Source of the DNA: Lactiplantibacillus nangangensis
GTDB taxonomy: Bacteria > Bacillota > Bacilli > Lactobacillales > Lactobacillaceae
DNA length: 64,000 bases
NCBI RefSeq assembly: GCF_005405065.1
Contig: NZ_BJDI01000007.1
Coordinates: forward strand, 62,001-126,000
Direction: 5' to 3'
Shown here: positions 1-64,000 of the stretch, in pieces
Position numbering within the stretch: position 1 is the stretch's first letter
Layout: each line of letters opens with the position of its first letter
The notes under the pieces: generated by a model
What the model saw: the letters and a program-made list of their open reading frames with translations, nothing else
Database searches by the model: none
Told to the model about the DNA's origin: nothing
Translations under genes and position numbers: made by a program

Positions 1-353
1 CAATTCAAGATTATCGCGGCACACATGAGGGGTGGACACTGTCTGCTACCATGAGTAATGTGACTGAAAAAGACAGTGGGCGAACTATCAAGCAACCTAC
101 CCTCACACTCAATCCCACACTATCAACTGCTGATAGTCAAAAACTGGCGCCTAACAAAAATATACGCTTAACACCCACTACTACACAACCGGTCCTAAAC
201 GTCGCAGAAAATTCTGGAGAAGGCAATACTCAGCTTAGCTTCACTAACACCACCATCACTATTCCAAAACAATACGACATTTCTGCAGGCACATATACAG
301 CTGATCTAAAGTGGACCTTAGCGCCAATAACAAAGGTGGATACAGCCCAATGA
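1..353 (+). CDS. WxL domain surface protein, C-terminal part (5' end outside window)
   Basis: The reading frame is open from the first bases (codons begin at base 3) and stops at TGA 351-353, so only the C-terminal part is present. WxL proteins bind peptidoglycan non-covalently at the cell surface through a domain with two W-x-L motifs. Both are visible: GWTL near the start (in DYRGTHEGWTLSA) and LKWTLAP close to the end. The first matches DYRGNHAGWSLSV of the intact WxL protein at 15386-16105. The stop overlaps the start of the next gene (ATGA), so the two are probably translationally coupled. The internal ATG at 51 lies inside the WxL domain and is not the real start. Confidence 0.85.
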   Translation, partial: IQDYRGTHEGWTLSATMSNVTEKDSGRTIKQPTLTLNPTLSTADSQKLAPNKNIRLTPTTTQPVLNVAENSGEGNTQLSFTNTTITIPKQYDISAGTYTADLKWTLAPITKVDTAQ

Positions 354-1375
354 TAAGGCACCAGTATTATTGCCGGTACCTTTTAACGCTCGTTTTATGC
401 TTAGTCGGACTTAACTTTTGGGGGTTACCTAGTCAAGCGACAAGCAAAAATTTTAGCACACAGCCGCAATTGCCGAAAAATCAGCTTATCCCCGGCGCCA
501 GCTACTATAATTTAAAAGTTATTCCAGGAAGTGAACAGTCACTAACACTTTCGATTACGAATCCCAGTGATCAGACCAAGACGGTCAAAGTCACCCCAGT
601 CAACGCGACGACTGCTGATTCCGGCACAATCGCTTACGTGCCTTCAAATCGTCAAGACGAGTCTGCCGAAACAACTTTCACTAAAATGACCTCGGTGGCA
701 GTGACTGTCCAACTAGCACCACGGCAGCAAAAAACGGTAACCTTAAAGACTAAAATTCCAGCAAACGGGTTTCAGGGTGAGATTCGCGGTGGCTTATTTG
801 TTGCGGACCTAACTCCCAGTCAGTCAAACCAGCAATCGAATTCTACCCAGTTTCATTTGAACAATCGCTTTGCCGAAGTGACTCCCGTGATACTTCGTTG
901 CAACATCGATCAAAAACTGCGGACTAATTTGAAATTAGCACAGGTCACAGTCAATCCTCAACCGACTGTACCGACGCTGACTGCTAAATTGCGTAATTTG
1001 ACTCCGGCGGCTTTTGGCCAATTAAAAATCCAAGCCAAAGTGGCCGAAAAAGCAACCGGTAAAATCGTTGCAACACAGACGACTGACCAACTAGCAATGG
1101 CTCCCAACAGCTGGTTTAATCACCCAATCACGCTGGGCAAGCAGACTTTAGCTGCGGGTCATTACATCTTGAAACTTGACCTGACTAGTGGCAAACGTGA
1201 CTGGCACTTTGAAGCCCCATTTCAACTTTCAAAACAACAAGTTAAACAACACAACATTAGCCTAAAAAAAGCGACCCCTGCTCGACCATGGGGACGCTGG
1301 CTATTGATTAGTGGCACAACCGTTAGTTTATTAATCGGCGCTTATTGGTTAGGACGGCGACAAGCACACTCATGA
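350..1375 (+). CDS. DUF916/DUF3324 cell-surface protein (WxL-binding, membrane anchored)
   Basis: Protein of 341 aa. An N-terminal hydrophobic signal segment is followed by the DUF916 region (YNLKVIPGSEQSLTLSITNP, then NATTADSGTI and PANGFQGEIRGGLFV), a DUF3324-like half (APNSWFNHPITLG), and a C-terminal membrane helix ending in a short basic tail. Such proteins sit beside WxL proteins in cell-surface complexes. I chose ATG 350 because it overlaps the previous stop as ATGA and has AAAGGTGG upstream; the GTG at 311 is still inside the WxL domain. It is closely similar in layout to the protein at 16144-17187. Confidence 0.85.
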   Translation: MIRHQYYCRYLLTLVLCLVGLNFWGLPSQATSKNFSTQPQLPKNQLIPGASYYNLKVIPGSEQSLTLSITNPSDQTKTVKVTPVNATTADSGTIAYVPSNRQDESAETTFTKMTSVAVTVQLAPRQQKTVTLKTKIPANGFQGEIRGGLFVADLTPSQSNQQSNSTQFHLNNRFAEVTPVILRCNIDQKLRTNLKLAQVTVNPQPTVPTLTAKLRNLTPAAFGQLKIQAKVAEKATGKIVATQTTDQLAMAPNSWFNHPITLGKQTLAAGHYILKLDLTSGKRDWHFEAPFQLSKQQVKQHNISLKKATPARPWGRWLLISGTTVSLLIGAYWLGRRQAHS

Positions 1376-2853
1376 AACCCATGCTAAATAGAGCCCCGTT
1401 TAAGCACTGGTGGCTAAAATTCACAAAAATTTTTATCAGTCTACTACTATTTGGACTAATCTGGCCGATCATGACGATTCATGCACAGCCAATTCCGGTC
1501 ACTCATTCTGAAAGTCAGTCACAACCAGCACAACCCGTTAGCAGTTCAGCAGTTGTCTGGTTTTGGTGGCTTGTCTGGCGTGACGGTTTCAATCAACAGC
1601 CTGCGGACATGCATGGTCTCGCCGATAAAAAGGTCACATTATCAGTTTCAGTCGCAAATAGTAATCGGGATATTCAACCACATTATACTTGGTGGCAGTC
1701 TGTTGACGGTGGGCATCAATTTTCTCGCATCAACACCCCGCATACTAAGAGCTATTCTTTTAAACCTAAGTATCAAGCAAATCGGCCAACAATCAAGTTT
1801 CAAGTGCAATGTGATATTGGCAACCGTACTTATTGGTCACGGGTGGCAACCGTCACCGTCACGCAGAAGAAAGTTCCAGCTAAAGGGATCCACATCAAAG
1901 CTGAGGAACCGCTGCTGGCGAATGGTGGCACTACTAAAATGACCGCCACACTGACCCCCAAGAACGCCACTGATCGAGTCAGGTGGGAAAGCGATAACCC
2001 GGCGCTAGCAACCGTCGACGAAACTGGTCTCGTCACAGCCTGTGCGGCAAATGTCGATTTAGCACAGTCTAAAAAAGATCATGGTTTAGTGCATATCAAA
2101 GGCAGTGCCAACGGTCATAGTGCTACGGCGACGATTCAAGTTGGCATTTTGCAAGATGTTCAGGTCAACGAAGGCGATGCTGCGACTTTCTCAATTACTA
2201 ATTTACCAGCGGACGTCCACGTTCAAGCCTGGCATCGCGTCACGCGTCAGAAATCCAATACCAATATTGTTAACAAGAGTTATACGTTTTTCCCGACCCA
2301 TCTAGATAATGACAGCTCGTTTTTTGCAACGCTGACCTATACGGATAAGGGAGGACAGCTCAAAACTAGCAATACCAATACCGCTCAACTGAAGGTCACC
2401 AAGACGACTGCTTTGCGCCTGGCAACCGTGCCCAATTTTGACTTTGGGTCGATTAGCTTAGCCCAGCTGTCGGCATCACAACCAGCACCTAGTTTGCTTA
2501 GCCATCCAGCCACCATGACTAACAACAGTGATCATCACCAATTGGTCGTGATTAATCACCAAACCAAGCAACGACCTTGGCAACTCTCGGCGAAGATGAC
2601 GGCCTTTCAAATGCAAACGGCTCGGAAAACTGAGAAACTCACTGGTAACTTGTTTTTAAAATCAGAGAAAGATCACTTCCATCAAACGCTCACGACTAAC
2701 GGCCAAGTAACTCAGATGACCAATCCCAATGATCCAAATGCGGACTTGTCCGTCCACTTATGCGACAGCCAACTGACTTTAACGCGTAATCCGCGAGCCA
2801 GTCTTGGCAGCTATCGTAGCACCATCACTTGGATTCTAACCGCAGCGCCATAA
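1372..2853 (+). CDS. Large WxL-like surface protein with bacterial Ig-like domain
   Basis: Protein of 493 aa; ATG 1372 overlaps the preceding TGA. A membrane segment near residues 18-37 suggests a signal peptide. A BIG_2-like immunoglobulin fold follows (GTTKMTATLTPKNATDRVRW, then DNPALATVDETGLVTA). The C-terminal third resembles a WxL domain, with RPWQLSA as the first motif and TITWILTAAP at the very end as the second. It is probably the large cell-wall-associated component of the surface cluster formed with the two genes upstream. A strong terminator follows the stop codon. The ligand is unknown. Confidence 0.75.
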   Translation: MKPMLNRAPFKHWWLKFTKIFISLLLFGLIWPIMTIHAQPIPVTHSESQSQPAQPVSSSAVVWFWWLVWRDGFNQQPADMHGLADKKVTLSVSVANSNRDIQPHYTWWQSVDGGHQFSRINTPHTKSYSFKPKYQANRPTIKFQVQCDIGNRTYWSRVATVTVTQKKVPAKGIHIKAEEPLLANGGTTKMTATLTPKNATDRVRWESDNPALATVDETGLVTACAANVDLAQSKKDHGLVHIKGSANGHSATATIQVGILQDVQVNEGDAATFSITNLPADVHVQAWHRVTRQKSNTNIVNKSYTFFPTHLDNDSSFFATLTYTDKGGQLKTSNTNTAQLKVTKTTALRLATVPNFDFGSISLAQLSASQPAPSLLSHPATMTNNSDHHQLVVINHQTKQRPWQLSAKMTAFQMQTARKTEKLTGNLFLKSEKDHFHQTLTTNGQVTQMTNPNDPNADLSVHLCDSQLTLTRNPRASLGSYRSTITWILTAAP

Positions 2854-2863
2854 CACCAACTCA

Positions 2864-2913
2864 AAAGGTCAGGCAACAGGATTTATGTCAAAATCCCGTT
2901 GCCCGACCTTTAA
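2864..2913. terminator. Bidirectional rho-independent terminator
   Basis: An inverted repeat with arms beginning AAAGGTC and ending GACCTTT, interrupted by few mismatches and closing on a short loop, lies between convergent genes (stops at 2853 and 2931). A T-rich tract follows on the plus strand. Confidence 0.75.
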
Positions 2914-2930
2914 TTATTTCACGATTAATC

Positions 2931-3326
2931 CTAACAAGTTTTACTGTCTGGCATGACACCCTGTTCAAATGCAGTCAGAACCGCCTGGCCGTCCGCAATT
3001 TGAACAGCACCGTCTAAAATATGCGCGTCATCTTTGATTGAAATCCGACCTTGACCGTAATCCAGCGTGACACCAGTGTTCAAAAACATCAAATCGTATT
3101 TTGAAGTCCACAATTTGACGTCCTGAACATTAGTCAATGCCAATGGATAATCGGCATCTGGCTGGTCTGAAACAATTAATGTAAATTTAGTGCCAATGCT
3201 GCAAGCCCCACCGTGCAAGGAATACTTGCCACCACCGTCATCCGTGATTAAAATCAAATTTTTTGTGGTTAACTGTTTCCGTGCCAATAAGGCCATAAAG
3301 TCGTCGGTTAAGTTGATAGTAGTCAT
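2931..3326 (-). CDS. HesB/IscA-like iron-sulfur cluster biosynthesis family protein
   Basis: Protein of 131 aa. Its pattern, with a TDDGGGKYS turn, GGACSIGTKFTLIV and a late LNTGVTLDYGQGRISIK stretch, resembles the lactobacillal HesB/YadR-type Fe-S biosynthesis family. The three-cysteine arrangement of classical IscA is not present: only one Cys lies in the core (GGACSIG), so a true cluster-scaffold role is uncertain. The start has a strong GAGGAGG site. It may be cotranscribed with the diguanylate cyclase that ends 15 bp further along the same strand. Confidence 0.6.
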   Translation of the reverse strand: MTTINLTDDFMALLARKQLTTKNLILITDDGGGKYSLHGGACSIGTKFTLIVSDQPDADYPLALTNVQDVKLWTSKYDLMFLNTGVTLDYGQGRISIKDDAHILDGAVQIADGQAVLTAFEQGVMPDSKTC

Positions 3327-3340
3327 CCGAGAAAACCTCC

Positions 3341-4471
3341 TCAGTCGATTGTGATTTGCATTCGCCCATGTTGTTTCGAATAATAGAGATTCTGATCGAC
3401 CCGTTGATAAAAATCAATTGGGGTCTGATCGTCACTAATCATCGCACAAAGGCCAACCGAAATCGACAATTCGATCTGCTGCTCCCCGACCTGAACTTTG
3501 AGATGATTCACCGCCGCAAAAGCCTGGCGGACAATTGGTTCTGCAGTCGCCGTGTCATACCCCGGGAAAACAACGTTAAATTCCTCGCCACCCGTACGAT
3601 ATAGCTTGATCCGGGTATCGTTGGCACCCAGCACGGCCTGAACGGTTTGCGTCACCGCCTGTAACACTCGGTCACCCGCGGTATGACCATAAGTATCGTT
3701 AATTTTTTTAAAATGATCGATATCAAACATCATCATCGATAGTGGTAGCTTATGTTGCTGGCTCTCATTGAATAAATACTGCATACTACCACTATAAGCC
3801 GCATAATTTTCCGTACCAGTCAACGCATCATGACTCGCAAATTGGGCCAGTTGCTGCTTAAACTCAGTATCCCGCGTCAGCATATTTACATACACGTACA
3901 ATAGTACTTCGAAAATGACTAAGTACAGCCATTCTTGACCAAAGGTGATCCAGCTAAAATTGAATTTCAATTTCATCCAAAACCATAACAATCCCCCAAA
4001 TGAGACCGAAATGATCATGTAAATAAAGGGTGCACCACGACGTTCCTGGTACCGATCCCGAAAAAGATTCAAGGACCAAAAAAAGAATATCAACGTAATT
4101 GCGTGACACCAAGATTCCCAATTGTCTAGCGAACCATTGAAGACCATGAACACAAACGCTATTGGCACAAATGCATAATATCGCACGTGAATATCTAAAA
4201 AGTACGCGCAAAAGATCAGCCCAATGATTTGAAAATTCATAAACTGCCACGAGTAGTTTGTGCCAACGATAATGGTCTGAATACCAAATATAAACACCAA
4301 CATATAAATGATGCCGTACCAGGTCCGTACCCGGTTATCGGTGATTGGCAGATGCCACTCATGGACTAAAACTGTGATCCAATTAATAGAAAGTTGATAT
4401 AGCGCTAACACCCCAAGCACAAAGAAAACACTGGTAACGAATGGTGGGACTTGCCAATTTAACCATGTCAT
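3341..4471 (-). CDS. Membrane diguanylate cyclase (GGDEF domain)
   Basis: Protein of 376 aa, expected to make cyclic di-GMP from two GTP. About six hydrophobic helices span residues 1-200 and no recognised sensor domain is present. The GGDEF domain follows: MMMFDIDHFKKINDTYGH around 246-263 with the metal-binding Asp, and the active-site loop RTGGEEF at 292-298. The upstream sequence lacks the RxxD inhibitory I-site at its usual spacing, so product inhibition is not expected. It is paralogous to the protein at 8156-9289. The start has GGAGAAGG upstream. Confidence 0.9.
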   Translation of the reverse strand: MTWLNWQVPPFVTSVFFVLGVLALYQLSINWITVLVHEWHLPITDNRVRTWYGIIYMLVFIFGIQTIIVGTNYSWQFMNFQIIGLIFCAYFLDIHVRYYAFVPIAFVFMVFNGSLDNWESWCHAITLIFFFWSLNLFRDRYQERRGAPFIYMIISVSFGGLLWFWMKLKFNFSWITFGQEWLYLVIFEVLLYVYVNMLTRDTEFKQQLAQFASHDALTGTENYAAYSGSMQYLFNESQQHKLPLSMMMFDIDHFKKINDTYGHTAGDRVLQAVTQTVQAVLGANDTRIKLYRTGGEEFNVVFPGYDTATAEPIVRQAFAAVNHLKVQVGEQQIELSISVGLCAMISDDQTPIDFYQRVDQNLYYSKQHGRMQITID

Positions 4472-4795
4472 TGATTAACCTTCTCCATTTATAATGGTTA
4501 CGTTTATAAAAAAGACTTACGATTTTTAAGCTTACATTGTCGACATTGACTAGCGTTACTTATTAGCCAATTCGACGTCATTTTAATTGTACCCAATTTG
4601 CTTATTTGATAAATATAGTTGTATGTTCTAATAAGTTATTCAATAAAACACACGACTGGTTATATCATAAGCCAATTATGTGGCAAATAAAAGCTAAATT
4701 TCTATGTAGACCAAAGCAATCGACTTGCCGATGCTTCGGTTGGTGTACGCAAGCGTCGTCGCAACCAATTTAAGATTGCGACGACACTTTTGAAC
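4472..4795. other. 324-bp intergenic gap with a strong hairpin
   Basis: No gene is seen. The right part (4710-4790) has inverted repeats; the best pairs GTCGTCGCAA near 4754-4763 with TTGCGACGAC near 4775-4784. It sits 10-45 bases after the DUF3284 stop on the minus strand but has no clear T-run, so it may be a 3' stabilising or weak terminating structure. The left part holds the promoter region of the diguanylate cyclase. Confidence 0.5.
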
Positions 4796-5215
4796 TCATT
4801 GATAATAAGTGGCGGCCATTTGACTCATCATTTTCTTAAAGCGGCGTTTGCGGAACCACCCTAACAGTGTTCCAACAACGCGATTGTTTGCGGCAGTTTT
4901 CTTATCTTTACCCAAGAAAGTTTCGGCATAGGTTAAACCGGCTTCGTTATCACCGTCCCGCGTAAACTGATAATCAACGAGATAATGGTCATTAGGTGTT
5001 TCCAACTCGTAAGCGTATCGCACACCCGGTTCGGCATGGGTCACTTTTAGTGAACCTGTCAGACCGTTTTGCCATTTCTTTTCATATTGAAACCCTTGCA
5101 AACTTTGCTTAGGCGCTGGTCGACCAGTTTGTTGTTGAATATCAGCTTGAGCCGAGTTGATCAATTGTTGATACAGATAGTCCACGGGGGCTGTCAACGT
5201 CATCTTAATTTGCAT
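4796..5215 (-). CDS. DUF3284 domain protein
   Basis: Protein of 139 aa starting MQIKMTLTAPVDYLYQQL, with GLTYAETFLG in the middle and a basic C-terminus (FRKRRFKKMM). DUF3284 proteins are small START-like proteins often encoded next to cellobiose/lactose-type PTS permeases in lactobacilli; the molecular role is unknown. ATG 5215 is preferred over the upstream in-frame start because AAAGGAG lies at ideal spacing. The start overlaps the end of the small membrane gene upstream by 11 bp, which indicates coupling in one operon. Confidence 0.8.
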   Translation of the reverse strand: MQIKMTLTAPVDYLYQQLINSAQADIQQQTGRPAPKQSLQGFQYEKKWQNGLTGSLKVTHAEPGVRYAYELETPNDHYLVDYQFTRDGDNEAGLTYAETFLGKDKKTAANNRVVGTLLGWFRKRRFKKMMSQMAATYYQ

Positions 5216-5393
5216 GTTTTTGACTCCTTTCAAGCTGACCGACGTGACGGTAAAGGATAAATAGCGCAGCACTGATGATTAGCCCTAGTCCGAGCGTTAC
5301 CCACTGACCAACGCTACCGGCCAGGGGACTCAGAACAACTGCTAATAATGCGAGGTTCATCCCGATGAGTAAACACTGCTTCAAGGTTTTCAT
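5205..5393 (-). CDS. Small two-helix membrane protein of the PTS operon
   Basis: Protein of 62 aa with two hydrophobic segments (about residues 5-25 and 30-48) and a short polar tail. No family is recognised. It begins just after the PTS permease stop (5401), with GGAGAC upstream, and its last codons overlap the DUF3284 start. Conserved packing between two real genes supports it being translated. Confidence 0.65.
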   Translation of the reverse strand: MKTLKQCLLIGMNLALLAVVLSPLAGSVGQWVTLGLGLIISAALFILYRHVGQLERSQKHAN

Positions 5394-5400
5394 GAGTTAA

Positions 5401-6765
5401 TTAGTCTCCAATTTCAGTAGGTTTAATTTTATTCGCTGCTTTGACAAATGGCACGTAAATCGCAAAGGCAATCAAACCATTGACGACTTGCAAGACGACT
5501 GAGCGCCAGTCCATTGTGGCAACCAAGGCATTCATAATTGGTGGCATTGACCAAACAATATTATTAGTGATTGGCGCAACCCACCCGGCTGTAATCGCGG
5601 CATAGGCAATGGAGACGGTTACAACTGGTGCCAAGATAAATGGGATAAAGTAGATTGGATCTAAGACGATTGGTAACCCAAACATCACTGGTTCGTTAAT
5701 GTTGAAGAAACCTGGTCCAATAGCTAATTTAGCGACTGAGCGTTGATCGTCCCGTTTACTGAACATCAAGATGGCAATGAGCAGTAGTAAGGTCGAGCCG
5801 GCCCCACCGATCCAAGCGTATAAGTCAAAACAGTTCCGAGTCCAGAGGTAAGGGATTGCTTTGTGTGCTTGGAAGGCATTAACGTTCGCTAATTGCGCCG
5901 TTAACCAAATCCCATCCAAGACTGGAGCTAACACGTTGGAACCGTGAATCCCAAAGAACCAGAAGATTTGAACTAATAAGGTCATCAGTAAAACGGCCCC
6001 ATAGCCTTGACTCATGTTCAAAAGTGGTTCTTGAATCACTTTTGCGATCCATTCGATCACAGTTGTTTGACCAAAGTTGCTGAATAACCAGTTGATAACA
6101 CCGACCGTGTAGAATGCGGCTGCGGCTGGGATAATCCCAGTAAAGGCGTTCGCAACTGCGGGTGGCACTGTATCTGGCATTTTAATCGTAATGTGTTTTT
6201 TCATTAAATAGATGTAACAAGTGCTGGCAATGGCCCCTAAGATCATAACGGTAAAGAACCCGTATGAGCCAAAGTACGTATTAAAGTTAAAGTAACCCCA
6301 AGCAGTGACCTTTTTACCAGCAACGGCCATCCCAGAATCAGTTAAGACCTTGGTTGCACCAGCACTTAAGGATTTTGTTAAGGTCCCGGTAAAGTTTTGT
6401 GGCAAGCTCATGATGAATGTCCCGAGTGTCACGATCCCACCAGTAATTGGTTCAACTTTATATTGAACAGATAATTGATAACCAAAGGTAAATGAGAAGA
6501 TCAAGCCTAAAATTGCTAAGGTCCCGGTCCAAACCATTCCGTTGATCCCAATCAACCACTGCATCGAATTAACGAAGCCGAGCCAACCAAATTTCGTTGG
6601 AATATCTCGTACTAAGGCGTTTAACACGGTGGCGATAGACCCGGCCATCATCGCCGGCATAATTGCAATAAATGCGTCACGTAAAGCGACTAACCAACGG
6701 ACCCCGCTGATTTTCGCTGCGACTGGGACTAAATGTTTATTTAGCCATTCGATAAATGAATTCAT
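5401..6765 (-). CDS. PTS sugar transporter subunit IIC, cellobiose/lactose family
   Basis: Protein of 454 aa, full length for the lactose/cellobiose EIIC family. It has an N-terminal WLNKHLVPVAAKISG segment, about ten membrane helices, and the substrate-loop signature GPGFFNINEPVMFGLPIVLDP around residues 350-370. It imports and phosphorylates a beta-glucoside or oligosaccharide, but no IIA, IIB or glycosidase gene is adjacent, so it must borrow those components from elsewhere. It lies downstream of the GntR regulator and upstream of the small membrane and DUF3284 genes. RBS AGGAG. Confidence 0.9.
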   Translation of the reverse strand: MNSFIEWLNKHLVPVAAKISGVRWLVALRDAFIAIMPAMMAGSIATVLNALVRDIPTKFGWLGFVNSMQWLIGINGMVWTGTLAILGLIFSFTFGYQLSVQYKVEPITGGIVTLGTFIMSLPQNFTGTLTKSLSAGATKVLTDSGMAVAGKKVTAWGYFNFNTYFGSYGFFTVMILGAIASTCYIYLMKKHITIKMPDTVPPAVANAFTGIIPAAAAFYTVGVINWLFSNFGQTTVIEWIAKVIQEPLLNMSQGYGAVLLMTLLVQIFWFFGIHGSNVLAPVLDGIWLTAQLANVNAFQAHKAIPYLWTRNCFDLYAWIGGAGSTLLLLIAILMFSKRDDQRSVAKLAIGPGFFNINEPVMFGLPIVLDPIYFIPFILAPVVTVSIAYAAITAGWVAPITNNIVWSMPPIMNALVATMDWRSVVLQVVNGLIAFAIYVPFVKAANKIKPTEIGD

Positions 6766-6800
6766 GATTCTGCCTCACTCCTAATGTTTTTCACGTTGGC

Positions 6801-6824
6801 CGCCTCAGATTCCCCCCTGAGGCG
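6801..6824 (-). promoter_or_regulatory. Intercistronic hairpin between gntR and PTS IIC
   Basis: A perfect 8-bp inverted repeat, CGCCTCAG (6801-6808) with CTGAGGCG (6817-6824), has an 8-base loop and no T-run. It may be an RNA processing or stabilising element that lets regulator and permease levels differ; that role is inference. Confidence 0.5.
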
Positions 6825-6833
6825 CTTCCCGTA

Positions 6834-7544
6834 CTAATTTTCGAGATCGATATTTTCGGTATGGTAGTACAGCTCCAAGTCTTCATAAACGAAGAACGTT
6901 TTAGAAAAGTTGAACACGTCACCATTCGCTAAATAGTTGATCCCGTCCAAACACAGTGTTTTATCGCCTTCCGGCAGGCCTACGAGCTGTGCGCGTTCCG
7001 CAGTCAGTCTGACTTGATGCACGTAATTTTCCGTGGTACTCCCAGTGATGCCATAAGCGTCACGTAAAAAGGTAAAGATCGACTGTTGGACACTTTCTTC
7101 CGATAAAAACGGCACGATTGCTCTTGGAAAATAAGACTCCTCCAAGTCATATAAACAATCCTTGAGATATCGCAACCGAATGACCCGGTAAAGCTCATCG
7201 CCAACTGAAATATTGCCTTGTTTCGCCAGCTTTTCATCCGCCTTGATCTTATCAAAGGTGACAATCTTAGATACCAATGGTCCCCCTTCGACCATGGCCG
7301 CGCGGTCAAAACCAATTGATAAGTTCAAAACAGTGGCTGACTCATCCGGCTGTTTAATAATAAAGTTGCCGCTACCTTGGACCCGGCGTAATAAGCCGTG
7401 TCGAAAGACCACATCGATAGCTTTTCGAATGGTATTGCGGCTCGCATTAAAACGGGCCATCAGCACTTTTTCAGTCGGTAATTTCGTTTCGTAGTCATTA
7501 GCAATTATCGATTTAATAATATCTTGCGCAATTGCTCGATACAT
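6834..7544 (-). CDS. GntR/HutC-family transcriptional regulator (UTRA domain)
   Basis: Protein of 236 aa. An N-terminal winged helix (residues 1-65, with LPTEKVLMARFNASRNTIRKA and a QGSGNFI wing) is followed by a UTRA effector-binding domain. It probably represses the downstream PTS permease until a sugar phosphate binds. ATG 7544 is chosen over the longer frame because AAAGGAGG precedes it at correct spacing. First gene of the operon, so likely autoregulated: a palindrome overlapping its -35 box is a candidate operator. Confidence 0.88.
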   Translation of the reverse strand: MYRAIAQDIIKSIIANDYETKLPTEKVLMARFNASRNTIRKAIDVVFRHGLLRRVQGSGNFIIKQPDESATVLNLSIGFDRAAMVEGGPLVSKIVTFDKIKADEKLAKQGNISVGDELYRVIRLRYLKDCLYDLEESYFPRAIVPFLSEESVQQSIFTFLRDAYGITGSTTENYVHQVRLTAERAQLVGLPEGDKTLCLDGINYLANGDVFNFSKTFFVYEDLELYYHTENIDLEN

Positions 7545-7620
7545 GAGAATTCCTCCTTTCACATGTAATTGGTAGGCTCCTATAAAACTTGTGCCCACAA
7601 ATATGATAGCATATCAGATT

Positions 7621-7634
7621 TGAAAGCGCTTCTA
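7621..7634. promoter_or_regulatory. Candidate CcpA cre site
   Basis: TGAAAGCGCTTCTA fits the catabolite-responsive element consensus except near its 3' end. It lies just downstream of the -10 box of the gntR/PTS promoter, a position expected to block transcription when glucose is present. Confidence 0.6.
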
Positions 7635-7644
7635 TATTTAGAAT

Positions 7645-7674
7645 TTTATACCAAAGAATTTTAAAATTGGTCAA
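7645..7674 (-). promoter_or_regulatory. Promoter of the gntR / PTS operon
   Basis: Reading the minus strand: -35 TTGACC (7674-7669), an 18-base spacer, and -10 TATAAA (7650-7645). This is close to a sigma-A consensus and sits about 100 bases before the gntR start. Confidence 0.65.
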
Positions 7675-7682
7675 TACCAATT
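7665..7682. promoter_or_regulatory. Candidate GntR operator palindrome
   Basis: A perfect inverted repeat, AATTGGT-CAAT-ACCAATT, overlaps the -35 box of the gntR promoter. A related ATTGGT/ACCAAAG arrangement lies just beside it. This suits autorepression by the UTRA regulator, but binding is inferred. Confidence 0.5.
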
Positions 7683-7698
7683 ATGACGGTGTTTCGAC

Positions 7699-7943
7699 TA
7701 TGTCGACCGGTGACTTTTTATATAAATATTTTTATTAACACCATCAACTATTGCCCTAAAGAGGACAGTTTATTGCTGAAAAGCACAAAAAAACTAAGCT
7801 AACTTTAAATTATAAAGCTGGCTTAGTTTTAAATTTTAGTCCATTGAAGGTGCAAAACACTATCGTAAATACAGCGATAGTGACAATGCCCATATTTAAA
7901 ATACGCTTGTACAAATTCAGCTCTTCATCAATCATCCCAAAAT
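7699..7943. other. Gene-free spacer with terminator-type hairpins
   Basis: With 7545-7698 this makes the 400-bp gap between gntR and the 210-bp repeat. A near-perfect hairpin, AAACTAAGC near 7791-7799 pairing with GCTTAGTTT near 7821-7829, has an A-run before and a T-run after, so it can terminate in both directions. A second small perfect hairpin, CACTATCG/CGATAGTG, lies near 7858-7883. No gene is seen. Confidence 0.6.
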
Positions 7944-8153
7944 GTTAATTAGCTGTAGGTTGTTGCTGATAGCATCGGCCGTGCAGGTGGCGTTTGACCG
8001 GCGAATTTCCGGTCTTACACCACGGACCGGCCGAAAGACTTGCGGTTTAAGCAAGTCTTCCGGGCGAGGATCAAGACGTCCCTCAGGCTTGACCCGGTCC
8101 CTCGGCCGCATGCCATCAGCAACAACCGGAAGCGGCAATCATCAAGTATCTTT
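7944..8153. repeat. 210-bp structured intergenic repeat, copy A
   Basis: A GC-rich element whose second copy, of the same length, lies at 61232-61441 (about 22 differences by hand count). It folds as a long closing stem (GGTTGTTGCTGAT near 7958 with ATCAGCAACAACC near 8115, continued by GCAT/ATGC and CGGCCG/CGGCCG) around several inner hairpins: GTGG..CCAC enclosing GACCGG..CCGGTC; AAGACTTGC..GCAAGTCTT; TCAAG..CTTGA; and an outer GGACCGG..CCGGTCC. It ends two bases before the stop codon of the second diguanylate cyclase gene. Short ORFs across it are shadows. Confidence 0.85.
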
Positions 8154-8155
8154 AG

Positions 8156-9289
8156 TTACACACTAGTAATTTGCATTCGTCCATTACGTTTAGAATGATA
8201 CAAATTTTGGTCAACCCGATTATAAAAATCGATTGGCGAATTATCATTAGCCGATAGCGTTGAAACCCCGACTGAAATTGAAATATTCAGTCGACCACTC
8301 GCTGTTGATAGCGTCAGATGATTAAGTGCATCGAAAATCTGGGCCACAATTGTTTCAGTTGCAGCTAAATCTTTATTAGGAAAAAGAATATTAAACTCTT
8401 CGCCACCGGTTCGATATAATTTTACGTCTGGATCATTTGCATCCAAGACCGCTTGAACCGTGGTCGTGACGTGTTGCAACACGTGATCACCAACAATGTG
8501 ACCATAAGTATCGTTGACCTGCTTAAAGTGATCGATATCAAACATCATCATACTAACCGGCTGCTGAGTCTCGTGGCTGTTTTCAAATAACCTTTGACTT
8601 GCTTCCGTGTAAGCTGCAAAATTTTCAGCTTGTGTTAGCGCATCATGGTTAGCATACTGTGCCAAATGAACTTTCAATTCGCTATCGTGTGTCAACATCG
8701 TGACATAAACATAGAGTAAAATTTCAAAAATGACCAAGTATAGCCATTCTTCACCAAATATGTGCCAAGTCAAATTATATTTGAACGTCATCCAAACCCA
8801 CAGGATGCCCCCAAAGACAATTCCAGCAGCTAAGTAACTCAACGGTGCCCAAGGAAAAGTCCGAACTTTGACGCGTAATTGATTGAGCACCCAGAAAAAA
8901 GCGATTAACGTCAGCGCATGCCCCCACGATTGCCAGGAGGCCAATGAACCATCGTAAATAATAAACGCAATCAGAATACCAATGAAGAATGGTGATGGCA
9001 CATGCCCTTGCAAAAAATAGCCGCAGAAGATAATGGCAATCAGTTGGAAGTTCATAAACTGCCACGCCTCACAGCTACCGACAACGATTGTTTGGATACA
9101 AAAAACAAAGACGGCCATATAAATGACTGCATACCAAGTATTGAGCTGACTATCGGTCAATTTTATCCGGCGATGATGATGTACCCAAGTCGTTAACCAG
9201 TTATAGGTAACCCAATATAATGTGAGCATGCCTAAAACAAAGAAAACGCTAGTAATAAATGGTGGCACTTGCCAATGGCTCCAGGTCAT
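8156..9289 (-). CDS. Membrane diguanylate cyclase (GGDEF domain), paralogue
   Basis: Protein of 377 aa, collinear with the cyclase at 3341-4471: the same MTW..WQVPPF start, an N-terminal multi-helix region, then MMMFDIDHFKQVNDTYGH and the active-site loop RTGGEEFN. It should convert GTP to cyclic di-GMP. As in its paralogue, no RxxD I-site precedes GGEEF. The pair most likely arose by duplication, with the PTS unit now between them. RBS GAGGAAGG. The 210-bp repeat abuts its 3' end. Confidence 0.9.
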   Translation of the reverse strand: MTWSHWQVPPFITSVFFVLGMLTLYWVTYNWLTTWVHHHRRIKLTDSQLNTWYAVIYMAVFVFCIQTIVVGSCEAWQFMNFQLIAIIFCGYFLQGHVPSPFFIGILIAFIIYDGSLASWQSWGHALTLIAFFWVLNQLRVKVRTFPWAPLSYLAAGIVFGGILWVWMTFKYNLTWHIFGEEWLYLVIFEILLYVYVTMLTHDSELKVHLAQYANHDALTQAENFAAYTEASQRLFENSHETQQPVSMMMFDIDHFKQVNDTYGHIVGDHVLQHVTTTVQAVLDANDPDVKLYRTGGEEFNILFPNKDLAATETIVAQIFDALNHLTLSTASGRLNISISVGVSTLSANDNSPIDFYNRVDQNLYHSKRNGRMQITSV

Positions 9290-9447
9290 ATTTAACTTGC
9301 CTTCCTCGTCAATAAGTAAATTAATATCTCTATTAGTTAAAATCTATTGACCTAAAAAGTCAACCGTGAATCCCAGATAATATACCAATATATCTTAGAC
9401 ATAATAAAATTCATAGGCACACATTATGTATCTATAAATTTATTATG

Positions 9448-11223
9448 TCAATCGTCAACTGTATTGGCACTTTTTAGCAAACTACGTGCATTCTTGATTC
9501 CTTTTTCAATAAATATTCTCAGCTTATCAGACCCGATATTAGGCCGTAGCTCGATAGAACTTATGTTGAAAGAACTTGCTTTTTCTTGAACACCTTCACT
9601 TCCTAATAATATTTTCGGATACAGTATTGCCACTTGAAGAACTGGGGACTTATCTGAAAATCCTAAATGCCTAAATGCCGCATATGAATCAGATTTAAAA
9701 TACATTTTACTTTTAATACTGTCCACATATCCCAATAACTGTGCGCGCTTATCATTATAGACAAATTTCAAATTTCTATATTTAGTATCCATTACTAAAA
9801 CATTGAGCAAAGTCCCTTCTGAATCTTGTATAGTGATCAAGATATCTGGCTTATTGTGAGACGAATTAGTCCATAATAATTCATTATTAGGCTCCCTACT
9901 CAAGCTTTTGTTGTACATAACAGTAAGCTTTAGTAAAGCATTTCCACTAACTTGGAACTCAAACTCTACACTGGTTCCATGTTCTAACACGCTTTGCACA
10001 TTATAATCATCACTAAAAATCCATCCACCTACAGGGACCAAGCCTATTTCTATCATTTCTTTTATGGTTCTAACAAATCCCCATATCTCATATAAATCTT
10101 GGGTTCGAATCCAATCATAAACGTATTGTCGCACCATAATATTTCTTGTGCTATCTTTCTTCACTAAGCTATTAACAAGACAATATATATATCTATAACT
10201 ATTATTCAGCATTGCCGACTTCGACAATTTACCATTAACACTCTTAATCTCATTAAATGATGCTGATGACAAAAAAGAATTAATATCCATTCCATATCTC
10301 AAAAGAATTTTTTTGTCATTCTTCAAGCTAGTTAAGTCCATTAGATTATTCTTGTGATTTATAAACGAAATTTTTTTGCTCAATTGATGGACCAATTTAT
10401 TAATAATACTTTTTAATTGAATCATTTTGTACTTAATTACACGGTTATCCCGTAAGTCAAGGTTAACAAAGCGTTTAAATGAGTACATTCCTTCTAAATC
10501 TGGCCTCATTGTCATAACTTTATTACTATACTCGTCAATATTTTCTGCTTTATCACTAGTCCAATTATACTTTTTTGCAATTAGCAAGCGTGGATTTCCC
10601 TCAATAGAATATATAGAGTTTTCAAATTGATGTATATTGTTATGCAATATTTCAATTTTCTTTAAATCGTCAGCAGAGAACTCCTTTGTTTCAGATGATA
10701 ACACCCCATTATTAATGGCTTCAAAAGATCTAGATAGTCCAGAGACCATTGATTCTACATCATCTCGCATAGCCATTAATTCATCTTCATTTAAAAACTT
10801 TGGTTTAACATAAAAATACGAAAAGTATCTTTTTTCACCAGGTTCTATTACCATAATTCTGTATATTCCAGGGCCATAATTCAACATGTTTTGTTTAATT
10901 TGTGGTGCATCACTAGTTTGATTTTTATAAATATAAAAAAAAGTAGCTTTATCAAACTCAACATTATTACTATTAGGATTAAAGTATTTCTGTTGCACAT
11001 CTTCCGTATGATTCAAAAAATTGCCGTTGCCTTTAGTATCGTCAATATAAATTTTGGCATTTTCATTTCCAAAAAAGGCTAATTTACATTGTGTGTTTTC
11101 CACACACTCTTTAACATAGTCCAATGTTAAAATATCACGATATTCCTGCGTTTCAATTTCATGGCTGCTGAATTTTAATCTTTGCTTAGTTCCCTTACTG
11201 ACCATGTACGCATCAACTGACAA
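9448..11223 (-). CDS. DUF2357 / PD-(D/E)XK nuclease, McrC-like partner of the McrB-like ATPase
   Basis: Protein of 591 aa. The N-terminal two thirds resemble DUF2357-type proteins (YGPGIYRIMV near 116-125). The C-terminal third has a PD-(D/E)XK nuclease pattern: LYEIW (E379), NKPDILI (D460) and VLVMDTKYR (D479, K481). It is probably the effector nuclease of a McrBC-like modification-dependent (type IV) restriction system driven by the AAA+ protein encoded upstream. A TTG start at 11223 with AGGTG upstream overlaps that gene's stop by 11 bp; ATG 11205 is the alternative. The DNA is visibly AT-rich. Target nucleic acid is unknown. Confidence 0.75.
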   Translation of the reverse strand: MSVDAYMVSKGTKQRLKFSSHEIETQEYRDILTLDYVKECVENTQCKLAFFGNENAKIYIDDTKGNGNFLNHTEDVQQKYFNPNSNNVEFDKATFFYIYKNQTSDAPQIKQNMLNYGPGIYRIMVIEPGEKRYFSYFYVKPKFLNEDELMAMRDDVESMVSGLSRSFEAINNGVLSSETKEFSADDLKKIEILHNNIHQFENSIYSIEGNPRLLIAKKYNWTSDKAENIDEYSNKVMTMRPDLEGMYSFKRFVNLDLRDNRVIKYKMIQLKSIINKLVHQLSKKISFINHKNNLMDLTSLKNDKKILLRYGMDINSFLSSASFNEIKSVNGKLSKSAMLNNSYRYIYCLVNSLVKKDSTRNIMVRQYVYDWIRTQDLYEIWGFVRTIKEMIEIGLVPVGGWIFSDDYNVQSVLEHGTSVEFEFQVSGNALLKLTVMYNKSLSREPNNELLWTNSSHNKPDILITIQDSEGTLLNVLVMDTKYRNLKFVYNDKRAQLLGYVDSIKSKMYFKSDSYAAFRHLGFSDKSPVLQVAILYPKILLGSEGVQEKASSFNISSIELRPNIGSDKLRIFIEKGIKNARSLLKSANTVDD

Positions 11224-13225
11224 AACCAGTCACCTGCAATTCTTTAGCCTTCTTTAAAAGAACGGCACGTGAAAGAACAAAATCAGACAAACTAGATTCT
11301 TCGTCTAATAAATCTAGTAACTTCCCTTCGAGTTTTGAATCGTTTATCTCCAAAAGACCATTAAATGTATCGCTTGTACCTCTCAATTTTGGAAGTATTC
11401 TCTGTGCGACTTGATAGTCCAGTGCATCCTGGCGGTTAAAGTCCATTTTTTCAGAAATTGATGCCAAAAAGCCTTCAATACTGTTTAAAGTTCTCCATCC
11501 AAATCCTCCGTCTGGTATATCATTCAAAAATAGCTCATCAAGTTTCCAGAAGAAATCTAACTCATTTTTTGTTAACCCATTTTTCTCTTTATTCGTAGCA
11601 ATAGTATTCATAGATGTTGCTAAGAACGCTTGATATTCTTCAAACTCCTTTTTACCATCTTTTGGTAGACCATCATCTATAACTTCAGCAGGATTATTAC
11701 GTTTATTGAACGGCACCATTTGTAGTTCAATGATATTTGCCCGATCCATTAATTTATCTGAAAAGCTGAAGGTCGATTCATCAATATTTACAGTTCCAAC
11801 AAATCTGATATTTGAGCCTATCTTAATAGTACTAGGGTATCGATCACTATTAAATAAATGTACGATGTTACTATTGTACAGTCTTATTTCCCTCTCAGAA
11901 TTATTTCTTTCCAAGACTGAAATGAATTGAGAAAAGTAGTGCTCTATTCTCGCTAAATTCATTTCATCCAATACAACAATATACATATGGTTTGGATCAG
12001 CGGCTGCATCGACTAACATTTCTACTAGCCCAGAATCAGATGGCCGATACACATTGTGCATAGTATCTGCATACCCCAAAAGATCAGAATCATCTTGCCA
12101 TGACGGACGAACTGAAATCATTTTAAATTGATTTGTTCCCAACACACCTAATGCATCGGCAAAAGCTGTTATTATTTTGGATTTTCCAGTTCCACTCAAG
12201 CCAGCCAAAACTGTCAAAGTACTTGTTTTTAATGAGAGATAAAAGCTTACCAAATCGTTATCATTCAATGTCAGATTATACTTTTTTGATTTAACCATTT
12301 TTCTAAAATTAGATATTAATTGAATCTCATGAATGTCATCTTTAATTAAATTTGATTCAATATCTTTATCTTGCGTGTCAGAAACATCACTACTCGACTT
12401 ATCATTATTATCACCCGATAACACACTATCGTAGTTTGTATTCAGATCTAATTGTGTAACCATTAATTGTGTGGTTGGTACAAACGAAACATCATCATAC
12501 CCGGGAATGTTGAAATAGATAAACTTCATCCATTCGGATGTTTTAATTTTTCTAACATTTACATTCGAATTTTTGGCAGGTGTTACATACCGCAAATATT
12601 CTGGGGCTATGTCAGATAAGTCTAAATTTTCATATAGATATCCTAGTTCACCTGAATAATTCAGCCCAGCTTCTTCGTGAAATATCGCAAAGCTACTAAT
12701 ATCATCCGTATTTTTCCCAAACAAGTCTGTATTATCAATAGGGATTGCCCTACCAGTATTCAAAGAATTTTCAAATTTTTCTCTATTAGGCAAATCACTT
12801 TTTTCTCCAATAATTGGTATCAGCTCATAGGAAAGATTTGAAGAAAAGTCATCATTTTTTTGTACGGCTGCTAAATTCTTTGCAACATAGTTTGGACCAT
12901 AACTCTTATCATAACGTGTATAACTTTCCTCTTCCCAAATTTGAAATATGAATAAATGACCTTTTGCCCAGTCAGCAAAATTGTTCTTACGTTCTTCCTT
13001 TGTTAACTCCCGATCGTCTTCAAAATCTAAGTGCGATATTTCAGAATCATATGCATTAATTTCTTCACCAGCATATGTACTACTACTATTCAAAAGCCGT
13101 AATTTAAACATTAGGTCATTGTTCCTATCAATCAATATACCGCCAGTGGTACTCACATCACCGTTTTGATCTATCTGATTCCACTCACCAATATATGCTT
13201 GTCCATATTTCTTTTTCATAGCCAT
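11213..13225 (-). CDS. McrB-like AAA+ ATPase/GTPase
   Basis: Protein of 670 aa. A novel N-terminal region of about 330 aa, of no family I recognise, presumably senses the target. The AAA+ module follows: Walker A GLSGTGKS (342-349), SVRPSWQDDSDLLGY (371-385), Walker B MYIVVLDEMN (414-423), and the McrB-type signature position reading VNIDESTFSFSDKLMDRA (479-496). Classical McrB has NTAD there, so the Asp is replaced by Glu and nucleotide preference cannot be predicted. ATG 13225 (GAGGAG upstream) overlaps the coiled-coil gene's stop. It likely assembles as a ring that powers the DUF2357 nuclease. Confidence 0.8.
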   Translation of the reverse strand: MAMKKKYGQAYIGEWNQIDQNGDVSTTGGILIDRNNDLMFKLRLLNSSSTYAGEEINAYDSEISHLDFEDDRELTKEERKNNFADWAKGHLFIFQIWEEESYTRYDKSYGPNYVAKNLAAVQKNDDFSSNLSYELIPIIGEKSDLPNREKFENSLNTGRAIPIDNTDLFGKNTDDISSFAIFHEEAGLNYSGELGYLYENLDLSDIAPEYLRYVTPAKNSNVNVRKIKTSEWMKFIYFNIPGYDDVSFVPTTQLMVTQLDLNTNYDSVLSGDNNDKSSSDVSDTQDKDIESNLIKDDIHEIQLISNFRKMVKSKKYNLTLNDNDLVSFYLSLKTSTLTVLAGLSGTGKSKIITAFADALGVLGTNQFKMISVRPSWQDDSDLLGYADTMHNVYRPSDSGLVEMLVDAAADPNHMYIVVLDEMNLARIEHYFSQFISVLERNNSEREIRLYNSNIVHLFNSDRYPSTIKIGSNIRFVGTVNIDESTFSFSDKLMDRANIIELQMVPFNKRNNPAEVIDDGLPKDGKKEFEEYQAFLATSMNTIATNKEKNGLTKNELDFFWKLDELFLNDIPDGGFGWRTLNSIEGFLASISEKMDFNRQDALDYQVAQRILPKLRGTSDTFNGLLEINDSKLEGKLLDLLDEESSLSDFVLSRAVLLKKAKELQVTGFVS

Positions 13226-14337
13226 GATGTTTCAAACTCCTCTATTGAATTTTGCAAATAGGCCTTTAAGTTAAGACCTTTAGCCATTTTTTCAATTCTA
13301 TATTTTTCATTATTGTTAAGCGCACCTGAATATATATTTATATACTTTATCGAATCTTGAACTTGTGAAACTTGTTTTTCTAGATCTGAGATTTCTTCAA
13401 ATATCTGAAATCTAAAATTATATACACGAGTCTGAGTCACCCTATTGGTAGCAAATACCTCTGAAACGTTCAATTTAGCAATAATCTGTTTATTTTTTAT
13501 TTTATTTGGAAATCCGATTTGCAGTACCGTCTTTTGGTCTAAATCTGAAATACTCATATTTGAGGAATCTTTTGGCGATTCTGACCGCTCTATTGACTCT
13601 GCCTTACTGAGTAAATCTGCTAATTTTCCCGATTGTTCTAAATTTTTTTCATTTAAATGACTAATAGTATCATTTCTATCTTTAATTTCCTTTTTCATGG
13701 TCTTAGTTTCTTGAATCAACTTTATAGAATATTCTTTTTCCGTTTTCATTCTATTCACAGTCGCGCTAAGTTGCTTCTTTTTATTCTCCACTTCACCCTC
13801 AAATCGTAAATTAGCACTCCGAAGATCCTGACAAACCTTTTTTAAATCAGAGATTTTGGAATCTTTTGATTTTATTTCAGCTTTCAATTCTTTTATATTA
13901 TTGTCTCTGTTCTCTATTTGCTGCTTCAATTTTTTTATAATCGAATTATTCAAGCTTTTGCTTTCGAGTGAATTAGGACGTATGTCCGCTAATTTCTGGG
14001 GAACTTCTTTTGAAACTCTTTCGCTAAATGTCTCAATAAGACTTGTAGCTTTATCATAGTCACCTAGGACATAGCTTTTAACAATCTTATTCCATTGTAA
14101 ATTTTCCGACTCAGACTCTTTGCCATTTTTAGAAATACTTTCAGATACTTTACTAAAAAACAAATCGAGCTTACCAATATTCTTAGGTTGTAAAAGTTGC
14201 ATATTGGTAACCGCATATGAAGACTTCTTATTAGTATTTCTGGGAATTGTAACACCCTTTACTCCTGAAACCAATCGTACATACAACGTACTTGGCATGT
14301 GCTCCAAGAGCCAAATTCGTACATTTCTTTTATCCAA
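13216..14337 (-). CDS. Coiled-coil protein, first gene of the McrBC-like operon
   Basis: Protein of 373 aa. Residues about 110-260 form a long charged heptad-like region rich in K, E, D, N and S (such as KKLKQQIENRDNNIKELKAE), flanked by a small N-terminal domain and a C-terminal domain ending EEFETSWL. I start at TTG 14337 because AAAGGAG precedes it at about ten bases; the ATG at 14379 has no site. Its stop overlaps the ATPase start, so all three genes should be co-translated. Coiled-coil proteins next to McrBC homologues are known from the CoCoNuT type IV systems; assignment to that group is inference. Confidence 0.7.
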   Translation of the reverse strand: MDKRNVRIWLLEHMPSTLYVRLVSGVKGVTIPRNTNKKSSYAVTNMQLLQPKNIGKLDLFFSKVSESISKNGKESESENLQWNKIVKSYVLGDYDKATSLIETFSERVSKEVPQKLADIRPNSLESKSLNNSIIKKLKQQIENRDNNIKELKAEIKSKDSKISDLKKVCQDLRSANLRFEGEVENKKKQLSATVNRMKTEKEYSIKLIQETKTMKKEIKDRNDTISHLNEKNLEQSGKLADLLSKAESIERSESPKDSSNMSISDLDQKTVLQIGFPNKIKNKQIIAKLNVSEVFATNRVTQTRVYNFRFQIFEEISDLEKQVSQVQDSIKYINIYSGALNNNEKYRIEKMAKGLNLKAYLQNSIEEFETSWL

Positions 14338-15385
14338 CTTAACTCTTCTCCTTTTTATCATATAATGCCAAATATCCATAGCTGTAGAAATTTACAAAGC
14401 ATTAATCATTTAATCTTTTAAGAAGGGGGACTCGTAGTTCAAATATTGAATAAGCTACTACAAAGTCTATCTAAAAAATATATTAACTACACCAATCGTA
14501 ACAATAAGAATGGATAACCCACTTAATGATATATCCTTATGAATATATATAGTCAAATTGATATCTTTTAACACCATTTATGTACATCTTGAAAATACCC
14601 TCAGCATTGCCAATATCAATGTTTTCAATTCTTTCATCTCCAGACATTACACGTTGATTTCCTAGTAATCATTTAATAATTATACAATGAAACGTCGCAA
14701 ATATACTATTACTACTTGGATTTAAAATTGGATTTTGGGCCTTGAAACAATTATGTGTAAATAGAAAATTACACATGGACCTAAGGTAATAACGTCAATT
14801 ATCATGGAACCTATGTAAACTTTCAATACTACAAAGCCGAATTCAGAGTCTCATCATTAGCGTACACTTTACGTATCAACACCGGGAACCCAACCCTAAT
14901 AATTAGCCAAAGCAAAACAGCAGCTACTATAATGGGTGCAATCTAGGTGTTAGATCACTTCATAACTAAATAATAAAAGTCTAAAGACTCACATCAATTT
15001 AATGGAGTCCGCCGACAAAAACTGAACTGACAGGTCAAAAGTGAGAACAACATCCAAATAAATCGGTTCTAAAATGAGACATACAGATATTCATAATTGC
15101 CATGATAAAAAGTATTTGAACAGTCATTACTATGGTACAAGTCAATTTGATGTAGCCTATACGCCACACAAGCATCCAATAATGGACAAAAATTATACCA
15201 ATCATAATTTTTCAAGCTTAACATTTTAGCACTTCAACGAAACCAGCCTAGTATGCAAAGTTGCCGAACAAAATTTCTAATAGCACCTTTTTGTACAATG
15301 ATGGTATTGTTTGGTTACTGACAGAACGATAACGATGCTTAGTCTTAAGTCATCTACAAACAAAAATTAGAATGGAGGAATTATC
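14338..15385. other. AT-rich gap of about 1 kb with possible coding remnants
   Basis: No gene longer than 60 codons. Two short open stretches look protein-like. One is 14785-14946 on the plus strand (53 codons containing KAEFRVSSLAYTLRI and NTGNPTLIISQSKTA, with no start codon). The other is 15074-15229 (51 codons from ATG, rich in His, Tyr and Asn, no clear RBS). They may be debris of a surface protein lost when the AT-rich operon arrived. The promoter of the operon must lie in the left part. Confidence 0.3.
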
Positions 15386-16105
15386 ATGCGTTCATTAAAA
15401 ATTATGGCCGGCCTGAGTAGTACCGTCACGCTGGCATTACTATCATTGAGTCCCTTAGCTGCCATGGCGGCTGGTCCCGGGACCACGACGAGTAACTTGA
15501 CCACGGTTTCCAGCGGCTATGTTGCTGATACGACTGGTTCTGCTGAAGCGGCTTCGAATGCCGAATTCACCGTCTCACCAGGTAGTTTGACCCTAAATCA
15601 AGTCCCAAATATTTCATTAGGTAGTGCTGGTGTCAAGAGTATTGCAACCGCTGACACGACTTTACCAGTTGTCAGTGGCACTACCACTGGTGGCACAAGC
15701 TATGACGGTAACAATTCTGGCACCTTAAGCGTCAGCGACTATCGTGGCAATCACGCTGGTTGGTCGTTATCGGTCGGCATGGGGCCATTCACTTCCGGCA
15801 CCAATACCGTTACTGACGCTAAATTAACGCTGAATGAAACGGCCGGTACGTTAGATAACACCGCCACGGCCGCACCAGTTAACCTGCTGTTGTCCCAAGG
15901 CACCGTTACTAGCGGCTGGATCAGCAATCCCGAAAACTTGTGGAATGCAGACACCAACACCGGTGAAGGGAATAACACCGCGACGACGGCAACGAGCAGT
16001 AGCTTATTGATTAGCAAACAACCTTTGATTTCAGCTGGTACCTACACTGCAACTTTGTACTGGGCACTCGACAGCGCACCGGTATCGGTCAAACCAGCAA
16101 GTTAA
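15386..16105 (+). CDS. WxL domain surface protein
   Basis: Protein of 239 aa. A signal peptide (about residues 1-28, ending AAMAAGP) precedes a Ser/Thr/Gly-rich extracellular part with the two WxL motifs, GWSLSV near residue 131 and LYWALDSAP near the end. It should be secreted and bound to peptidoglycan. The start has a strong GGAGG site. It is followed 38 bp later by the DUF916 partner, the same order as at 1-1375. Confidence 0.9.
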   Translation: MRSLKIMAGLSSTVTLALLSLSPLAAMAAGPGTTTSNLTTVSSGYVADTTGSAEAASNAEFTVSPGSLTLNQVPNISLGSAGVKSIATADTTLPVVSGTTTGGTSYDGNNSGTLSVSDYRGNHAGWSLSVGMGPFTSGTNTVTDAKLTLNETAGTLDNTATAAPVNLLLSQGTVTSGWISNPENLWNADTNTGEGNNTATTATSSSLLISKQPLISAGTYTATLYWALDSAPVSVKPAS

Positions 16106-16143
16106 CTCAACTGAAACGCTTAGCATGACTGGAGATGGGTAGA

Positions 16144-17187
16144 ATGTCGTTACGCAAACTAATTTGGGGCCTATTAGCTTTAGGCCTACTCGGCGGACAA
16201 GCATTCGGATTCCCGCTGCCAGTTCAAGCAGCTCAAACACCGACCGCCAACTTTGTGGTCACCCCTTTATTTCCTAAGAATCAATTATCAACGAAGGATG
16301 GCTACTTCAATCTTAAGGTCACGCCGGGAAGTACCCAAACGTTAAAACTGTCAGTGACCAATCCGGGGACAACTCGACGCGAGCTACAGATCATTCCGGT
16401 CAATGCCACGACTGCGGATTCCGGCACGATTGTTTACATTCCGTCCAACCGCACCGATCCATCCGCGAAAACGACTTTTACAAAAATGACCTCGTCAGCC
16501 GTGACCGTTGATTTAGCACCACACCAAGGAAAGACCGTCTCGTTTGCAACCAAGATTCCTAAGGATGGCTTTACTGGCGAGATCTTAGGTGGCCTCTTCG
16601 TTACCAATCCTAAAACCAGCAAAGCAAGCACGAAACGGACCGCCCAAAATTTCCAACTGGCTAACCGCTATGCGGTAACGACCGCCGTTGCGCTCTGGTG
16701 TCAGCCAAATCAAGCCGTACCTGCCAAGGTTCAATTAGCAAGTACGAAAGTGATCACCAACGATGCCAGCACCGCACCAGTCGTCGTCGCTAAGCTCCGT
16801 AACTTAGCCCCCATTGCTTTTGGCGAACTCGAGATCAAGACTCAAATTTTTGAAAAGGCCACTGGTCACGAGGTCGTTTCACAGACCTTGAAGAATCGCG
16901 CCATGGCCCCCAATAGTTGGTTCAACGCTGAGATTGGCCTCGGCGATAAGCCCCTGACACCTGGCAAATACACCTTAAAAATGCAGTTAGCCAGCGGTGA
17001 TCGTCATTGGCGTTTTACCCAAGACTTCACGCTATCAAAAACGCGGACTCAAGAACATAATACACGCACTAAACCCGTCAAAGGGACGGCCACGACCGCT
17101 TGGTACTGGTTCGCCCTCGCCGGCAGTTTAGCTTTAGTCGTTATTGGACTCGCGTACTGGCTCGGACGCCGACACGGACATCGCTAA
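16144..17187 (+). CDS. DUF916/DUF3324 cell-surface protein, partner of WxL protein
   Basis: Protein of 347 aa with a signal segment (ending VQAAQ), DUF916 signatures (NLKVTPGSTQTLKLSVTNP, NATTADSGTIVYIPSNRTD, GFTGEILGGLFV), a DUF3324-like second half (APNSWFNAEIGLGD) and a C-terminal membrane helix with a basic tail. It probably anchors WxL proteins to the envelope. ATG 16144 is preferred over 16135: GGAG lies nine bases before 16144 but directly touches 16135. A terminator follows at 17211. Confidence 0.87.
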   Translation: MSLRKLIWGLLALGLLGGQAFGFPLPVQAAQTPTANFVVTPLFPKNQLSTKDGYFNLKVTPGSTQTLKLSVTNPGTTRRELQIIPVNATTADSGTIVYIPSNRTDPSAKTTFTKMTSSAVTVDLAPHQGKTVSFATKIPKDGFTGEILGGLFVTNPKTSKASTKRTAQNFQLANRYAVTTAVALWCQPNQAVPAKVQLASTKVITNDASTAPVVVAKLRNLAPIAFGELEIKTQIFEKATGHEVVSQTLKNRAMAPNSWFNAEIGLGDKPLTPGKYTLKMQLASGDRHWRFTQDFTLSKTRTQEHNTRTKPVKGTATTAWYWFALAGSLALVVIGLAYWLGRRHGHR

Positions 17188-17210
17188 ATTGAACAAACGC
17201 CTCAAAATGG

Positions 17211-17255
17211 CCCTGACGACATGTGAAATCAGCATGTTGTCAGGGTCGTTTTTTG
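17211..17255 (+). terminator. Rho-independent terminator of the WxL/DUF916 pair
   Basis: CCCTGACGACATG pairs with CATGTTGTCAGGG (one G-T pair) around a nine-base loop, followed by TCGTTTTTT. Confidence 0.85.
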
Positions 17256-17418
17256 CTTTTCAGCACATTATCATGTGGACCAAAACGGCTATCAATGACA
17301 AAATTTCAAAAAGTTTAATTAATAAGTTTATTGTGATATATAATTAACTTAATTTAACATTTCGTCAACGGAATCATCACTAAACGACACACTTAATTTA
17401 TTCTAAGGGGAACCTGCA

Positions 17419-18702
17419 TTGACTTATTTACTCTACACATTGTCGCTAATTTCTAGCTGCTACGAAATGGTGATTATTGGATTAGCCTTTCGTGAACGCC
17501 TGACTTGGCGCTTCAGCTTGAGCTGGTTGGGCATCATTCTTGCCTTGCAATTTCTGCAGCAAGCCGCAACCGCCTGGTGGTCACAACTACCGCTAGCCTT
17601 GATTTGGATTGTGCCCCTAACGATTGTCGACACGATCATGGCAACGCGGCTACTGAACACACACTGGCTCATCGTGTTACCCATTATCCTGTCGCTAAAT
17701 GCGTTGAAACGGTTAATTGGCGGTATCGGCGGGACCTTTTTAAAATTTGCACTATCGGCCGACGACCCCATGCGACTCCGACAGGCCATTGGGTTGGGTG
17801 ATTTAACTGCGAGTATCAATTTAATTGGTGCCGCCGCGTTAGGCTTGCCAATCATTATTTTAATTGGCTTGCTGGCACATCACTTTGTCAGTCGTACAAA
17901 CGTGCTAGCCTTTTTTCAGCAGGTCAAAGTCGCCACGAGTGATTATTGGCTCGTTTTTCTCGAATACGCCGCGTATGTACTGGCTTATTGCTATGCCCTC
18001 GAACAACCCGTCGTGACTCAGACTTACATTGCCGTCGTTGCCACGCTAGTTTTCGGCACGACCACCGCGTATCTTGTGATTAACAATAACAACCGCCTGA
18101 CCGACAATCAGCTGCTAGCACAGGTGACAACTACCAATGAGCAACTCGTTCAACATCAGACACAATTGGAATCATTTCACGATGACTATCGCAACACCTT
18201 GCTGAATCTCAATCACTATATTCGTAATAACGACGTCGCCGGTCTGAAAGCTTATTATCAAAAACTGGCGGGCGCACCGGCAGCCTCACCACTGACAACG
18301 ACGACAATCACGACACTCAATCAGTTAAATAACCCAGAATTGCGTGGTTTGATTTATGCGAAGGTCGAAACGGCCGCATCACGTGGTGTCCAGCTGCAGC
18401 TTAACCTGACGCAACCAATCATCATCAAAGCCGACCACCCCATTAAAGTGGGCCGCCTGCTCGGTAACTTGTTAGATACCGCAATCGACAACGCCGCACA
18501 AACTGATCAGCCAGTTACACTGACGATCCAAGCTTTGCCAAGAGAAGTCGTCCAGCTACAAGTCAGCTATACCGTATCTGAAACAACCAGTCAGTGGTCA
18601 GCCAGTCTACCAGACCAGCAATCACTGGCTGATGACCAACTGCAAGTCACGACTCAGCTCAATGACCAACAAGTTGTTGCAACTTTAACAATTACGGCCT
18701 AA
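17419..18702 (+). CDS. AgrC/HPK10-like sensor kinase homologue, shifted phospho-acceptor
   Basis: Protein of 427 aa. Six or seven membrane helices (1-222) precede a kinase-like half. The dimerisation helix contains FHDDYRNTLLNLNHYIRNND (253-272); HPK10 kinases have FRHDYxN, so the His is displaced by one residue and Asp255 occupies its place. The N-box region LLGNLLDTAIDNAAQ is present, but no GxGxG box is visible near the end. No response regulator or autoinducing-peptide gene is adjacent. TTG 17419 is preceded by AAGGGGA. It may be a non-catalytic sensor or a decayed kinase. Confidence 0.6.
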   Translation: MTYLLYTLSLISSCYEMVIIGLAFRERLTWRFSLSWLGIILALQFLQQAATAWWSQLPLALIWIVPLTIVDTIMATRLLNTHWLIVLPIILSLNALKRLIGGIGGTFLKFALSADDPMRLRQAIGLGDLTASINLIGAAALGLPIIILIGLLAHHFVSRTNVLAFFQQVKVATSDYWLVFLEYAAYVLAYCYALEQPVVTQTYIAVVATLVFGTTTAYLVINNNNRLTDNQLLAQVTTTNEQLVQHQTQLESFHDDYRNTLLNLNHYIRNNDVAGLKAYYQKLAGAPAASPLTTTTITTLNQLNNPELRGLIYAKVETAASRGVQLQLNLTQPIIIKADHPIKVGRLLGNLLDTAIDNAAQTDQPVTLTIQALPREVVQLQVSYTVSETTSQWSASLPDQQSLADDQLQVTTQLNDQQVVATLTITA

Positions 18703-18750
18703 AAAATAGGATTTCAGAAGTCAGTTTAAGATTTCTGAAATCCTATTTTT
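18702..18750. terminator. Bidirectional terminator
   Basis: AAAAATAGGATTTCAGAA pairs with TTCTGAAATCCTATTTTT around a short loop; A-run and T-run on the two sides serve both convergent genes. Confidence 0.88.
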
Positions 18751-18768
18751 AGTTGCAAGCCGTCTCAT

Positions 18769-19920
18769 TTAAGCTAAGCCGCGGCGATCCCACCAATAGA
18801 CCAACACGACCAATGGTAAGGTCACAAACATGACGGGGTAAAACCACGTCCACGGCAATAAACTACTGATGAGTCCCCCAAACATGGGTCCCAGCGTCAT
18901 ACCTAAATCGATGCCAATATAAAAGGTACTGTTGGCTAGCCCGCGGTCGGCCCTTGGCACTAAGGTCAATGCTTTGGCCTGACAGATTGAGTACATGAGC
19001 CCATACCCTGCCGCTAATCCCAGCGCCGCAATGACTAACATGAACCAATTGCTCAACCGTACTAACGCTAAAACACCGATAAAATTACATCCTAAGCAAA
19101 TCCAGAAAAACTTTCGAAAGGGCACTCGGTCAAAGAGATCTCGTAAACCTAATCTTAGACCCAATAAAATAATCGCATATACTGGGAAAAACGCCCCGGC
19201 TGATACTGAAAAATGGCGTTGTTCAATGTAGCTGACAAGGTAAGTCTGCGTGGCAAAATACGGCAATGAAAAGAGCATCAGAATCAACGCCACTGGCACC
19301 ACTTTCGGTTGAACCAAGTGAAAACGTTTGGCATGAGTCGTCGCTTGGACCGGCTGGGGAATCCCGCGACTGCCGACAAATTGAATCAAAAACAGCATCA
19401 GTAAACTACAACCAGCGGACGTCCAGAAAACAGTTTGATAACTAAAATGACTGTATAAATAGACCGCTAACGCCGGCCCAACCGCCATCCCCATCGCGTT
19501 GGCGAGACCATAGATGCCCATGCCAGAACCGATTCGATCAGCTGGCAGTAAGCTCGCCATCCAAGTTGCCATGCAAACGGAACAGAGCGTATAACCAATC
19601 CCGGTAATAATTCGACAAATAATGATCAGTGTGAGATTAGTCGTTAGACTGTAGCCGACGCTGGCTAACACAAATAGCACGCCACCAACTGTGGTCAAAT
19701 GATATTTGGACACGCGGTCAGTCAAGTTGCCGGCAACCGGCCGTAACAATAATGACGTTAAATTCGTCGCGCCGGCAACGACACCCGCTAACAAACTGTT
19801 AGCTCCGACGCTGCTTGCAAAGCCCGCAATCACCGGATTGATCAGCATTGGGTTCATCAGGAAGAAGAAGCTAGCCGCTAGAACTAGTTTGACATCTTTG
19901 GTATATAACTTAGTTTTCAT
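18769..19920 (-). CDS. MFS transporter
   Basis: Protein of 383 aa with about 12 hydrophobic helices and the MFS motif GNLTDRVSKYHL between helices 2 and 3, then GIGYTLCSVCMATWMASLLP and GMGIYGLANAMGMAVGP typical of drug/metabolite exporters. Substrate cannot be named. It stands alone, convergent with the AgrC-like gene. The start has only a weak AAAG site. Confidence 0.8.
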   Translation of the reverse strand: MKTKLYTKDVKLVLAASFFFLMNPMLINPVIAGFASSVGANSLLAGVVAGATNLTSLLLRPVAGNLTDRVSKYHLTTVGGVLFVLASVGYSLTTNLTLIIICRIITGIGYTLCSVCMATWMASLLPADRIGSGMGIYGLANAMGMAVGPALAVYLYSHFSYQTVFWTSAGCSLLMLFLIQFVGSRGIPQPVQATTHAKRFHLVQPKVVPVALILMLFSLPYFATQTYLVSYIEQRHFSVSAGAFFPVYAIILLGLRLGLRDLFDRVPFRKFFWICLGCNFIGVLALVRLSNWFMLVIAALGLAAGYGLMYSICQAKALTLVPRADRGLANSTFYIGIDLGMTLGPMFGGLISSLLPWTWFYPVMFVTLPLVVLVYWWDRRGLA

Positions 19921-20028
19921 GAATAATTACACTTTCTTACAGTAAATTAATTTATACTTCCATTATCGCGCTAATTTGGGCTGAATTTTGGATTAATTAA
20001 TTTAATTAGTAACTGCTCTTAGAAAATA

Positions 20029-20056
20029 AAAAACGCCCCTAATCGGACGTTTTCGA
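20029..20056 (-). terminator. Terminator after the small interrupted membrane gene
   Basis: On the minus strand AAACGTCCGATTAGGGGCGTTTTTT forms a short stem followed by a T-run, 30 bases after the TAG at 20086. (Given as two parts: arm AAACGTCC, then GGGGCGTTT.). Confidence 0.55.
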
Positions 20057-20085
20057 AAATTTTTCATATCTATCACACTCAATTA

Positions 20086-20421
20086 CTAACTGGCAAAGAA
20101 TGTCGAATTATTTTTACCAACGGAAATTTCATTTTCGACCTGACTCGGTTCCCGTTTTGAAACATTAATTTTCATTTCAGAGTGAATCGTCTGCCGTGGT
20201 TCATCTTCAACATATCCTAGTGCAATCAGTAAACTAATCGCAGCGGGTAGCTGCTTGTTTCACTTCTTATCAGACTCTTCGATAAATAACTCATACAATA
20301 ACCAGCCTGCACCAATCGCTGCACAAGCCCCACCAATTATCGGGACAAAACTGAATCGCGACACGGTCATCATGATTGCCCCACCAACAAATAGAAAACC
20401 ACTAGCTAAAACTGGCTTCAT
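20086..20421 (-). pseudogene. Small membrane protein gene interrupted by an in-frame TGA
   Basis: ATG 20421 has a strong GGAGGAAG site and opens a frame for 53 residues with two hydrophobic segments, ending EESDKK then TGA at 20260-20262. The same frame continues after the TGA for 57 more codons with protein-like composition (NKQLPAAISLLIALGYVEDE, then KINVSKREPSQVENEISV) to TAG at 20086. TGG to TGA is the simplest explanation, making this a 111-codon gene with one nonsense change. The 53-residue product (20260-20421) could still be made. No family recognised. Confidence 0.5.
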
Positions 20422-20532
20422 TAACTTCCTCCGTAAACGGTTGCAACCAACATAATTGTTACCAGTCTAGCAAAGCCATGGCTAATATGTCTACTATTGA
20501 ACGAACTAATAAATCCATTTTGTCAGCAAGTC

Positions 20533-20883
20533 TTAGTTATCAACGACTTTCAGCAAGGCGTTCAAATCGGCTTGCTTGTTTAAAACCGTCACTAACTGTT
20601 GGCCGTCTTTTTGGTAGGTCATCGACTTGAATACCTTTACAGGTAGCTTGGGACCGCTAGCAGCCGCCATTTGTAAGTTCGTCAATTTGGCAAAAACGTT
20701 CACTTCTGGATTAACGTCAAAGATTGCCGCCACATCTGGTAACATCTCGCCTAGTGGTAACTGATTCGTGTAGTTGCCACTATTAAAGTAGGCACGTAAG
20801 CAGAACATGAGAATTGCTCGTTCATACATCGATAACGTTGCTAACTGCTTTTTCAACTCTGAATTCATCTTTAAATTTACCAT
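20533..20883 (-). CDS. Hypothetical protein
   Basis: About 116 aa, alpha-helical N-terminus (LKKQLATLSMYERAILMFCLRAYF) followed by a region ending LLKVVDN. No family recognised and no membrane segment certain. Start is uncertain: an extended -10 (TGCTATGAT, minus strand near 20902) and the terminator of the upstream gene, which ends at 20932, imply that translation begins downstream of the longest frame, at ATG 20883 or 20868. Confidence 0.55.
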   Translation of the reverse strand: MVNLKMNSELKKQLATLSMYERAILMFCLRAYFNSGNYTNQLPLGEMLPDVAAIFDVNPEVNVFAKLTNLQMAAASGPKLPVKVFKSMTYQKDGQQLVTVLNKQADLNALLKVVDN

Positions 20884-20931
20884 CCTAATTTTTGACTTCT
20901 TAATTATCATAGCACATTCCAGAATCATCCT

Positions 20932-20980
20932 AAAAAAAGGAACCGCAACGCCTAAGTTAAGTTAGACGTTACGGTTCCTT
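20932..20980 (-). terminator. Terminator of the PEP synthase gene
   Basis: AAGGAACCG..AACG..CTAA pairs with TTAG..CGTT..CGGTTCCTT, with a run of seven T on the minus strand. Confidence 0.85.
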
Positions 20981-21007
20981 CAAACCTTTTACCGTTCAAT
21001 CAACGGG

Positions 21008-23410
21008 TTATTTCCAATCATAATCCGTTGGGTCTTGCAAACCGCGGCCAGTTGCTTTATCCAACATGATGCGTTGTTCAAAGTGAGCCACATTCCGCTT
21101 CGTTTCCTTGACCATATCTGGGTTGACGGAAACATAGTCGATCCCATTTTGAATCAAGAAGTTCGTGAAGTCAGGGAATTCAGACGGTGCTTGACCGCAA
21201 ATGGAAACAGTCTTGCCATCTTTGTGTGCCGCAGTGATCAAATGACGAATGGCGCGTTTAACTGCTAAGTTACGTTCATCAAAGAGACTCGCAACGGTAT
21301 CGTTATTCCGGTCACAACCGAGCAACAACATGGTTAAGTCGTTAGACCCAATGGAGTACCCATCAACATATTCGTTGAATTTATCAGCCAAAATGATGTT
21401 TGATGGAATTTCAGCCATCATGTAAACTTTGAAGTCGGCATTACGAACCAAGCCTTCACCAGCCATGATGTCTGTAACTTTCTTAGCTTCATCAAGCGTC
21501 CGAACGAATGGAATCATGACATTCAAGTTCTTCAAGCCAAACTCGTTCCGAACTTTCTTAACGGCAGCTAATTCAAGCTTGAACGCATTGATATACTTCG
21601 GATCATAATAACGTGAAGCCCCACGCCAGCCTAACAAATCAGCTGGTTCATGTGGTTCAAACTTCTCGCCACCCTTAAGCTTACGATATTCACTCGACTT
21701 GAAGTCGGAGAGCCGTAAGACCACTGGCCGTGGTGACATGGCCCGAGCAACCTTAGAAATACCGTCCGCTAACATGTCGACGACCTTTTCAGGATGGCCT
21801 TCTTCAATCAAGTAGAGTGGATGTTCGTGGATATAAGTCGTCCAGAGGAACTCTTCACGCATCAACCCGATCCCATCAGCTGGTAATGATGAATACTTTT
21901 CAGCTAACTCTGGGTCACCTAAGTTCATCATGACACCAGTTGCGGTTGGGGCGAAGGTTTCGGCGGCAACAACTTGACCAGCAACTTGGGCTGCCGGAGC
22001 GGCTTTCTTCAACATGCTATCGATCTTACCTTGGTAAACGACCCCATTCTTGGCATCAACTGTAACCACATCACCAGTCTTGAGCACACTGGTGGCAGCC
22101 ACGTGCTTACTTTCAGTCCCGACGATACATGGAATTTCCATTTCTCGTGAAACGATCGCAGCGTGGCAAGTCATCCCACCATTATTAGTGACAATGGCCG
22201 CAGCCTTCTTCATCGCTGGTACCCAGTCAGGTGAAGTCATCAAGGTGACCAAAATTTCACCTTGCTTGAATTTATCGATGTCTTTTGGATTATCAATAAC
22301 GTGAACGACGCCAGTTGCTAAACCTGGACTTGCAGGTAACCCACGAACAACTACTTTAGCATCTGCTTCTGAAACCACGTTATCATCTCCAGCATCACTT
22401 GTTTTTCCTTTATTACGTTGTGACCAAACGGTTTCTGGACGCGCTTGGACGATCCAAAGCCGGTCAGTATTAACGTCTAAGGCATATTCCATATCCATGT
22501 AACAGCCATAGTGCTTTTCGATTTCTTTAGCATAGCCAGCCAATTCAACGACCTGACTATCCGTTAAAACTTGTTTATCTTGTAAGTCGGCAGGCACATT
22601 TTGTTCCTTCGTCCCACCATTGGCAACCCGCATCAACTCAACCGGCTGCTTAATGACATTTCTTTCAACGATCTTCAAGGTTTCCTTATCCACAACGAAG
22701 TGGTTAGGGGTAACTTTGCCTAAGACGATATATTCGCCTAAGCCCCGAATCCCGTCGATGACAATCTTGGAATCATCACCATTAGCAACGTTGACGGAGA
22801 ACATAATCCCTGAGGCCTTTGAGAAGACCATCATTTGGACCGCTGCTGATAAGGCGACTTTTTCGTATGGGAACTGTTGCTTGTGCCGATAATAAGTCGC
22901 CCGATCCGTGAACAATGATGAATAGCATTGTTGAACCCGGTTAACAACGTCAGCAGCACCCTTGATATTTAAGTAAGATTCCTGTTGACCGGCAAACGAA
23001 GCATTAGGAAGATCTTCTGCAGTCGCAGAGGAACGAATCGCAACAAATGGATCAGATTGACCCATCTTGTCAGCAAGATCAACGTAAGCCTTTTGAATAT
23101 CATTCGCCAAATCAGTTGGCATGGTTGCGCCAACGATCAAGTTACGAATTTGCTCACAAGTCTTGTGCAATTCGTCCGAATCTTCGTAGTCCACAATACC
23201 GTTAAGCAACGTGTTAACTTTATCGTTTAATCCGGTCTTATCCATAAAGTAGCGATAAGCTCGGGCAGTTGTGGCGAAACCATATGGTACCGGCACATCC
23301 ATTGAGGAAGTCATTTCTCCCAATGAGGACGATTTCCCACCAACTAAGCTAACATCTTCACGATGTAATTCATTAAACCATAAAACATTTGCTGTATCGC
23401 GACTACTCAT
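21008..23410 (-). CDS. ppsA: Phosphoenolpyruvate synthase (pyruvate, water dikinase)
   Basis: Protein of 800 aa, normal for the family. It makes PEP from pyruvate and ATP, giving AMP and phosphate. The N-terminal ATP-grasp half (LVGGKSSSLGEM, later FAVRSSATAED-type sequence VAIRSSATAEDLPNASFAGQ) is followed by the swivelling phosphohistidine domain with GGMTCHAAIVSREMEIPCIVG and the C-terminal PEP-binding TIM barrel (GSNDLTMLLLGCDRN, then SICGQAPSEFPDF). RBS AAGGAGG. It stands alone with its own terminator. Confidence 0.93.
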   Translation of the reverse strand: MSSRDTANVLWFNELHREDVSLVGGKSSSLGEMTSSMDVPVPYGFATTARAYRYFMDKTGLNDKVNTLLNGIVDYEDSDELHKTCEQIRNLIVGATMPTDLANDIQKAYVDLADKMGQSDPFVAIRSSATAEDLPNASFAGQQESYLNIKGAADVVNRVQQCYSSLFTDRATYYRHKQQFPYEKVALSAAVQMMVFSKASGIMFSVNVANGDDSKIVIDGIRGLGEYIVLGKVTPNHFVVDKETLKIVERNVIKQPVELMRVANGGTKEQNVPADLQDKQVLTDSQVVELAGYAKEIEKHYGCYMDMEYALDVNTDRLWIVQARPETVWSQRNKGKTSDAGDDNVVSEADAKVVVRGLPASPGLATGVVHVIDNPKDIDKFKQGEILVTLMTSPDWVPAMKKAAAIVTNNGGMTCHAAIVSREMEIPCIVGTESKHVAATSVLKTGDVVTVDAKNGVVYQGKIDSMLKKAAPAAQVAGQVVAAETFAPTATGVMMNLGDPELAEKYSSLPADGIGLMREEFLWTTYIHEHPLYLIEEGHPEKVVDMLADGISKVARAMSPRPVVLRLSDFKSSEYRKLKGGEKFEPHEPADLLGWRGASRYYDPKYINAFKLELAAVKKVRNEFGLKNLNVMIPFVRTLDEAKKVTDIMAGEGLVRNADFKVYMMAEIPSNIILADKFNEYVDGYSIGSNDLTMLLLGCDRNNDTVASLFDERNLAVKRAIRHLITAAHKDGKTVSICGQAPSEFPDFTNFLIQNGIDYVSVNPDMVKETKRNVAHFEQRIMLDKATGRGLQDPTDYDWK

Positions 23411-23756
23411 AATATTACCTCCTTGAAACTTTCAATCTCAAATTTAATCAGACAAACCAAAGATAAAGCGGTTTCTTTTTACGACTTCATTGTAGTTCAA
23501 CCATGCACAAAGTTCAAAGGTATTTCCTAACCTTTTCAGGCTTGATTTTATAATAATACCATTAAATCAGTATGTTAGGTTACTTAATAATCCATTCTGT
23601 AATTTGATAACAGATGAGCAAAGTGCCAGTTAATCACAGTTTACAGCTATGATTGCTTTCAAATTAAAAAGACCTATACCTACGATAAAAAAGCTCCGTA
23701 ATTATAGGCCTTTTCAGCTGCTAAAAATTGTCAACTAACAACAAGGATTGACACTT
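23411..23756. other. Intergenic region upstream of ppsA
   Basis: About 350 bases without a gene. It must hold the ppsA promoter. No convincing cre site or riboswitch is visible. Confidence 0.4.
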
Positions 23757-23812
23757 TAATTTATCTCCCCTATCTCCCCTTATCTCCCCATCATCTCCCC
23801 TTATCTCCCCAT
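23757..23812 (-). repeat. G-run tandem repeat directly after the AlbA_2 gene
   Basis: On the minus (coding) strand five GGGG runs are separated by AGATAA, AGATGAT, AGATAA and AGATA, starting two bases after the TGA of the AlbA_2 gene. Regular GGGG runs with five- to seven-base loops meet the usual G-quadruplex pattern. In one frame the unit reads WGDKGR. Function unknown. Confidence 0.8.
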
Positions 23813-25153
23813 TCACGAGCCCAATACATACTTCGTAGCTGGGCCTGCACCAATCTTTTCCAAAACATTTTCGGCCACTAACCTTTTCAAATACCTATTA
23901 GCCTGCGTTCCACTTATATTTAACAATACTTCTGTCGTAGATCTCGTAATAGAAACGTGACTCTTCAAATAGGCAACAATTTTTTCCCGACTTTCAAAAA
24001 AGATCGCAACCCCAGCAGTTTCAAGCCCATTGATGTCTTCTGGACCCGATAGGCTCTCTTGATAATTAAGGTTAGGCAATGTCACCTTGACATAGTCTTC
24101 CTTCGCAACAAATATCGGCTTTCTTCCGGTGCTAGCATAACTGCTTAAAATTCTTCTAATTCCAGTTCCGTAATCCTCAACATATTTTAATTTATTAAGT
24201 GTTTTGACAATTTGTGGATTTCTCGGTAAGGTCTGCCCATCTAAAACAGCTTCAAGTTGCATTCCCCCAGGCAGTGGTCCAGGCGACAAAATCGTGAGCC
24301 TGTCATCAAAAACTTCAATTTGCACTGGCGACTGACTAAAGTAAGAACGATGGACAATTGCATTAACCACCGCTTCTCGAACAGCCACATTTGGATAACT
24401 TCTTTGCTCAGTTCTTTGGGGACTTCCAGTAATCTGTGCCGCCAACGGATTATTCAAATCAATGAAAGTTAAAGCATCATCAATTTGGCTTAGCAAGCTA
24501 CCTGACAATTGCCGTCGGTTTTTAAACTGTTCTACTGTCAATCCATCAAAAACTGCGATTTTTACCAAAAAAGGGTTCTGGTCACTCATTAGCAATGCGG
24601 CATTTGTAAATTTTGCACGTGAATCATAAAAGCCTAAAGACTTGGGTTTGAAAAGTAAATTTTGTTTTTTAAATCGCAACCTGACACTATCAAAACTAAC
24701 ATTCTGAATGGGTGACTCAGAAACATCAAATGTACCCAAGCTTTGACTAGCTATCATTTTAGTCACACGTTCTGGAGATGCTTTAATTGACTCAGAGCCA
24801 TTTCTAACATAGGCTTTGTCATCCAAAAAGTATGGTTTGAATTTTCCCGGTCGTATTTCAAGGCATAACAGACCATGGTTATAATATATTTGGACTAACC
24901 CAACTGGACTCGGATAGTAAATCGAGCTAGACAGCCAACGTCCCAGCTGTTCTTCAATATTATGTAATTCCATTTCCGTATACGTATGTGTGACTCGTCG
25001 ACTTTTATCAGCCACACCCAAATAAATATAGGCCGTATTATTACCGTTTAGGAAAGCCGCAATTTCTTTTTTACACTTTTCATTAAAGCTTTCTTTATAC
25101 TCAGTTACTTCATCTTCCACTGGAAAAGGCTGGGAATCTTCTGAATGTAACAT
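23813..25153 (-). CDS. AlbA_2 (Schlafen-like) / HATPase_c_4 DNA-binding regulator
   Basis: Protein of 446 aa. The N-terminal AlbA_2 domain has the family pattern TEYKESF, KCKKEIAAFLNGNNTAYIYLGVAD and YVRNGSESIKASPE. A middle domain with NVAVREAVVNAIVHRSY and DRLTILSPGPLPGG, then EDYGTGIRRI, is the ATP-binding HATPase_c_4 type. A C-terminal winged helix (VSITRSTTEVLLNISGTQANRYLKRLV) ends the protein. Members act as transcriptional regulators or defence-related factors; the role here is unknown. The G-run repeat begins immediately after its stop. Confidence 0.85.
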   Translation of the reverse strand: MLHSEDSQPFPVEDEVTEYKESFNEKCKKEIAAFLNGNNTAYIYLGVADKSRRVTHTYTEMELHNIEEQLGRWLSSSIYYPSPVGLVQIYYNHGLLCLEIRPGKFKPYFLDDKAYVRNGSESIKASPERVTKMIASQSLGTFDVSESPIQNVSFDSVRLRFKKQNLLFKPKSLGFYDSRAKFTNAALLMSDQNPFLVKIAVFDGLTVEQFKNRRQLSGSLLSQIDDALTFIDLNNPLAAQITGSPQRTEQRSYPNVAVREAVVNAIVHRSYFSQSPVQIEVFDDRLTILSPGPLPGGMQLEAVLDGQTLPRNPQIVKTLNKLKYVEDYGTGIRRILSSYASTGRKPIFVAKEDYVKVTLPNLNYQESLSGPEDINGLETAGVAIFFESREKIVAYLKSHVSITRSTTEVLLNISGTQANRYLKRLVAENVLEKIGAGPATKYVLGS

Positions 25154-25314
25154 GCGCCTACCTCTTTTTCATTTTCACAATGTCATTAACGTCACTCAGA
25201 ATATATCATTTGTTTAACACTGTTACCAATATTATCTACACCTATTTTCAAGTAAGCCATCTCTTAGCTGTTAAAGTCCTATTCTTGAAAATGTCACTAA
25301 AATACCCTCAGCCT

Positions 25315-25352
25315 AAAAAAAGAAACCAATCCAAAAATGGCTTGATTTCTCC
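25315..25352 (-). terminator. Terminator of the uvrA paralogue
   Basis: AGAAATCAAGCC pairs imperfectly with GGATTGGTTTCT and is followed by seven T on the minus strand. Confidence 0.7.
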
Positions 25353-25385
25353 TCCGCCCAATTAGCCAGGCTGGTTGTTTAACTT

Positions 25386-27923
25386 TTAAGCTAACTGAAA
25401 TTTCTGAAAATGTGTCTTTAAATATTTAAGCGTCAAACTAGTGGCATTTTTGATCAAGGCTTTGGGTTCCCCACTGGCCATCAATTGACCGCCGGCTTGG
25501 CCACCTTTAGGCCCTAAGTCGATCAAGTAATCCGCATTCGTCATCAAATCAAGGTCATGCGTGATGATGATAATCGTGGCGCCCTTGGCCTTCAAGCTGT
25601 TGATGACACCTAGCAACGTTTGCACGTCTTGCGGGTGTAAGCCAACGGAAGGTTCGTCAAAAATAAATAGCGTCCTACTCTGGCGTTTATTTAAATGGCT
25701 CATGAGCTTTAAACGTTGCGCTTCGCCACCAGATAAACTTGGCGTGCTTTCGCCCAAATGTAAATAGCCCAATCCCATCTCATCCAATAATTTTAACTGT
25801 TTCTCAATCTTCGGTACCGACTCGAAAACGGCTAACGCGTCACTGACAGATAAGTCTAACAACTCCACAATATTGTGCCCCTGCCAGCGAATCTGCTGAA
25901 TCTCATCCTTATAACGCGCACCGTGACAGTAGGGACAGACTTCTTCCATGTCTGGCAAATATTGAATGTCCAACGTAATCATGCCCAGACCGCCACAATG
26001 TTCACACGCACCTTGCTTATTATTATATGAAAAGTAAGCCGGACCGAATTTTTTTGCTTTGGCAGCGGGTTGGCTGGCAAAAATCCGCCGCAAATTATCC
26101 ATAATCGTCGTGTAAGTGGCGATAGTGGAACGAGAATTTTTCCCGATTGGTTTGGCATCCACCGACACCACATCTGTCAGATGCGTTTTCAGGTTAGCGA
26201 CTTGTTTTGGTAAGGCCGCCTTCGCATTGAGTGCTTTGATGGCTGGCACGAGACTATCCAAAATCAGACTGGTCTTCCCAGCGCCAGAGAACCCAGTCAC
26301 GGCGGTAATCTGGTTGCCCGGAATCGATACCGCGACATCTTTTAAATTAAAGTAATTTTTCACTTCAAATTCAGTGGTCAACTCGCTCGCTTTTTTGGTT
26401 GCTGATACTTTGGGATGCATGATTGCCGCTTTCCCAGAAATATACGGCCCAATCAAGGATTGTGGATTACCAACTAAGTCTTGTGGCGTGCCTTGGGCAA
26501 TGATGTTCCCACCGGCGTCCCCCGACCCAGGTCCAATTTCAATCACCCAGTCGGCGGCTTCGATAATGTCGACTTCATGATCAACGACCACGAGTGAATT
26601 GCCTTGCGCAATCAACTGCCGAAAGACATGGATCAAGCCTTGCACGTTGTCTGGATGTAGGCCAATCGATGGCTCATCAAGCACGTACAACACGCCGGTC
26701 GTTTCCGTTCGAATCGTCTTCGCCAATTGTAGCCGTTGTAGCTCGCCGGTTGATAAAGTATTCCCATTTCGAGCTAGTGTTAAGTAATCTAAACCAAGTT
26801 CAAGGAGTGGCCGTAACGTATCCGTCAGGTTCTTGAACAACACTTTAGCCATCGCTTGCATCGCAGCTGGTAAGCCTTGCTTAGCTTGAGTCTCCCAATC
26901 AGTCAATTTTCCTAACGATAAGTCCGAGACTTCAGCAATGTTTCTGCCGCCAACTAATTGCGTTAACAATTCCGGGTTCAGCCGCGTCCCATGACAAGTT
27001 GGGCAAACTGAGAAATGGAAAAATTGATTCACTTGGTTGATGGCCCGATCACTTTTGACCGTTTTGAGCGAATCGTAGACCGCCGCAAACGCATTTTCAT
27101 AGAGTGTCTTGTCAGTATGAAAGACCCGGCCCGTCGAAGTTCGAAAATCAACCGGATACTGCTTCTTCTCACCGTGGAGCACGATCTCCTTTTCAGCATC
27201 GGTTAAATCTTTGTATGGCACATCGGTACGAACCCCTAGCGTTTCAGCGACGGTCGGCATAAAGTTTCGACCAGGCAAATGCCATGACGCCACGACCCCC
27301 TCGGCCAAACTCAGATTTTCATCACCAATTAGCTTGCTCTCATCCAATTCGCGAACTTTCCCAGTCCCGTGACATTCAGGACAAGCACCGCCTGAATTAA
27401 AGGCGAAATCTTCCGCCGACTTAGCCATAAATTCAACGCCACATTCTGGACAGGTGATGTATCCCATCTTGCTATCAGGGCCACCTGGCAAGTCCATCGA
27501 TTGTGCAATCTTCAAACTTGGACCAATTCGATGTCCATTTGGACAAACGGTCGAGCCTAACCGTGAAAAAATCAGACGAACAACGTTAAATAATTCACTC
27601 ATCGAGCCGACCGTCGACCGTTCTGACGGCACATTGGGCCGTTGCCGCAACGCGATGGCCGATGGGATATGCCGAACTTCTTGGACTTGTGACCGTTTGC
27701 TCTGACTGATTCGACGTCTGGTATACGTCGATAACGCCTCTAAATAACGGCGTGATCCTTCCGCGTATAGAATTCCCATCGCTAACGAACTCTTTCCAGA
27801 CCCTGAAGGCCCCGAAATCGCCACAAATTGATTCAAGGGAATATCGACATTAATATTTTTTAAGTTATGAACATTCCCACCGCGAACGCTGATATGTTCC
27901 TGTTGTTGCACACTAGTCGCCAT
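25386..27923 (-). CDS. UvrA paralogue (excinuclease ABC subunit A-like ABC ATPase)
   Basis: Protein of 845 aa, about 100 shorter than housekeeping UvrA. Two ABC ATPase modules are present: Walker A GPSGSGKSSLAMG near residue 37 and GFSGAGKTSLILD in the second half, with LSTGELQRLQLAK and LSGGEAQRLKLMS signatures and two Walker B/D-loop segments (LYVLDEPSIGLHP, LFIFDEPSVGLHP). Zinc-binding CPECG / CPECHGTG and CEHCGGLG / CPYCHGARY clusters remain. The reduced length fits class II UvrA proteins lacking the UvrB-binding region, which have been linked to resistance against DNA-intercalating drugs. No uvrB or uvrC nearby. Confidence 0.85.
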   Translation of the reverse strand: MATSVQQQEHISVRGGNVHNLKNINVDIPLNQFVAISGPSGSGKSSLAMGILYAEGSRRYLEALSTYTRRRISQSKRSQVQEVRHIPSAIALRQRPNVPSERSTVGSMSELFNVVRLIFSRLGSTVCPNGHRIGPSLKIAQSMDLPGGPDSKMGYITCPECGVEFMAKSAEDFAFNSGGACPECHGTGKVRELDESKLIGDENLSLAEGVVASWHLPGRNFMPTVAETLGVRTDVPYKDLTDAEKEIVLHGEKKQYPVDFRTSTGRVFHTDKTLYENAFAAVYDSLKTVKSDRAINQVNQFFHFSVCPTCHGTRLNPELLTQLVGGRNIAEVSDLSLGKLTDWETQAKQGLPAAMQAMAKVLFKNLTDTLRPLLELGLDYLTLARNGNTLSTGELQRLQLAKTIRTETTGVLYVLDEPSIGLHPDNVQGLIHVFRQLIAQGNSLVVVDHEVDIIEAADWVIEIGPGSGDAGGNIIAQGTPQDLVGNPQSLIGPYISGKAAIMHPKVSATKKASELTTEFEVKNYFNLKDVAVSIPGNQITAVTGFSGAGKTSLILDSLVPAIKALNAKAALPKQVANLKTHLTDVVSVDAKPIGKNSRSTIATYTTIMDNLRRIFASQPAAKAKKFGPAYFSYNNKQGACEHCGGLGMITLDIQYLPDMEEVCPYCHGARYKDEIQQIRWQGHNIVELLDLSVSDALAVFESVPKIEKQLKLLDEMGLGYLHLGESTPSLSGGEAQRLKLMSHLNKRQSRTLFIFDEPSVGLHPQDVQTLLGVINSLKAKGATIIIITHDLDLMTNADYLIDLGPKGGQAGGQLMASGEPKALIKNATSLTLKYLKTHFQKFQLA

Positions 27924-28141
27924 AAATGAACCACCCTTCTACGACACTCAGCTCAGCGCAGTTACGCTAATTGCTGTTGGTTTGTGCTACTTTCAAGCTT
28001 AGCTTAATTAGCTGAACTTTCAAAGCAAACCGTCATTGATTCAGTTAATCATCGTTGCTACAAGTCTAATCATAAACTATCCCGTTTGGTTACAGTCAAG
28101 TTTCTCCATCAATTTTCGGCATAAAAAACTCGCTATGGTTG

Positions 28142-28149
28142 GCTAATCC
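28142..28149. repeat. Target-site duplication, left copy
   Basis: GCTAATCC occurs here and again at 29640-29647, directly flanking the IS ends. Eight bases is the usual duplication length for ISL3-family elements. Confidence 0.85.
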
Positions 28150-28162
28150 GGTTCTAAAATAT

Positions 28163-28212
28163 CTGTTGTTGGTAATTAAGAAAAATCTTGATTACTGGCA
28201 ACAGGTATTTTT
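28163..28212 (+). terminator. Inward-facing terminator inside the left IS end
   Basis: CTGTTG..GGTAAT.AAGA pairs with TCTT.ATTAC..CAACAG and is followed by GTATTTTTT. It would stop transcripts entering from outside and so damp transposase expression. One arm is part of the terminal inverted repeat. Confidence 0.7.
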
Positions 28213-28330
28213 TATGCTCTTTTAAGTGTTATATAGTGTAAACTAAAATGAGTGCAAAAAAATAGACATAGTCACAAGGCTTTTGTCTATCCACTACCAC
28301 ATTTCAAGAAGAAAGAAAGCGACTATATCC

Positions 28331-29602
28331 ATGGATAATGATACTAGAGTATTGCTCGGAATTGAAGACCAAAACATCAAAAAGATTCATATTATCAAAG
28401 AAAAGCATCAAATCATCGCCGAGGCGGTTTTGGACTATCGTCCAAAAGCTTGCCCAAAGTGTGGCATTAAAAATGATCATAAAGTCATTAAATACGGTTG
28501 GCGCTCGACCAACGTAAAACTCCCACGTATCAGTGAGCAAGATGTGATCTTACACTTGAAAAAGCGTTATTTTAAATGTCGGGAATGTACAAGTTATTTT
28601 CTAGCTCAAACGCCATTAACCGCAAAAAATCATACAATTTCACGTAATACTCAATTCTCTTGTCTTGAAAAACTCACTGAAGCAGTTTCAATGCGGCACA
28701 TTGCCAATGAATTAAGTATTTCATCTACAACGATTCTTCGTTTCTTGCACTCGTATGAACGAGATATCAAAACTCATTACGACTGGTTGCCAGCGGTAAT
28801 GAATATGGACGAAATCAAGTCAACTAAGAATGCCAAAGGAGCCATGAGTTTTGTATTCATGGATGGAATGAAGAAAGAATTTATTGATATCCTCGAATCT
28901 CGTACAATTCGTGATTTAACCAAGTATTTCAACCGTTATAGCAAAGCCAGTCGTGACCGAGTTCAAATTATCGTCACTGACATGAACTACACTTATCCCA
29001 AATTGGTAGAAGAAGTTTTCCCAAATGCGATTGTCGTAACAGATCGCTTCCACGTCGTGAATAATGTTGTTGTAGGTTTCAATCAAACTCGTATCCGGGT
29101 GATGAAACAGTTTGCCCATTCTAGCCAAGAGTACAAGGCATTGAAGCGATACTGGAAACTCCTTTTAAAGCCTAATGGTGAATTAGACTTTATTAATTAT
29201 CGCAAGTTCACGTATGTCTCTGACCAGACTACTGAAAACAACTTGGTCGAAACCCTATTGGGTTTCGATAAAGAGCTTAATCACGCTTATGAAGCATTAC
29301 AAGCAATTATGAGTGCAGTAAGGCTACGCGATGAGGATCGACTATTGAATGTTCTTAACCCAGAACAAGCATATCCAGAAGAAATGGAGAAACACCTAGC
29401 TTCTCTCAGGGATAATCAGGAATCTATTGAGAACGCCTTAAAATATAACTATTCGAATGGACCGCTTGAAGGAACCAATAACAAACTCAAGGTGCTTAAA
29501 CGAGTTGCATATGGTTTTAGAAGCTTCGTAAACTTCAGATTACGAATTCGCTTGATGTTTAGTGTGCAAAAAGTGCCTAGCCATAAGGCGGCTAGGCACT
29601 AA
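28331..29602 (+). CDS. ISL3 family transposase
   Basis: Protein of 423 aa. An N-terminal zinc-binding part (ACPKCGIKNDH and YFKCRECTSYF) and helix-turn-helix (SMRHIANELSISSTTILRF) precede the DDE catalytic domain: NMDEI (first Asp), VTDMN (second Asp) and NGPLEGTNNKLKVLKRVAYGFRSF with the catalytic Glu. ATG 28331 follows an AG-rich site; an in-frame upstream start at 28283 gives an implausible leader. Length and motifs are complete, so the gene appears functional. Confidence 0.93.
   Translation: MDNDTRVLLGIEDQNIKKIHIIKEKHQIIAEAVLDYRPKACPKCGIKNDHKVIKYGWRSTNVKLPRISEQDVILHLKKRYFKCRECTSYFLAQTPLTAKNHTISRNTQFSCLEKLTEAVSMRHIANELSISSTTILRFLHSYERDIKTHYDWLPAVMNMDEIKSTKNAKGAMSFVFMDGMKKEFIDILESRTIRDLTKYFNRYSKASRDRVQIIVTDMNYTYPKLVEEVFPNAIVVTDRFHVVNNVVVGFNQTRIRVMKQFAHSSQEYKALKRYWKLLLKPNGELDFINYRKFTYVSDQTTENNLVETLLGFDKELNHAYEALQAIMSAVRLRDEDRLLNVLNPEQAYPEEMEKHLASLRDNQESIENALKYNYSNGPLEGTNNKLKVLKRVAYGFRSFVNFRLRIRLMFSVQKVPSHKAARH
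29573..29599 (+). terminator. Hairpin at the end of the transposase gene
   Basis: GTGCCTAGCC pairs perfectly with GGCTAGGCAC around a seven-base loop, immediately before the stop codon TAA; an AT-rich stretch but no long T-run follows. Confidence 0.55.
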
Positions 29603-29639
29603 AAGATAACTGATTACCAACAACAGTTGACAAAGAACC

Positions 29640-29647
29640 GCTAATCC
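29640..29647. repeat. Target-site duplication, right copy
   Basis: GCTAATCC, identical to 28142-28149. Removing the IS and one copy restores the hairpin CTCGCTATGG..TTGG-CTAAT-CCAA..TCATAGCGAG followed on the minus strand by six T: the terminator of the surface protein gene. Confidence 0.85.
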
Positions 29648-29693
29648 AACTCATAGCGAGCAATAAAAAGATAAATTTGATAATTGATCTAAC

Positions 29694-32165
29694 TTAGTTG
29701 CGTTTACGTTTCAGACCGACACCGGCAAAACCGAATAAGCCTAATAGCATCATGCCAAGTAAACTCAAGAAACTGGTACTTTGTTCATCTGTTTGTGGCA
29801 AAGCAGCTGCACCAGCCTTAGCTTTGAGCGACTTGGTAGCATTGCCCTCAGTCGTCCCAACAATTGCGGCCGTCTTAGTGACATGTGCTGCACTAGTTGC
29901 GGATGGCTTGGTAGTCGTGGCCAAGTTTTGGACCTTTGGTTGACCAGTAGTAATCAAATCGGCTTGGGCTGCCGTTTCAACTGCTTTAAGCGCTTGCTCA
30001 CGAGCAGTAGCCTGAGCTAAGTTAGCCTTGGCAGTCGCTAAAGCTTCTTTAGCCGTTGCCAAAGCCGCACTCGTCGTGTCAGCCGCTGCGACTTTTTCGT
30101 CATAATCGGCTTGAGCTGCTTCGTAAGCGGCCTGTGCTTGCGCTAAGTCATCGTTAGCCGTTGCCAAATTTGTATCGGCATTTTCAAGACTTGATAAGTA
30201 AGCCTTAGCCTTGGCAACTTTGTCCGTCGCTGCTTTAACGGCAGTCTGGGCCTTAGCATCCGCGGCCTTAGCCGTTGCGAGCGCCTGCTTAGCTGTCGTT
30301 AATTCAGCAGTGGCCACAGCTACATTGGCTTTCGCTGTCACAACCGCCGCTTTTGCGCTAGCCAATTCTTCTGGCGTTGCCGCATTACTTTGAGCTTGCT
30401 TGAGCGTTACTTCATCGGTTTCTAACTGTTGTTTCAAATTAGCTAACTTATCAGTCGCAACGGCCGTTGCACGCTTTGCCGACTTCAAGTTATTCTGCGC
30501 CGTGGTTAGGGCAGCCTTGGCAGTAGTTAAAGTCTTAGTCTGTGCCTTGAGTGTTGCTTGTAAAGTATTGTCCTTAACCGCAACATGGCTCAATGGGGCT
30601 GGCGTCGTTGTATTTTTGAAGAACTTAGAACCCTTAGGAATCTCATTGTCATCATTGGTAATCACGATTAAGCGAATAGTACCCTTAGAGTCAAAGGTCG
30701 TTGCTAAATATAGATCATGCGACTTATAGTTTTCCTCATCATAAACATTCCCTACTTCTGTCGCCATGATATCCAAAATAGATCCCCATGACGCGTTGTA
30801 ACCCTCAACAACAGTATTACTATCAGTAGATAAATGACCATAAATATAATCCAAAATACCGTCCTTTAAATCTGCCATGGTATGATTGTTAGTTCGGTAA
30901 AGTGTCCAGGACCATTCACCAAAGTCTTGGATTCTGGTAACTGTCCCCTCCAGTTTATCTGTAAGTTTTTCGGCAGGGATTCCCACTTTATCACTAGTGC
31001 CCACTTTTAACAGAGGTTGGTTACCACCATTTACGCCAAAGGTTTCACCATCACCTGCCTTCTTGTTTATCATTAAGTAGCCCAGCTTGGCAGAACCATC
31101 TGACACTTTAACTGGCTTAAATCCAAATTGTTTTCGAACATCATTGATAATCGATGCTGTAAAGTTAGACAACTCGCGAACTTGCGCTTCCGTCAAATTG
31201 CTGACGTCATCAATCACTTCATTTTTGTCTGCAGTAGTTGGCTGGTAGGCGATTTCTTTAGTCTTTTTCTCTAGTTTTCCGAGCTGATCGTATGCTCTAT
31301 TTCTAGCAGCGTCGGCTTCATCCCAATTATCTTTATCTTCATTATACACAGCATCAAACGCTTTATCAGGCGCGGCATAAGCCTCTTTATAGCCAGCAGG
31401 CATCACAAAGCCACCAACTTCAACAGTGCTGTCAGCATTTTTGATTTTCGCGTTAGTCGCATCAACAGCCGCTTGAGCAGTCTTGACCGTAGTTTGTGCG
31501 TTCGTCACGGTATTATTAGCTTGATTTTGAACGTTTTGAGCAGTCGCAACCGTCTTAGTTTGGGTGGCAACACTGGCCTTATCTTGGTTAACAGCCGTTT
31601 GGGCCGCGGTCGTATCTAGTTGCTTAACTTTATTTTGAGCTTGTGTTAGATCTTGTTGCGCCGTTGTTACAGCACTACTTTTGGCGTTAACATCAGCTTG
31701 GGCTTGGCTTACCGTAGTAGCGGTGCTGCTGGCTTGTGACTGAGCTTGGCTTTGAACCGTCGACGCATCAGAAACAGCCTGTTGTGCGTTGGTAATATTT
31801 TCAGGCGTTGCAGTTGCTTTAATGGCAACTGCCTGTTTTTGAGCATCACTAGCCGTTTGAACACTCGAACTAGCCGAATTCAAGGTCTTTTGGGCAGTAG
31901 CTTTGGCTGCACCCGCATCGTTAGCGGCAGCTTGGGCTGACGTCACAGTGGACGTGGCCTCACTGACAGCTTGTTTAGCAATGGTCGTCTTGGTGGCAGC
32001 TTGACTAACGGCTTGTTGGCCATCGGTCATCGTTGTCTCGACCGTGGTTTTAGTTGCCGCATCAGTAGTCGCAGCTTGGACAGTTAAGGCTTGATTCCCC
32101 ATCAGTCCGATCGTTCCAGCAGCCGCCGTAACAGTCGCGAGGGTCGCAATTTTTTTCTTTGACAT
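29694..32165 (-). CDS. LPXTG-anchored surface protein with SEC10/PgrA-type domain
   Basis: Protein of 823 aa. A signal peptide (KKKIATLATVTAAAGTIGLM, to about residue 32) is followed by Ala/Thr/Gln-rich coiled-coil heptads (35-250), a globular domain with LTEAQVRELSNFTASIINDV and RKQFGFKPVKVSDG that fits the SEC10/PgrA surface-exclusion family, a second long coiled coil (540-740) and a sorting signal LPQTDE, membrane helix and KRKRN tail. LPQTxE is the sortase motif typical of L. plantarum. SEC10/PgrA proteins were first linked to surface exclusion in conjugation and to adhesion; the role here is open. RBS AGGAGG. Its terminator is interrupted by the IS. Confidence 0.85.
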   Translation of the reverse strand: MSKKKIATLATVTAAAGTIGLMGNQALTVQAATTDAATKTTVETTMTDGQQAVSQAATKTTIAKQAVSEATSTVTSAQAAANDAGAAKATAQKTLNSASSSVQTASDAQKQAVAIKATATPENITNAQQAVSDASTVQSQAQSQASSTATTVSQAQADVNAKSSAVTTAQQDLTQAQNKVKQLDTTAAQTAVNQDKASVATQTKTVATAQNVQNQANNTVTNAQTTVKTAQAAVDATNAKIKNADSTVEVGGFVMPAGYKEAYAAPDKAFDAVYNEDKDNWDEADAARNRAYDQLGKLEKKTKEIAYQPTTADKNEVIDDVSNLTEAQVRELSNFTASIINDVRKQFGFKPVKVSDGSAKLGYLMINKKAGDGETFGVNGGNQPLLKVGTSDKVGIPAEKLTDKLEGTVTRIQDFGEWSWTLYRTNNHTMADLKDGILDYIYGHLSTDSNTVVEGYNASWGSILDIMATEVGNVYDEENYKSHDLYLATTFDSKGTIRLIVITNDDNEIPKGSKFFKNTTTPAPLSHVAVKDNTLQATLKAQTKTLTTAKAALTTAQNNLKSAKRATAVATDKLANLKQQLETDEVTLKQAQSNAATPEELASAKAAVVTAKANVAVATAELTTAKQALATAKAADAKAQTAVKAATDKVAKAKAYLSSLENADTNLATANDDLAQAQAAYEAAQADYDEKVAAADTTSAALATAKEALATAKANLAQATAREQALKAVETAAQADLITTGQPKVQNLATTTKPSATSAAHVTKTAAIVGTTEGNATKSLKAKAGAAALPQTDEQSTSFLSLLGMMLLGLFGFAGVGLKRKRN

Positions 32166-32479
32166 ACGTGGTTCCTCCTAAGTATTCCTACTCTAAGAAT
32201 TCAGCTTTTCTTGTCATCAGTCTACTGGACAGTTGAACGCGTTTACATTCACAGCCATCATTGTAGCAAACCGATATGACACCTTATGTCGTTATAAGCA
32301 AGTTTATAAAAAAAGTTTATTTTTTTTGCAATTTTTTTAATTTGGTCGAGACTATTACTCAAAAACGGCCGGTCTAATCAGATTTTCTCACGAAAAAACA
32401 GCAGTTATCCGTCAATCGATGACTAAGATAGCTGCTGCTGATTTGAATTTCATTTAGCCCATAACCCCATCTTAACCAA
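32166..32479. other. Intergenic region with terminator of the HTH gene
   Basis: About 310 bases. At 32393-32437 the minus strand reads CAGCAGCTATC, a loop, GATAACTGCTG and six T: terminator of the HTH gene. The left part, AT-rich with long A and T runs, should contain the promoter of the surface protein. Confidence 0.6.
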
Positions 32480-32761
32480 TCACTGATCGCTCAGGCTAAC
32501 TTTAAGTTTAGTGTCCATGGCAGATGCAAGCTTCGAAAACGTCTCAATACTAGAATTGGTGCCAGCCTCAATTCTAGTTATCGTCCTCAACGGCACCCCA
32601 GCCTTTTCGGCAAGTCCAGCACGTGTCAGACCAGCGTGTTCTCGTGCTTGCATAACTGCAACCGCGATTGATAGCTTAGCGCATTCAACCTCAAATCCGG
32701 CCTTAAAGTTTGGATCTTGCAACTGTTCTTTTAAAAAGTCATCGAACCGAATCGTAGTCAT
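32480..32761 (-). CDS. HTH (XRE/HigA-like) regulator, orphan
   Basis: Protein of 93 aa with a helix-turn-helix: QAREHAGLTRAGLAEKAGVPLRTITRIEAG around residues 38-67, then SIETFSKLASAMDTKLKVSL. The pattern fits HigA-type antitoxins, but no HigB-like toxin gene is adjacent, upstream or downstream, so it is a solitary DNA-binding protein or antitoxin remnant. It follows the ABC permease gene on the same strand. Confidence 0.8.
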   Translation of the reverse strand: MTTIRFDDFLKEQLQDPNFKAGFEVECAKLSIAVAVMQAREHAGLTRAGLAEKAGVPLRTITRIEAGTNSSIETFSKLASAMDTKLKVSLSDQ

Positions 32762-32811
32762 CAGCCAGTTTTCCCCCTAGCAATTTTTCACTCATCACGT
32801 TGGTTACAATC

Positions 32812-33585
32812 CTAATTTCGATCGTACGCCCAAACAGTCAAAGGCGCAAAGATAGCGACAATTAAAATATCAAATCCTAATACTAGTAACGCTTCGTGCG
32901 TCCAACTCCCAGTTGCCAAAATTTGGCGAATCGCCGTAATCACATAAGTCACTGGATTCAGATGAGCAATCACCTGTAATGGCTTCGTTAACGACTTCAA
33001 TGGCACGAACGCGTTCGACATAAAGGATAAGACTAACATCGTAATCAGTGAAAAGCTTTGAACAGCACCCGCACTCTTAGCCAATAAGCCAACCAAGGCA
33101 AATAGCCATGACAGCGCCCAGCCGGTCAGAATCGCTAACAAACCAATGACGATAATCCAACCAAAATCAACGTTTGGCCGCCACCCCATGAGATAGCCAG
33201 TCGTCAAAGACGTGATAGTCGCGATGATCAACCGTAAAATATCACCAAAGAGCTGACCTGCGAGTGGGGCAATGTGCGCCATCGGTAAAGATTTGAAGCG
33301 GTCGAAAACGCCTGAATCAAGATCCTCTCTAATTTGTGACCCGGAACCAGAAGACGCTGACAACATCGTTTGAATCAAAATTCCTGGAACAATCGTTGGT
33401 AGATACGCGTGTACCCCGCCAGCAATCGCGCCGCCAAATAAGTAGCCAAACATTAACATAAACATGACCGGTTGCACGATCACATCCATAAATTGATCAG
33501 GATTGTGGACAGTTTTCAATAAGTTACGATAAGCCATCGTGGTCGTATTCATGAAGACATTGCCACTGTGTGTTTGAATTTCCAT
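32812..33585 (-). CDS. ABC-2 type transporter permease
   Basis: Protein of 257 aa with six hydrophobic segments and DrrB-like signatures (FMDVIVQPVMFMLMFGYLFGGAIAG; ESLxSG-type IREDLDSGVFDRFKSLPM; LSFMSNAFVPLKSLTKPLQVIAHLNPVTY). It is the membrane half of a drug or lipid exporter with the ATPase encoded 16 bp upstream. RBS GAGGTC. Confidence 0.9.
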   Translation of the reverse strand: MEIQTHSGNVFMNTTTMAYRNLLKTVHNPDQFMDVIVQPVMFMLMFGYLFGGAIAGGVHAYLPTIVPGILIQTMLSASSGSGSQIREDLDSGVFDRFKSLPMAHIAPLAGQLFGDILRLIIATITSLTTGYLMGWRPNVDFGWIIVIGLLAILTGWALSWLFALVGLLAKSAGAVQSFSLITMLVLSFMSNAFVPLKSLTKPLQVIAHLNPVTYVITAIRQILATGSWTHEALLVLGFDILIVAIFAPLTVWAYDRN

Positions 33586-33601
33586 TTTACAGACCTCTTT
33601 C

Positions 33602-34537
33602 TTAATTCTTGCCGACAGTCAACGCCATAAAGACATCATCTAGTGACGGTTCTTGCACCGATAATTGACTGATCGCAATCTTAGCTTGAGTTAGCGCCGT
33701 CAAAATTGGGGTCAGTTGGGCGAGCTGTTTCAAACTAACCCGCAATTGCTGACCAGTTTGCTGAACGGCCCCAGACACTTGCGCGGCCAATAGTTTCACT
33801 GCTGCAGCCACTTCCGTCTGCTCATTAACCGTAAAGGCTAACTTTGTCCCGCCAACTTGTTGCTTCAGTTCCGCTGGTGTCCCCATTTTCACCACTTTAC
33901 CGTGATCGATGACGGCCAGTCGATCCGCTAAGGCATCCGCCTCGTCAAGATATTGCGTGGTTAGCACCACCGTTGACCCTTGCTGGACCAACTGGCGAAT
34001 CGTGGTCCACATCTGCGTGCGCGTCCGTGGATCTAGGCCAGTCGTTGGTTCATCTAGAAAAATGAGGGCCGGCCGGGTAATCAAGCTAACGGCTAAATCC
34101 AGCCGACGCCGCATCCCACCTGAGAAGTTCTTCAAGGCTTTGTCCGCCGAATGTTCTAATGAAAATTCGGTCAGTAATTCGGTTGTCCGTTGCTTGGCCG
34201 CCTGACGTGAAAGCCCATTTAGACGGGCGAAAATCATCAAATTCTGCCGCGCCGAAAGCCCTTCATCTACGGAGGCGTATTGGCCCGTCAGCCCAAACAT
34301 TGACCGCGCCAATCGCCCTTCCTTGACCGTATCGTGACCGAAGATTTTAACTTGGCCCGCATCGGCCTTCAGTAACGTCGTTATCATCCGTAGCGTCGTC
34401 GTTTTACCTGCACCGTTGGGACCCAAGAGACCGAAGACTTCACCCGGTTGTACCTCAAACGAAATATCATCAACGACCGTCTTATTGCCAAATTTTTTAG
34501 TTAAATGACTCACTTCAATTGCTTTCATTGTTGTCAT
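33602..34537 (-). CDS. ABC transporter ATP-binding protein (DrrA-like)
   Basis: Protein of 311 aa. Walker A GPNGAGKTTTLRM, signature LKNFSGGMRRRLDLAVSL, Walker B LIFLDEPTTGLDPRTR and an H-loop-type TTQYLDEADALADR are all present, with a C-terminal domain of DrrA type. It powers the adjacent permease, probably for drug export. ATG 34537 is chosen (AAGAGGG upstream) rather than the longer frame. Divergent from the MarR gene, which likely controls it. Confidence 0.92.
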   Translation of the reverse strand: MTTMKAIEVSHLTKKFGNKTVVDDISFEVQPGEVFGLLGPNGAGKTTTLRMITTLLKADAGQVKIFGHDTVKEGRLARSMFGLTGQYASVDEGLSARQNLMIFARLNGLSRQAAKQRTTELLTEFSLEHSADKALKNFSGGMRRRLDLAVSLITRPALIFLDEPTTGLDPRTRTQMWTTIRQLVQQGSTVVLTTQYLDEADALADRLAVIDHGKVVKMGTPAELKQQVGGTKLAFTVNEQTEVAAAVKLLAAQVSGAVQQTGQQLRVSLKQLAQLTPILTALTQAKIAISQLSVQEPSLDDVFMALTVGKN

Positions 34538-34568
34538 AGTAATGCCCTCTTGCGCTTTATTTTTAATC

Positions 34569-34606
34569 AGGTCCCCCTGAACAAAATATATCATAAGGTC
34601 CCCTGA
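34569..34606. promoter_or_regulatory. Repeated motif between ABC exporter and marR
   Basis: TCAGGTCCCCCTGA and, 25 bases on, AGGTCCCCTGAC form near-identical half-palindromic sites in the divergent promoter region. They are candidate MarR operators. A TATAAT -10 box for the marR gene lies further right, near 34663. Confidence 0.45.
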
Positions 34607-34689
34607 CTAATTTGTCAACAACTTCGGCAAAATTCTAGATGCCATTTCAAAACATTGTCAGGTATAATGGCTGTATGGAGGCGATTCTG

Positions 34690-35208
34690 ATGCCTAATTT
34701 AGTTAAACAAAAAAACGCGGCTGGTAAATTGATCGAATTCAATATGGTCAAACACACCGCCGATGAAATCTATCACCGCACGCACGCGGACAAGGGTGAA
34801 CACCAATCGCTATTTCAAGGCCAAGGTAAAATTCTGTTGGCGCTCTCCCAAACCGACGGGCTCTCACAAAAGGATCTCGCGACTAGCTTGAACCTAACGG
34901 CGCAGTCCACCGCCGAATTTGTGAATAAACTGGTCAAAAAGCATTTAGTGACTAAGGAAAAATCGACAACTGATCGCCGCAAGACAATCATTCGCCTGAC
35001 CGACGCCGGTCGAAAAAGTGCCGGCAAAGAATCGGCAAAAGTCCCAGCCTACTTAAAGGGATTGAGTGACACCGAGTTAGATCAGTTGGCTACTATTTTG
35101 ACAAAAATGAACGACAGCCTGTATGACGAAATCAGTACTGCCAATCCAACCTGGTACAGCAATTTTCGTAACAGCATTACAGACCGGTTGCGCGACTGGT
35201 TTCTTTGA
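34690..35208 (+). CDS. MarR family transcriptional regulator
   Basis: Protein of 172 aa with a MarR winged helix: LSQTDGLSQKDLATSLNLTAQSTAEFVNKLVKKHLVTKEKSTTDRRKTIIRLTDAGR around residues 55-110. It probably represses the divergent DrrAB-type exporter and responds to its substrate. ATG 34690 follows GGAGGCG; upstream in-frame starts lie in the promoter region. Confidence 0.9.
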   Translation: MPNLVKQKNAAGKLIEFNMVKHTADEIYHRTHADKGEHQSLFQGQGKILLALSQTDGLSQKDLATSLNLTAQSTAEFVNKLVKKHLVTKEKSTTDRRKTIIRLTDAGRKSAGKESAKVPAYLKGLSDTELDQLATILTKMNDSLYDEISTANPTWYSNFRNSITDRLRDWFL

Positions 35209-35552
35209 AACGATTGTAGCCAAAAACACGGTTCATCCTGATAAGGGACGGACCGTGTTTGTTTGTGTCTAGTTGTGTAATAGGTGTACCGATTCATTGA
35301 TTCAGTGCTACAATTTGGGCTCTAGCTCCGTAATTCTTTGTTCAGCTCAACAATACGACTAACGATACCAATTCATCGCAAAAAAAAGCCCTCGAATTTT
35401 ACAATCCGAGAGCTAATCACCTCACAACGCAATTGTCAGGATTTTCGAACGTACCCGACCATGGGCAAACGCCTACGTTGCTAATAGTACCATGACCGTG
35501 GACCGTTTGGAAGCTAAACATTAGTTATTGCCATAATTTGGGCCCAATTGGC
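35209..35552. other. Convergent spacer with two terminators
   Basis: At 35223-35263 AAACACGGT pairs with ACCGTGTTT (marR terminator, plus strand). At 35381-35413 the minus strand reads AGCTCTCGG, loop, CGAGGGCT and seven T (asnB terminator). Between 35440 and 35520 is a GC-richer stretch with partial self-complementarity (CCATGGGC, GTACCATG) that I cannot assign. No gene seen. Confidence 0.6.
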
Positions 35553-37415
35553 TTACTTCTCAGCTAAACCGGCTGACTCCACGTAAAGCTTGTGCCACAT
35601 CATAAATGTGAGTATCGTCCATAATTGCCGTGACCAATCTTTTTGACCCCGTCGATGTTCTGCCAATAATGTTAAGAAATAACGCTTATCAAAGTACTCA
35701 TCCGTCTGTGAGTCGTTAATAATCTGCTGCGCCCAGTCGTACATCTCATTTTTGAGCCAAAAACGAATCGGCACTGGAAAACCGAGCTTTTTCCGGTTAA
35801 GGACTGCGGCTGGAACTAAGTCAGCCGCTGCTTGGCGCAGAATCGCCTTAGTCGTCCCGTGACTGATTTCAAAATCAGCCGGAATTTCTGACGCTAATTG
35901 AAAGACTTCGCGATCCACAAACGGGGTTCGTAACTCCAGACTATGTGCTAGCGCCGTTCGGTCAGCGTTATGTAACAAGTCGCCGTTAAGCCAAGTATGC
36001 ATATCAACAAACTGCATCTGGCTAATCGGCTCATATTGTTTACTTTCATCATAAAATGGCCGCGTTACCGTCTGGAATGGATGGTTCGCATCGTAATGCT
36101 TAAAAAAGGTCTGTTTTTCAGCCTCGTTAAAAATGAAGGCATTACCGACATAGCGCTCAGCCAATGGGGTTGTCCCCCGCTGTAACCATGACTTGCCGCG
36201 TACTCCTGCCGGCATCATCGCCGCCAATTTTTGCAACGCTCCGTTAATCGGCTGTGTATATTGAAATAGTTGTAATGATTTTGGCTCGTGATAAATCGGA
36301 TACCCACCGAAAAGTTCATCAGCACCTTCACCTGTTAGCGCCACTTTCACTTTTTTGGCTGCTTCACGCGTCAAAAAGTACTGTGGGATTGCTGCCGGAT
36401 CAGCGAGCGGTTCATCCATGTGCCAAACAAATCGCGGAAAAGCTTGCATGAATTCTTCGGGCGTAATCACTTTACTGAAGTTCTGAACACCTAACTGTTG
36501 CGCCGTTGCTTGTGCCAAATCCAATTCACTATAGCCCTCACGCGCAAATCCTACTGAGAAGGTCTGCAAATTAGGATTGAACTGCCGCGCAATCGCGACG
36601 ACAATCGAAGAATCAATTCCGCCCGACAAGAAGGCTCCGACCGGCACGTCTGAACGCATATGCAGCTTAACTGAGTCAATCAAGGCCTGTTTAACTTGTT
36701 GTGTGTAGACCTGTTTCGACCGTTCAACTGGATGAAATTCTCGATGAAAATAACGTTCAACACGTAATTCTTCACCAATTTTTTTAGTCAGTGTACAACC
36801 TGGTGCCAACACTTTGATTTCTTTCGTTAACGTCTCGGTTTCAGGAACGTACTGAAAAGTCATGTAATCTTGTAAGGCCGCTTGATCGAACTTTTTATCC
36901 TTCAAGACTTGATAAATTGCCTTACTCTCAGAAGCGTAGAAGAAATCATGACCCTTAACCGCATAATAAAACGGCTTAATGCCAAAGTGATCTCGTGCCG
37001 CGAACAGTGTTTGTTCCTGTTTGTCCCAAATCACAAAGGCAAACATCCCACGCAAATAGTGCGTTAAATGACTTTTATACTTCGCCTACAGTCCTAAAAT
37101 AACTTCAGAATCAGAGTCTGTTTGAAATCGATAACCATCACGAATCAGTTCTTCCCGCAACTCAACATAATTATAAATTTCACCGTTAAAGGTCAGCCAA
37201 TAGCGTTCCTGGTCATACGACAACGGCTGGTGTCCGCCTTCTAAATCGATAATGCTCAGTCGTCGAAACCCCATAGTGATCTGCTCATCTGAAAAATAGC
37301 CTTCATCATCAGGGCCACGATGAACCATCATTCCCGTCATTTCACGCACTACTTTGTCATAAGCCGTCCGATCAGACTGGCTAATATCCGTTAAACATCC
37401 TGCTAAACCACACAT
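35553..37415 (-). pseudogene. asnB: Asparagine synthase (glutamine-hydrolysing), interrupted by an amber codon
   Basis: The frame starts MCGLAGCL at 37415, with the catalytic Cys next to the initiator Met as in all class II glutamine amidotransferases. It runs through HRGPDDEG and FNGEIYNYVELR to SDSEVILGL, where TAG (37086-37088) interrupts it. The same frame continues without shift (AKYKSHLTHYLRGMFAFVIWD) through the ATP-pyrophosphatase loop SGGIDSS and on to the normal C-terminus, total 620 residues. AsnB proteins usually have Tyr at the amber position. One base change explains it. Without suppression the enzyme cannot be made whole; a strain-level nonsense mutation or sequencing error are the alternatives. 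Confidence 0.88.
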
Positions 37416-37551
37416 CTTGCTCGCCACCATTTCAATTTGATTTTGCCTTTTGATACAATTTATTGTCATGCTATAATGTTCTTAATACACAACTGGAAAG
37501 TGTGTGCTCTGACAAACACTTTACCGAGACCTTTTAATTCTGGGGGACCTT

Positions 37552-37956
37552 ATGCAAATTAAAGAAGTCGCTGCTCTTACTGAGATTAGTGCCTACACCA
37601 TTCGATTTTATGAGAAAAAAGGCTTGCTGCAAGTTAATCGTGATACGCATGGCGTCCGTAATTTCGACGAATCCGACTTAAATCGACTGCGTTGGATTCA
37701 ATGTTACCGACGCGCGGGACTCTCGGTTAAAGAGATCAGCCGCATTATTGAAGCTGACCTATCTTTAGCCGAATTTGTCACGATGCTTGATGCCGCCAAA
37801 GCCCGTTTAGAAGCTGAAATTAATAATCTAAAATTCACCGAAAAATGCCTAGCAATTAAAAAGCAAGCGACGCTAAAAGGTGAACCCCTCACCGATGTCA
37901 CGGCCTGCGCGCCAACCATTTATGAAACAGCCCATGATTACCAAGGCAGTGCCTAA
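37552..37956 (+). CDS. MerR family transcriptional regulator
   Basis: Protein of 134 aa. The winged-helix start IKEVAALTEISAYTIRFYEKKGLL and the following FDESDLNRLRWIQCYRRAGLSVKEI are typical of MerR proteins of the small effector-binding group; a coiled dimer helix follows. No metal-binding Cys cluster at the C-terminus, so a metal role is unlikely. It is divergent from asnB with 136 bases between starts. RBS GGGGGA. Confidence 0.9.
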   Translation: MQIKEVAALTEISAYTIRFYEKKGLLQVNRDTHGVRNFDESDLNRLRWIQCYRRAGLSVKEISRIIEADLSLAEFVTMLDAAKARLEAEINNLKFTEKCLAIKKQATLKGEPLTDVTACAPTIYETAHDYQGSA

Positions 37957-38078
37957 TTCAATTAACGCCTCAACAAGTTCAGTCTACTAGCTTAGACAGG
38001 GTCTAAGGCAAGCACATTTTTGAGATTAATTTAGGTTAGTTTTCATGAGAAAAAGTTAGCCGTAAGATCACGGTATAC

Positions 38079-38136
38079 AAAAACAGCCGTTGCCAATAAC
38101 CAAGTATTCGCTTGATTGTCAGTAACGACTGTTTTA
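38079..38136. terminator. Bidirectional terminator between merR and MFS genes
   Basis: AAAACAG.CGTT pairs with AACG.CTGTTTT across a long loop between convergent genes. Confidence 0.6.
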
Positions 38137-38212
38137 ACGTAGCTTCTTTAAGTTTTGTAAATACAATCGACTTTATGAACTACACGCCTGATTAAGCTAA
38201 ACTTCCTAAAAA

Positions 38213-39679
38213 TCAACCTCTAACAAGTTGCCAATTATGGTGATCTAAATAATTAATCAATAAAGCCAGTAATACAAAGATAATTCCAATCACATAGACC
38301 CAGTGTAAGCCGTTATATAAGACTTGCCGCAAAGTCGGTAATAGCTTTGCGGGTAATTGATTTGCTGTCTTCGGATTGATCAATTTATTCATCATACTCA
38401 TCGTAACACCAGCATGTTGGCTTAACCCGTTTTGCATGCCAACATTCAAAACAATTCCAAAAATCGATACCATCAAAGTTTGACCAATCGTCCGGCTCAA
38501 CGTATTAAATGATGTCGCGACCCCAACAGCCTCTTCGGACACCAAATGTTGTGACGTTACCGTGGTCGTCGTCATCGTCATTCCGAAGCCAAAACCACCG
38601 ATTGCCGTAATCATAAAGAACCAGCCAAAGCTGGTCGTCATTGGCAGTAGTGCAAACCAGACACCAGCAACCAAAATAAAGCTCAAACTAAAATACAGTA
38701 TCCAACGTGGGGTCCATTTGACTAATAAATAGCTCGTCACCACTGACCCGATAACCCAAAGTACGGAATTCGGTGTCAAGGCAAAACCAGCATATGATGC
38801 TGAAACACCTAACAGGCCTTGCGCCCAAGTTGGAACATAAACGCTGATCGCCATTAAATACCCATTGATCAGTCCTGCAATTAAATTTTGGCCAATGAAC
38901 GGGCGATTTTTAAATAGGTCCAGTGAAATAACCGGATCAGCAGCGCGACCTTCTTGACGAATGAACAACCAAAGACTGATACCACTCACAAGCCATTCAG
39001 AAAGAACCACAACCCACTTGATTGGATTCCCACCTAAACTCTGAAAACTGAGCATCAAGCTCAACAAACTAAGCATCAGCCAAAAGCTGCCCCAATAATC
39101 AATCTGTTCATGCTGTGCGTGCTTAGGTTCATGTAAAAATAGCTGAAATAAGATCATGGTAATGAGACCGATTGGCACATTAATAAAGAAGATCCAGTGC
39201 CAACTGAGTTTATCAATAATCACCCCACCGATTAAAGGCGCCAATACCGCGGCAATGCCCCAAGCTGAATTATTAATACCCAGAACTTGAGCGCGTTTTT
39301 CATAAGAATAAATATCCGCAATAATTGTCATCGAAACTGGCAATAACGCACCGGCACCGATACCCTGAATCGCGCGCCAGAAAATCAAGACGGGCATCGT
39401 ATTAGCGAGTCCACTCATCGTTGAGCCAATAATAAAAATACCTAGTCCAGCTTGCATGACCGGCTTCCGACCAATCAAATCGGCTAATTTTCCATAAATC
39501 GGCGTGACCATCGCAGTCGTTAATAAGTAGATTGAAAAGACCCAGTTCATTAAGCTAACCCCATGGAGATCCCCAACGATGGTCGGTAAAGCCGTTGAAA
39601 CAACGGTACCTTCGACCGCGCTAATAAAAGTAGCGACGTAGATGGCGATGGTAACTGCCAAAACATTTGTCTTTTTCAT
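38213..39679 (-). CDS. MFS multidrug transporter, DHA2 (EmrB/QacA) family
   Basis: Protein of 488 aa with 14 hydrophobic segments, the size of the DHA2 group. Motif A is present (GKLADLIGRKPVMQAGL) and motif C-like sequence (LAPLIGGVIIDKLSWHWIFFINVPIG) is characteristic of proton-driven drug exporters. ATG 39679 is chosen after GGGG; the GTG six codons upstream is the alternative. No dedicated regulator is adjacent on the same strand. Confidence 0.88.
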   Translation of the reverse strand: MKKTNVLAVTIAIYVATFISAVEGTVVSTALPTIVGDLHGVSLMNWVFSIYLLTTAMVTPIYGKLADLIGRKPVMQAGLGIFIIGSTMSGLANTMPVLIFWRAIQGIGAGALLPVSMTIIADIYSYEKRAQVLGINNSAWGIAAVLAPLIGGVIIDKLSWHWIFFINVPIGLITMILFQLFLHEPKHAQHEQIDYWGSFWLMLSLLSLMLSFQSLGGNPIKWVVVLSEWLVSGISLWLFIRQEGRAADPVISLDLFKNRPFIGQNLIAGLINGYLMAISVYVPTWAQGLLGVSASYAGFALTPNSVLWVIGSVVTSYLLVKWTPRWILYFSLSFILVAGVWFALLPMTTSFGWFFMITAIGGFGFGMTMTTTTVTSQHLVSEEAVGVATSFNTLSRTIGQTLMVSIFGIVLNVGMQNGLSQHAGVTMSMMNKLINPKTANQLPAKLLPTLRQVLYNGLHWVYVIGIIFVLLALLINYLDHHNWQLVRG

Positions 39680-39697
39680 GTGATTCAATTTCCCCAC

Positions 39698-40193
39698 TCC
39701 CTGACTTCGTCGAATAAAAACGACATATTAATGTTAACACGATTAGCTAACTGGTGTTACGCCAGCAATGTCGTCAAGGAGCGAGCAAAAAAGAGACAGC
39801 AACTGGCCATCTCCCGTACAAAAATTAGTTCTACTTTTCAGCCAACAAGTTAACGCTAAATACTGTTGCTTTCATCAGACATCCCAACAAAATGTGGCGT
39901 CCTTTATTGCCGTTGCTCGCTACTGCGCCGCAATTAAGCTAAGGCCCGAAATGGCTGACATAATCAACAACTGATCAAGATAGCTTGCCGAAAAGTTGTG
40001 TACACTACTAGTGAGCGCAACACGACATACTTCTATTCTCCCGACATCTTTATTTACTAGATGGTTCAATACATTTACTGAAAAATAATTTTGGATACGC
40101 CAACAGATACCGGAATTCAATCGTCTAAGCTAACAAGTCGGCCACAAGCAAACCTTGTGTCAGTATGCTAGTAATTTAATTAAACCATCACCA
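39698..40193. other. 500-bp gap holding two eroded relatives of the 81-aa gene
   Basis: On the minus strand two segments match the protein at 43952-44197. Near 39835-39895 the frame reads FVGMSDESN where the intact gene has FVVMSDENN, then breaks. Near 40090-40160 it reads TQGLLVADLLA-stop-TIEFRY, against TQGLFKADLLAGTIEFQY. A terminator-like hairpin with a T-run (39786-39815) resembles that of the intact gene. No intact gene is seen. Confidence 0.6.
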
Positions 40194-40844
40194 TTATTGT
40201 TGATAAAACTTAGGAAAAGCCGCCGTCAATTCAGCGTGTCCAGCTTTAACTGCCTGGTGAATATCGACGCCCTGTGTCTGGGTACCTTGAACCCGGACCA
40301 TGTAAAAGGTGTCAAAACCCATAATTTCAGTAAACATTTTATCCAAATACAGCCGTGAAAATTCCATCGGCGTATAACGGTCATTCTGAGTATAAATTGA
40401 GCCGCTGGCCTGTAACAACATGACTTTGTAATCATCCGTCATCAAACCGACTGAACCAGCTTCCGTATACCGAAACGTCTCGCGTGCTACTAAAACATTA
40501 TCCATATAATCTTTTAGCTTCGACGTCACGTTAAAGTTATGCAGCGGCGTTGCGATGACGATGCGGTGATGTGATTTAAACTGGGCCAGTAACCGCTGAT
40601 TAACCTCATAAATATGTTGTTCTGCAGCACTCAAGCTAACATGCGCTGCTTGCTTTTCCCACACACCTAACAATTCTGCCACTGTAGCTTGCGGAATTTC
40701 AGTGTCATAGAGGTTTAAAACATCGACGGTCTCGTTTGGAAAAGTGGCTCGAAACTGGGCCAAAAAGTCTTGGGCCAGTTGAACAGAGTAGTGGGCGGCA
40801 TTGCGAAAATCAGGGTGCGCATTAATCAATAAAGTTTTCATCAT
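40194..40844 (-). CDS. FMN-dependent NADH-azoreductase / quinone reductase
   Basis: Protein of 216 aa of the flavodoxin-like fold. LLINAHPDFRNAAHYSVQLA binds the FMN phosphate, IVIATPLHNFNVTSKLKDYMDNV (around 96-118) and LLQASGSIYT are the other flavin and substrate loops found in AzoR. It reduces quinones and azo compounds with NAD(P)H, usually as detoxification. Divergent from a WYL-type regulator that probably controls it. Confidence 0.88.
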   Translation of the reverse strand: MMKTLLINAHPDFRNAAHYSVQLAQDFLAQFRATFPNETVDVLNLYDTEIPQATVAELLGVWEKQAAHVSLSAAEQHIYEVNQRLLAQFKSHHRIVIATPLHNFNVTSKLKDYMDNVLVARETFRYTEAGSVGLMTDDYKVMLLQASGSIYTQNDRYTPMEFSRLYLDKMFTEIMGFDTFYMVRVQGTQTQGVDIHQAVKAGHAELTAAFPKFYQQ

Positions 40845-40946
40845 TAGTTAGTCCTCATTTCTTTTATCTTTCAACAAGGTCTATACTAAGCGTCAAAGGT
40901 GCCAATCGCCGTCACCATTAAAAACTTTTTGTGGAGGAATTTTTAA

Positions 40947-41876
40947 ATGGACCGTTCTGAACGTTTAAACCAAGAGTTGATTTTCTTAAGCTACAAAAAT
41001 GAGTTCCACGTCAACGACTTAATGGCCGCTTTTGACATTTCCAAACGCACCGCCTTGCGTGATATCCAATCATTAGAGCAATTAGGGCTTACCTTTTACG
41101 TTGAACCCGGCCGTTACGGCGGCTATAAGCTGACCAAACGCCAACTATGGGTTCCCGTATTATTAAATATTCAAGAGATCAACGCGCTCTTTTTTGCCAT
41201 CAAAGCACTAAGTCTATTATCAGCGACTCCCTTCGAAAAATCCTACACCACGATTTATCAAAAGCTCATGGCCACCTTACCCGTGGCAGAGCAACAAAAA
41301 GTGACCCGGTTGCAGGAAGTCGTCAATTACTATACGATTCCTAATCTCGACGGGCCCAAACTTTTGCGGCCACTGTTAAACGCCATTTTGAATGAAACGG
41401 TAGTCGCGCTGCAACTAAAGGCCTCTGAAACACCGCAACGATTCCAGCTATTCGACCTGCTTTTCCGTAACGGTGTTTGGTTCGTCAGTGGCGTCAATCT
41501 CACGACTCAACACTGGGAAATCATTCGCTGCGATACAGTGACTGCCCTCACCGAAACTAATCAACCGGCCCAGCTCAGCTATGAAGCTCTCAAGCAGCGC
41601 CAAACGACTTATGACCAACAGCATCACAATATTGCGTATCGGTGCAAACTCACCCCGCATGGCCGTGAAATCGTGCAGCGTAACCACTATGCAAACATGC
41701 AGCTTGAATGCATTGACGGTCAAGACTATTTGTATGGTGGCTACAACCAAGATGAATATGACTACATGATTCAATATTTACTATCCCTCGGAACCAATGT
41801 TCAAATTTTAGCGCCTAAGTCCTTGCAAACTGGGTATTTAGCGGCAATTGATAAGATCAAGGACATGTACCGGTAA
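40947..41876 (+). CDS. YafY-type transcriptional regulator (HTH_11 + WYL-like)
   Basis: Protein of 309 aa. An N-terminal HTH_11 winged helix (ELIFLSYKNEFHVNDLMAAFDISKRTALRDIQSLEQLGL) is followed by YGGYKL and a C-terminal region like WYL/WCX sensor proteins (FQLFDLLFRNGVWFVSGVNLTTQHWEIIRCD). It likely regulates the divergent azoreductase, 102 bases away. RBS GGAGG. Confidence 0.83.
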   Translation: MDRSERLNQELIFLSYKNEFHVNDLMAAFDISKRTALRDIQSLEQLGLTFYVEPGRYGGYKLTKRQLWVPVLLNIQEINALFFAIKALSLLSATPFEKSYTTIYQKLMATLPVAEQQKVTRLQEVVNYYTIPNLDGPKLLRPLLNAILNETVVALQLKASETPQRFQLFDLLFRNGVWFVSGVNLTTQHWEIIRCDTVTALTETNQPAQLSYEALKQRQTTYDQQHHNIAYRCKLTPHGREIVQRNHYANMQLECIDGQDYLYGGYNQDEYDYMIQYLLSLGTNVQILAPKSLQTGYLAAIDKIKDMYR

Positions 41877-42128
41877 AAAGGTGCAATCCGATATTGCATT
41901 GTGTTCTTGACGGCGAATAGTCAAGAGACAGACTATTAAAGACCACATCGAAAATGAATAATGCTCTAGCTGAAAGCTCTAAAAAGCTCTTTCGTTCATT
42001 TATAGTAAAATGATCCTAGTTCATGGCGAGTAAAAATCACCTTTCTTGGGAATTAAGTCATCTTTATTCGCTTTAGACTCTTCTATTCAATTACTTCCGA
42101 ACTTCAACTGTAAATTAGCCATGCCCAA

Positions 42129-43775
42129 CTATTTCGTTTTAACTTGTGATATCGTATGTTCAACCGACTTTTCATAATCTTGCGTTGAAAAACTAAATAA
42201 AATGTAATTCGTCACATCATCAAATAATGCACTACCAACCTTAATAGCTTGAACATTAGAATTAAGATATAAACACTCCGCAATATATGCCGGTAACTGA
42301 TATTCTAATGGAACACTGTACTCCGGACTGGAAACAGATTGAAGGCATAAATCAATTAAAATATCATCCTCTTTTGTTAAGTCAAAAACCCTTATGTCAT
42401 GATTCAAATAAAATTCAAGAACATTACATACATCCCCTGTATCCAATTTCAATTCATTAGGAATACTTCGGATATCATTAGAGGTATAGTAATATCCTTG
42501 ATTAGCACTATTGAAACGGCCTGCACCGGGGATCCCAAACGTAGCTGGTCCTAGTTCAGATTTACGTAAATTACGACCCTTTTGTTTTCTTCCATGATAT
42601 AGCGCAAAGTCAATATTTGTATAAACTCCTTCAACTTTAGAAAAGTGTTCAAAAATCTTTTTCCCAACTGGGTGCGTAGCCCCTAGCATGCTTGTTTCAG
42701 ATAAAAATGATTGAAAATCTTCTAGTTCATCCTTACTTAGCTTAAGATTATTTGAAGTACTAATGAAATCAGTCGCAACATCTAAACCAACTGTTCTTTT
42801 CACGGTCGAAACCGAATCTTGGTCATCGTCATTCCGATGTTTAACTATTGCATTTTGAGCTCTAGTATATGCATGACTGTATCCTAAGTTTTGACTTCCT
42901 AATACTTCTATCCAGGCAGGTGTAATGGTATCAGCATTTTCTCTGGGAACTCCTGATCTTAAAAAATTAGAATCAAAGTTCTTCCTAAAAGAGTATTCTA
43001 TTAAAGAATCATTTAACTTTTCAAGAGTACTATCTGTAGATAGGCTGTAATTGCCCCCATTCAATACTGCTATGTCCTCTAATCCGCCAGTATAAACTGT
43101 ATTGTTTTTCGACCATTTTTTTACAATTGAATTTTCTGAGCCTGATAGACCCATTATTTGTGCACTATCTATTCTGGTCGCCATTCCTGACAAAGAAGCT
43201 ACTAATCCGGCGCTAGTATTAATAATAGGTGCTGCTAAACTAGGTATTTGTGCTATATCAGTACCCAGCTTAACTCCTTCGCTTAAGTTTGATATTGTTC
43301 CAATATTAACTGTCGACTTTGCTAAACCAGGTATCTGTACCGTATCAGTATTAAGTTTTACTCCTTCGTTTAAGCTTGACATTGTTTCAGCATTAATTAC
43401 CGGCTTTGCTAAATCAGATGTTTGTACTATATCAGTACTAAGCTTAACTCTTTCGCTTAAATTTGATATTATTCCAGTACTAATTATCGGCTTTGCTAAA
43501 CTAGGTACTTGTACTGTATCCGCACTAAGCTTAACTCTCTCACTCAAATTTGATATTATTCCAGTACTAATTATCGGCTTTGCTAAACTAGGTACTTGTA
43601 CTGTATCCGCACTAAGCTCAACTTCCTCGTTCAAACTTGGGACTAGTCCGGCATTTCTTTTAGTCGACACTGATAAGCTGGATAGTGCATCTTTATTTTT
43701 TAAGCTAGCAGAATCTGAGCTTTGATTATCTTTTCTGTTCTTTGAAGATGATTTCAAACTATCTTTTTCACCCAT
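42129..43775 (-). CDS. RES-like domain protein with five N-terminal 29-residue repeats
   Basis: Protein of 548 aa. A polar Ser/Lys-rich N-terminus (1-45) precedes five 29-residue repeats (48-192, e.g. LSERVKLSADTVQVPSLAK), a linker, and a C-terminal domain (about 385-530) fitting RES NAD-degrading proteins: SELGPATFGIPGAGRFNSA (R420), NVLEFYLNHDIRVFD, then EYQLPAYIAE and a Ser-centred IKVGSALFDD (S515) before NYILFSFS. RES proteins are usually toxins paired with a Xre antitoxin; none is adjacent. No signal peptide. The gene is AT-rich and alone. Domain call rests on pattern alone. Confidence 0.55.
   Translation of the reverse strand: MGEKDSLKSSSKNRKDNQSSDSASLKNKDALSSLSVSTKRNAGLVPSLNEEVELSADTVQVPSLAKPIISTGIISNLSERVKLSADTVQVPSLAKPIISTGIISNLSERVKLSTDIVQTSDLAKPVINAETMSSLNEGVKLNTDTVQIPGLAKSTVNIGTISNLSEGVKLGTDIAQIPSLAAPIINTSAGLVASLSGMATRIDSAQIMGLSGSENSIVKKWSKNNTVYTGGLEDIAVLNGGNYSLSTDSTLEKLNDSLIEYSFRKNFDSNFLRSGVPRENADTITPAWIEVLGSQNLGYSHAYTRAQNAIVKHRNDDDQDSVSTVKRTVGLDVATDFISTSNNLKLSKDELEDFQSFLSETSMLGATHPVGKKIFEHFSKVEGVYTNIDFALYHGRKQKGRNLRKSELGPATFGIPGAGRFNSANQGYYYTSNDIRSIPNELKLDTGDVCNVLEFYLNHDIRVFDLTKEDDILIDLCLQSVSSPEYSVPLEYQLPAYIAECLYLNSNVQAIKVGSALFDDVTNYILFSFSTQDYEKSVEHTISQVKTK
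43200..43634 (-). repeat. Five tandem 87-bp coding repeats
   Basis: The repeats inside the RES-like gene encode 29 residues each. The first two units differ in only a few bases, the later ones are more diverged, suggesting recent expansion at the N-terminal side. Copy number could vary between strains. Confidence 0.8.
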
Positions 43776-43909
43776 AACTCATATCCTGACCTTTCTTTTT
43801 AATTTAAACATACATCAAATATATCAAATTTTAAAAAAGCATCTATTTGTCTCAGGTCAGTCACCCGTCTTGTCCTCTAGACTATACTACGTTCCCTTTC
43901 TGCATATCA

Positions 43910-43935
43910 AAAAAGAGATGGCATTGCCCATCCCT
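43910..43935 (-). terminator. Terminator of the 81-aa gene
   Basis: GATGG-GCAATG-CCATC on the minus strand followed by CTCTTTTTT, 17 bases after the stop codon. Confidence 0.75.
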
Positions 43936-43951
43936 TCCAAATCAATTCTAT

Positions 43952-44197
43952 TTACTTAGCCACTGCATGATTTTCATCAAGCATATACTGAAATTCAATC
44001 GTCCCAGCTAACAAGTCGGCTTTAAACAAGCCCTGCGTCCCGTTGTTTTCATCTGACATCACGACGAAATAACTAGCTCCTTCGTCAACGACGTGTTGGA
44101 AACTGACGTATTCGCCCTTAAAACCATTCTTACGGAACAATCCAATAATTCGGATCATTTCGCGTTGTGTGACTTCGTTTGCTGCTGTTTCACTCAT
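43952..44197 (-). CDS. Conserved-looking hypothetical protein (81 aa)
   Basis: An 81-aa soluble protein: a helical start (EVTQREMIRIIGLFRKNGF) followed by beta-rich sequence (YVSFQHVVDEGASYFVVMSDENN, ADLLAGTIEFQYML). No family recognised. RBS AAGGGG and a clear terminator support it. Two eroded relatives lie at 39835-39895 and 40090-40160. Confidence 0.7.
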   Translation of the reverse strand: MSETAANEVTQREMIRIIGLFRKNGFKGEYVSFQHVVDEGASYFVVMSDENNGTQGLFKADLLAGTIEFQYMLDENHAVAK

Positions 44198-44324
44198 TTA
44201 TTCAAATACCCCTTATCAATTCTTGTCTTCTTAATCAATCTCTTATGCGTCGCACTCCCGCGGGGGCTACGGGGCTCACGGGCACCTATTTCAGTCAGCT
44301 CCGTGCGTCCCTGAATCTTAATTA

Positions 44325-44537
44325 CTAGTGACTGCCTGACTTCAGCTCCGCTAACTTGTCCTCAATCAACTGGTTAGCGATGCCAAATGCTTTCAAGCGT
44401 CGTTTAGCCAAAGTCAGCTGTGACTTATACCGTGATGGATCTTCCTTAGCTTCAAAGGTCTTCACAACTTCATGAATCTTATGCAAAGTCGAATCAATTT
44501 GCCGTTTGGCTTCTAATAATTCTGCTTCATCATACAT
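44325..44537 (-). CDS. Small helical hypothetical protein (70 aa)
   Basis: A charged alpha-helical protein (AELLEAKRQIDSTLHKIHEVVKTFEAKEDP, then LTLAKRRLKAFGIANQLIEDKL), probably a helical hairpin. GGAGG lies at good spacing before ATG 44537. No family recognised. The 127-bp spacer after it (44198-44324) is unusually GC-rich with no clear feature. Confidence 0.7.
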   Translation of the reverse strand: MYDEAELLEAKRQIDSTLHKIHEVVKTFEAKEDPSRYKSQLTLAKRRLKAFGIANQLIEDKLAELKSGSH

Positions 44538-44680
44538 GTAAAACCCTCCTCAGCTTTCAGAAAATAGCTCACCTAACTTGAAAGTGGCAGTGTCCATTTA
44601 GCGTCCACTAGCGTCCGTTTGTTGTCATAAATTGCCAAATTCATCTTAAGTTATCTCAACTTAGCTGAATTTAAAGCCAT

Positions 44681-44712
44681 AAAAAAGCGCCCCCCACTAA
44701 GCGGGCGCTTCT
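44681..44712 (-). terminator. Terminator of gpmA
   Basis: AAGCGCCCGC pairs with the GGGCGCTT arm; six T follow on the minus strand. Confidence 0.85.
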
Positions 44713-44738
44713 TGAAAATCTAGTAAATAACCGGCCGA

Positions 44739-45431
44739 TTATTTGCCTAACTTTTCCTTGCCTAAGACATTTAATTTTTCATCAAAGTCATAAACAACTG
44801 GTTCACCAGTAGCCATTTCCAAGTTCATGATATCATCATCAGAGATGTTTTCGATGTACTTGCTTAAGGCACGTAATGAGTTACCATGGGCTGCGATGAT
44901 GACGTTCTTGCCATCAAGCAACTTTGGAGCAATCTGGTCTTCCCAGAAAGGCATAACCCGTTCCAAAGTAACCTTCAAGTTTTCGCCACCAGGGACGATG
45001 TTAGGGTCTAAGTCAGCATAACGACGATCGTTAACAGCTGAACCTTCATCATCAGCACTCAATAATGGAGGTAAAACGTCATATGAACGACGCCAGATAT
45101 GAACTTGGTCGTCACCGTATTTTTCAGCGGTTTCCTTCTTGTTCAAACCTTGTAATGCGCCATAATGACGTTCGTTTAAGCGCCAAGTCTTGGTTTCAGG
45201 AATCCAAAGTTGATCAGATTCTTCCAAAACGTAGTGCAATGTCTTGATGGCACGAGTCAAAACTGAAGTAAAGGCATAATCAAACTTCAAGCCAGCTTCG
45301 GCAACTTTCTTACCAGCAGCTTTAGCTTCTTCAACACCCTTTTCACTTAAATCAACGTCAACCCAACCCGTAAATTGGTTTGACAGGTTCCATTCACTTT
45401 GACCGTGACGAATCAATACTAATTTTGCCAT
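44739..45431 (-). CDS. gpmA: 2,3-bisphosphoglycerate-dependent phosphoglycerate mutase
   Basis: Protein of 230 aa, full length. It interconverts 3- and 2-phosphoglycerate in glycolysis. [12 protein letters not shown] carries the phospho-His, [11 protein letters not shown] and [15 protein letters not shown] carry substrate-binding residues, and [14 protein letters not shown] the second catalytic His. Single gene with its own terminator. Confidence 0.95.
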
Positions 45432-45503
45432 AGCAGTTAATGACCTCTTTCATTTATTATTTACTTCACTTATTTTACACTGAAACGCCGAAAAATCAAA
45501 ATA

Positions 45504-46580
45504 TTATCCGGGGTTATTTTCCGAATCATGGTCAGAATTTAAACTTTTTTTCAAATGAATTTTCGGTTTCAGCCCGTGAACCGGTTTCACGCCGATGATA
45601 TCCAAAATAAAGTTAAAAATCGGGACCCCGACGATCAATCCCCAGACTCCAAATAGTCGTTCACTCACAAGTAAGACGACAAAAGTGTAAAAAACGGGCA
45701 GTTCGGTCCGACTCGCCATAAACTTTGGATTTAACACGTACGCTTCCAACGTATGCACGACCGCAATCATAATAACCATATAAATCACATAACGGAACCC
45801 GCCGACTGAATACGCAATCAAACTCAGCGGGACCAATGAAATAATGACCCCGGCGACTGGAATCAAGCTCAGTAAGAAAATCATCAGGCCGAGACTGATC
45901 AGTTGTGGCATATTTAAAATGGCCATGAAAATCACGGTGATGACCGTATTCACGATGGCAATCAAGAATTGGGCTTCTAACACGACCCCAAAGCTATTCA
46001 CGAACTTCTTCGCAAAGTAGTACACATCTTGGAAGAACCAGCCGAAGGTACTTGTCAAAAAGCGTTTTGAAAAACGTTTCATCTGGCGCTCTTCCACGGT
46101 GAAGAAGAAACTGAGGATGAACGACAAGAAGAACGTCAGGCCCATGTTTCCAATATTCGTAATATACTTAAAGACGACCGAAATTCCTGTTTTAACTTGT
46201 TTTAAAATCTCAGATTCCTGAAAATAGTTCGTGACCCACGACAAAAATTCGTTCGTGTCGTGCGACGGATCTTGATAGAATCGGTAAACCGATTCAAACG
46301 TTAAAAAGGTTTGTTTGATCAATTGGGGTAAATAAGTCGTCACCGCAAAGTACAACCCCAGCACCACTAACGCATAGACCGTGATCACAATGACCGCACT
46401 CGGAATTTTCAGCCAGCGTTGGGCGAAACGAACCAACCGCGTCACCAAAAACGTGAAAATAAACGTTAGCAAAATAATACTCAGCATGCTGGACGCCAAA
46501 TATAATCCGAGACAAATCAAGACTAATACGCCAGTTCGCCGTAACCGTACGTTGTGGACAAACCGTGACCAAAATTCCAA
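45504..46580 (-). CDS. AI-2E family transporter
   Basis: Protein of 358 aa with about eight hydrophobic segments and the family region LISLGLMIFLLSLIPVAGVIISLVPLSLIAYSVGGF plus VHTLEAYVLNPKFMASRTELPVFYTF and GVWGLIVGVPIF. Family members include the AI-2 exporter TqsA and sodium/proton antiporters; substrate here unknown. A TTG start at 46580 with GGAGTGG upstream gives the family-type N-terminus. Confidence 0.87.
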   Translation of the reverse strand: MEFWSRFVHNVRLRRTGVLVLICLGLYLASSMLSIILLTFIFTFLVTRLVRFAQRWLKIPSAVIVITVYALVVLGLYFAVTTYLPQLIKQTFLTFESVYRFYQDPSHDTNEFLSWVTNYFQESEILKQVKTGISVVFKYITNIGNMGLTFFLSFILSFFFTVEERQMKRFSKRFLTSTFGWFFQDVYYFAKKFVNSFGVVLEAQFLIAIVNTVITVIFMAILNMPQLISLGLMIFLLSLIPVAGVIISLVPLSLIAYSVGGFRYVIYMVIMIAVVHTLEAYVLNPKFMASRTELPVFYTFVVLLVSERLFGVWGLIVGVPIFNFILDIIGVKPVHGLKPKIHLKKSLNSDHDSENNPG

Positions 46581-46721
46581 GTAACATCCACTCCCTCTAC
46601 TATCCTTACTTCCATTCTAACTGAAAACGATCGCAATAAACATGAAAAGTCCGTCATGATTACGCAAAAAACGTGTAAAGCCAAATTCCGCTTTACACGT
46701 TTAGTTACAATTGATTAACTT

Positions 46722-47876
46722 TTAGGAGAAATGCATCTTAAGACTTTCGAGTCCTAAAGCTTGGTGAATGATCTCGGAAGCCCCACCAAGTAAGGCGGCC
46801 GATTGAACATTCTTAGTCGCAATAATTGGCACCTGGCGCGTTGGTGAAGACATCTTCGCCGTTGTGTTCCGGAGATCCGTTAATAATTGTGGCAAGATTT
46901 CCAAAACGCTGGTGTTCAAGACAACGACATCTGGTGCAAAGGCCGTTGAAACATTAGAAACGACCTTTGACAAGTAGTAAACAAAATCATCAAAGACTTT
47001 GGTCACTTCTGGATCATGGTTAATATAATCATGCTTAACCGCGGTCAAATCCAATCGGTCGACATGTTTAATCGCTTTCAATTTTGCCCACAAGGCCTTT
47101 TCGGACGCATAATCATTGGCTGATTCCATATGATTTTCAGCAGTCCGATCTTCAAGTAACGCTGTCCCAACTTCGCCAGCTTCACCTTCATGACCTGAGT
47201 ACAAGCGGGAATCCGCAACGATTCCGGCATGAATCTCATCACGAACAACAATTGAAACCACGTTGTCAAAGATTTCATTATTGTGGAAATCGCGTTCGAA
47301 TACGGCCGTTAAGTTAGCTTTCTTTTCCAGCATTACTGGGATTCTGAGCTTATCACGCAAGTACTTTGCTAAATCAAAGTGCGCTAAACATTTAATTGGT
47401 GTCTTCAAAATCTTGTTTTCGTAGATAATACCGTCTAAAGCAATTGCGACCCCCATCAAGCCATGGACAGTACCATAATCGTCAACATTCCGTAACTGGT
47501 CTTCAATCAGATCGATGACATCCGTTAACGTCATATCGGTCGTCTTGAAGCTTTGGAAATGTAAAATTTTACCATTAAGCCGTGAATACATGAGCTTCAC
47601 AGCCGTTTCGGAAAGATCGATGCTAGCAACAAACCCATAGTTCACGTTGAGTTCCGCCATCACTGGCTTCCGACCACCATTTTTGGTGCTGACACCACAA
47701 CCAATCTCCTTGATAAACTGCGCCCGGAGCAATTGATTGTAAATATCAGAAACGGTAACTTTATTCAGACTTAAGTTACGGGAAATTTGACTACGACTAA
47801 TGGGACCTTCGTTAATAACTTGTTGAAGGACTTGCTTTTCGTTCGTACTACGCATGACATGTTTATTAATAATCAT
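46722..47876 (-). CDS. ROK family transcriptional repressor
   Basis: Protein of 384 aa. A winged helix (NEGPISRSQISRNLSLNKVTVSDIYNQLL) precedes a ROK sugar-kinase fold with ASIDLSETAVKLMYS and GHEGEAGEVG. The CxCGxxGCxE zinc motif of active ROK kinases and NagC-type repressors is absent, so this looks like a XylR-type repressor that binds sugar but does not phosphorylate it. Target genes are not adjacent. Start could also be ATG 47855. Confidence 0.85.
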   Translation of the reverse strand: MIINKHVMRSTNEKQVLQQVINEGPISRSQISRNLSLNKVTVSDIYNQLLRAQFIKEIGCGVSTKNGGRKPVMAELNVNYGFVASIDLSETAVKLMYSRLNGKILHFQSFKTTDMTLTDVIDLIEDQLRNVDDYGTVHGLMGVAIALDGIIYENKILKTPIKCLAHFDLAKYLRDKLRIPVMLEKKANLTAVFERDFHNNEIFDNVVSIVVRDEIHAGIVADSRLYSGHEGEAGEVGTALLEDRTAENHMESANDYASEKALWAKLKAIKHVDRLDLTAVKHDYINHDPEVTKVFDDFVYYLSKVVSNVSTAFAPDVVVLNTSVLEILPQLLTDLRNTTAKMSSPTRQVPIIATKNVQSAALLGGASEIIHQALGLESLKMHFS

Positions 47877-48279
47877 ACTAAATTTCGGTGTTCAAGCGAC
47901 CTGATTGGATAACCTTTAATGACCAAACTTGACATTTACTTAAAACAAGTTGGCGCTGCCATGCATCCAACCACTCTGCTGACACCTTAACCCCCTAATC
48001 TTGTTAATATTCTAAAGCATCAAACTGAAATAGTACACAAAATAGTCATTTTTATACCCATTTTGACATTAAAGTTGTAAAAAAATGCCCCAAAGTGATA
48101 TAAATCTGACCGCCCCCATGGTTCAAATACCAAGTAAGTCCAGAAACCAATCTGTTCTTACACCTTTATTTATAACAGTTTTTATAAAAAAATCACCGAT
48201 TCACACTTAATTTCAAGCGTTTTCTCGGTGATTGTAAAGTATGCTTCCATACCGATATTAAATTCTTAATAAATTAGGG
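47877..48279. other. 400-bp gap with a terminator
   Basis: A hairpin with AATCACCGA and TCGGTGATT arms (48187-48233), followed by seven T on the minus strand, terminates the TPR-like gene. The rest, AT-rich, must hold the ROK gene promoter; nothing else is seen. Confidence 0.6.
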
Positions 48280-49203
48280 TCATTGTTGCGAGTGTAATGC
48301 TGCTTGAACTGGTGAAGTGTGTTCAGCGGCTGCTTTTTGCATAATCGCTTGAATCTGCGCATCCGTGTAATTGGCGGCATTTAAACCTGCTTCATTTAAT
48401 TCTTCTCGCGTCGCTTGAATCCCAGCTGCATCCACAGTCCCACTCGTCGCGCTAGCGTGATCACTCGTACTTGAGCTGGCGGCTGTTGTCCCAGTCGTCG
48501 TTGACTGACTGTTAGATGCCGACTGACTGGCTTGTTGGCTAGACGTCGAAGCATCACTGCTACTGCTCTCACTAGTGCTAGTAGCGCCTGTCGTAGCACT
48601 TTCAGTCGCATCATCGGTAATTGGTGTCGAACCCGTTAAAGACTTGAGTGCGGCATTGTTTTCCTTTTGTAACCCCTTGGCCTTACGATAAATATCCTTG
48701 TAATAGCTTTGACTAAAGGTCTTACTCTGGAACATAACGGTTAAGACGCCATTTGAATCCGTAAATTCATTTGCTTGATTCAGTTCTAATGCTTTTTGAT
48801 AATTCTTATTATCAGTCTTCCGATTAGCCACGATGGTCTTAACAAGACTCAGTGACGTTTTCGCACGCGTAACCAGCACATCCGACCCCTTTTTCACCGA
48901 AATCACCGTATTGAAATCATCACTCGCCGCGGTAAATTGCCGCGATGAGATCGCCTTAGTCCCAGCCACATAAGTCTGCGTTTGCGATAAGTAACGTTGT
49001 GCAACGGTATCGCTGGCTTTCGTCCGCGTGGCGCGGGTAAAGGCATTTTCAGCTTGCGTATACTTTTTAGCCTTAATTGCTTGTCGACCGGTTTGCATAT
49101 CTGCAGCATAGGAGCGCTCTTGTATCTGATGACGTGAGTACGAATAACCGCCGACTCCTAGGGCCACTACGGAAACGACTAACACCCATAACCATTTTTT
49201 CAT
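48280..49203 (-). CDS. Membrane-anchored TPR-like protein with Ser/Thr-rich linker
   Basis: Protein of 307 aa. One N-terminal membrane helix (WLWVLVVSVVALGVGGYSYS), a helical TPR-like region (AIKAKKYTQAENAFTRATRTK, KAISSRQFTAASDDFNTVIS), a Ser/Thr/Ala low-complexity linker (about 195-255), and a conserved C-terminal helical motif (TREELNEAGLNAANYTDAQIQAIMQKAA). It should be extracellular. A similar C-terminal motif occurs in other lactobacillal surface proteins from memory. Function unknown. Confidence 0.65.
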   Translation of the reverse strand: MKKWLWVLVVSVVALGVGGYSYSRHQIQERSYAADMQTGRQAIKAKKYTQAENAFTRATRTKASDTVAQRYLSQTQTYVAGTKAISSRQFTAASDDFNTVISVKKGSDVLVTRAKTSLSLVKTIVANRKTDNKNYQKALELNQANEFTDSNGVLTVMFQSKTFSQSYYKDIYRKAKGLQKENNAALKSLTGSTPITDDATESATTGATSTSESSSSDASTSSQQASQSASNSQSTTTGTTAASSSTSDHASATSGTVDAAGIQATREELNEAGLNAANYTDAQIQAIMQKAAAEHTSPVQAALHSQQ

Positions 49204-49273
49204 AAATGACGCCCCCCATTCATTGATTGCTCTATTATACCATTTTTGCTAGAATTGCCGTGATGCATTGTGC

Positions 49274-49302
49274 TTACAAAACAGTTTTCATAGGCGTATA
49301 AT
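49274..49302 (+). promoter_or_regulatory. Promoter of the cfa gene
   Basis: TTACAA, a 17-base spacer, then a perfect TATAAT, 40 bases before the cfa start. Confidence 0.7.
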
Positions 49303-49341
49303 GATGAATGTATTTTTTATGGAGAAAGGATCCTTATTCTA

Positions 49342-50532
49342 ATGCTAGAAAAGACTTTTTATCACACCTTTTTAAGCCGCTCATTCAATATCCCAGTTAA
49401 AGTAAATTACTGGGATGGTAGCAGCGAAACTTATGGTGAAGGCACCCCTGAAGTAACTGTGACTTTTAAAAAGGCGATTCCAGTTCGCGAAATCACTAAA
49501 AATGCTTCAATTGCACTAGGTGAAGCTTACATGGACGGTATCATTGAAATTGATGGTAGTATCCAAAAGTTAATTGAATCAGCTTACGAATCCGCTGAAA
49601 GTTTCTTCAATGACTCTAAGCTCAAGAAATTCATGCCGAAGCAATCTCATTCTGAAAAGAAGAGTCAAGAAGACATTCAAAGTCACTATGACGTTGGTAA
49701 TGATTTTTACCAAATGTGGCTTGATCCAACTTTGACGTACTCTTGTGCTTATTTTCAAAATGAAGATGACAGCTTGGAAACTGCTCAAGTTAACAAAGTT
49801 CATCACATCATTCAAAAACTCAATCCACAACCTGGCAAAACTTTGCTCGATATCGGTTGTGGTTGGGGCACCTTGATGTTGACCGCCGCTAAAGAGTATG
49901 ATTTAAAGGTTGTCGGCATTACGTTGTCTCAAGAACAATACAACCTCGTTGCAAAACGCATCCAAGACGAAGGTTTGAGTGACGTTGCTGAAGTCCGGTT
50001 GGAAGATTACCGTGAACTTGGCGACGAACAATACGACTACATCACCAGTGTTGGGATGTTCGAACACGTCGGTAAAGATAACTTGGCAATGTATTTCCAA
50101 GACGTTAAAAAGTATCTTAAAGACGATGGGGTTGCTTTGTTACACGGAATCACCCGGCAACAAGGTGGCGCAACTAACGGCTGGTTAGATAAATACATCT
50201 TCCCAGGTGGTTATGTGCCCGGTATGACTGAAAACTTACAACACATCGTTGATTGTGGGTTACAAGTCGATGACGTTGAAACGTTACGTCGTCATTACCA
50301 ACGGACCACTGAATTGTGGGACGAAAACTTCAATGCTAAACGGACTGAAATCGAAGCCAAAATGGGGACCCGCTTTACGCGGATGTGGGATCTTTATCTC
50401 CAAGCCTGTGCCGCTTCCTTCCAATCAGGGAACATTGACGTCATGCAATATCTCGTTTCAAAAGGCGCTTCTTCACGGAATCTCCCAATGACACGCGAAT
50501 ACATGTACGAAGATAATACCGTTAAAGCTTAA
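49342..50532 (+). CDS. cfa: Cyclopropane-fatty-acyl-phospholipid synthase
   Basis: Protein of 396 aa. It adds a methylene group from S-adenosylmethionine to unsaturated acyl chains of membrane lipids, important for acid and stationary-phase tolerance. [26 protein letters not shown] is the substrate-site signature; [13 protein letters not shown] binds [20 protein letters not shown] follows, and the C-terminus holds [36 protein letters not shown]. It has its own promoter and terminator. Confidence 0.95.
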
Positions 50533-50542
50533 CTCACATTTA

Positions 50543-50588
50543 AAACAGCGCTGAAATCAGGATTGACCCTGATTTCAGCGCTGTTTTT
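50543..50588 (+). terminator. Terminator of cfa
   Basis: AAACAGCGCTGAAATCAGG pairs perfectly with CCTGATTTCAGCGCTGTTT; T-run follows. Confidence 0.92.
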
Positions 50589-50670
50589 GTATTTTCAGCT
50601 AAATTATGCACACAGCATAAGCCTTTTCCAATCAAACAAACTATGCTAGATATTGTTCTCAGGTGAGGAA

Positions 50671-51729
50671 TCACATGAACTGGCCGATATAACTAATCAG
50701 TAACAAAATTATCACGGTTTCGGCGGCGCGCAGCCAACCGCGATATTTAGCCCAACTGATTGCGGTAAATCGGTGATACAGCCAGCGATTAAAGAAATGC
50801 ATTAAAACTGGCAGACCCGCAAAAATGAAAATTGCGCTTAAAAAGATCAGTCGATTAACCCAATTAGACTCGGTCAGACTGGCTAACAATAGCATCACCC
50901 AGCCACCGGCATACAACCACCAGAGACCCTTTTGAAACTTGGGCCAATAACGTTGAAACCCGCGCCGAACTAAATGCGGCTGAGTTGCTGGTTGAGTAAC
51001 CGGAAAAATTGCTGCCAACAAGGCCGTCGTGTCTTGGTACCGTTGCTGGGGATCCAACGCGGTCATCTTCTCTATGATCGGTTGCCAAAATTTAATTGTC
51101 GTTAATTGGCGCTGTGAAGCTTGTCGACTGGTCGGAACCTGACCAGTTAACAAACAATTAAGCACAATTCCTAGCGAATAGATATCACTCCGGACATCAG
51201 TTTGTGCAAAGCCATAATTTTCTGGTGCCGCAAATCCGCTTGTCCCGAGCAAACGTGTATCACTACTCTGATTGCGCTGATGCTGCCGTGCCGCACTGAC
51301 ATCAATTAAGTAATAATGTTTTTCAAATACCATAATATTGCTTAACTTGATATCACGATGGACGATACCTAACTTTTCTAAATGCTGCATGCTTTTAATG
51401 AGGTCGCTGGCAACTTGTTTAACGACTTCGGAACTAAATGGCCCTTGCACGGTTAACTCTGAAGCGAGTGAGGGTCCATTGACTAACGTTTCAATACTGA
51501 CAAAACAATCATCCTGCTGCAAGATTCGAAAAATTACGGGCATTAGTGGCGTCGGCTGCTCTGCTAGTTGCCTGATAACCTTAACTTCAGTGGGAGCAAC
51601 AATTTTGGCCACATAAACGACCTGCTGATGCTGGACCAATAATGGAAACTCACGACCAGTTACTAATGGCCCCAATAGGATGTAATGATGCGTCGTTAGC
51701 AACTGCATCGCTTGGACAATTGGGTGCAT
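50671..51729 (-). CDS. Hanks-type Ser/Thr protein kinase with C-terminal membrane helices
   Basis: Protein of 352 aa. The catalytic Lys lies in VVYVAKIV (K42), the catalytic loop is HRDIKLSN (124-131), and GTSGFAAPENYG is the activation/APE segment. The metal-binding DFG is DVS (143-145), and no clear glycine-rich loop is visible at the N-terminus, so activity may be weak or regulated. Three or four helices at 265-350 anchor it to the membrane; no PASTA repeats, so it is not the PrkC/StkP type. It diverges from the DUF4064/DUF4352/HTH genes. Confidence 0.82.
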   Translation of the reverse strand: MHPIVQAMQLLTTHHYILLGPLVTGREFPLLVQHQQVVYVAKIVAPTEVKVIRQLAEQPTPLMPVIFRILQQDDCFVSIETLVNGPSLASELTVQGPFSSEVVKQVASDLIKSMQHLEKLGIVHRDIKLSNIMVFEKHYYLIDVSAARQHQRNQSSDTRLLGTSGFAAPENYGFAQTDVRSDIYSLGIVLNCLLTGQVPTSRQASQRQLTTIKFWQPIIEKMTALDPQQRYQDTTALLAAIFPVTQPATQPHLVRRGFQRYWPKFQKGLWWLYAGGWVMLLLASLTESNWVNRLIFLSAIFIFAGLPVLMHFFNRWLYHRFTAISWAKYRGWLRAAETVIILLLISYIGQFM

Positions 51730-51794
51730 ATTGTAACGCCCTTTCTAATCAGATTTCAATTCTTACTTATCACTAAAACTTTGGAGGAACTATA

Positions 51795-52184
51795 ATGTCA
51801 AAACAAACAATTACCGATGAAAATGGTCAAAAGTACGTGCAACAAACCGAAAGTAACCCTGCCCGATCGCGGACAGCTGAGCTCGTCTTAGGAATTATTG
51901 GCGGAATCTTTGGGATGCTGGCTGGAATCATCGCTATGGGAATCGGGGGCATTGGCGGTGCTTTAGGCGCCAGTGGCAGTAGTAGCATTGGCGGCCTAGG
52001 TGGCGCATGTATCGCCGTTTCAGCACTCTCGATTGTCTTCGCCGCACTCATTAATAAGAACCACAAACTCATGGGCTGGCTGATTATTGCCTGTGGAATT
52101 TTAAACTTTGTCTTTGTCAGTTACTTTGGTATTTTAAGCGGCTTGTTAATTATGATTTCTGGCGGCTTAGCCCTCAGAAAGTAG
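51795..52184 (+). CDS. DUF4064-like membrane protein
   Basis: Protein of 129 aa with four hydrophobic segments; a Gly-rich LAGIIAMGIGGIGGALGASGSSSIGG stretch and LINKNHKLMGWLIIACGILNFV resemble the DUF4064 family. (Quoted in part: GIIAMGIGGIGGALGAS.) The 9-bp gap to the next gene and shared strand imply an operon. RBS GGAGG. Confidence 0.7.
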   Translation: MSKQTITDENGQKYVQQTESNPARSRTAELVLGIIGGIFGMLAGIIAMGIGGIGGALGASGSSSIGGLGGACIAVSALSIVFAALINKNHKLMGWLIIACGILNFVFVSYFGILSGLLIMISGGLALRK

Positions 52185-52192
52185 GCCCAACT

Positions 52193-52765
52193 ATGGCAAA
52201 GAAAACCATCACGGCCAACGGCAAAACTTTTGTCGCTGTGAAACCCTGGTACCAGAAGTGGTGGCTCTGGGTCTTGATTGTCCTTGGAATCTTCTTAGTC
52301 GCAGGCCTCTTTTCACCCACGACTAAACCAACGAAGAAAACGACCCAGACTGCTGCCAAACCGGCGCGAACCACAACCCAAGTTTTTAAAGTCGGTGAAA
52401 CGGCAAAGTTCGATCATCTTAACTTAACCGTTAACAGTGTTAAGACCGCAACTAACTTCGATGATGGTCTCAGTAAGCCAAAAACTGGTAATCAATATTA
52501 TACAATTAATATCACGCTTCAGAATACCGGTAAATCAAAGCAAGATTACAATCAGTATGATTTCAAAATCAAATCAGCCGGTAATCGAACCGATTTAGAT
52601 GAAATCAACACGGATGACCGCAATACTTTAGATAATGGCGAATTATCCGCCAATGGTAAAGTTACGGGTGACTTAATCGGGCAAGCCAAACAAAATGGGT
52701 CGGTTGAGCTAATCTACACACCTAATGCACTTTCTAATCGACATTTAACCGTCAAGTTGCAATGA
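52193..52765 (+). CDS. DUF4352 domain membrane-anchored protein
   Basis: Protein of 190 aa. An intracellular start with a Trp-rich segment and one membrane helix (WVLIVLGIFLVAGLF) precede a Lys/Thr-rich linker and an immunoglobulin-like DUF4352 domain (GETAKFDHLNLTVNSVKTAT, YYTINITLQNTGKSKQDYNQ, NGSVELIYTP). DUF4352 proteins are extracellular and often associated with kinases or lipoproteins; target unknown. Confidence 0.8.
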   Translation: MAKKTITANGKTFVAVKPWYQKWWLWVLIVLGIFLVAGLFSPTTKPTKKTTQTAAKPARTTTQVFKVGETAKFDHLNLTVNSVKTATNFDDGLSKPKTGNQYYTINITLQNTGKSKQDYNQYDFKIKSAGNRTDLDEINTDDRNTLDNGELSANGKVTGDLIGQAKQNGSVELIYTPNALSNRHLTVKLQ

Positions 52766-52810
52766 TTTCTGATACACTTAAATCATTAAAAAGCTTGCGA
52801 GGTGCTCACC

Positions 52811-53242
52811 GTGGAACAGAAGACCGAAGAACTGCTTAATGAAATCACCCATGCTAAGGGGGCAGATCAGTTCATGACTAATATTGAAGCCAATTTTGTC
52901 CATTTTGAGCCTGCCGAATATTTGGTTGAATTATTGCACATCAAAGCACAAACTAAAAGTTCCGTGATCCGACAAGCTAATCTAACGCCGACCACGGGCT
53001 ACCAATACTTTGATGGCAAGCGGCGTCCGAGCAGGTCAAGAATGATTGCCTTAGGTTGGGGCTTTCAACTAACATTGCCAGAGATGAACACCATGCTAAA
53101 ACGCACTGGCTATGCGCCCCTATATGCTAAAGACGAATGGGACGCCTTAGTTATCTTTGCCTTAGTGCAGCGTTTCGATTTAAATAAAACCGACGAATTA
53201 CTCTATCAATATGGCTTAGGGACAATTACCGCAGCCAACTAA
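52811..53242 (+). CDS. HTH-like small protein of the kinase cluster
   Basis: Protein of 143 aa starting at GTG 52811 (GAGGTG upstream); the upstream in-frame GTG overlaps that site. The region VIRQANLTPTTGYQYFDGKRRPSRSRMIALGWGFQLTLPEMNTML looks like a helix-turn-helix with an XRE-like second helix (quoted in two halves: VIRQANLTPTTGYQYFDG, RRPSRSRMIALGWGFQL). It lies 45 bp after the DUF4352 gene. Regulator or kinase substrate; inference. Confidence 0.6.
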   Translation: MEQKTEELLNEITHAKGADQFMTNIEANFVHFEPAEYLVELLHIKAQTKSSVIRQANLTPTTGYQYFDGKRRPSRSRMIALGWGFQLTLPEMNTMLKRTGYAPLYAKDEWDALVIFALVQRFDLNKTDELLYQYGLGTITAAN

Positions 53243-53282
53243 AAGCATCTACCACCATTCATTGGTCGTGGATGCTTTTTTT
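53242..53282 (+). terminator. Terminator of the kinase-cluster HTH gene
   Basis: AAGCATC..CCAC pairs with GTGG..GATGCTT; eight T follow. Probably also acts on the convergent TSUP gene. Confidence 0.75.
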
Positions 53283-53284
53283 CG

Positions 53285-54001
53285 TTAAAAAAATAAGTAA
53301 TAAATGCCACTCAGCCCAATAAAGGCATAGATACATCGCCGCACCATCAACATATTCATATGTGGCAAAATCCGTCCAGCCAAAGCGGTCCCAAGGATTG
53401 CCCCCACCATCCCAACTAAAACGATTGGAATATCAGCTGAAGTCAAAATACCATTTGCGACTCGTATGGTCGTGATATAAATCACATCGATTAGGAAAAA
53501 GGCCTGTAAATTTGCAATATAGTCTTCAGTTTCTTTGGACAGTGATAAGAAATATAGTGCCATCAGCGGGCCACCAATTCCGAACAGGCCGTTAAAGAAG
53601 CCGGAAATAATCATGAACGCGCCAGCAATATAAAATGGGTAGCGTTGCGTCCCCGCTTGTTTAGAAACGGTGAAATAGATTGCCAAGCCAATCAATAGCC
53701 CACCGAGTAACATTCTGAGCAACTGTACATCCAATACCTTACCCAGATGAACTGACCAAGCCGCCACACTGGCATAAATGATAAATGGCATAATAATCCG
53801 TTTTAACTGAATATGTCGCCGATAACGAATGACCATCGTTAGCACACTAGCCGCCATAATCATGCCAGCCACACCAGCACTTTGCGCAATCGGTAGTAAT
53901 TGCGGCAGAAAAATCATCATGATAATGGCTGCGCCAAAGCCAGTTAAGCCTTGAACTAAGCCAGCTAGGAAGCCGGGTAAAATTACGAGTAACCACGTCA
54001 A
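53285..54001 (-). CDS. TSUP (TauE/SafE) family transporter
   Basis: Protein of 238 aa with about seven membrane helices; the opening LPGFLAGLVQGLTGFGAAIIMM and the repeat half GFFNGLFGIGGPLMALYFL are TauE/SafE signatures. Such proteins export or import sulfur-containing or organic anions. Convergent with the kinase cluster. Confidence 0.87.
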   Translation of the reverse strand: MTWLLVILPGFLAGLVQGLTGFGAAIIMMIFLPQLLPIAQSAGVAGMIMAASVLTMVIRYRRHIQLKRIIMPFIIYASVAAWSVHLGKVLDVQLLRMLLGGLLIGLAIYFTVSKQAGTQRYPFYIAGAFMIISGFFNGLFGIGGPLMALYFLSLSKETEDYIANLQAFFLIDVIYITTIRVANGILTSADIPIVLVGMVGAILGTALAGRILPHMNMLMVRRCIYAFIGLSGIYYLFF

Positions 54002-54299
54002 TTTTAAAACTCCTTTGAAATCAGGTTGATGGGACTGATGCTACCTTGATTGCTGAAACGTGCTCGATGGCACTGCGGGCTCCGCTTATCCCGGCTAGAC
54101 AACAACTCGGAAAAACACCTGCTACCTTGATTGCTGAAACGTGCTCAGACCAACTGCCACTTCCGCTTGCTACGCTAAAGCCAGAATGCCAAAACCGCAT
54201 TATGGCTTTAGCTAGGCAATGCTCAGTGGCAACCCGTTGGCCTGACCACTCTACAAAAAAAGAACCAGCATCCGCTAGTTCCATCGTTAACTTCAATTT
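54002..54299. other. Repeat-bearing spacer between azlD and TSUP genes
   Basis: Contains a 27-bp direct repeat (54039-54065 and 54120-54146, beginning TGCTACCTTGATTGCTGAAA) and a strong hairpin, GCTAAAGCCA near 54171 with TGGCTTTAGC near 54204. The apparent minus-strand ORF across it reuses the repeat and is not considered a gene. Confidence 0.6.
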
Positions 54300-54650
54300 T
54301 CAAATATGCAGCACTAACACAAATATCATGACCGACACTAACCCAATGACCACGGATAACGTCATTGAACGGGTTCGAAAGGCAATTACCCCAACAATGA
54401 TTGCTGAAATAATCATCCCTAAATTTCCTGAGGTCATAATTTGATATTTGCTATCAATAAAAACGCTCTTAACGACTAGCGCCGTGAATAACGATACCGG
54501 CACAAATCGCATCCATTCGTTGAACCATTCTGGAATTTTGCGCTTCGTAAAGAATAATAGTGGAAAAAAACGTGGAATAAACGCCACGATGGCACAAAAG
54601 ATGACCAACCAAAAGTGGTCCAAACTACTCATTGAACTGACTGATTGCAT
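54300..54650 (-). CDS. azlD: AzlD family branched-chain amino acid exporter subunit
   Basis: Protein of 116 aa with four hydrophobic helices and an AzlD pattern: ALxxFIPRFFPLLFF (FIPRFFPLLFFTKRKIPEWF) and RFVPVSLFTALVVKSVFI. It forms with AzlC an exporter for branched-chain amino acids. It starts 20 bp after the AzlC gene; RBS AGAGAGG. Confidence 0.85.
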   Translation of the reverse strand: MQSVSSMSSLDHFWLVIFCAIVAFIPRFFPLLFFTKRKIPEWFNEWMRFVPVSLFTALVVKSVFIDSKYQIMTSGNLGMIISAIIVGVIAFRTRSMTLSVVIGLVSVMIFVLVLHI

Positions 54651-54670
54651 AATTAAAACCTCTCTGTGCC

Positions 54671-55438
54671 CTACTTGTCGGTATCCTCTTCCATAGCCGT
54701 TTGACCGGTTGGATCATGGACTTTATACAGTAAATGACTTTCTGGCTTGTGTGCTAATAAATGGCGTTCGATAAAGTAGCCAGTCAACGATGCTAACAAC
54801 GTTGCCACAACTAACCCTAACGTACTCTTCATCAATACCAAGAAGAAGATTGTTAAAACCCCAGATAAAGCACAGACTAAAATGGTTAAACGACTCTTCG
54901 TTTGCATAATTGCCATATAAATAAACAGAGCAGTTAACGCAAAATCGACGACGCTTAAATTAATGGTCAACGCGCTCCCAATTAGACTACCAATAATGTT
55001 GCTGACAGTCCAAAATAGTAACGAATAGTGTTCAACTAACATTGCCTGACTCGGTTTCCAGTGCTTGTCCGTCGCAAACTTCAAATAGTTCACGGCATAA
55101 TTTTCGTCGTTCATTGAGAACGCGAAAAATAAGATAAATGGCAACCGCTGTCCCTTTAAATAACGAGACAAACTAGATCCAAGTAATGCATAGCGTAGTT
55201 CCAAGAAAAACATCATCAAAATAATTGTTGTCATTGGTGCATTGATAGTCAACATCGATGCAATCAAAAATTGGGCGCCACCGGAAAAGACCATCACTGA
55301 AATTAACGCCGTCAGTAAATGGTTGAACCCGGCCGCATGCAATAAAACCCCACAAGCAAGACCAATGGGAATATAGCTAAGCCCAAGTGGCATCACAGTC
55401 CGTAATACCACTAACCAATTTGGCTCGTTCTTTTTCAC
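54671..55438 (-). CDS. azlC: AzlC family branched-chain amino acid exporter subunit
   Basis: Protein of 255 aa with eight hydrophobic segments and AzlC features (LSYIPIGLACGVLLHAAGFN, VMVFSGGAQFLIASML, ELRYALLGSSLSRYL). I place the start at GTG 55438, eight bases after GGAGG; the longer frame from ATG 55483 has no site. Confidence 0.85.
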   Translation of the reverse strand: MKKNEPNWLVVLRTVMPLGLSYIPIGLACGVLLHAAGFNHLLTALISVMVFSGGAQFLIASMLTINAPMTTIILMMFFLELRYALLGSSLSRYLKGQRLPFILFFAFSMNDENYAVNYLKFATDKHWKPSQAMLVEHYSLLFWTVSNIIGSLIGSALTINLSVVDFALTALFIYMAIMQTKSRLTILVCALSGVLTIFFLVLMKSTLGLVVATLLASLTGYFIERHLLAHKPESHLLYKVHDPTGQTAMEEDTDK

Positions 55439-55605
55439 CAAGAATGCCTCCAGTACCTTACCAGTAAAGAATTCTAGCAACATTGTCTGATGTCTATTTG
55501 TTTAGACATTCGGGTTTAATTTTAACATGTTTCACCTGTCAATCCTACCTCTAACGTTAGATTGTTCGCTTATTCACCACTTGATATCGCTTACATCAAC
55601 GCATT

Positions 55606-56103
55606 TTAGTCGAAATGCTTGCCGAGAATCACCAAATCATTCGGTCGTTGATCCAATTCAGCGACAGCTGGCAAAAAACCCCACTGGTCATAACCAAATT
55701 TCTTAAATAATTTAATACTTGGGAGATTGCTCGAAAAGACATACGCTAGTAACACTTTTAACCCTGCTAAAGTCACTTTCGTTGGCACCATTTCTAAAAC
55801 TTGGCTCCCAATGCCCTGCCCCTGAACGCTCCGATCTAAATAGATCGAAATTTCAGCCGTTTTCGCATACGCGGCCCGACCGTAAAAGGCTGAAAAGCTT
55901 AACCAGCCAACAATCAAATCGCCGTTAACGATGACCCATAATGGATAATGATCCGCTGAATGGGCTAAAAACCAATCCCGCCGCTGATCAACAGTTACTG
56001 GCTTCAAATCCGCCGTCACTTGATGGCCGGGAATGACTTGGTTATAAATATCTACAATAATTGGTAAATCTGACATGGTCGCTGTCCGTAATGTTATCCC
56101 CAT
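55606..56103 (-). CDS. GNAT family N-acetyltransferase (phosphinothricin acetyltransferase-like)
   Basis: Protein of 165 aa. RTATMSDLPIIVDIYNQVIPG and the acetyl-CoA loop SVQGQGIGSQVLEMV are GNAT hallmarks, with a late LFKKFGYDQWGFLP motif typical of the Pat subfamily. ATG 56103 follows GGAGG. Substrate not predictable. Confidence 0.88.
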   Translation of the reverse strand: MGITLRTATMSDLPIIVDIYNQVIPGHQVTADLKPVTVDQRRDWFLAHSADHYPLWVIVNGDLIVGWLSFSAFYGRAAYAKTAEISIYLDRSVQGQGIGSQVLEMVPTKVTLAGLKVLLAYVFSSNLPSIKLFKKFGYDQWGFLPAVAELDQRPNDLVILGKHFD

Positions 56104-56213
56104 GACTATGACGCCTCCATTTTTATATAAAAGCCCTTTCTTATTATACAATTAATTGCCCAAACCGATATTTCTTTTTGATGTCACTTTTTCTGACAAA
56201 CTACTAATTGCGC

Positions 56214-56252
56214 AAAAAAAGCACCCAAGACCGTAGTCTCAGATGCTTCAAA
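56214..56252 (-). terminator. Terminator of dacA
   Basis: An imperfect stem around AGAC/GTCT with GCA/TGC ends, followed by seven T on the minus strand, 11 bases after the stop codon. Confidence 0.6.
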
Positions 56253-56262
56253 ATTTAACGAT

Positions 56263-57597
56263 TTAATTGAACCAGCTCTTAATTCCACGCCACATCCGGA
56301 CGAAGATATTTGCCTTTTCAATTGACTTCTTAGGCGTGACATTAACCGTCATTTGCTTGCTCTTAGTCCCATCAACGACGCTAACCGCAGTCTTATTGAG
56401 CTTCAAGCTAGCCGTCCCAACGGTTTTACCATGCTTAACTGGTGCTTGCAACTTACCGGCAGTCATCGCTGCTTTATTCAAGCTGACCGTCCCTTTGAGT
56501 TGTGACGCATCCGTGCCAGTTGGCAAGTAAACTTTCGTTGTCGCAGTATTTGAAACTAAACCAGACGTCAAAACTTTCCCATCTTGCACATTGACCGTTT
56601 TGACACCATTAACGGCGTTGTTCTTAGTCACATTGGTCGTCGTGAAGTTATGGTAGACGTACGACATGATCTGGGCCGTTTGCGTGAAACGCTCCGTTCC
56701 ATTGTCGTTCGCGGAACCGGCATGCATAACAACCGTGATAATCCGATTACCATTGCTAAACTTAACCGTCCCAGTGAAGGCATTCCCAGCCTTAGTTGAG
56801 GTCCCAGTCTTCAGCCCATCAACAGGTAAAGCTGAATAATGCTTGACTAAGCCTTTCAACATGTAGTTCCGGTTATCCATCTTAGTCGCAGAACTCGTGC
56901 CCTTTTCAAACCAGGCATGCGCGATGCTGGAAGTCTCCAATACTTCTGGATATTTGGCTAATAATTTTTGAGCAACGGTGGCAACGTCTTGCGCTGACAT
57001 TTCGTTTTCGGCAGAAGCAGCTTCATCGCTGTAGCCAATTTCGCTCCCAACTTCTTTGTTCGTCAGCCCAGAAGCATTGATGATCGTCGCATCGGTAATG
57101 CCAAACGACTTGGCCGTCGCACGCATCTTTTCTACGAATTTATGTGGCGTGCCGGCAACCGCATCTCCCAACGCGGTAATGGCCGCATTCGCTGAATAAA
57201 TTTCAGTAGCGTTGTACAATTCCTTCACAGAATAAGTCTTCGTTGATAGTAATGGCACATTGGCGTAATCCCGATTTTGACTCATCTTGGCAACAGCCTT
57301 GCTGACGCTGATCTTTTGGTCCCAAGACAATTTACCTTGATGAATTGCCTGCAGCACTAAATAGGTACTCAGCATCTTGGTCATTGACGCAATCGCCATT
57401 GGCTTGGTACTATTTTTGTCATATAAAATCTGACCAGTTCCCGCATCGACCGCAATCGCAGCCTTCGCCGAAATTGATGGCGCAGACGCGGCTTGCGCCG
57501 TAATACCGGCCCCCGCAATGCCTAAACCAGCTGTCGTAAACGTCACTGCTGCGACCAGACTGATCATAACTTTCTTTAACTTTCCCGCAACTCTCAT
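56263..57597 (-). CDS. dacA: D-alanyl-D-alanine carboxypeptidase (PBP5 family)
   Basis: Protein of 444 aa that trims the terminal D-Ala of peptidoglycan side chains. A signal peptide ends near residue 37 (AQAAS). Catalytic motifs are intact: SMTK (71-74), SAN (135-137) and KTGTS (263-267). A PBP5 C-terminal beta domain and an amphipathic tail (FVRMWRGIKSWFN) for membrane attachment follow. It is the last gene of an operon with a two-component system, so its expression probably answers to cell-wall state. Confidence 0.93.
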   Translation of the reverse strand: MRVAGKLKKVMISLVAAVTFTTAGLGIAGAGITAQAASAPSISAKAAIAVDAGTGQILYDKNSTKPMAIASMTKMLSTYLVLQAIHQGKLSWDQKISVSKAVAKMSQNRDYANVPLLSTKTYSVKELYNATEIYSANAAITALGDAVAGTPHKFVEKMRATAKSFGITDATIINASGLTNKEVGSEIGYSDEAASAENEMSAQDVATVAQKLLAKYPEVLETSSIAHAWFEKGTSSATKMDNRNYMLKGLVKHYSALPVDGLKTGTSTKAGNAFTGTVKFSNGNRIITVVMHAGSANDNGTERFTQTAQIMSYVYHNFTTTNVTKNNAVNGVKTVNVQDGKVLTSGLVSNTATTKVYLPTGTDASQLKGTVSLNKAAMTAGKLQAPVKHGKTVGTASLKLNKTAVSVVDGTKSKQMTVNVTPKKSIEKANIFVRMWRGIKSWFN

Positions 57598-57661
57598 TTC
57601 TCAATTATCCCTTTCCTGAATGCTAAATCTAAGTTTAATTAATAACCAACCGTGACACAAG

Positions 57662-58822
57662 CTAATTTAAAACTTTTTGTTTATTTTTCGTCAGTGGATG
57701 GTCATGCTTAACTGGCAAATGAATCACAAAGCTAGTGAGCGCATCATCACTCTGCGCGTAAATGTAGCCGCCATGATGCTGGACAATACTTTGCGCAATC
57801 GCGAGCCCCAACCCGGAGCCACCAGTAGCTTTAGAACGCGACTCTTCCACACGGTAAAAACGTTCAAACAACATGCCTAACGAATCGGCCGGAATCCGTT
57901 GGCCATCATTAGTCACATGGATGACGACCTCATCACCTTGTTGTTCAGCCTGCAGAATCACTTTGTGAGCACCCGTTCCATATTTAAAGGCGTTCGTAAT
58001 CAAATTATTGAAGACCCGACCTAATTTTTCAGCGTCCGCCTCTAAATAAATCGGCTTAGTTCCACTTTCGACTTCCAACGAGAGATGCTTCTTATTCGCT
58101 TCCAATTCAAAACTAGCCGCTAACTGTTCGAGCATCGCGGTTAAATTCAAGCGATTGATATCCAGCGGCGTTTCCGTCTGCCGAACCTTAGTATACTCGA
58201 ATAAATCTTCAACCAGCGACTTCATCTGGGTCGCTTTCAAATAAGCAATGTGAGCATACTTCACCAAATCTTCTTCGGACTGGTACTGTTGATTCTCAAT
58301 TAGACCTAGATAGCCAATAATTGACGTCAGTGGCGTTCGGATGTCGTGGCTCACATTAGTGATCAGGGCATCCTTAGAATGCTCAATTTCGCGTTCCTCG
58401 TCCATTGAGTGAATGGCTGAATCAACTAATGCATTGACACTTTCGACAACCCGTTGCGTATCCCCGGTCAAATTAAAATTGATTCGATGGTCAAAATGAC
58501 CCGCCGCAATATAATGGAGCTCACTAATAATATGGCGCAATTGCATCTGTTTGTAACGACGAATTAAGCGCCAATACAACACAAACCCATCTGCAACGAC
58601 CATTAGCGCAATGAAGAGATTTTCATAACTCCACAGCTGGTAATTATTCGGCCCAATTTTAATCGACCGTTTAATTTGAAAGATCCCGCTTTGCAGTCCT
58701 GGGTTGTGCGCAATCGCACTGTTGATCAAAACCACGATCGACAAGTTTAAAAGGAGTAGCAAAATAACGGTTACTACTCCTTCAAAAAATAATTCACTTT
58801 TTTCGCGTCCTGTTAATTTCAA
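57662..58822 (-). CDS. Sensor histidine kinase
   Basis: Protein of 386 aa. Two membrane helices (about 12-36 and 66-84) flank a short external loop; a HAMP-like linker leads to the H box NVSHDIRTPLTSIIGYL, the N box FNNLITNAFKYG, and the G boxes GGSGLGLAIAQSIV. The short sensor loop fits envelope-sensing intramembrane kinases of VanS-like type. TTG 58822 follows GAGGTC, 15 bp after the response regulator. Confidence 0.92.
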   Translation of the reverse strand: MKLTGREKSELFFEGVVTVILLLLLNLSIVVLINSAIAHNPGLQSGIFQIKRSIKIGPNNYQLWSYENLFIALMVVADGFVLYWRLIRRYKQMQLRHIISELHYIAAGHFDHRINFNLTGDTQRVVESVNALVDSAIHSMDEEREIEHSKDALITNVSHDIRTPLTSIIGYLGLIENQQYQSEEDLVKYAHIAYLKATQMKSLVEDLFEYTKVRQTETPLDINRLNLTAMLEQLAASFELEANKKHLSLEVESGTKPIYLEADAEKLGRVFNNLITNAFKYGTGAHKVILQAEQQGDEVVIHVTNDGQRIPADSLGMLFERFYRVEESRSKATGGSGLGLAIAQSIVQHHGGYIYAQSDDALTSFVIHLPVKHDHPLTKNKQKVLN

Positions 58823-58837
58823 AAGCTGACCTCGCTA

Positions 58838-59527
58838 TTAACGTGCTTCGATCTTATAGCCGACGCCCCAAACCGTTTGGATCACTTTTTCGCCATCAGT
58901 AGCTTCTTCGATTTTATCCCGTAAATGACTCACATGCACCATGACCGTCTTAGCGGAAACAATGCTTTCTTGTTGCCAAACACGTTCAAAAATATCGTCT
59001 GCGGAAAAGACTCGGTTAGGATGACTTGCCAACAAATAAAGGATGCCAAATTCCAAAGCCGTCAACTGGATATCCTTACCCGTCAACGTCTTAACTTCAT
59101 GTGAATCCTTATTGATGGTCAATGGTCCGATATCCAAAATATCTGGTTCCGTGGTCGTCACATTGTTTTCTGAGCGTCGTAATAAAGACTTCACGCGCGC
59201 CATAATTTCTAATGGATTGAAAGGCTTCGTAACATAGTCGTCGGCCCCTGTAATCAAGCCTTGAATCTTGTCCATATCGCCAGTTTTCGCTGATAAGACT
59301 AAGATTGGCAATTGGGAATCTTTCCGAACTTCCTTGATGACTTCGATCCCATCCATTTCAGGCATCATGATGTCCAAAATCATCAAAGCAATGTCTGGAT
59401 TCGTATTTAATTTTGTTAAGGCTTCTTTACCATTATAAGCACTAATTGGTTCGTAGCCTTCGTTTTTGATATAAATTTCTAATAATTGGGCAATTTCTTT
59501 GTCGTCGTCGACTACTAAAATTTTCAT
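58838..59527 (-). CDS. OmpR-family response regulator
   Basis: Protein of 229 aa. The receiver domain has VVDDDKEIAQ, phospho-acceptor LMILDIMMPEMDG, the switch residue in VLSAKTGD and the Lys in YVTKPFN; a winged-helix DNA-binding domain ends with RDKIEEATDGEKVIQTVWGVGYKIE (quoted in part: VIQTVWGVGYKIE). ATG 59527 follows AAGGAG. It forms a pair with the kinase downstream and likely controls the operon including dacA. Confidence 0.93.
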   Translation of the reverse strand: MKILVVDDDKEIAQLLEIYIKNEGYEPISAYNGKEALTKLNTNPDIALMILDIMMPEMDGIEVIKEVRKDSQLPILVLSAKTGDMDKIQGLITGADDYVTKPFNPLEIMARVKSLLRRSENNVTTTEPDILDIGPLTINKDSHEVKTLTGKDIQLTALEFGILYLLASHPNRVFSADDIFERVWQQESIVSAKTVMVHVSHLRDKIEEATDGEKVIQTVWGVGYKIEAR

Positions 59528-59714
59528 ATTAAATTTTCTCCTTAAGTAATTCTGATTACATTCTACCAAAAAGCACGCCATTAATGGCGGTCAACGGCTT
59601 TTTTTAGGGAAAACGCAAAGAATTTACTTGGTGCTTAAAACAATGTCGATTCTACGAAGATTAGTCACGTGAGCGCCTTAGTGAAATCTGTGTCTAATCG
59701 TCTCAAATTTGGCC

Positions 59715-59752
59715 TAAAAAAGGACTGCGAAACAAATTTAGTTTCGCAGTCC
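59715..59752 (-). terminator. Terminator of guaB
   Basis: GGACTGCGAAAC pairs perfectly with GTTTCGCAGTCC; T-run on the minus strand. Confidence 0.9.
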
Positions 59753-59768
59753 CCTTCATAACAGCTAA

Positions 59769-61231
<1,463 letters not shown>

Positions 61232-61441
61232 GTTAACTAGCTGTAGGTTGTTGTTGATGGCATCGGCCGTGATGGTGGCGTTTGACCGGCGATTTTCCGG
61301 TCTTACACCACGGACCGGCCGGGAGACTTGCGGTTTAGGCAAGGCTTCCGGGCGAGGAGCAAGACGTTCCTAAGGCTTGCTCAGGTCCCTCGGCCGCATG
61401 CACTCAACAACAACCGGAAGCGGCAATTACCAACTATCTTT
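61232..61441. repeat. 210-bp structured intergenic repeat, copy B
   Basis: Same length and orientation as copy A at 7944-8153. The closing stem here is GGTTGTTGTTGA with TCAACAACAACC; inner hairpins GACCGG..CCGGTC inside GTGG..CCAC, and GAGCAAG..CTTGCTC, are kept although bases changed. It lies downstream of the minus-strand DUF1129 gene, beyond that gene's terminator. Confidence 0.85.
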
Positions 61442-61452
61442 CATATGCTTGT

Positions 61453-61491
61453 AAAAAAGAAACCTAAGCTCAAGCCTAGATTTCTTTTTTT
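61453..61491. terminator. Terminator of the DUF1129 gene (bidirectional)
   Basis: AAAAAGAAA.CTA.GC pairs with GC.TAG.TTTCTTTTT around a short TCAA loop, four bases past the stop codon. Confidence 0.8.
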
Positions 61492-61495
61492 AACA

Positions 61496-62215
61496 CTAAA
61501 ACATGCTAGAAGTAATATTAAATTTACGTTTGAGCCATAACCGTGCAAAGAAGACAATGGCAGCAATGACTAAGTAAGCCGCTGCTGGCAAGGCTGGATT
61601 CAAGGCTGATGGCAACATTGCGGCCGTCGTAAAGATTAACATCCAAACGACCACGGCTAAAATTGACCATAGAATTTTACGCCACATTGGCACCTTAGGC
61701 TTATTCTTGTCTGGTGCTAAATATTCGAATAACTTAGCGACCCCAAGACCACCGACGATGGAAGTCAGCAAGATTGCGGTAATCCCATTGGCGCCTTGTG
61801 AATTTTGTGAGGCCTTGGAAATGAAACCCATGACCCCATACATCAAGCAAAAGATCATGAATAACATTAAACCGTTATCCAATGACGTGACCCAATAGTT
61901 CGCTTGGGCTTGTTCCCGTGGTGATTTCTTGGGACCTTCGATGATGGCTTGGGTCCGTTCTTGAACCGTACCATACAATTGGCGTGCAGTCGTCCCTTTA
62001 TGTTGTTCTGCTAACAACGTCGCAGTCATTTCATCGAGAGCTGCTTTTTTCTTTTCGCCCGATAAAGCTGTTGCATTTAATGACTTACGCATTTGGCGCA
62101 TGTATTCATCATTACGCTTCGTTAGTTCGGTATCATCACGTAATGGCTTTTCCGACGCCTGAATCTGCTTTGCGCCCGCTTGCGCATTGCGTGGCTTGTT
62201 TGGCCCTTCACTCAT
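61496..62215 (-). CDS. DUF1129 family membrane protein
   Basis: Protein of 239 aa. A charged N-terminal half (NDEYMRQMRKSLNATALSGEKKKAALDEM) precedes four hydrophobic segments in the C-terminal half. This fits DUF1129, a Firmicute family often beside ychF near the origin. Role unknown. RBS GGGGGA. Confidence 0.85.
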   Translation of the reverse strand: MSEGPNKPRNAQAGAKQIQASEKPLRDDTELTKRNDEYMRQMRKSLNATALSGEKKKAALDEMTATLLAEQHKGTTARQLYGTVQERTQAIIEGPKKSPREQAQANYWVTSLDNGLMLFMIFCLMYGVMGFISKASQNSQGANGITAILLTSIVGGLGVAKLFEYLAPDKNKPKVPMWRKILWSILAVVVWMLIFTTAAMLPSALNPALPAAAYLVIAAIVFFARLWLKRKFNITSSMF

Positions 62216-62236
62216 GAGCAGTTCCCCCTTTTTTAA

Positions 62237-63337
62237 TTAGACGTTGAATCGGAATTCAACGATATCGCCATCTTGCATGACGTAGTCTTTACCTTCGAGT
62301 CGTAATTTACCGTTTTCCTTAACCTTGGCTTCACTACCAGCCGCATCCAAGTCCGCATATGACATGACTTCAGCCCGAATGAACCCACGTTCAAAGTCAG
62401 AGTGAATGATTCCGGCTGCTTGAGGTGCCTTAGTGCCGCGTTTAAACGTCCAGGCACGGGTTTCCTTACCACCAGCTGTAAAGAACGTTTCAAGCCCTAA
62501 TAGCTTGTAAGAAGCCCGAATAAGCTTATTCAAGCCGGGTTCTTCAACGCCTTCCGCAGCCAAGAAATCGGCTTTATCAGCATCGTCGAGTTCTGCAATT
62601 TCTTCTTCGGTTTCAGCAGCGACCCCAATGGCTTGGGCGCCTTCCTTTTTCGCGTAGTCGGCAACGATTTGATAATATTTCGAATTTTCAGGATCCGCCA
62701 TATCATCTTCCGCAATATTGGCCACGTAAAGGACTGGTTTCGAGGTGAGTAAGAAAAGTCCCCGAACGATAGCTTGGTCATCCTCGTTGAATGTCAATGA
62801 ACGTACTGGTTGGCCGGCTTCCAAAGCTGGCTTGATCTTTTCCAAGACTGCTAATTCAGCTTTAGCTTCCTTATCGCTCCCTTTAGCTGCCCGTTGGACC
62901 TTCGCCAAACGCTTGTCGACAGCTTCCAAGTCGGATAAGACCAATTCCAAATTAATGGTTTCGATATCATCTTGAGGGTCAACTTTACCAGTCACATGGG
63001 TGATGTTGTCGTCATCAAAGGCCCGGACAACGTGTACAATTGCGTCAACTTGGCGAATGTTTTCCAAGAACTTGTTGCCAAGTCCTTCACCCTTGCTAGC
63101 GCCCTTAACGATCCCGGCAATATCAGTAAATTCGAACGTCGTTGACACGACTTTTTTAGCGGGAATCAATTCTTGAATCCGGTCTAAACGCTTGTCAGGG
63201 ACTTCAACCATCCCAACGTTTGGATCGATCGTCGCAAATGGATAATTGGCCATTTCGGCGCCCGCCTTCGTAATTGCGTTAAACAATGTGGATTTACCAA
63301 CGTTTGGTAACCCAACGATACCTGCTGTAAGTGCCAT
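62237..63337 (-). CDS. ychF: Redox-regulated ATPase YchF
   Basis: Protein of 366 aa, full length. An Obg-family P-loop protein that prefers ATP: G1 [19 protein letters not shown]3 [20 protein letters not shown], the ATP-selecting NIAEDD in place of NKxD, and a C-terminal TGS-like domain with [28 protein letters not shown] and [18 protein letters not shown] (quoted in part: [16 protein letters not shown]). It binds ribosomes and takes part in oxidative-stress control. Confidence 0.95.
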
Positions 63338-63366
63338 ATCGGTTATTCACTCTTCCTTTTAAATAA

Positions 63367-63564
63367 TTAAGCTTGATCGGCTTTCTTTTCCAAAATCTTT
63401 TTCATCTTTTTATTGAATTCACGACGCGGCAGCATGACGATGTGGTCGCAGCCGGTACATTTGATCTTAATGTCCGCACCCATCCGAGTAATCTCCCAAC
63501 GATTGACCCCACACGGATGCGCTTTCTTCATTTCGACAATATCACCTAAATCATACATGCGCAA
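63367..63564 (-). CDS. DUF951 family protein
   Basis: Protein of 65 aa with the family pattern YDLGDIVEMKKAHPCGVNRWEITRMGADIKIKC and TGCDHIVMLPRREF (quoted in part: VEMKKAHPCGVNRWEI). Two Cys may bind metal. It nearly always lies between parB and ychF in Firmicutes, as here. RBS GAAGGAG. Confidence 0.93.
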   Translation of the reverse strand: MRMYDLGDIVEMKKAHPCGVNRWEITRMGADIKIKCTGCDHIVMLPRREFNKKMKKILEKKADQA

Positions 63565-63578
63565 CGCTCCTTCTCAAA

Positions 63579-64000
63579 TTAGTCTAAATTAATGTTTAAA
63601 ATTTCAAGGATGCGGCTAAGGTCGTCATTCGATAAATAAGGAATTTCAATCTTGCCGGCATCTTTTTTGTTGGCTTTCGCTGAAATCGACACTTGGGTGC
63701 CAAATTTCTCTTGCAACTGTTCTTCGCTCGCCCGAATATAAGGTGACTTCTTGACAGCTTTCTTCACTGGTTGCTTTGCGTCGCCATTGATTCGTGCCAC
63801 AATTTGTTCCAATTGGCGCACCGTCAAGTTATCCTTAACTGCCCGTTTGGCTAATGGTGCCAACTTGGTTTTATCTTTCAAAGATAGCAGTGTCCGGGCT
63901 TGTCCCATTGACAGTTGGCCTTTTTGAATCATCGTTTTAACGGCTGTTGGTAAACCCAATAGGCGTAAATAGTTCGCGATATACGGCCGACTCTTGCCGA
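63579..64000 (-). CDS. parB: ParB/Spo0J chromosome partition protein, C-terminal part
   Basis: The frame is open to the window edge, so the N-terminal CTP-binding domain lies outside. Visible are the central helix-turn-helix (GKSRPYIANYLRLLGLP, MIQKGQLSMGQARTLLSL) and the C-terminal dimerisation domain (NKKDAGKIEIPYLSNDDLSRIL). The start at 63959 is an internal TTG and not real. ParB binds parS and loads SMC near the origin; downstream genes DUF951 and ychF follow in the same direction. Confidence 0.9.
   Translation of the reverse strand, partial: GKSRPYIANYLRLLGLPTAVKTMIQKGQLSMGQARTLLSLKDKTKLAPLAKRAVKDNLTVRQLEQIVARINGDAKQPVKKAVKKSPYIRASEEQLQEKFGTQVSISAKANKKDAGKIEIPYLSNDDLSRILEILNINLD

Follow-up and report, generated by a model that had tools for sequence, protein, structure and literature searches.

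The two 210-bp repeats of the window (the whole 64,000-nt stretch of Lactiplantibacillus nangangensis DNA analyzed here) are probably old copies of a MITE that is moved in trans by an IS4-family transposase and whose plus-strand fold works in single-stranded form, most likely as RNA. Each 210-bp stretch is the right-hand part of this transposable element, and its complete form, together with an insertion sequence bearing the same ends, was found in a sister species (G001).

The two copies in the window

The first-pass annotation had placed two copies of equal length at 7944 to 8153 and 61232 to 61441; these positions are right, and the copies are 90% identical over 210 bp. The multi-hairpin fold closed by a long stem that it had described was recovered in copy 1 and fits copy 2, which matches the structure model at full length, and both copies lie, as claimed, downstream of minus-strand genes (copy 1 after the gene at 8156 to 9289, copy 2 after that at 61496 to 62215). 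Two copies are indeed present in the window, but they are only the window's share of a genome-wide family of at least 56, and 210 bp, taken as the size of the element, does not coincide with a natural limit: the conserved unit delimited by R1, a covariance model of 174 positions and 64 pairs built from 34 sequences, spans ~172 to 175 nt and consists of a closing stem, P1, and three hairpins, P2 to P4 (Table 1). Compared with dinucleotide shuffles, the fold of copy 1 has z-scores of -6.3 on the plus strand and -9.3 on the minus strand. No terminal inverted repeat (TIR) was found within three mismatches beside either copy, a limit that the probable TIR relic of copy 2 exceeds, and no target duplication is visible by eye at the edges of the copy 2 insertion. 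The gene neighboring copy 1 is matched in 18 of 21 genus genomes; it is a GGDEF gene, and several stretches related to it occur in the same genome (e.g., G000:C7:65351-66471).

Table 1. Features of the two copies, in window positions
Feature	Position	Strand	Basis
Copy 1, conserved structured unit (P1 and P2 to P4)	7957..8128	+	R1 covariance model, 188.9 bits, full length
Copy 1, hairpin P2 (GTGGCGTTTGACCGG...CCGGTCTTACACCAC)	7987..8023	+	Consensus structure; coordinates counted from the sequence
Copy 1, hairpin P3	about 8029..8065	+	Consensus structure
Copy 1, hairpin P4 with CAAGAC...GGCTTG motif	about 8068..8095	+	Consensus structure
Copy 2, conserved structured unit	61245..61416	+	R1 covariance model, 183.9 bits, full length
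Copy 2, whole inserted DNA, ~420 bp	61029..61450	.	Approximate, by eye; against the 158-bp uninserted guaB interval in G001
Copy 2, probable left TIR relic (CTAAAGAAACTAGA versus CTAAAGGTTGAAAG)	61029..61042	+	Inference from its place at the insertion edge
Intrinsic terminator of gene 61496-62215, adjoining copy 2	61453..61491	-	Read from the sequence; kept in G001

The site of copy 2 can be compared with its uninserted state. The gene at 61496 to 62215 is matched in all 21 genus genomes, and the interval between it and guaB measures 158 bp in G001, 163 to 177 bp in three genomes, and 193 bp in two, with no unit found at E <= 0.01 in these six genomes. The same interval is 579 bp long in L. 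nangangensis, 678 bp in G013, where it holds a full inverted pair, and 677 bp in G009, where the pair lies in the opposite orientation; the remaining intervals range from 253 to 1270 bp and include a short unit (L258) and a weak partial match (L262), while L255 is without guaB. The copy 2 insertion adjoins the terminator of gene 61496-62215, which is kept at the uninserted G001 site. Upstream of guaB, at 60921 to 60975 of the window, ~55 nt are almost identical across the nine genus genomes compared; such conservation goes beyond the need of a plain leader, and a regulatory site is possible.

A 31-nt core motif, allowed up to three mismatches, has 51 matches in the 2.9-Mb L. nangangensis assembly, as opposed to none for the reversed control pattern, and 56 distinct copies were extracted. 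This number is a lower bound, since 40 of 106 candidates received a score in the blast search; these 40 are ~10 to 16% divergent from copy 1 and have patchy flanks. The copies of this genome are old and have mostly lost the TIRs and the left unit, and they look immobile. Most units are single, an opposite-strand neighbor lying within 500 bp at six loci (L027, L034, L050, L060, L065, and L074), each time in the order minus then plus. A protein-coding reading was dropped: none of the 56 units is overlapped by more than 60 bases by an open reading frame (ORF) of at least 130 aa, and the complete G001 element at L105 holds none above 72 aa; ORFs of at least 130 aa overlap one unit in G001, one other unit of the genus, and two units of other genera. 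A phage, plasmid, or viral origin was likewise dropped, since DNA-level searches with L. nangangensis-type sequence gave no match. In two copies (L067 and L070), P2 became a perfect palindrome, seemingly in one step, and G001 has a longer one at L112; by eye, these palindromes resemble a footprint of template switching on hairpins.

The complete element and its partner insertion sequence

G001 has 22 matches, and most of the 15 that were extracted are near-identical to each other. The complete element is ~540 bp long in most of them (544 bp at L105), with sharp ends and 14-bp TIRs (left, CTAAAGGTTGAAAG; right, CTTTCAACCTTTAG). Target duplications were recounted by hand wherever both ends are present, which holds for 18 places (17 elements plus the insertion sequence; L108, which is without the right TIR, was left out): six are identical, flush, and at least 8 bp long, one of them 9 bp, three are 8 bp long with one mismatch, five comprise 7 identical bp (the insertion sequence being one of these), and four places are without a duplication. 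The element carries no transposase gene, and in the L105 element, the only one scanned, neither a sigma-70-like promoter nor an internal terminator was found. Folding an intact element gives a single structure that its TIRs close (z-scores of -13.5 on one strand and -11.0 on the other). For 9 of the 18 places, a terminator-like hairpin is present no more than 70 bp from an end, versus 23 of 282 random points (Fisher P = 1e-5), a contrast that is overstated with respect to intergenic sites because the random control points are mostly coding; the terminators stand to the left of some elements and to the right of others. L117 and L118 miss the same P3 and P4 from one unit, yet they occupy different sites with perfect duplications, for which reason the P3 and P4 arms of one unit are probably dispensable for transposition. 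By GC-skew sampling, the right-hand unit is co-oriented with replication in 14 of 19 elements (P = 0.06).

An intact insertion sequence (IS) of 1,567 bp in G001 (L114, 1127 to 2693) has the same ends as the MITE and is flanked by the 7-bp duplication ATAGGAG. Its 457-aa protein is an IS4-family transposase (NF049925, 460 bits versus a cutoff of 250) and contains the YREK motif Y(2)R(3)E(6)K once (P0001, residue 333). Both its length and its duplication lie within the ranges of the ISPepr1 subgroup of the IS4 family, given as 1,500 to 1,600 bp and 7 to 8 bp in an excerpt of PMC2266710, and its ends fit the ISPepr1 consensus YT-AA-YTT---A at seven of eight positions, position 7 being the one that differs. 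We interpret the element as a MITE moved in trans because the same inverted repeats bound this intact ISPepr1-like IS; the anatomy is directly visible, and movement by the IS transposase would fit it. The 39 contigs of the L. nangangensis assembly gave no match to the G001 transposase. Matches occur in 7 of 21 genus genomes, G004 having an uninterrupted relative (56% identity) and the others being interrupted or in pieces. Of the readings offered in the first-pass annotation, a non-autonomous mobile element is therefore the one borne out, by TIRs, target duplications, an IS with the same ends, and an uninserted site.

Two units arranged head to head

In each of the five full-length G001 elements searched, R1 also has a full-length match to the left half, in inverted orientation (E = 5e-19 to 9e-14), and the order of the element is TIR, minus-strand unit, short spacer, plus-strand unit, TIR. 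In G002, 32 of 44 strong units are paired, all 32 pairs being minus then plus, and the same order holds for 16 of 16 opposite-strand neighbors at the other loci searched with R1 (13 distinct sites, some of them orthologous). Same-strand neighbors also occur (L198 and L201); at L198 (1501 to 2170, G014), three direct copies without P4, ~270 bp apart, form a tandem array.

A fold conserved on one strand

Of the 133 units extracted, 120 were placed in alignment A1 (3 L. nangangensis units and 10 near-identical G001 units were left out) and 34 in A2; the consensus structure comes from a cleaned A1, the raw alignment having given a poor, partial structure in RNAalifold. Within the genus, tested on 112 rows after 8 odd or very divergent A1 rows had been left out, 69 Watson-Crick double changes fall on single tree branches within the 67 proposed pairs, versus 0 to 7 with the partners slid and a mean of 2.2 (maximum of 9 in 200) with random re-pairing, and a strict tree-based pairwise test with a simulated null gave only one significant pair. 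Across genera, 57 distinct units (about 45 from other genera, the rest from divergent members of Lactiplantibacillus) show 311 Watson-Crick double changes versus 5 to 18 with slid partners and at most 22 in 100 re-pairings, these controls using the same alignment, which was made with the model and leans to the structure. In this alignment, from which one further identical row had been removed, 34 of 64 pairs covary at E <= 0.05 and one significant pair lies outside the structure, the tree-based null being a re-implementation of the R-scape idea and not R-scape itself. The first-pass annotation had proposed a covariance model with a covariation test, and had named two outcomes that would speak against its reading: many copies with neither covariation above background nor transcripts, or identity with an element already described. 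The model built from the units gives covariation that is significant across genera by the R-scape-like null, and Rfam returned no family match; on these points the reading was not refuted.

The two strands differ in how well they fold. With RNA parameters, the plus strand (window +) is the better one in most cross-genus units (53 of 57) and G002 partner units (31 of 32), and the minus strand is better in 3 of 53 L. nangangensis units and 4 of 112 genus units; with DNA parameters, the plus strand is better in 111/112 genus, 56/57 cross-genus, and 32/32 G002 partner units. (One wrong-strand match and L206, a duplicate of L191, were removed from the cross-genus strand, G-U, and mismatch counts.) The 210-bp piece of copy 1, by contrast, folds better on the minus strand; an RNA from that strand was rejected because so few of the L. 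nangangensis units (3 of 53) share this preference. Because one strand folds better in nearly all units, selection appears to act on one single strand, and single-stranded folding, as RNA or as ssDNA, is conserved. G-U pairs are few (143 of 3,466 cells, with 78 A-C), so ssDNA is a possible form of the active strand.

In most copies, the mismatches occupy constant positions (C-A and T-T in P2, A-G in P3 and P4), GGA/GNA at the base of P1 is fixed likewise, and loop motifs are conserved across genera. The conserved A-G, T-T, and GGA/GNA mismatches would fit recognition or tertiary contacts; the common C-A mismatch in P2 is a G-U on the minus strand and points the opposite way. In L. nangangensis, pairing survives the single changes that fall on internal branches (15 to G-U, 2 to A-C, and 1 other), whereas those on terminal branches break pairs (48 to G-U, 46 to A-C, and 29 other; Fisher P = 0.0006), which fits a fold that is needed during spread and released after insertion; with all 112 units included, internal and terminal branches do not differ significantly (P = 0.12). 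At orthologous sites of another genus, units changed at a rate of 55/1,042 (5.3%) versus 102/1,009 (10.1%) for adjacent intergenic DNA (P = 4e-5; three comparisons at two loci, all of them sharing L216 and one genome), and constraint after insertion is possible in that genus.

Occurrence across the Lactobacillaceae

Among 151 sampled genomes from 40 genera of the family, R1 detects the unit in 23 genomes and 9 genera, with at least 18 matches in each of 12 unit-bearing genomes, and a sample of the order (246 genomes) gave five matches, all within the Lactobacillaceae; weak units are missed in both scans because the filters are strict. P4 is absent from some units (L193 to L199), and single units exist (L201). 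A search for TIRs at 15 inverted pairs, taken from other genera and from divergent members of the genus, gave nothing convincing; a TIR of the genus type was seen by eye beside the divergent unit of G007 (L101). Five units of G071 (L190, L222, L226, L229, and L232) were compared by eye: most have a conserved ~75-nt leader, most have a 17-nt tail ending in AAGGTAGA or CAGGTAGA, and three have CTACCTT at the left. By the same comparison, this leader and these ends are a different vehicle for the same unit. Its presence in nine sampled genera, as inverted pairs and as singles, makes the unit older than its IS4-type vehicle.

Few sites are shared between L. nangangensis and G002. Flanks match in 6 of 56 L. 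nangangensis copies when compared with the 45 sampled G002 copies (only about half of those in G002), 3 of them on both sides, and the identity of the 6 cores differs by no more than 0.03 from the mean against other G002 copies. Since these cores are no closer than paralogues, independent insertions or homogenization are likelier at the shared sites.

Role of the fold and alternative explanations

In the mechanism that we propose, a strongly folded unit forms the core of a non-autonomous DNA transposon, which an ISPepr1-like IS4-family transposase with the same TIRs would move in trans, often to sites beside intrinsic terminators. The plus strand of the unit has been kept foldable by compensatory changes. 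This strand would act as a single-stranded fold, and RNA from read-through transcription is its most likely form because the fold is strand specific, the pairs stand head to head, and insertion takes place beside terminators; with a head-to-head pair, transcription from either side would yield one correctly folded unit. The fold may thus serve the element's own life rather than regulate each neighboring gene. The idea of a non-coding RNA family, also raised at the outset, is supported in part, in that the fold covaries across genera and is strand specific; the molecule may be ssDNA.

That the fold acts as ssDNA, for example in the lagging-strand template, where a host or transposon protein would read it as with REPINs and the ends of IS200/IS605, is a reading we consider somewhat unlikely. 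REPINs have inverted pairs too, the bias toward the plus strand is just as evident with DNA parameters, G-U pairs are scarce, the co-orientation with replication of 14 of 19 G001 elements (P = 0.06) points the same way, and Y1 transposases occur in 11 of 23 unit-bearing genomes versus 33 of 128 others (P = 0.045). Yet the L. nangangensis assembly has no Y1 match and at least 56 copies, the two better-folding strands of an inverted pair lie on opposite DNA strands, and the G001 element has TIRs and target duplications, neither of which Y1 elements are known to have. As a co-occurring partner protein, Y1 was set aside, its overlap being too weak, and so was IS4 (7/23 versus 19/128, P = 0.08). 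Read-through RNA from a mobile element also has to be weighed against a host function, in which each unit is a 3'-end element (an mRNA stabilizer, an insulator, or a transcription barrier) selected at its own site. Such a function would account for the 25 of 54 L. nangangensis copies found between convergent genes as opposed to 4 of 54 between divergent ones, as well as for the slower evolution of units than of neighboring intergenic DNA at orthologous sites of one other genus. It is made improbable by the rarity of common sites (6/56 versus the 45 sampled G002 copies), by flank-matched cores that are no closer than other G002 copies, by the freedom with which L. nangangensis terminal branches break pairs (48 G-U, 46 A-C, and 29 other), and by the lack of a downstream bias in other genera (8 convergent and 12 divergent of 45, both units of pairs included). 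The 3' UTR module of the first-pass annotation is not upheld, given that G001 terminators stand on either side and that in tandem gene pairs the better-folding strand is mostly antisense, in 55 versus 27 sense among 82 pairs from five sets (P = 0.003) and in 33 versus 12 (33/45) for L. nangangensis and G002 alone; sense copies may harm the preceding gene.

The covariation itself might be a mutational by-product, with imperfect palindromes copied arm to arm by template switching and no selection involved. Clear cases, judged by eye, are the perfect P2 palindromes of L067 and L070 and the extended one of L112 in G001; as a general account it is very improbable, because mismatches stay fixed in the base of P1 and in P2, P3, and P4 of most copies, a single pair is altered on 30 of the 45 branches that carry double changes, loop motifs persist from genus to genus, and one strand is nearly always the better one.

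Relation to known systems

A wider reading, which we regard as unlikely, is that the Lactobacillaceae harbor a new class of selfish multi-helix RNA or ssDNA module that changes vehicles and in which the fold is the replicating or protecting agent, a bacterial counterpart of SINEs. If this were true, the module would have been multiplying from before the split of the genera, reaching dozens of copies or more in a genome, with an IS4-type MITE as its vehicle in one genus and other or no recognizable ends elsewhere. Food applications of Lactiplantibacillus and its relatives are widespread. The element joins a MITE with IS-type ends and a compensatory fold kept across genera, two things usually kept apart, and so offers a testable case of what a structure is worth to a mobile element; the G001 deletion variants, the intact IS, and the uninserted sites are ready experimental material, and with a covariance model, genome annotation could flag copies of the unit.

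No description of this repeat family was found in the reachable literature on MITEs, interspersed or cloverleaf repeats, and structured RNAs of lactobacilli or on insertion sequences that seek terminators, outside which most subscription journals lie, and an earlier description is possible. The stem-loop families of bacterial genomes in PMC2267715 include Lactobacillus johnsonii, and a term search gave no mention of plantarum. With the structured RNAs of Rfam 15 the unit shares a conserved, covarying multi-helix fold; none of its families scored above threshold for the units, and copy 1 had no match up to an E value of 1 (one weak match to a microRNA model, 21.9 versus a threshold of 60 bits, was obtained at L189, and matches to tRNA and PreQ1 lie outside the units).

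Among mobile elements, BOX, RUP, and SPRITE of Streptococcus pneumoniae are described in part of PMC3049150 as non-autonomous, high-copy, foldable MITEs of mostly old insertion, over-represented between convergent genes, BOX and RUP having TIRs and target duplications. Our element shares all of these traits but differs from them in being an inverted pair of ~175-nt multi-helix units, with covariation across genera and ends that match an IS4-family IS. As regards the ISPepr1 subgroup, as far as an excerpt of PMC2266710 covers it, the G001 IS agrees with it in length, YREK motif, 7-bp duplication, and seven of eight end positions and departs from it at end position 7; the MITE shares the terminal 13 to 14 bp and not the transposase. 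REPINs and their RAYT transposases, as portrayed in part of PMC3116915, offer the likeness of inverted foldable pairs, the pair being the intact form and singles, in this genus, looking like remains. The unit described here is, by contrast, several times longer and multi-branched, and its TIRs and duplications fit a DDE transposase; a check for a link to RAYT (Y1) transposases gave no Y1 match in the L. nangangensis assembly and a weak overlap over the 151 genomes, and no dedicated Y1 partner was found. To conclude, the element is in kind a MITE that resembles REPINs, and its unit, its fold, and its reach look new.
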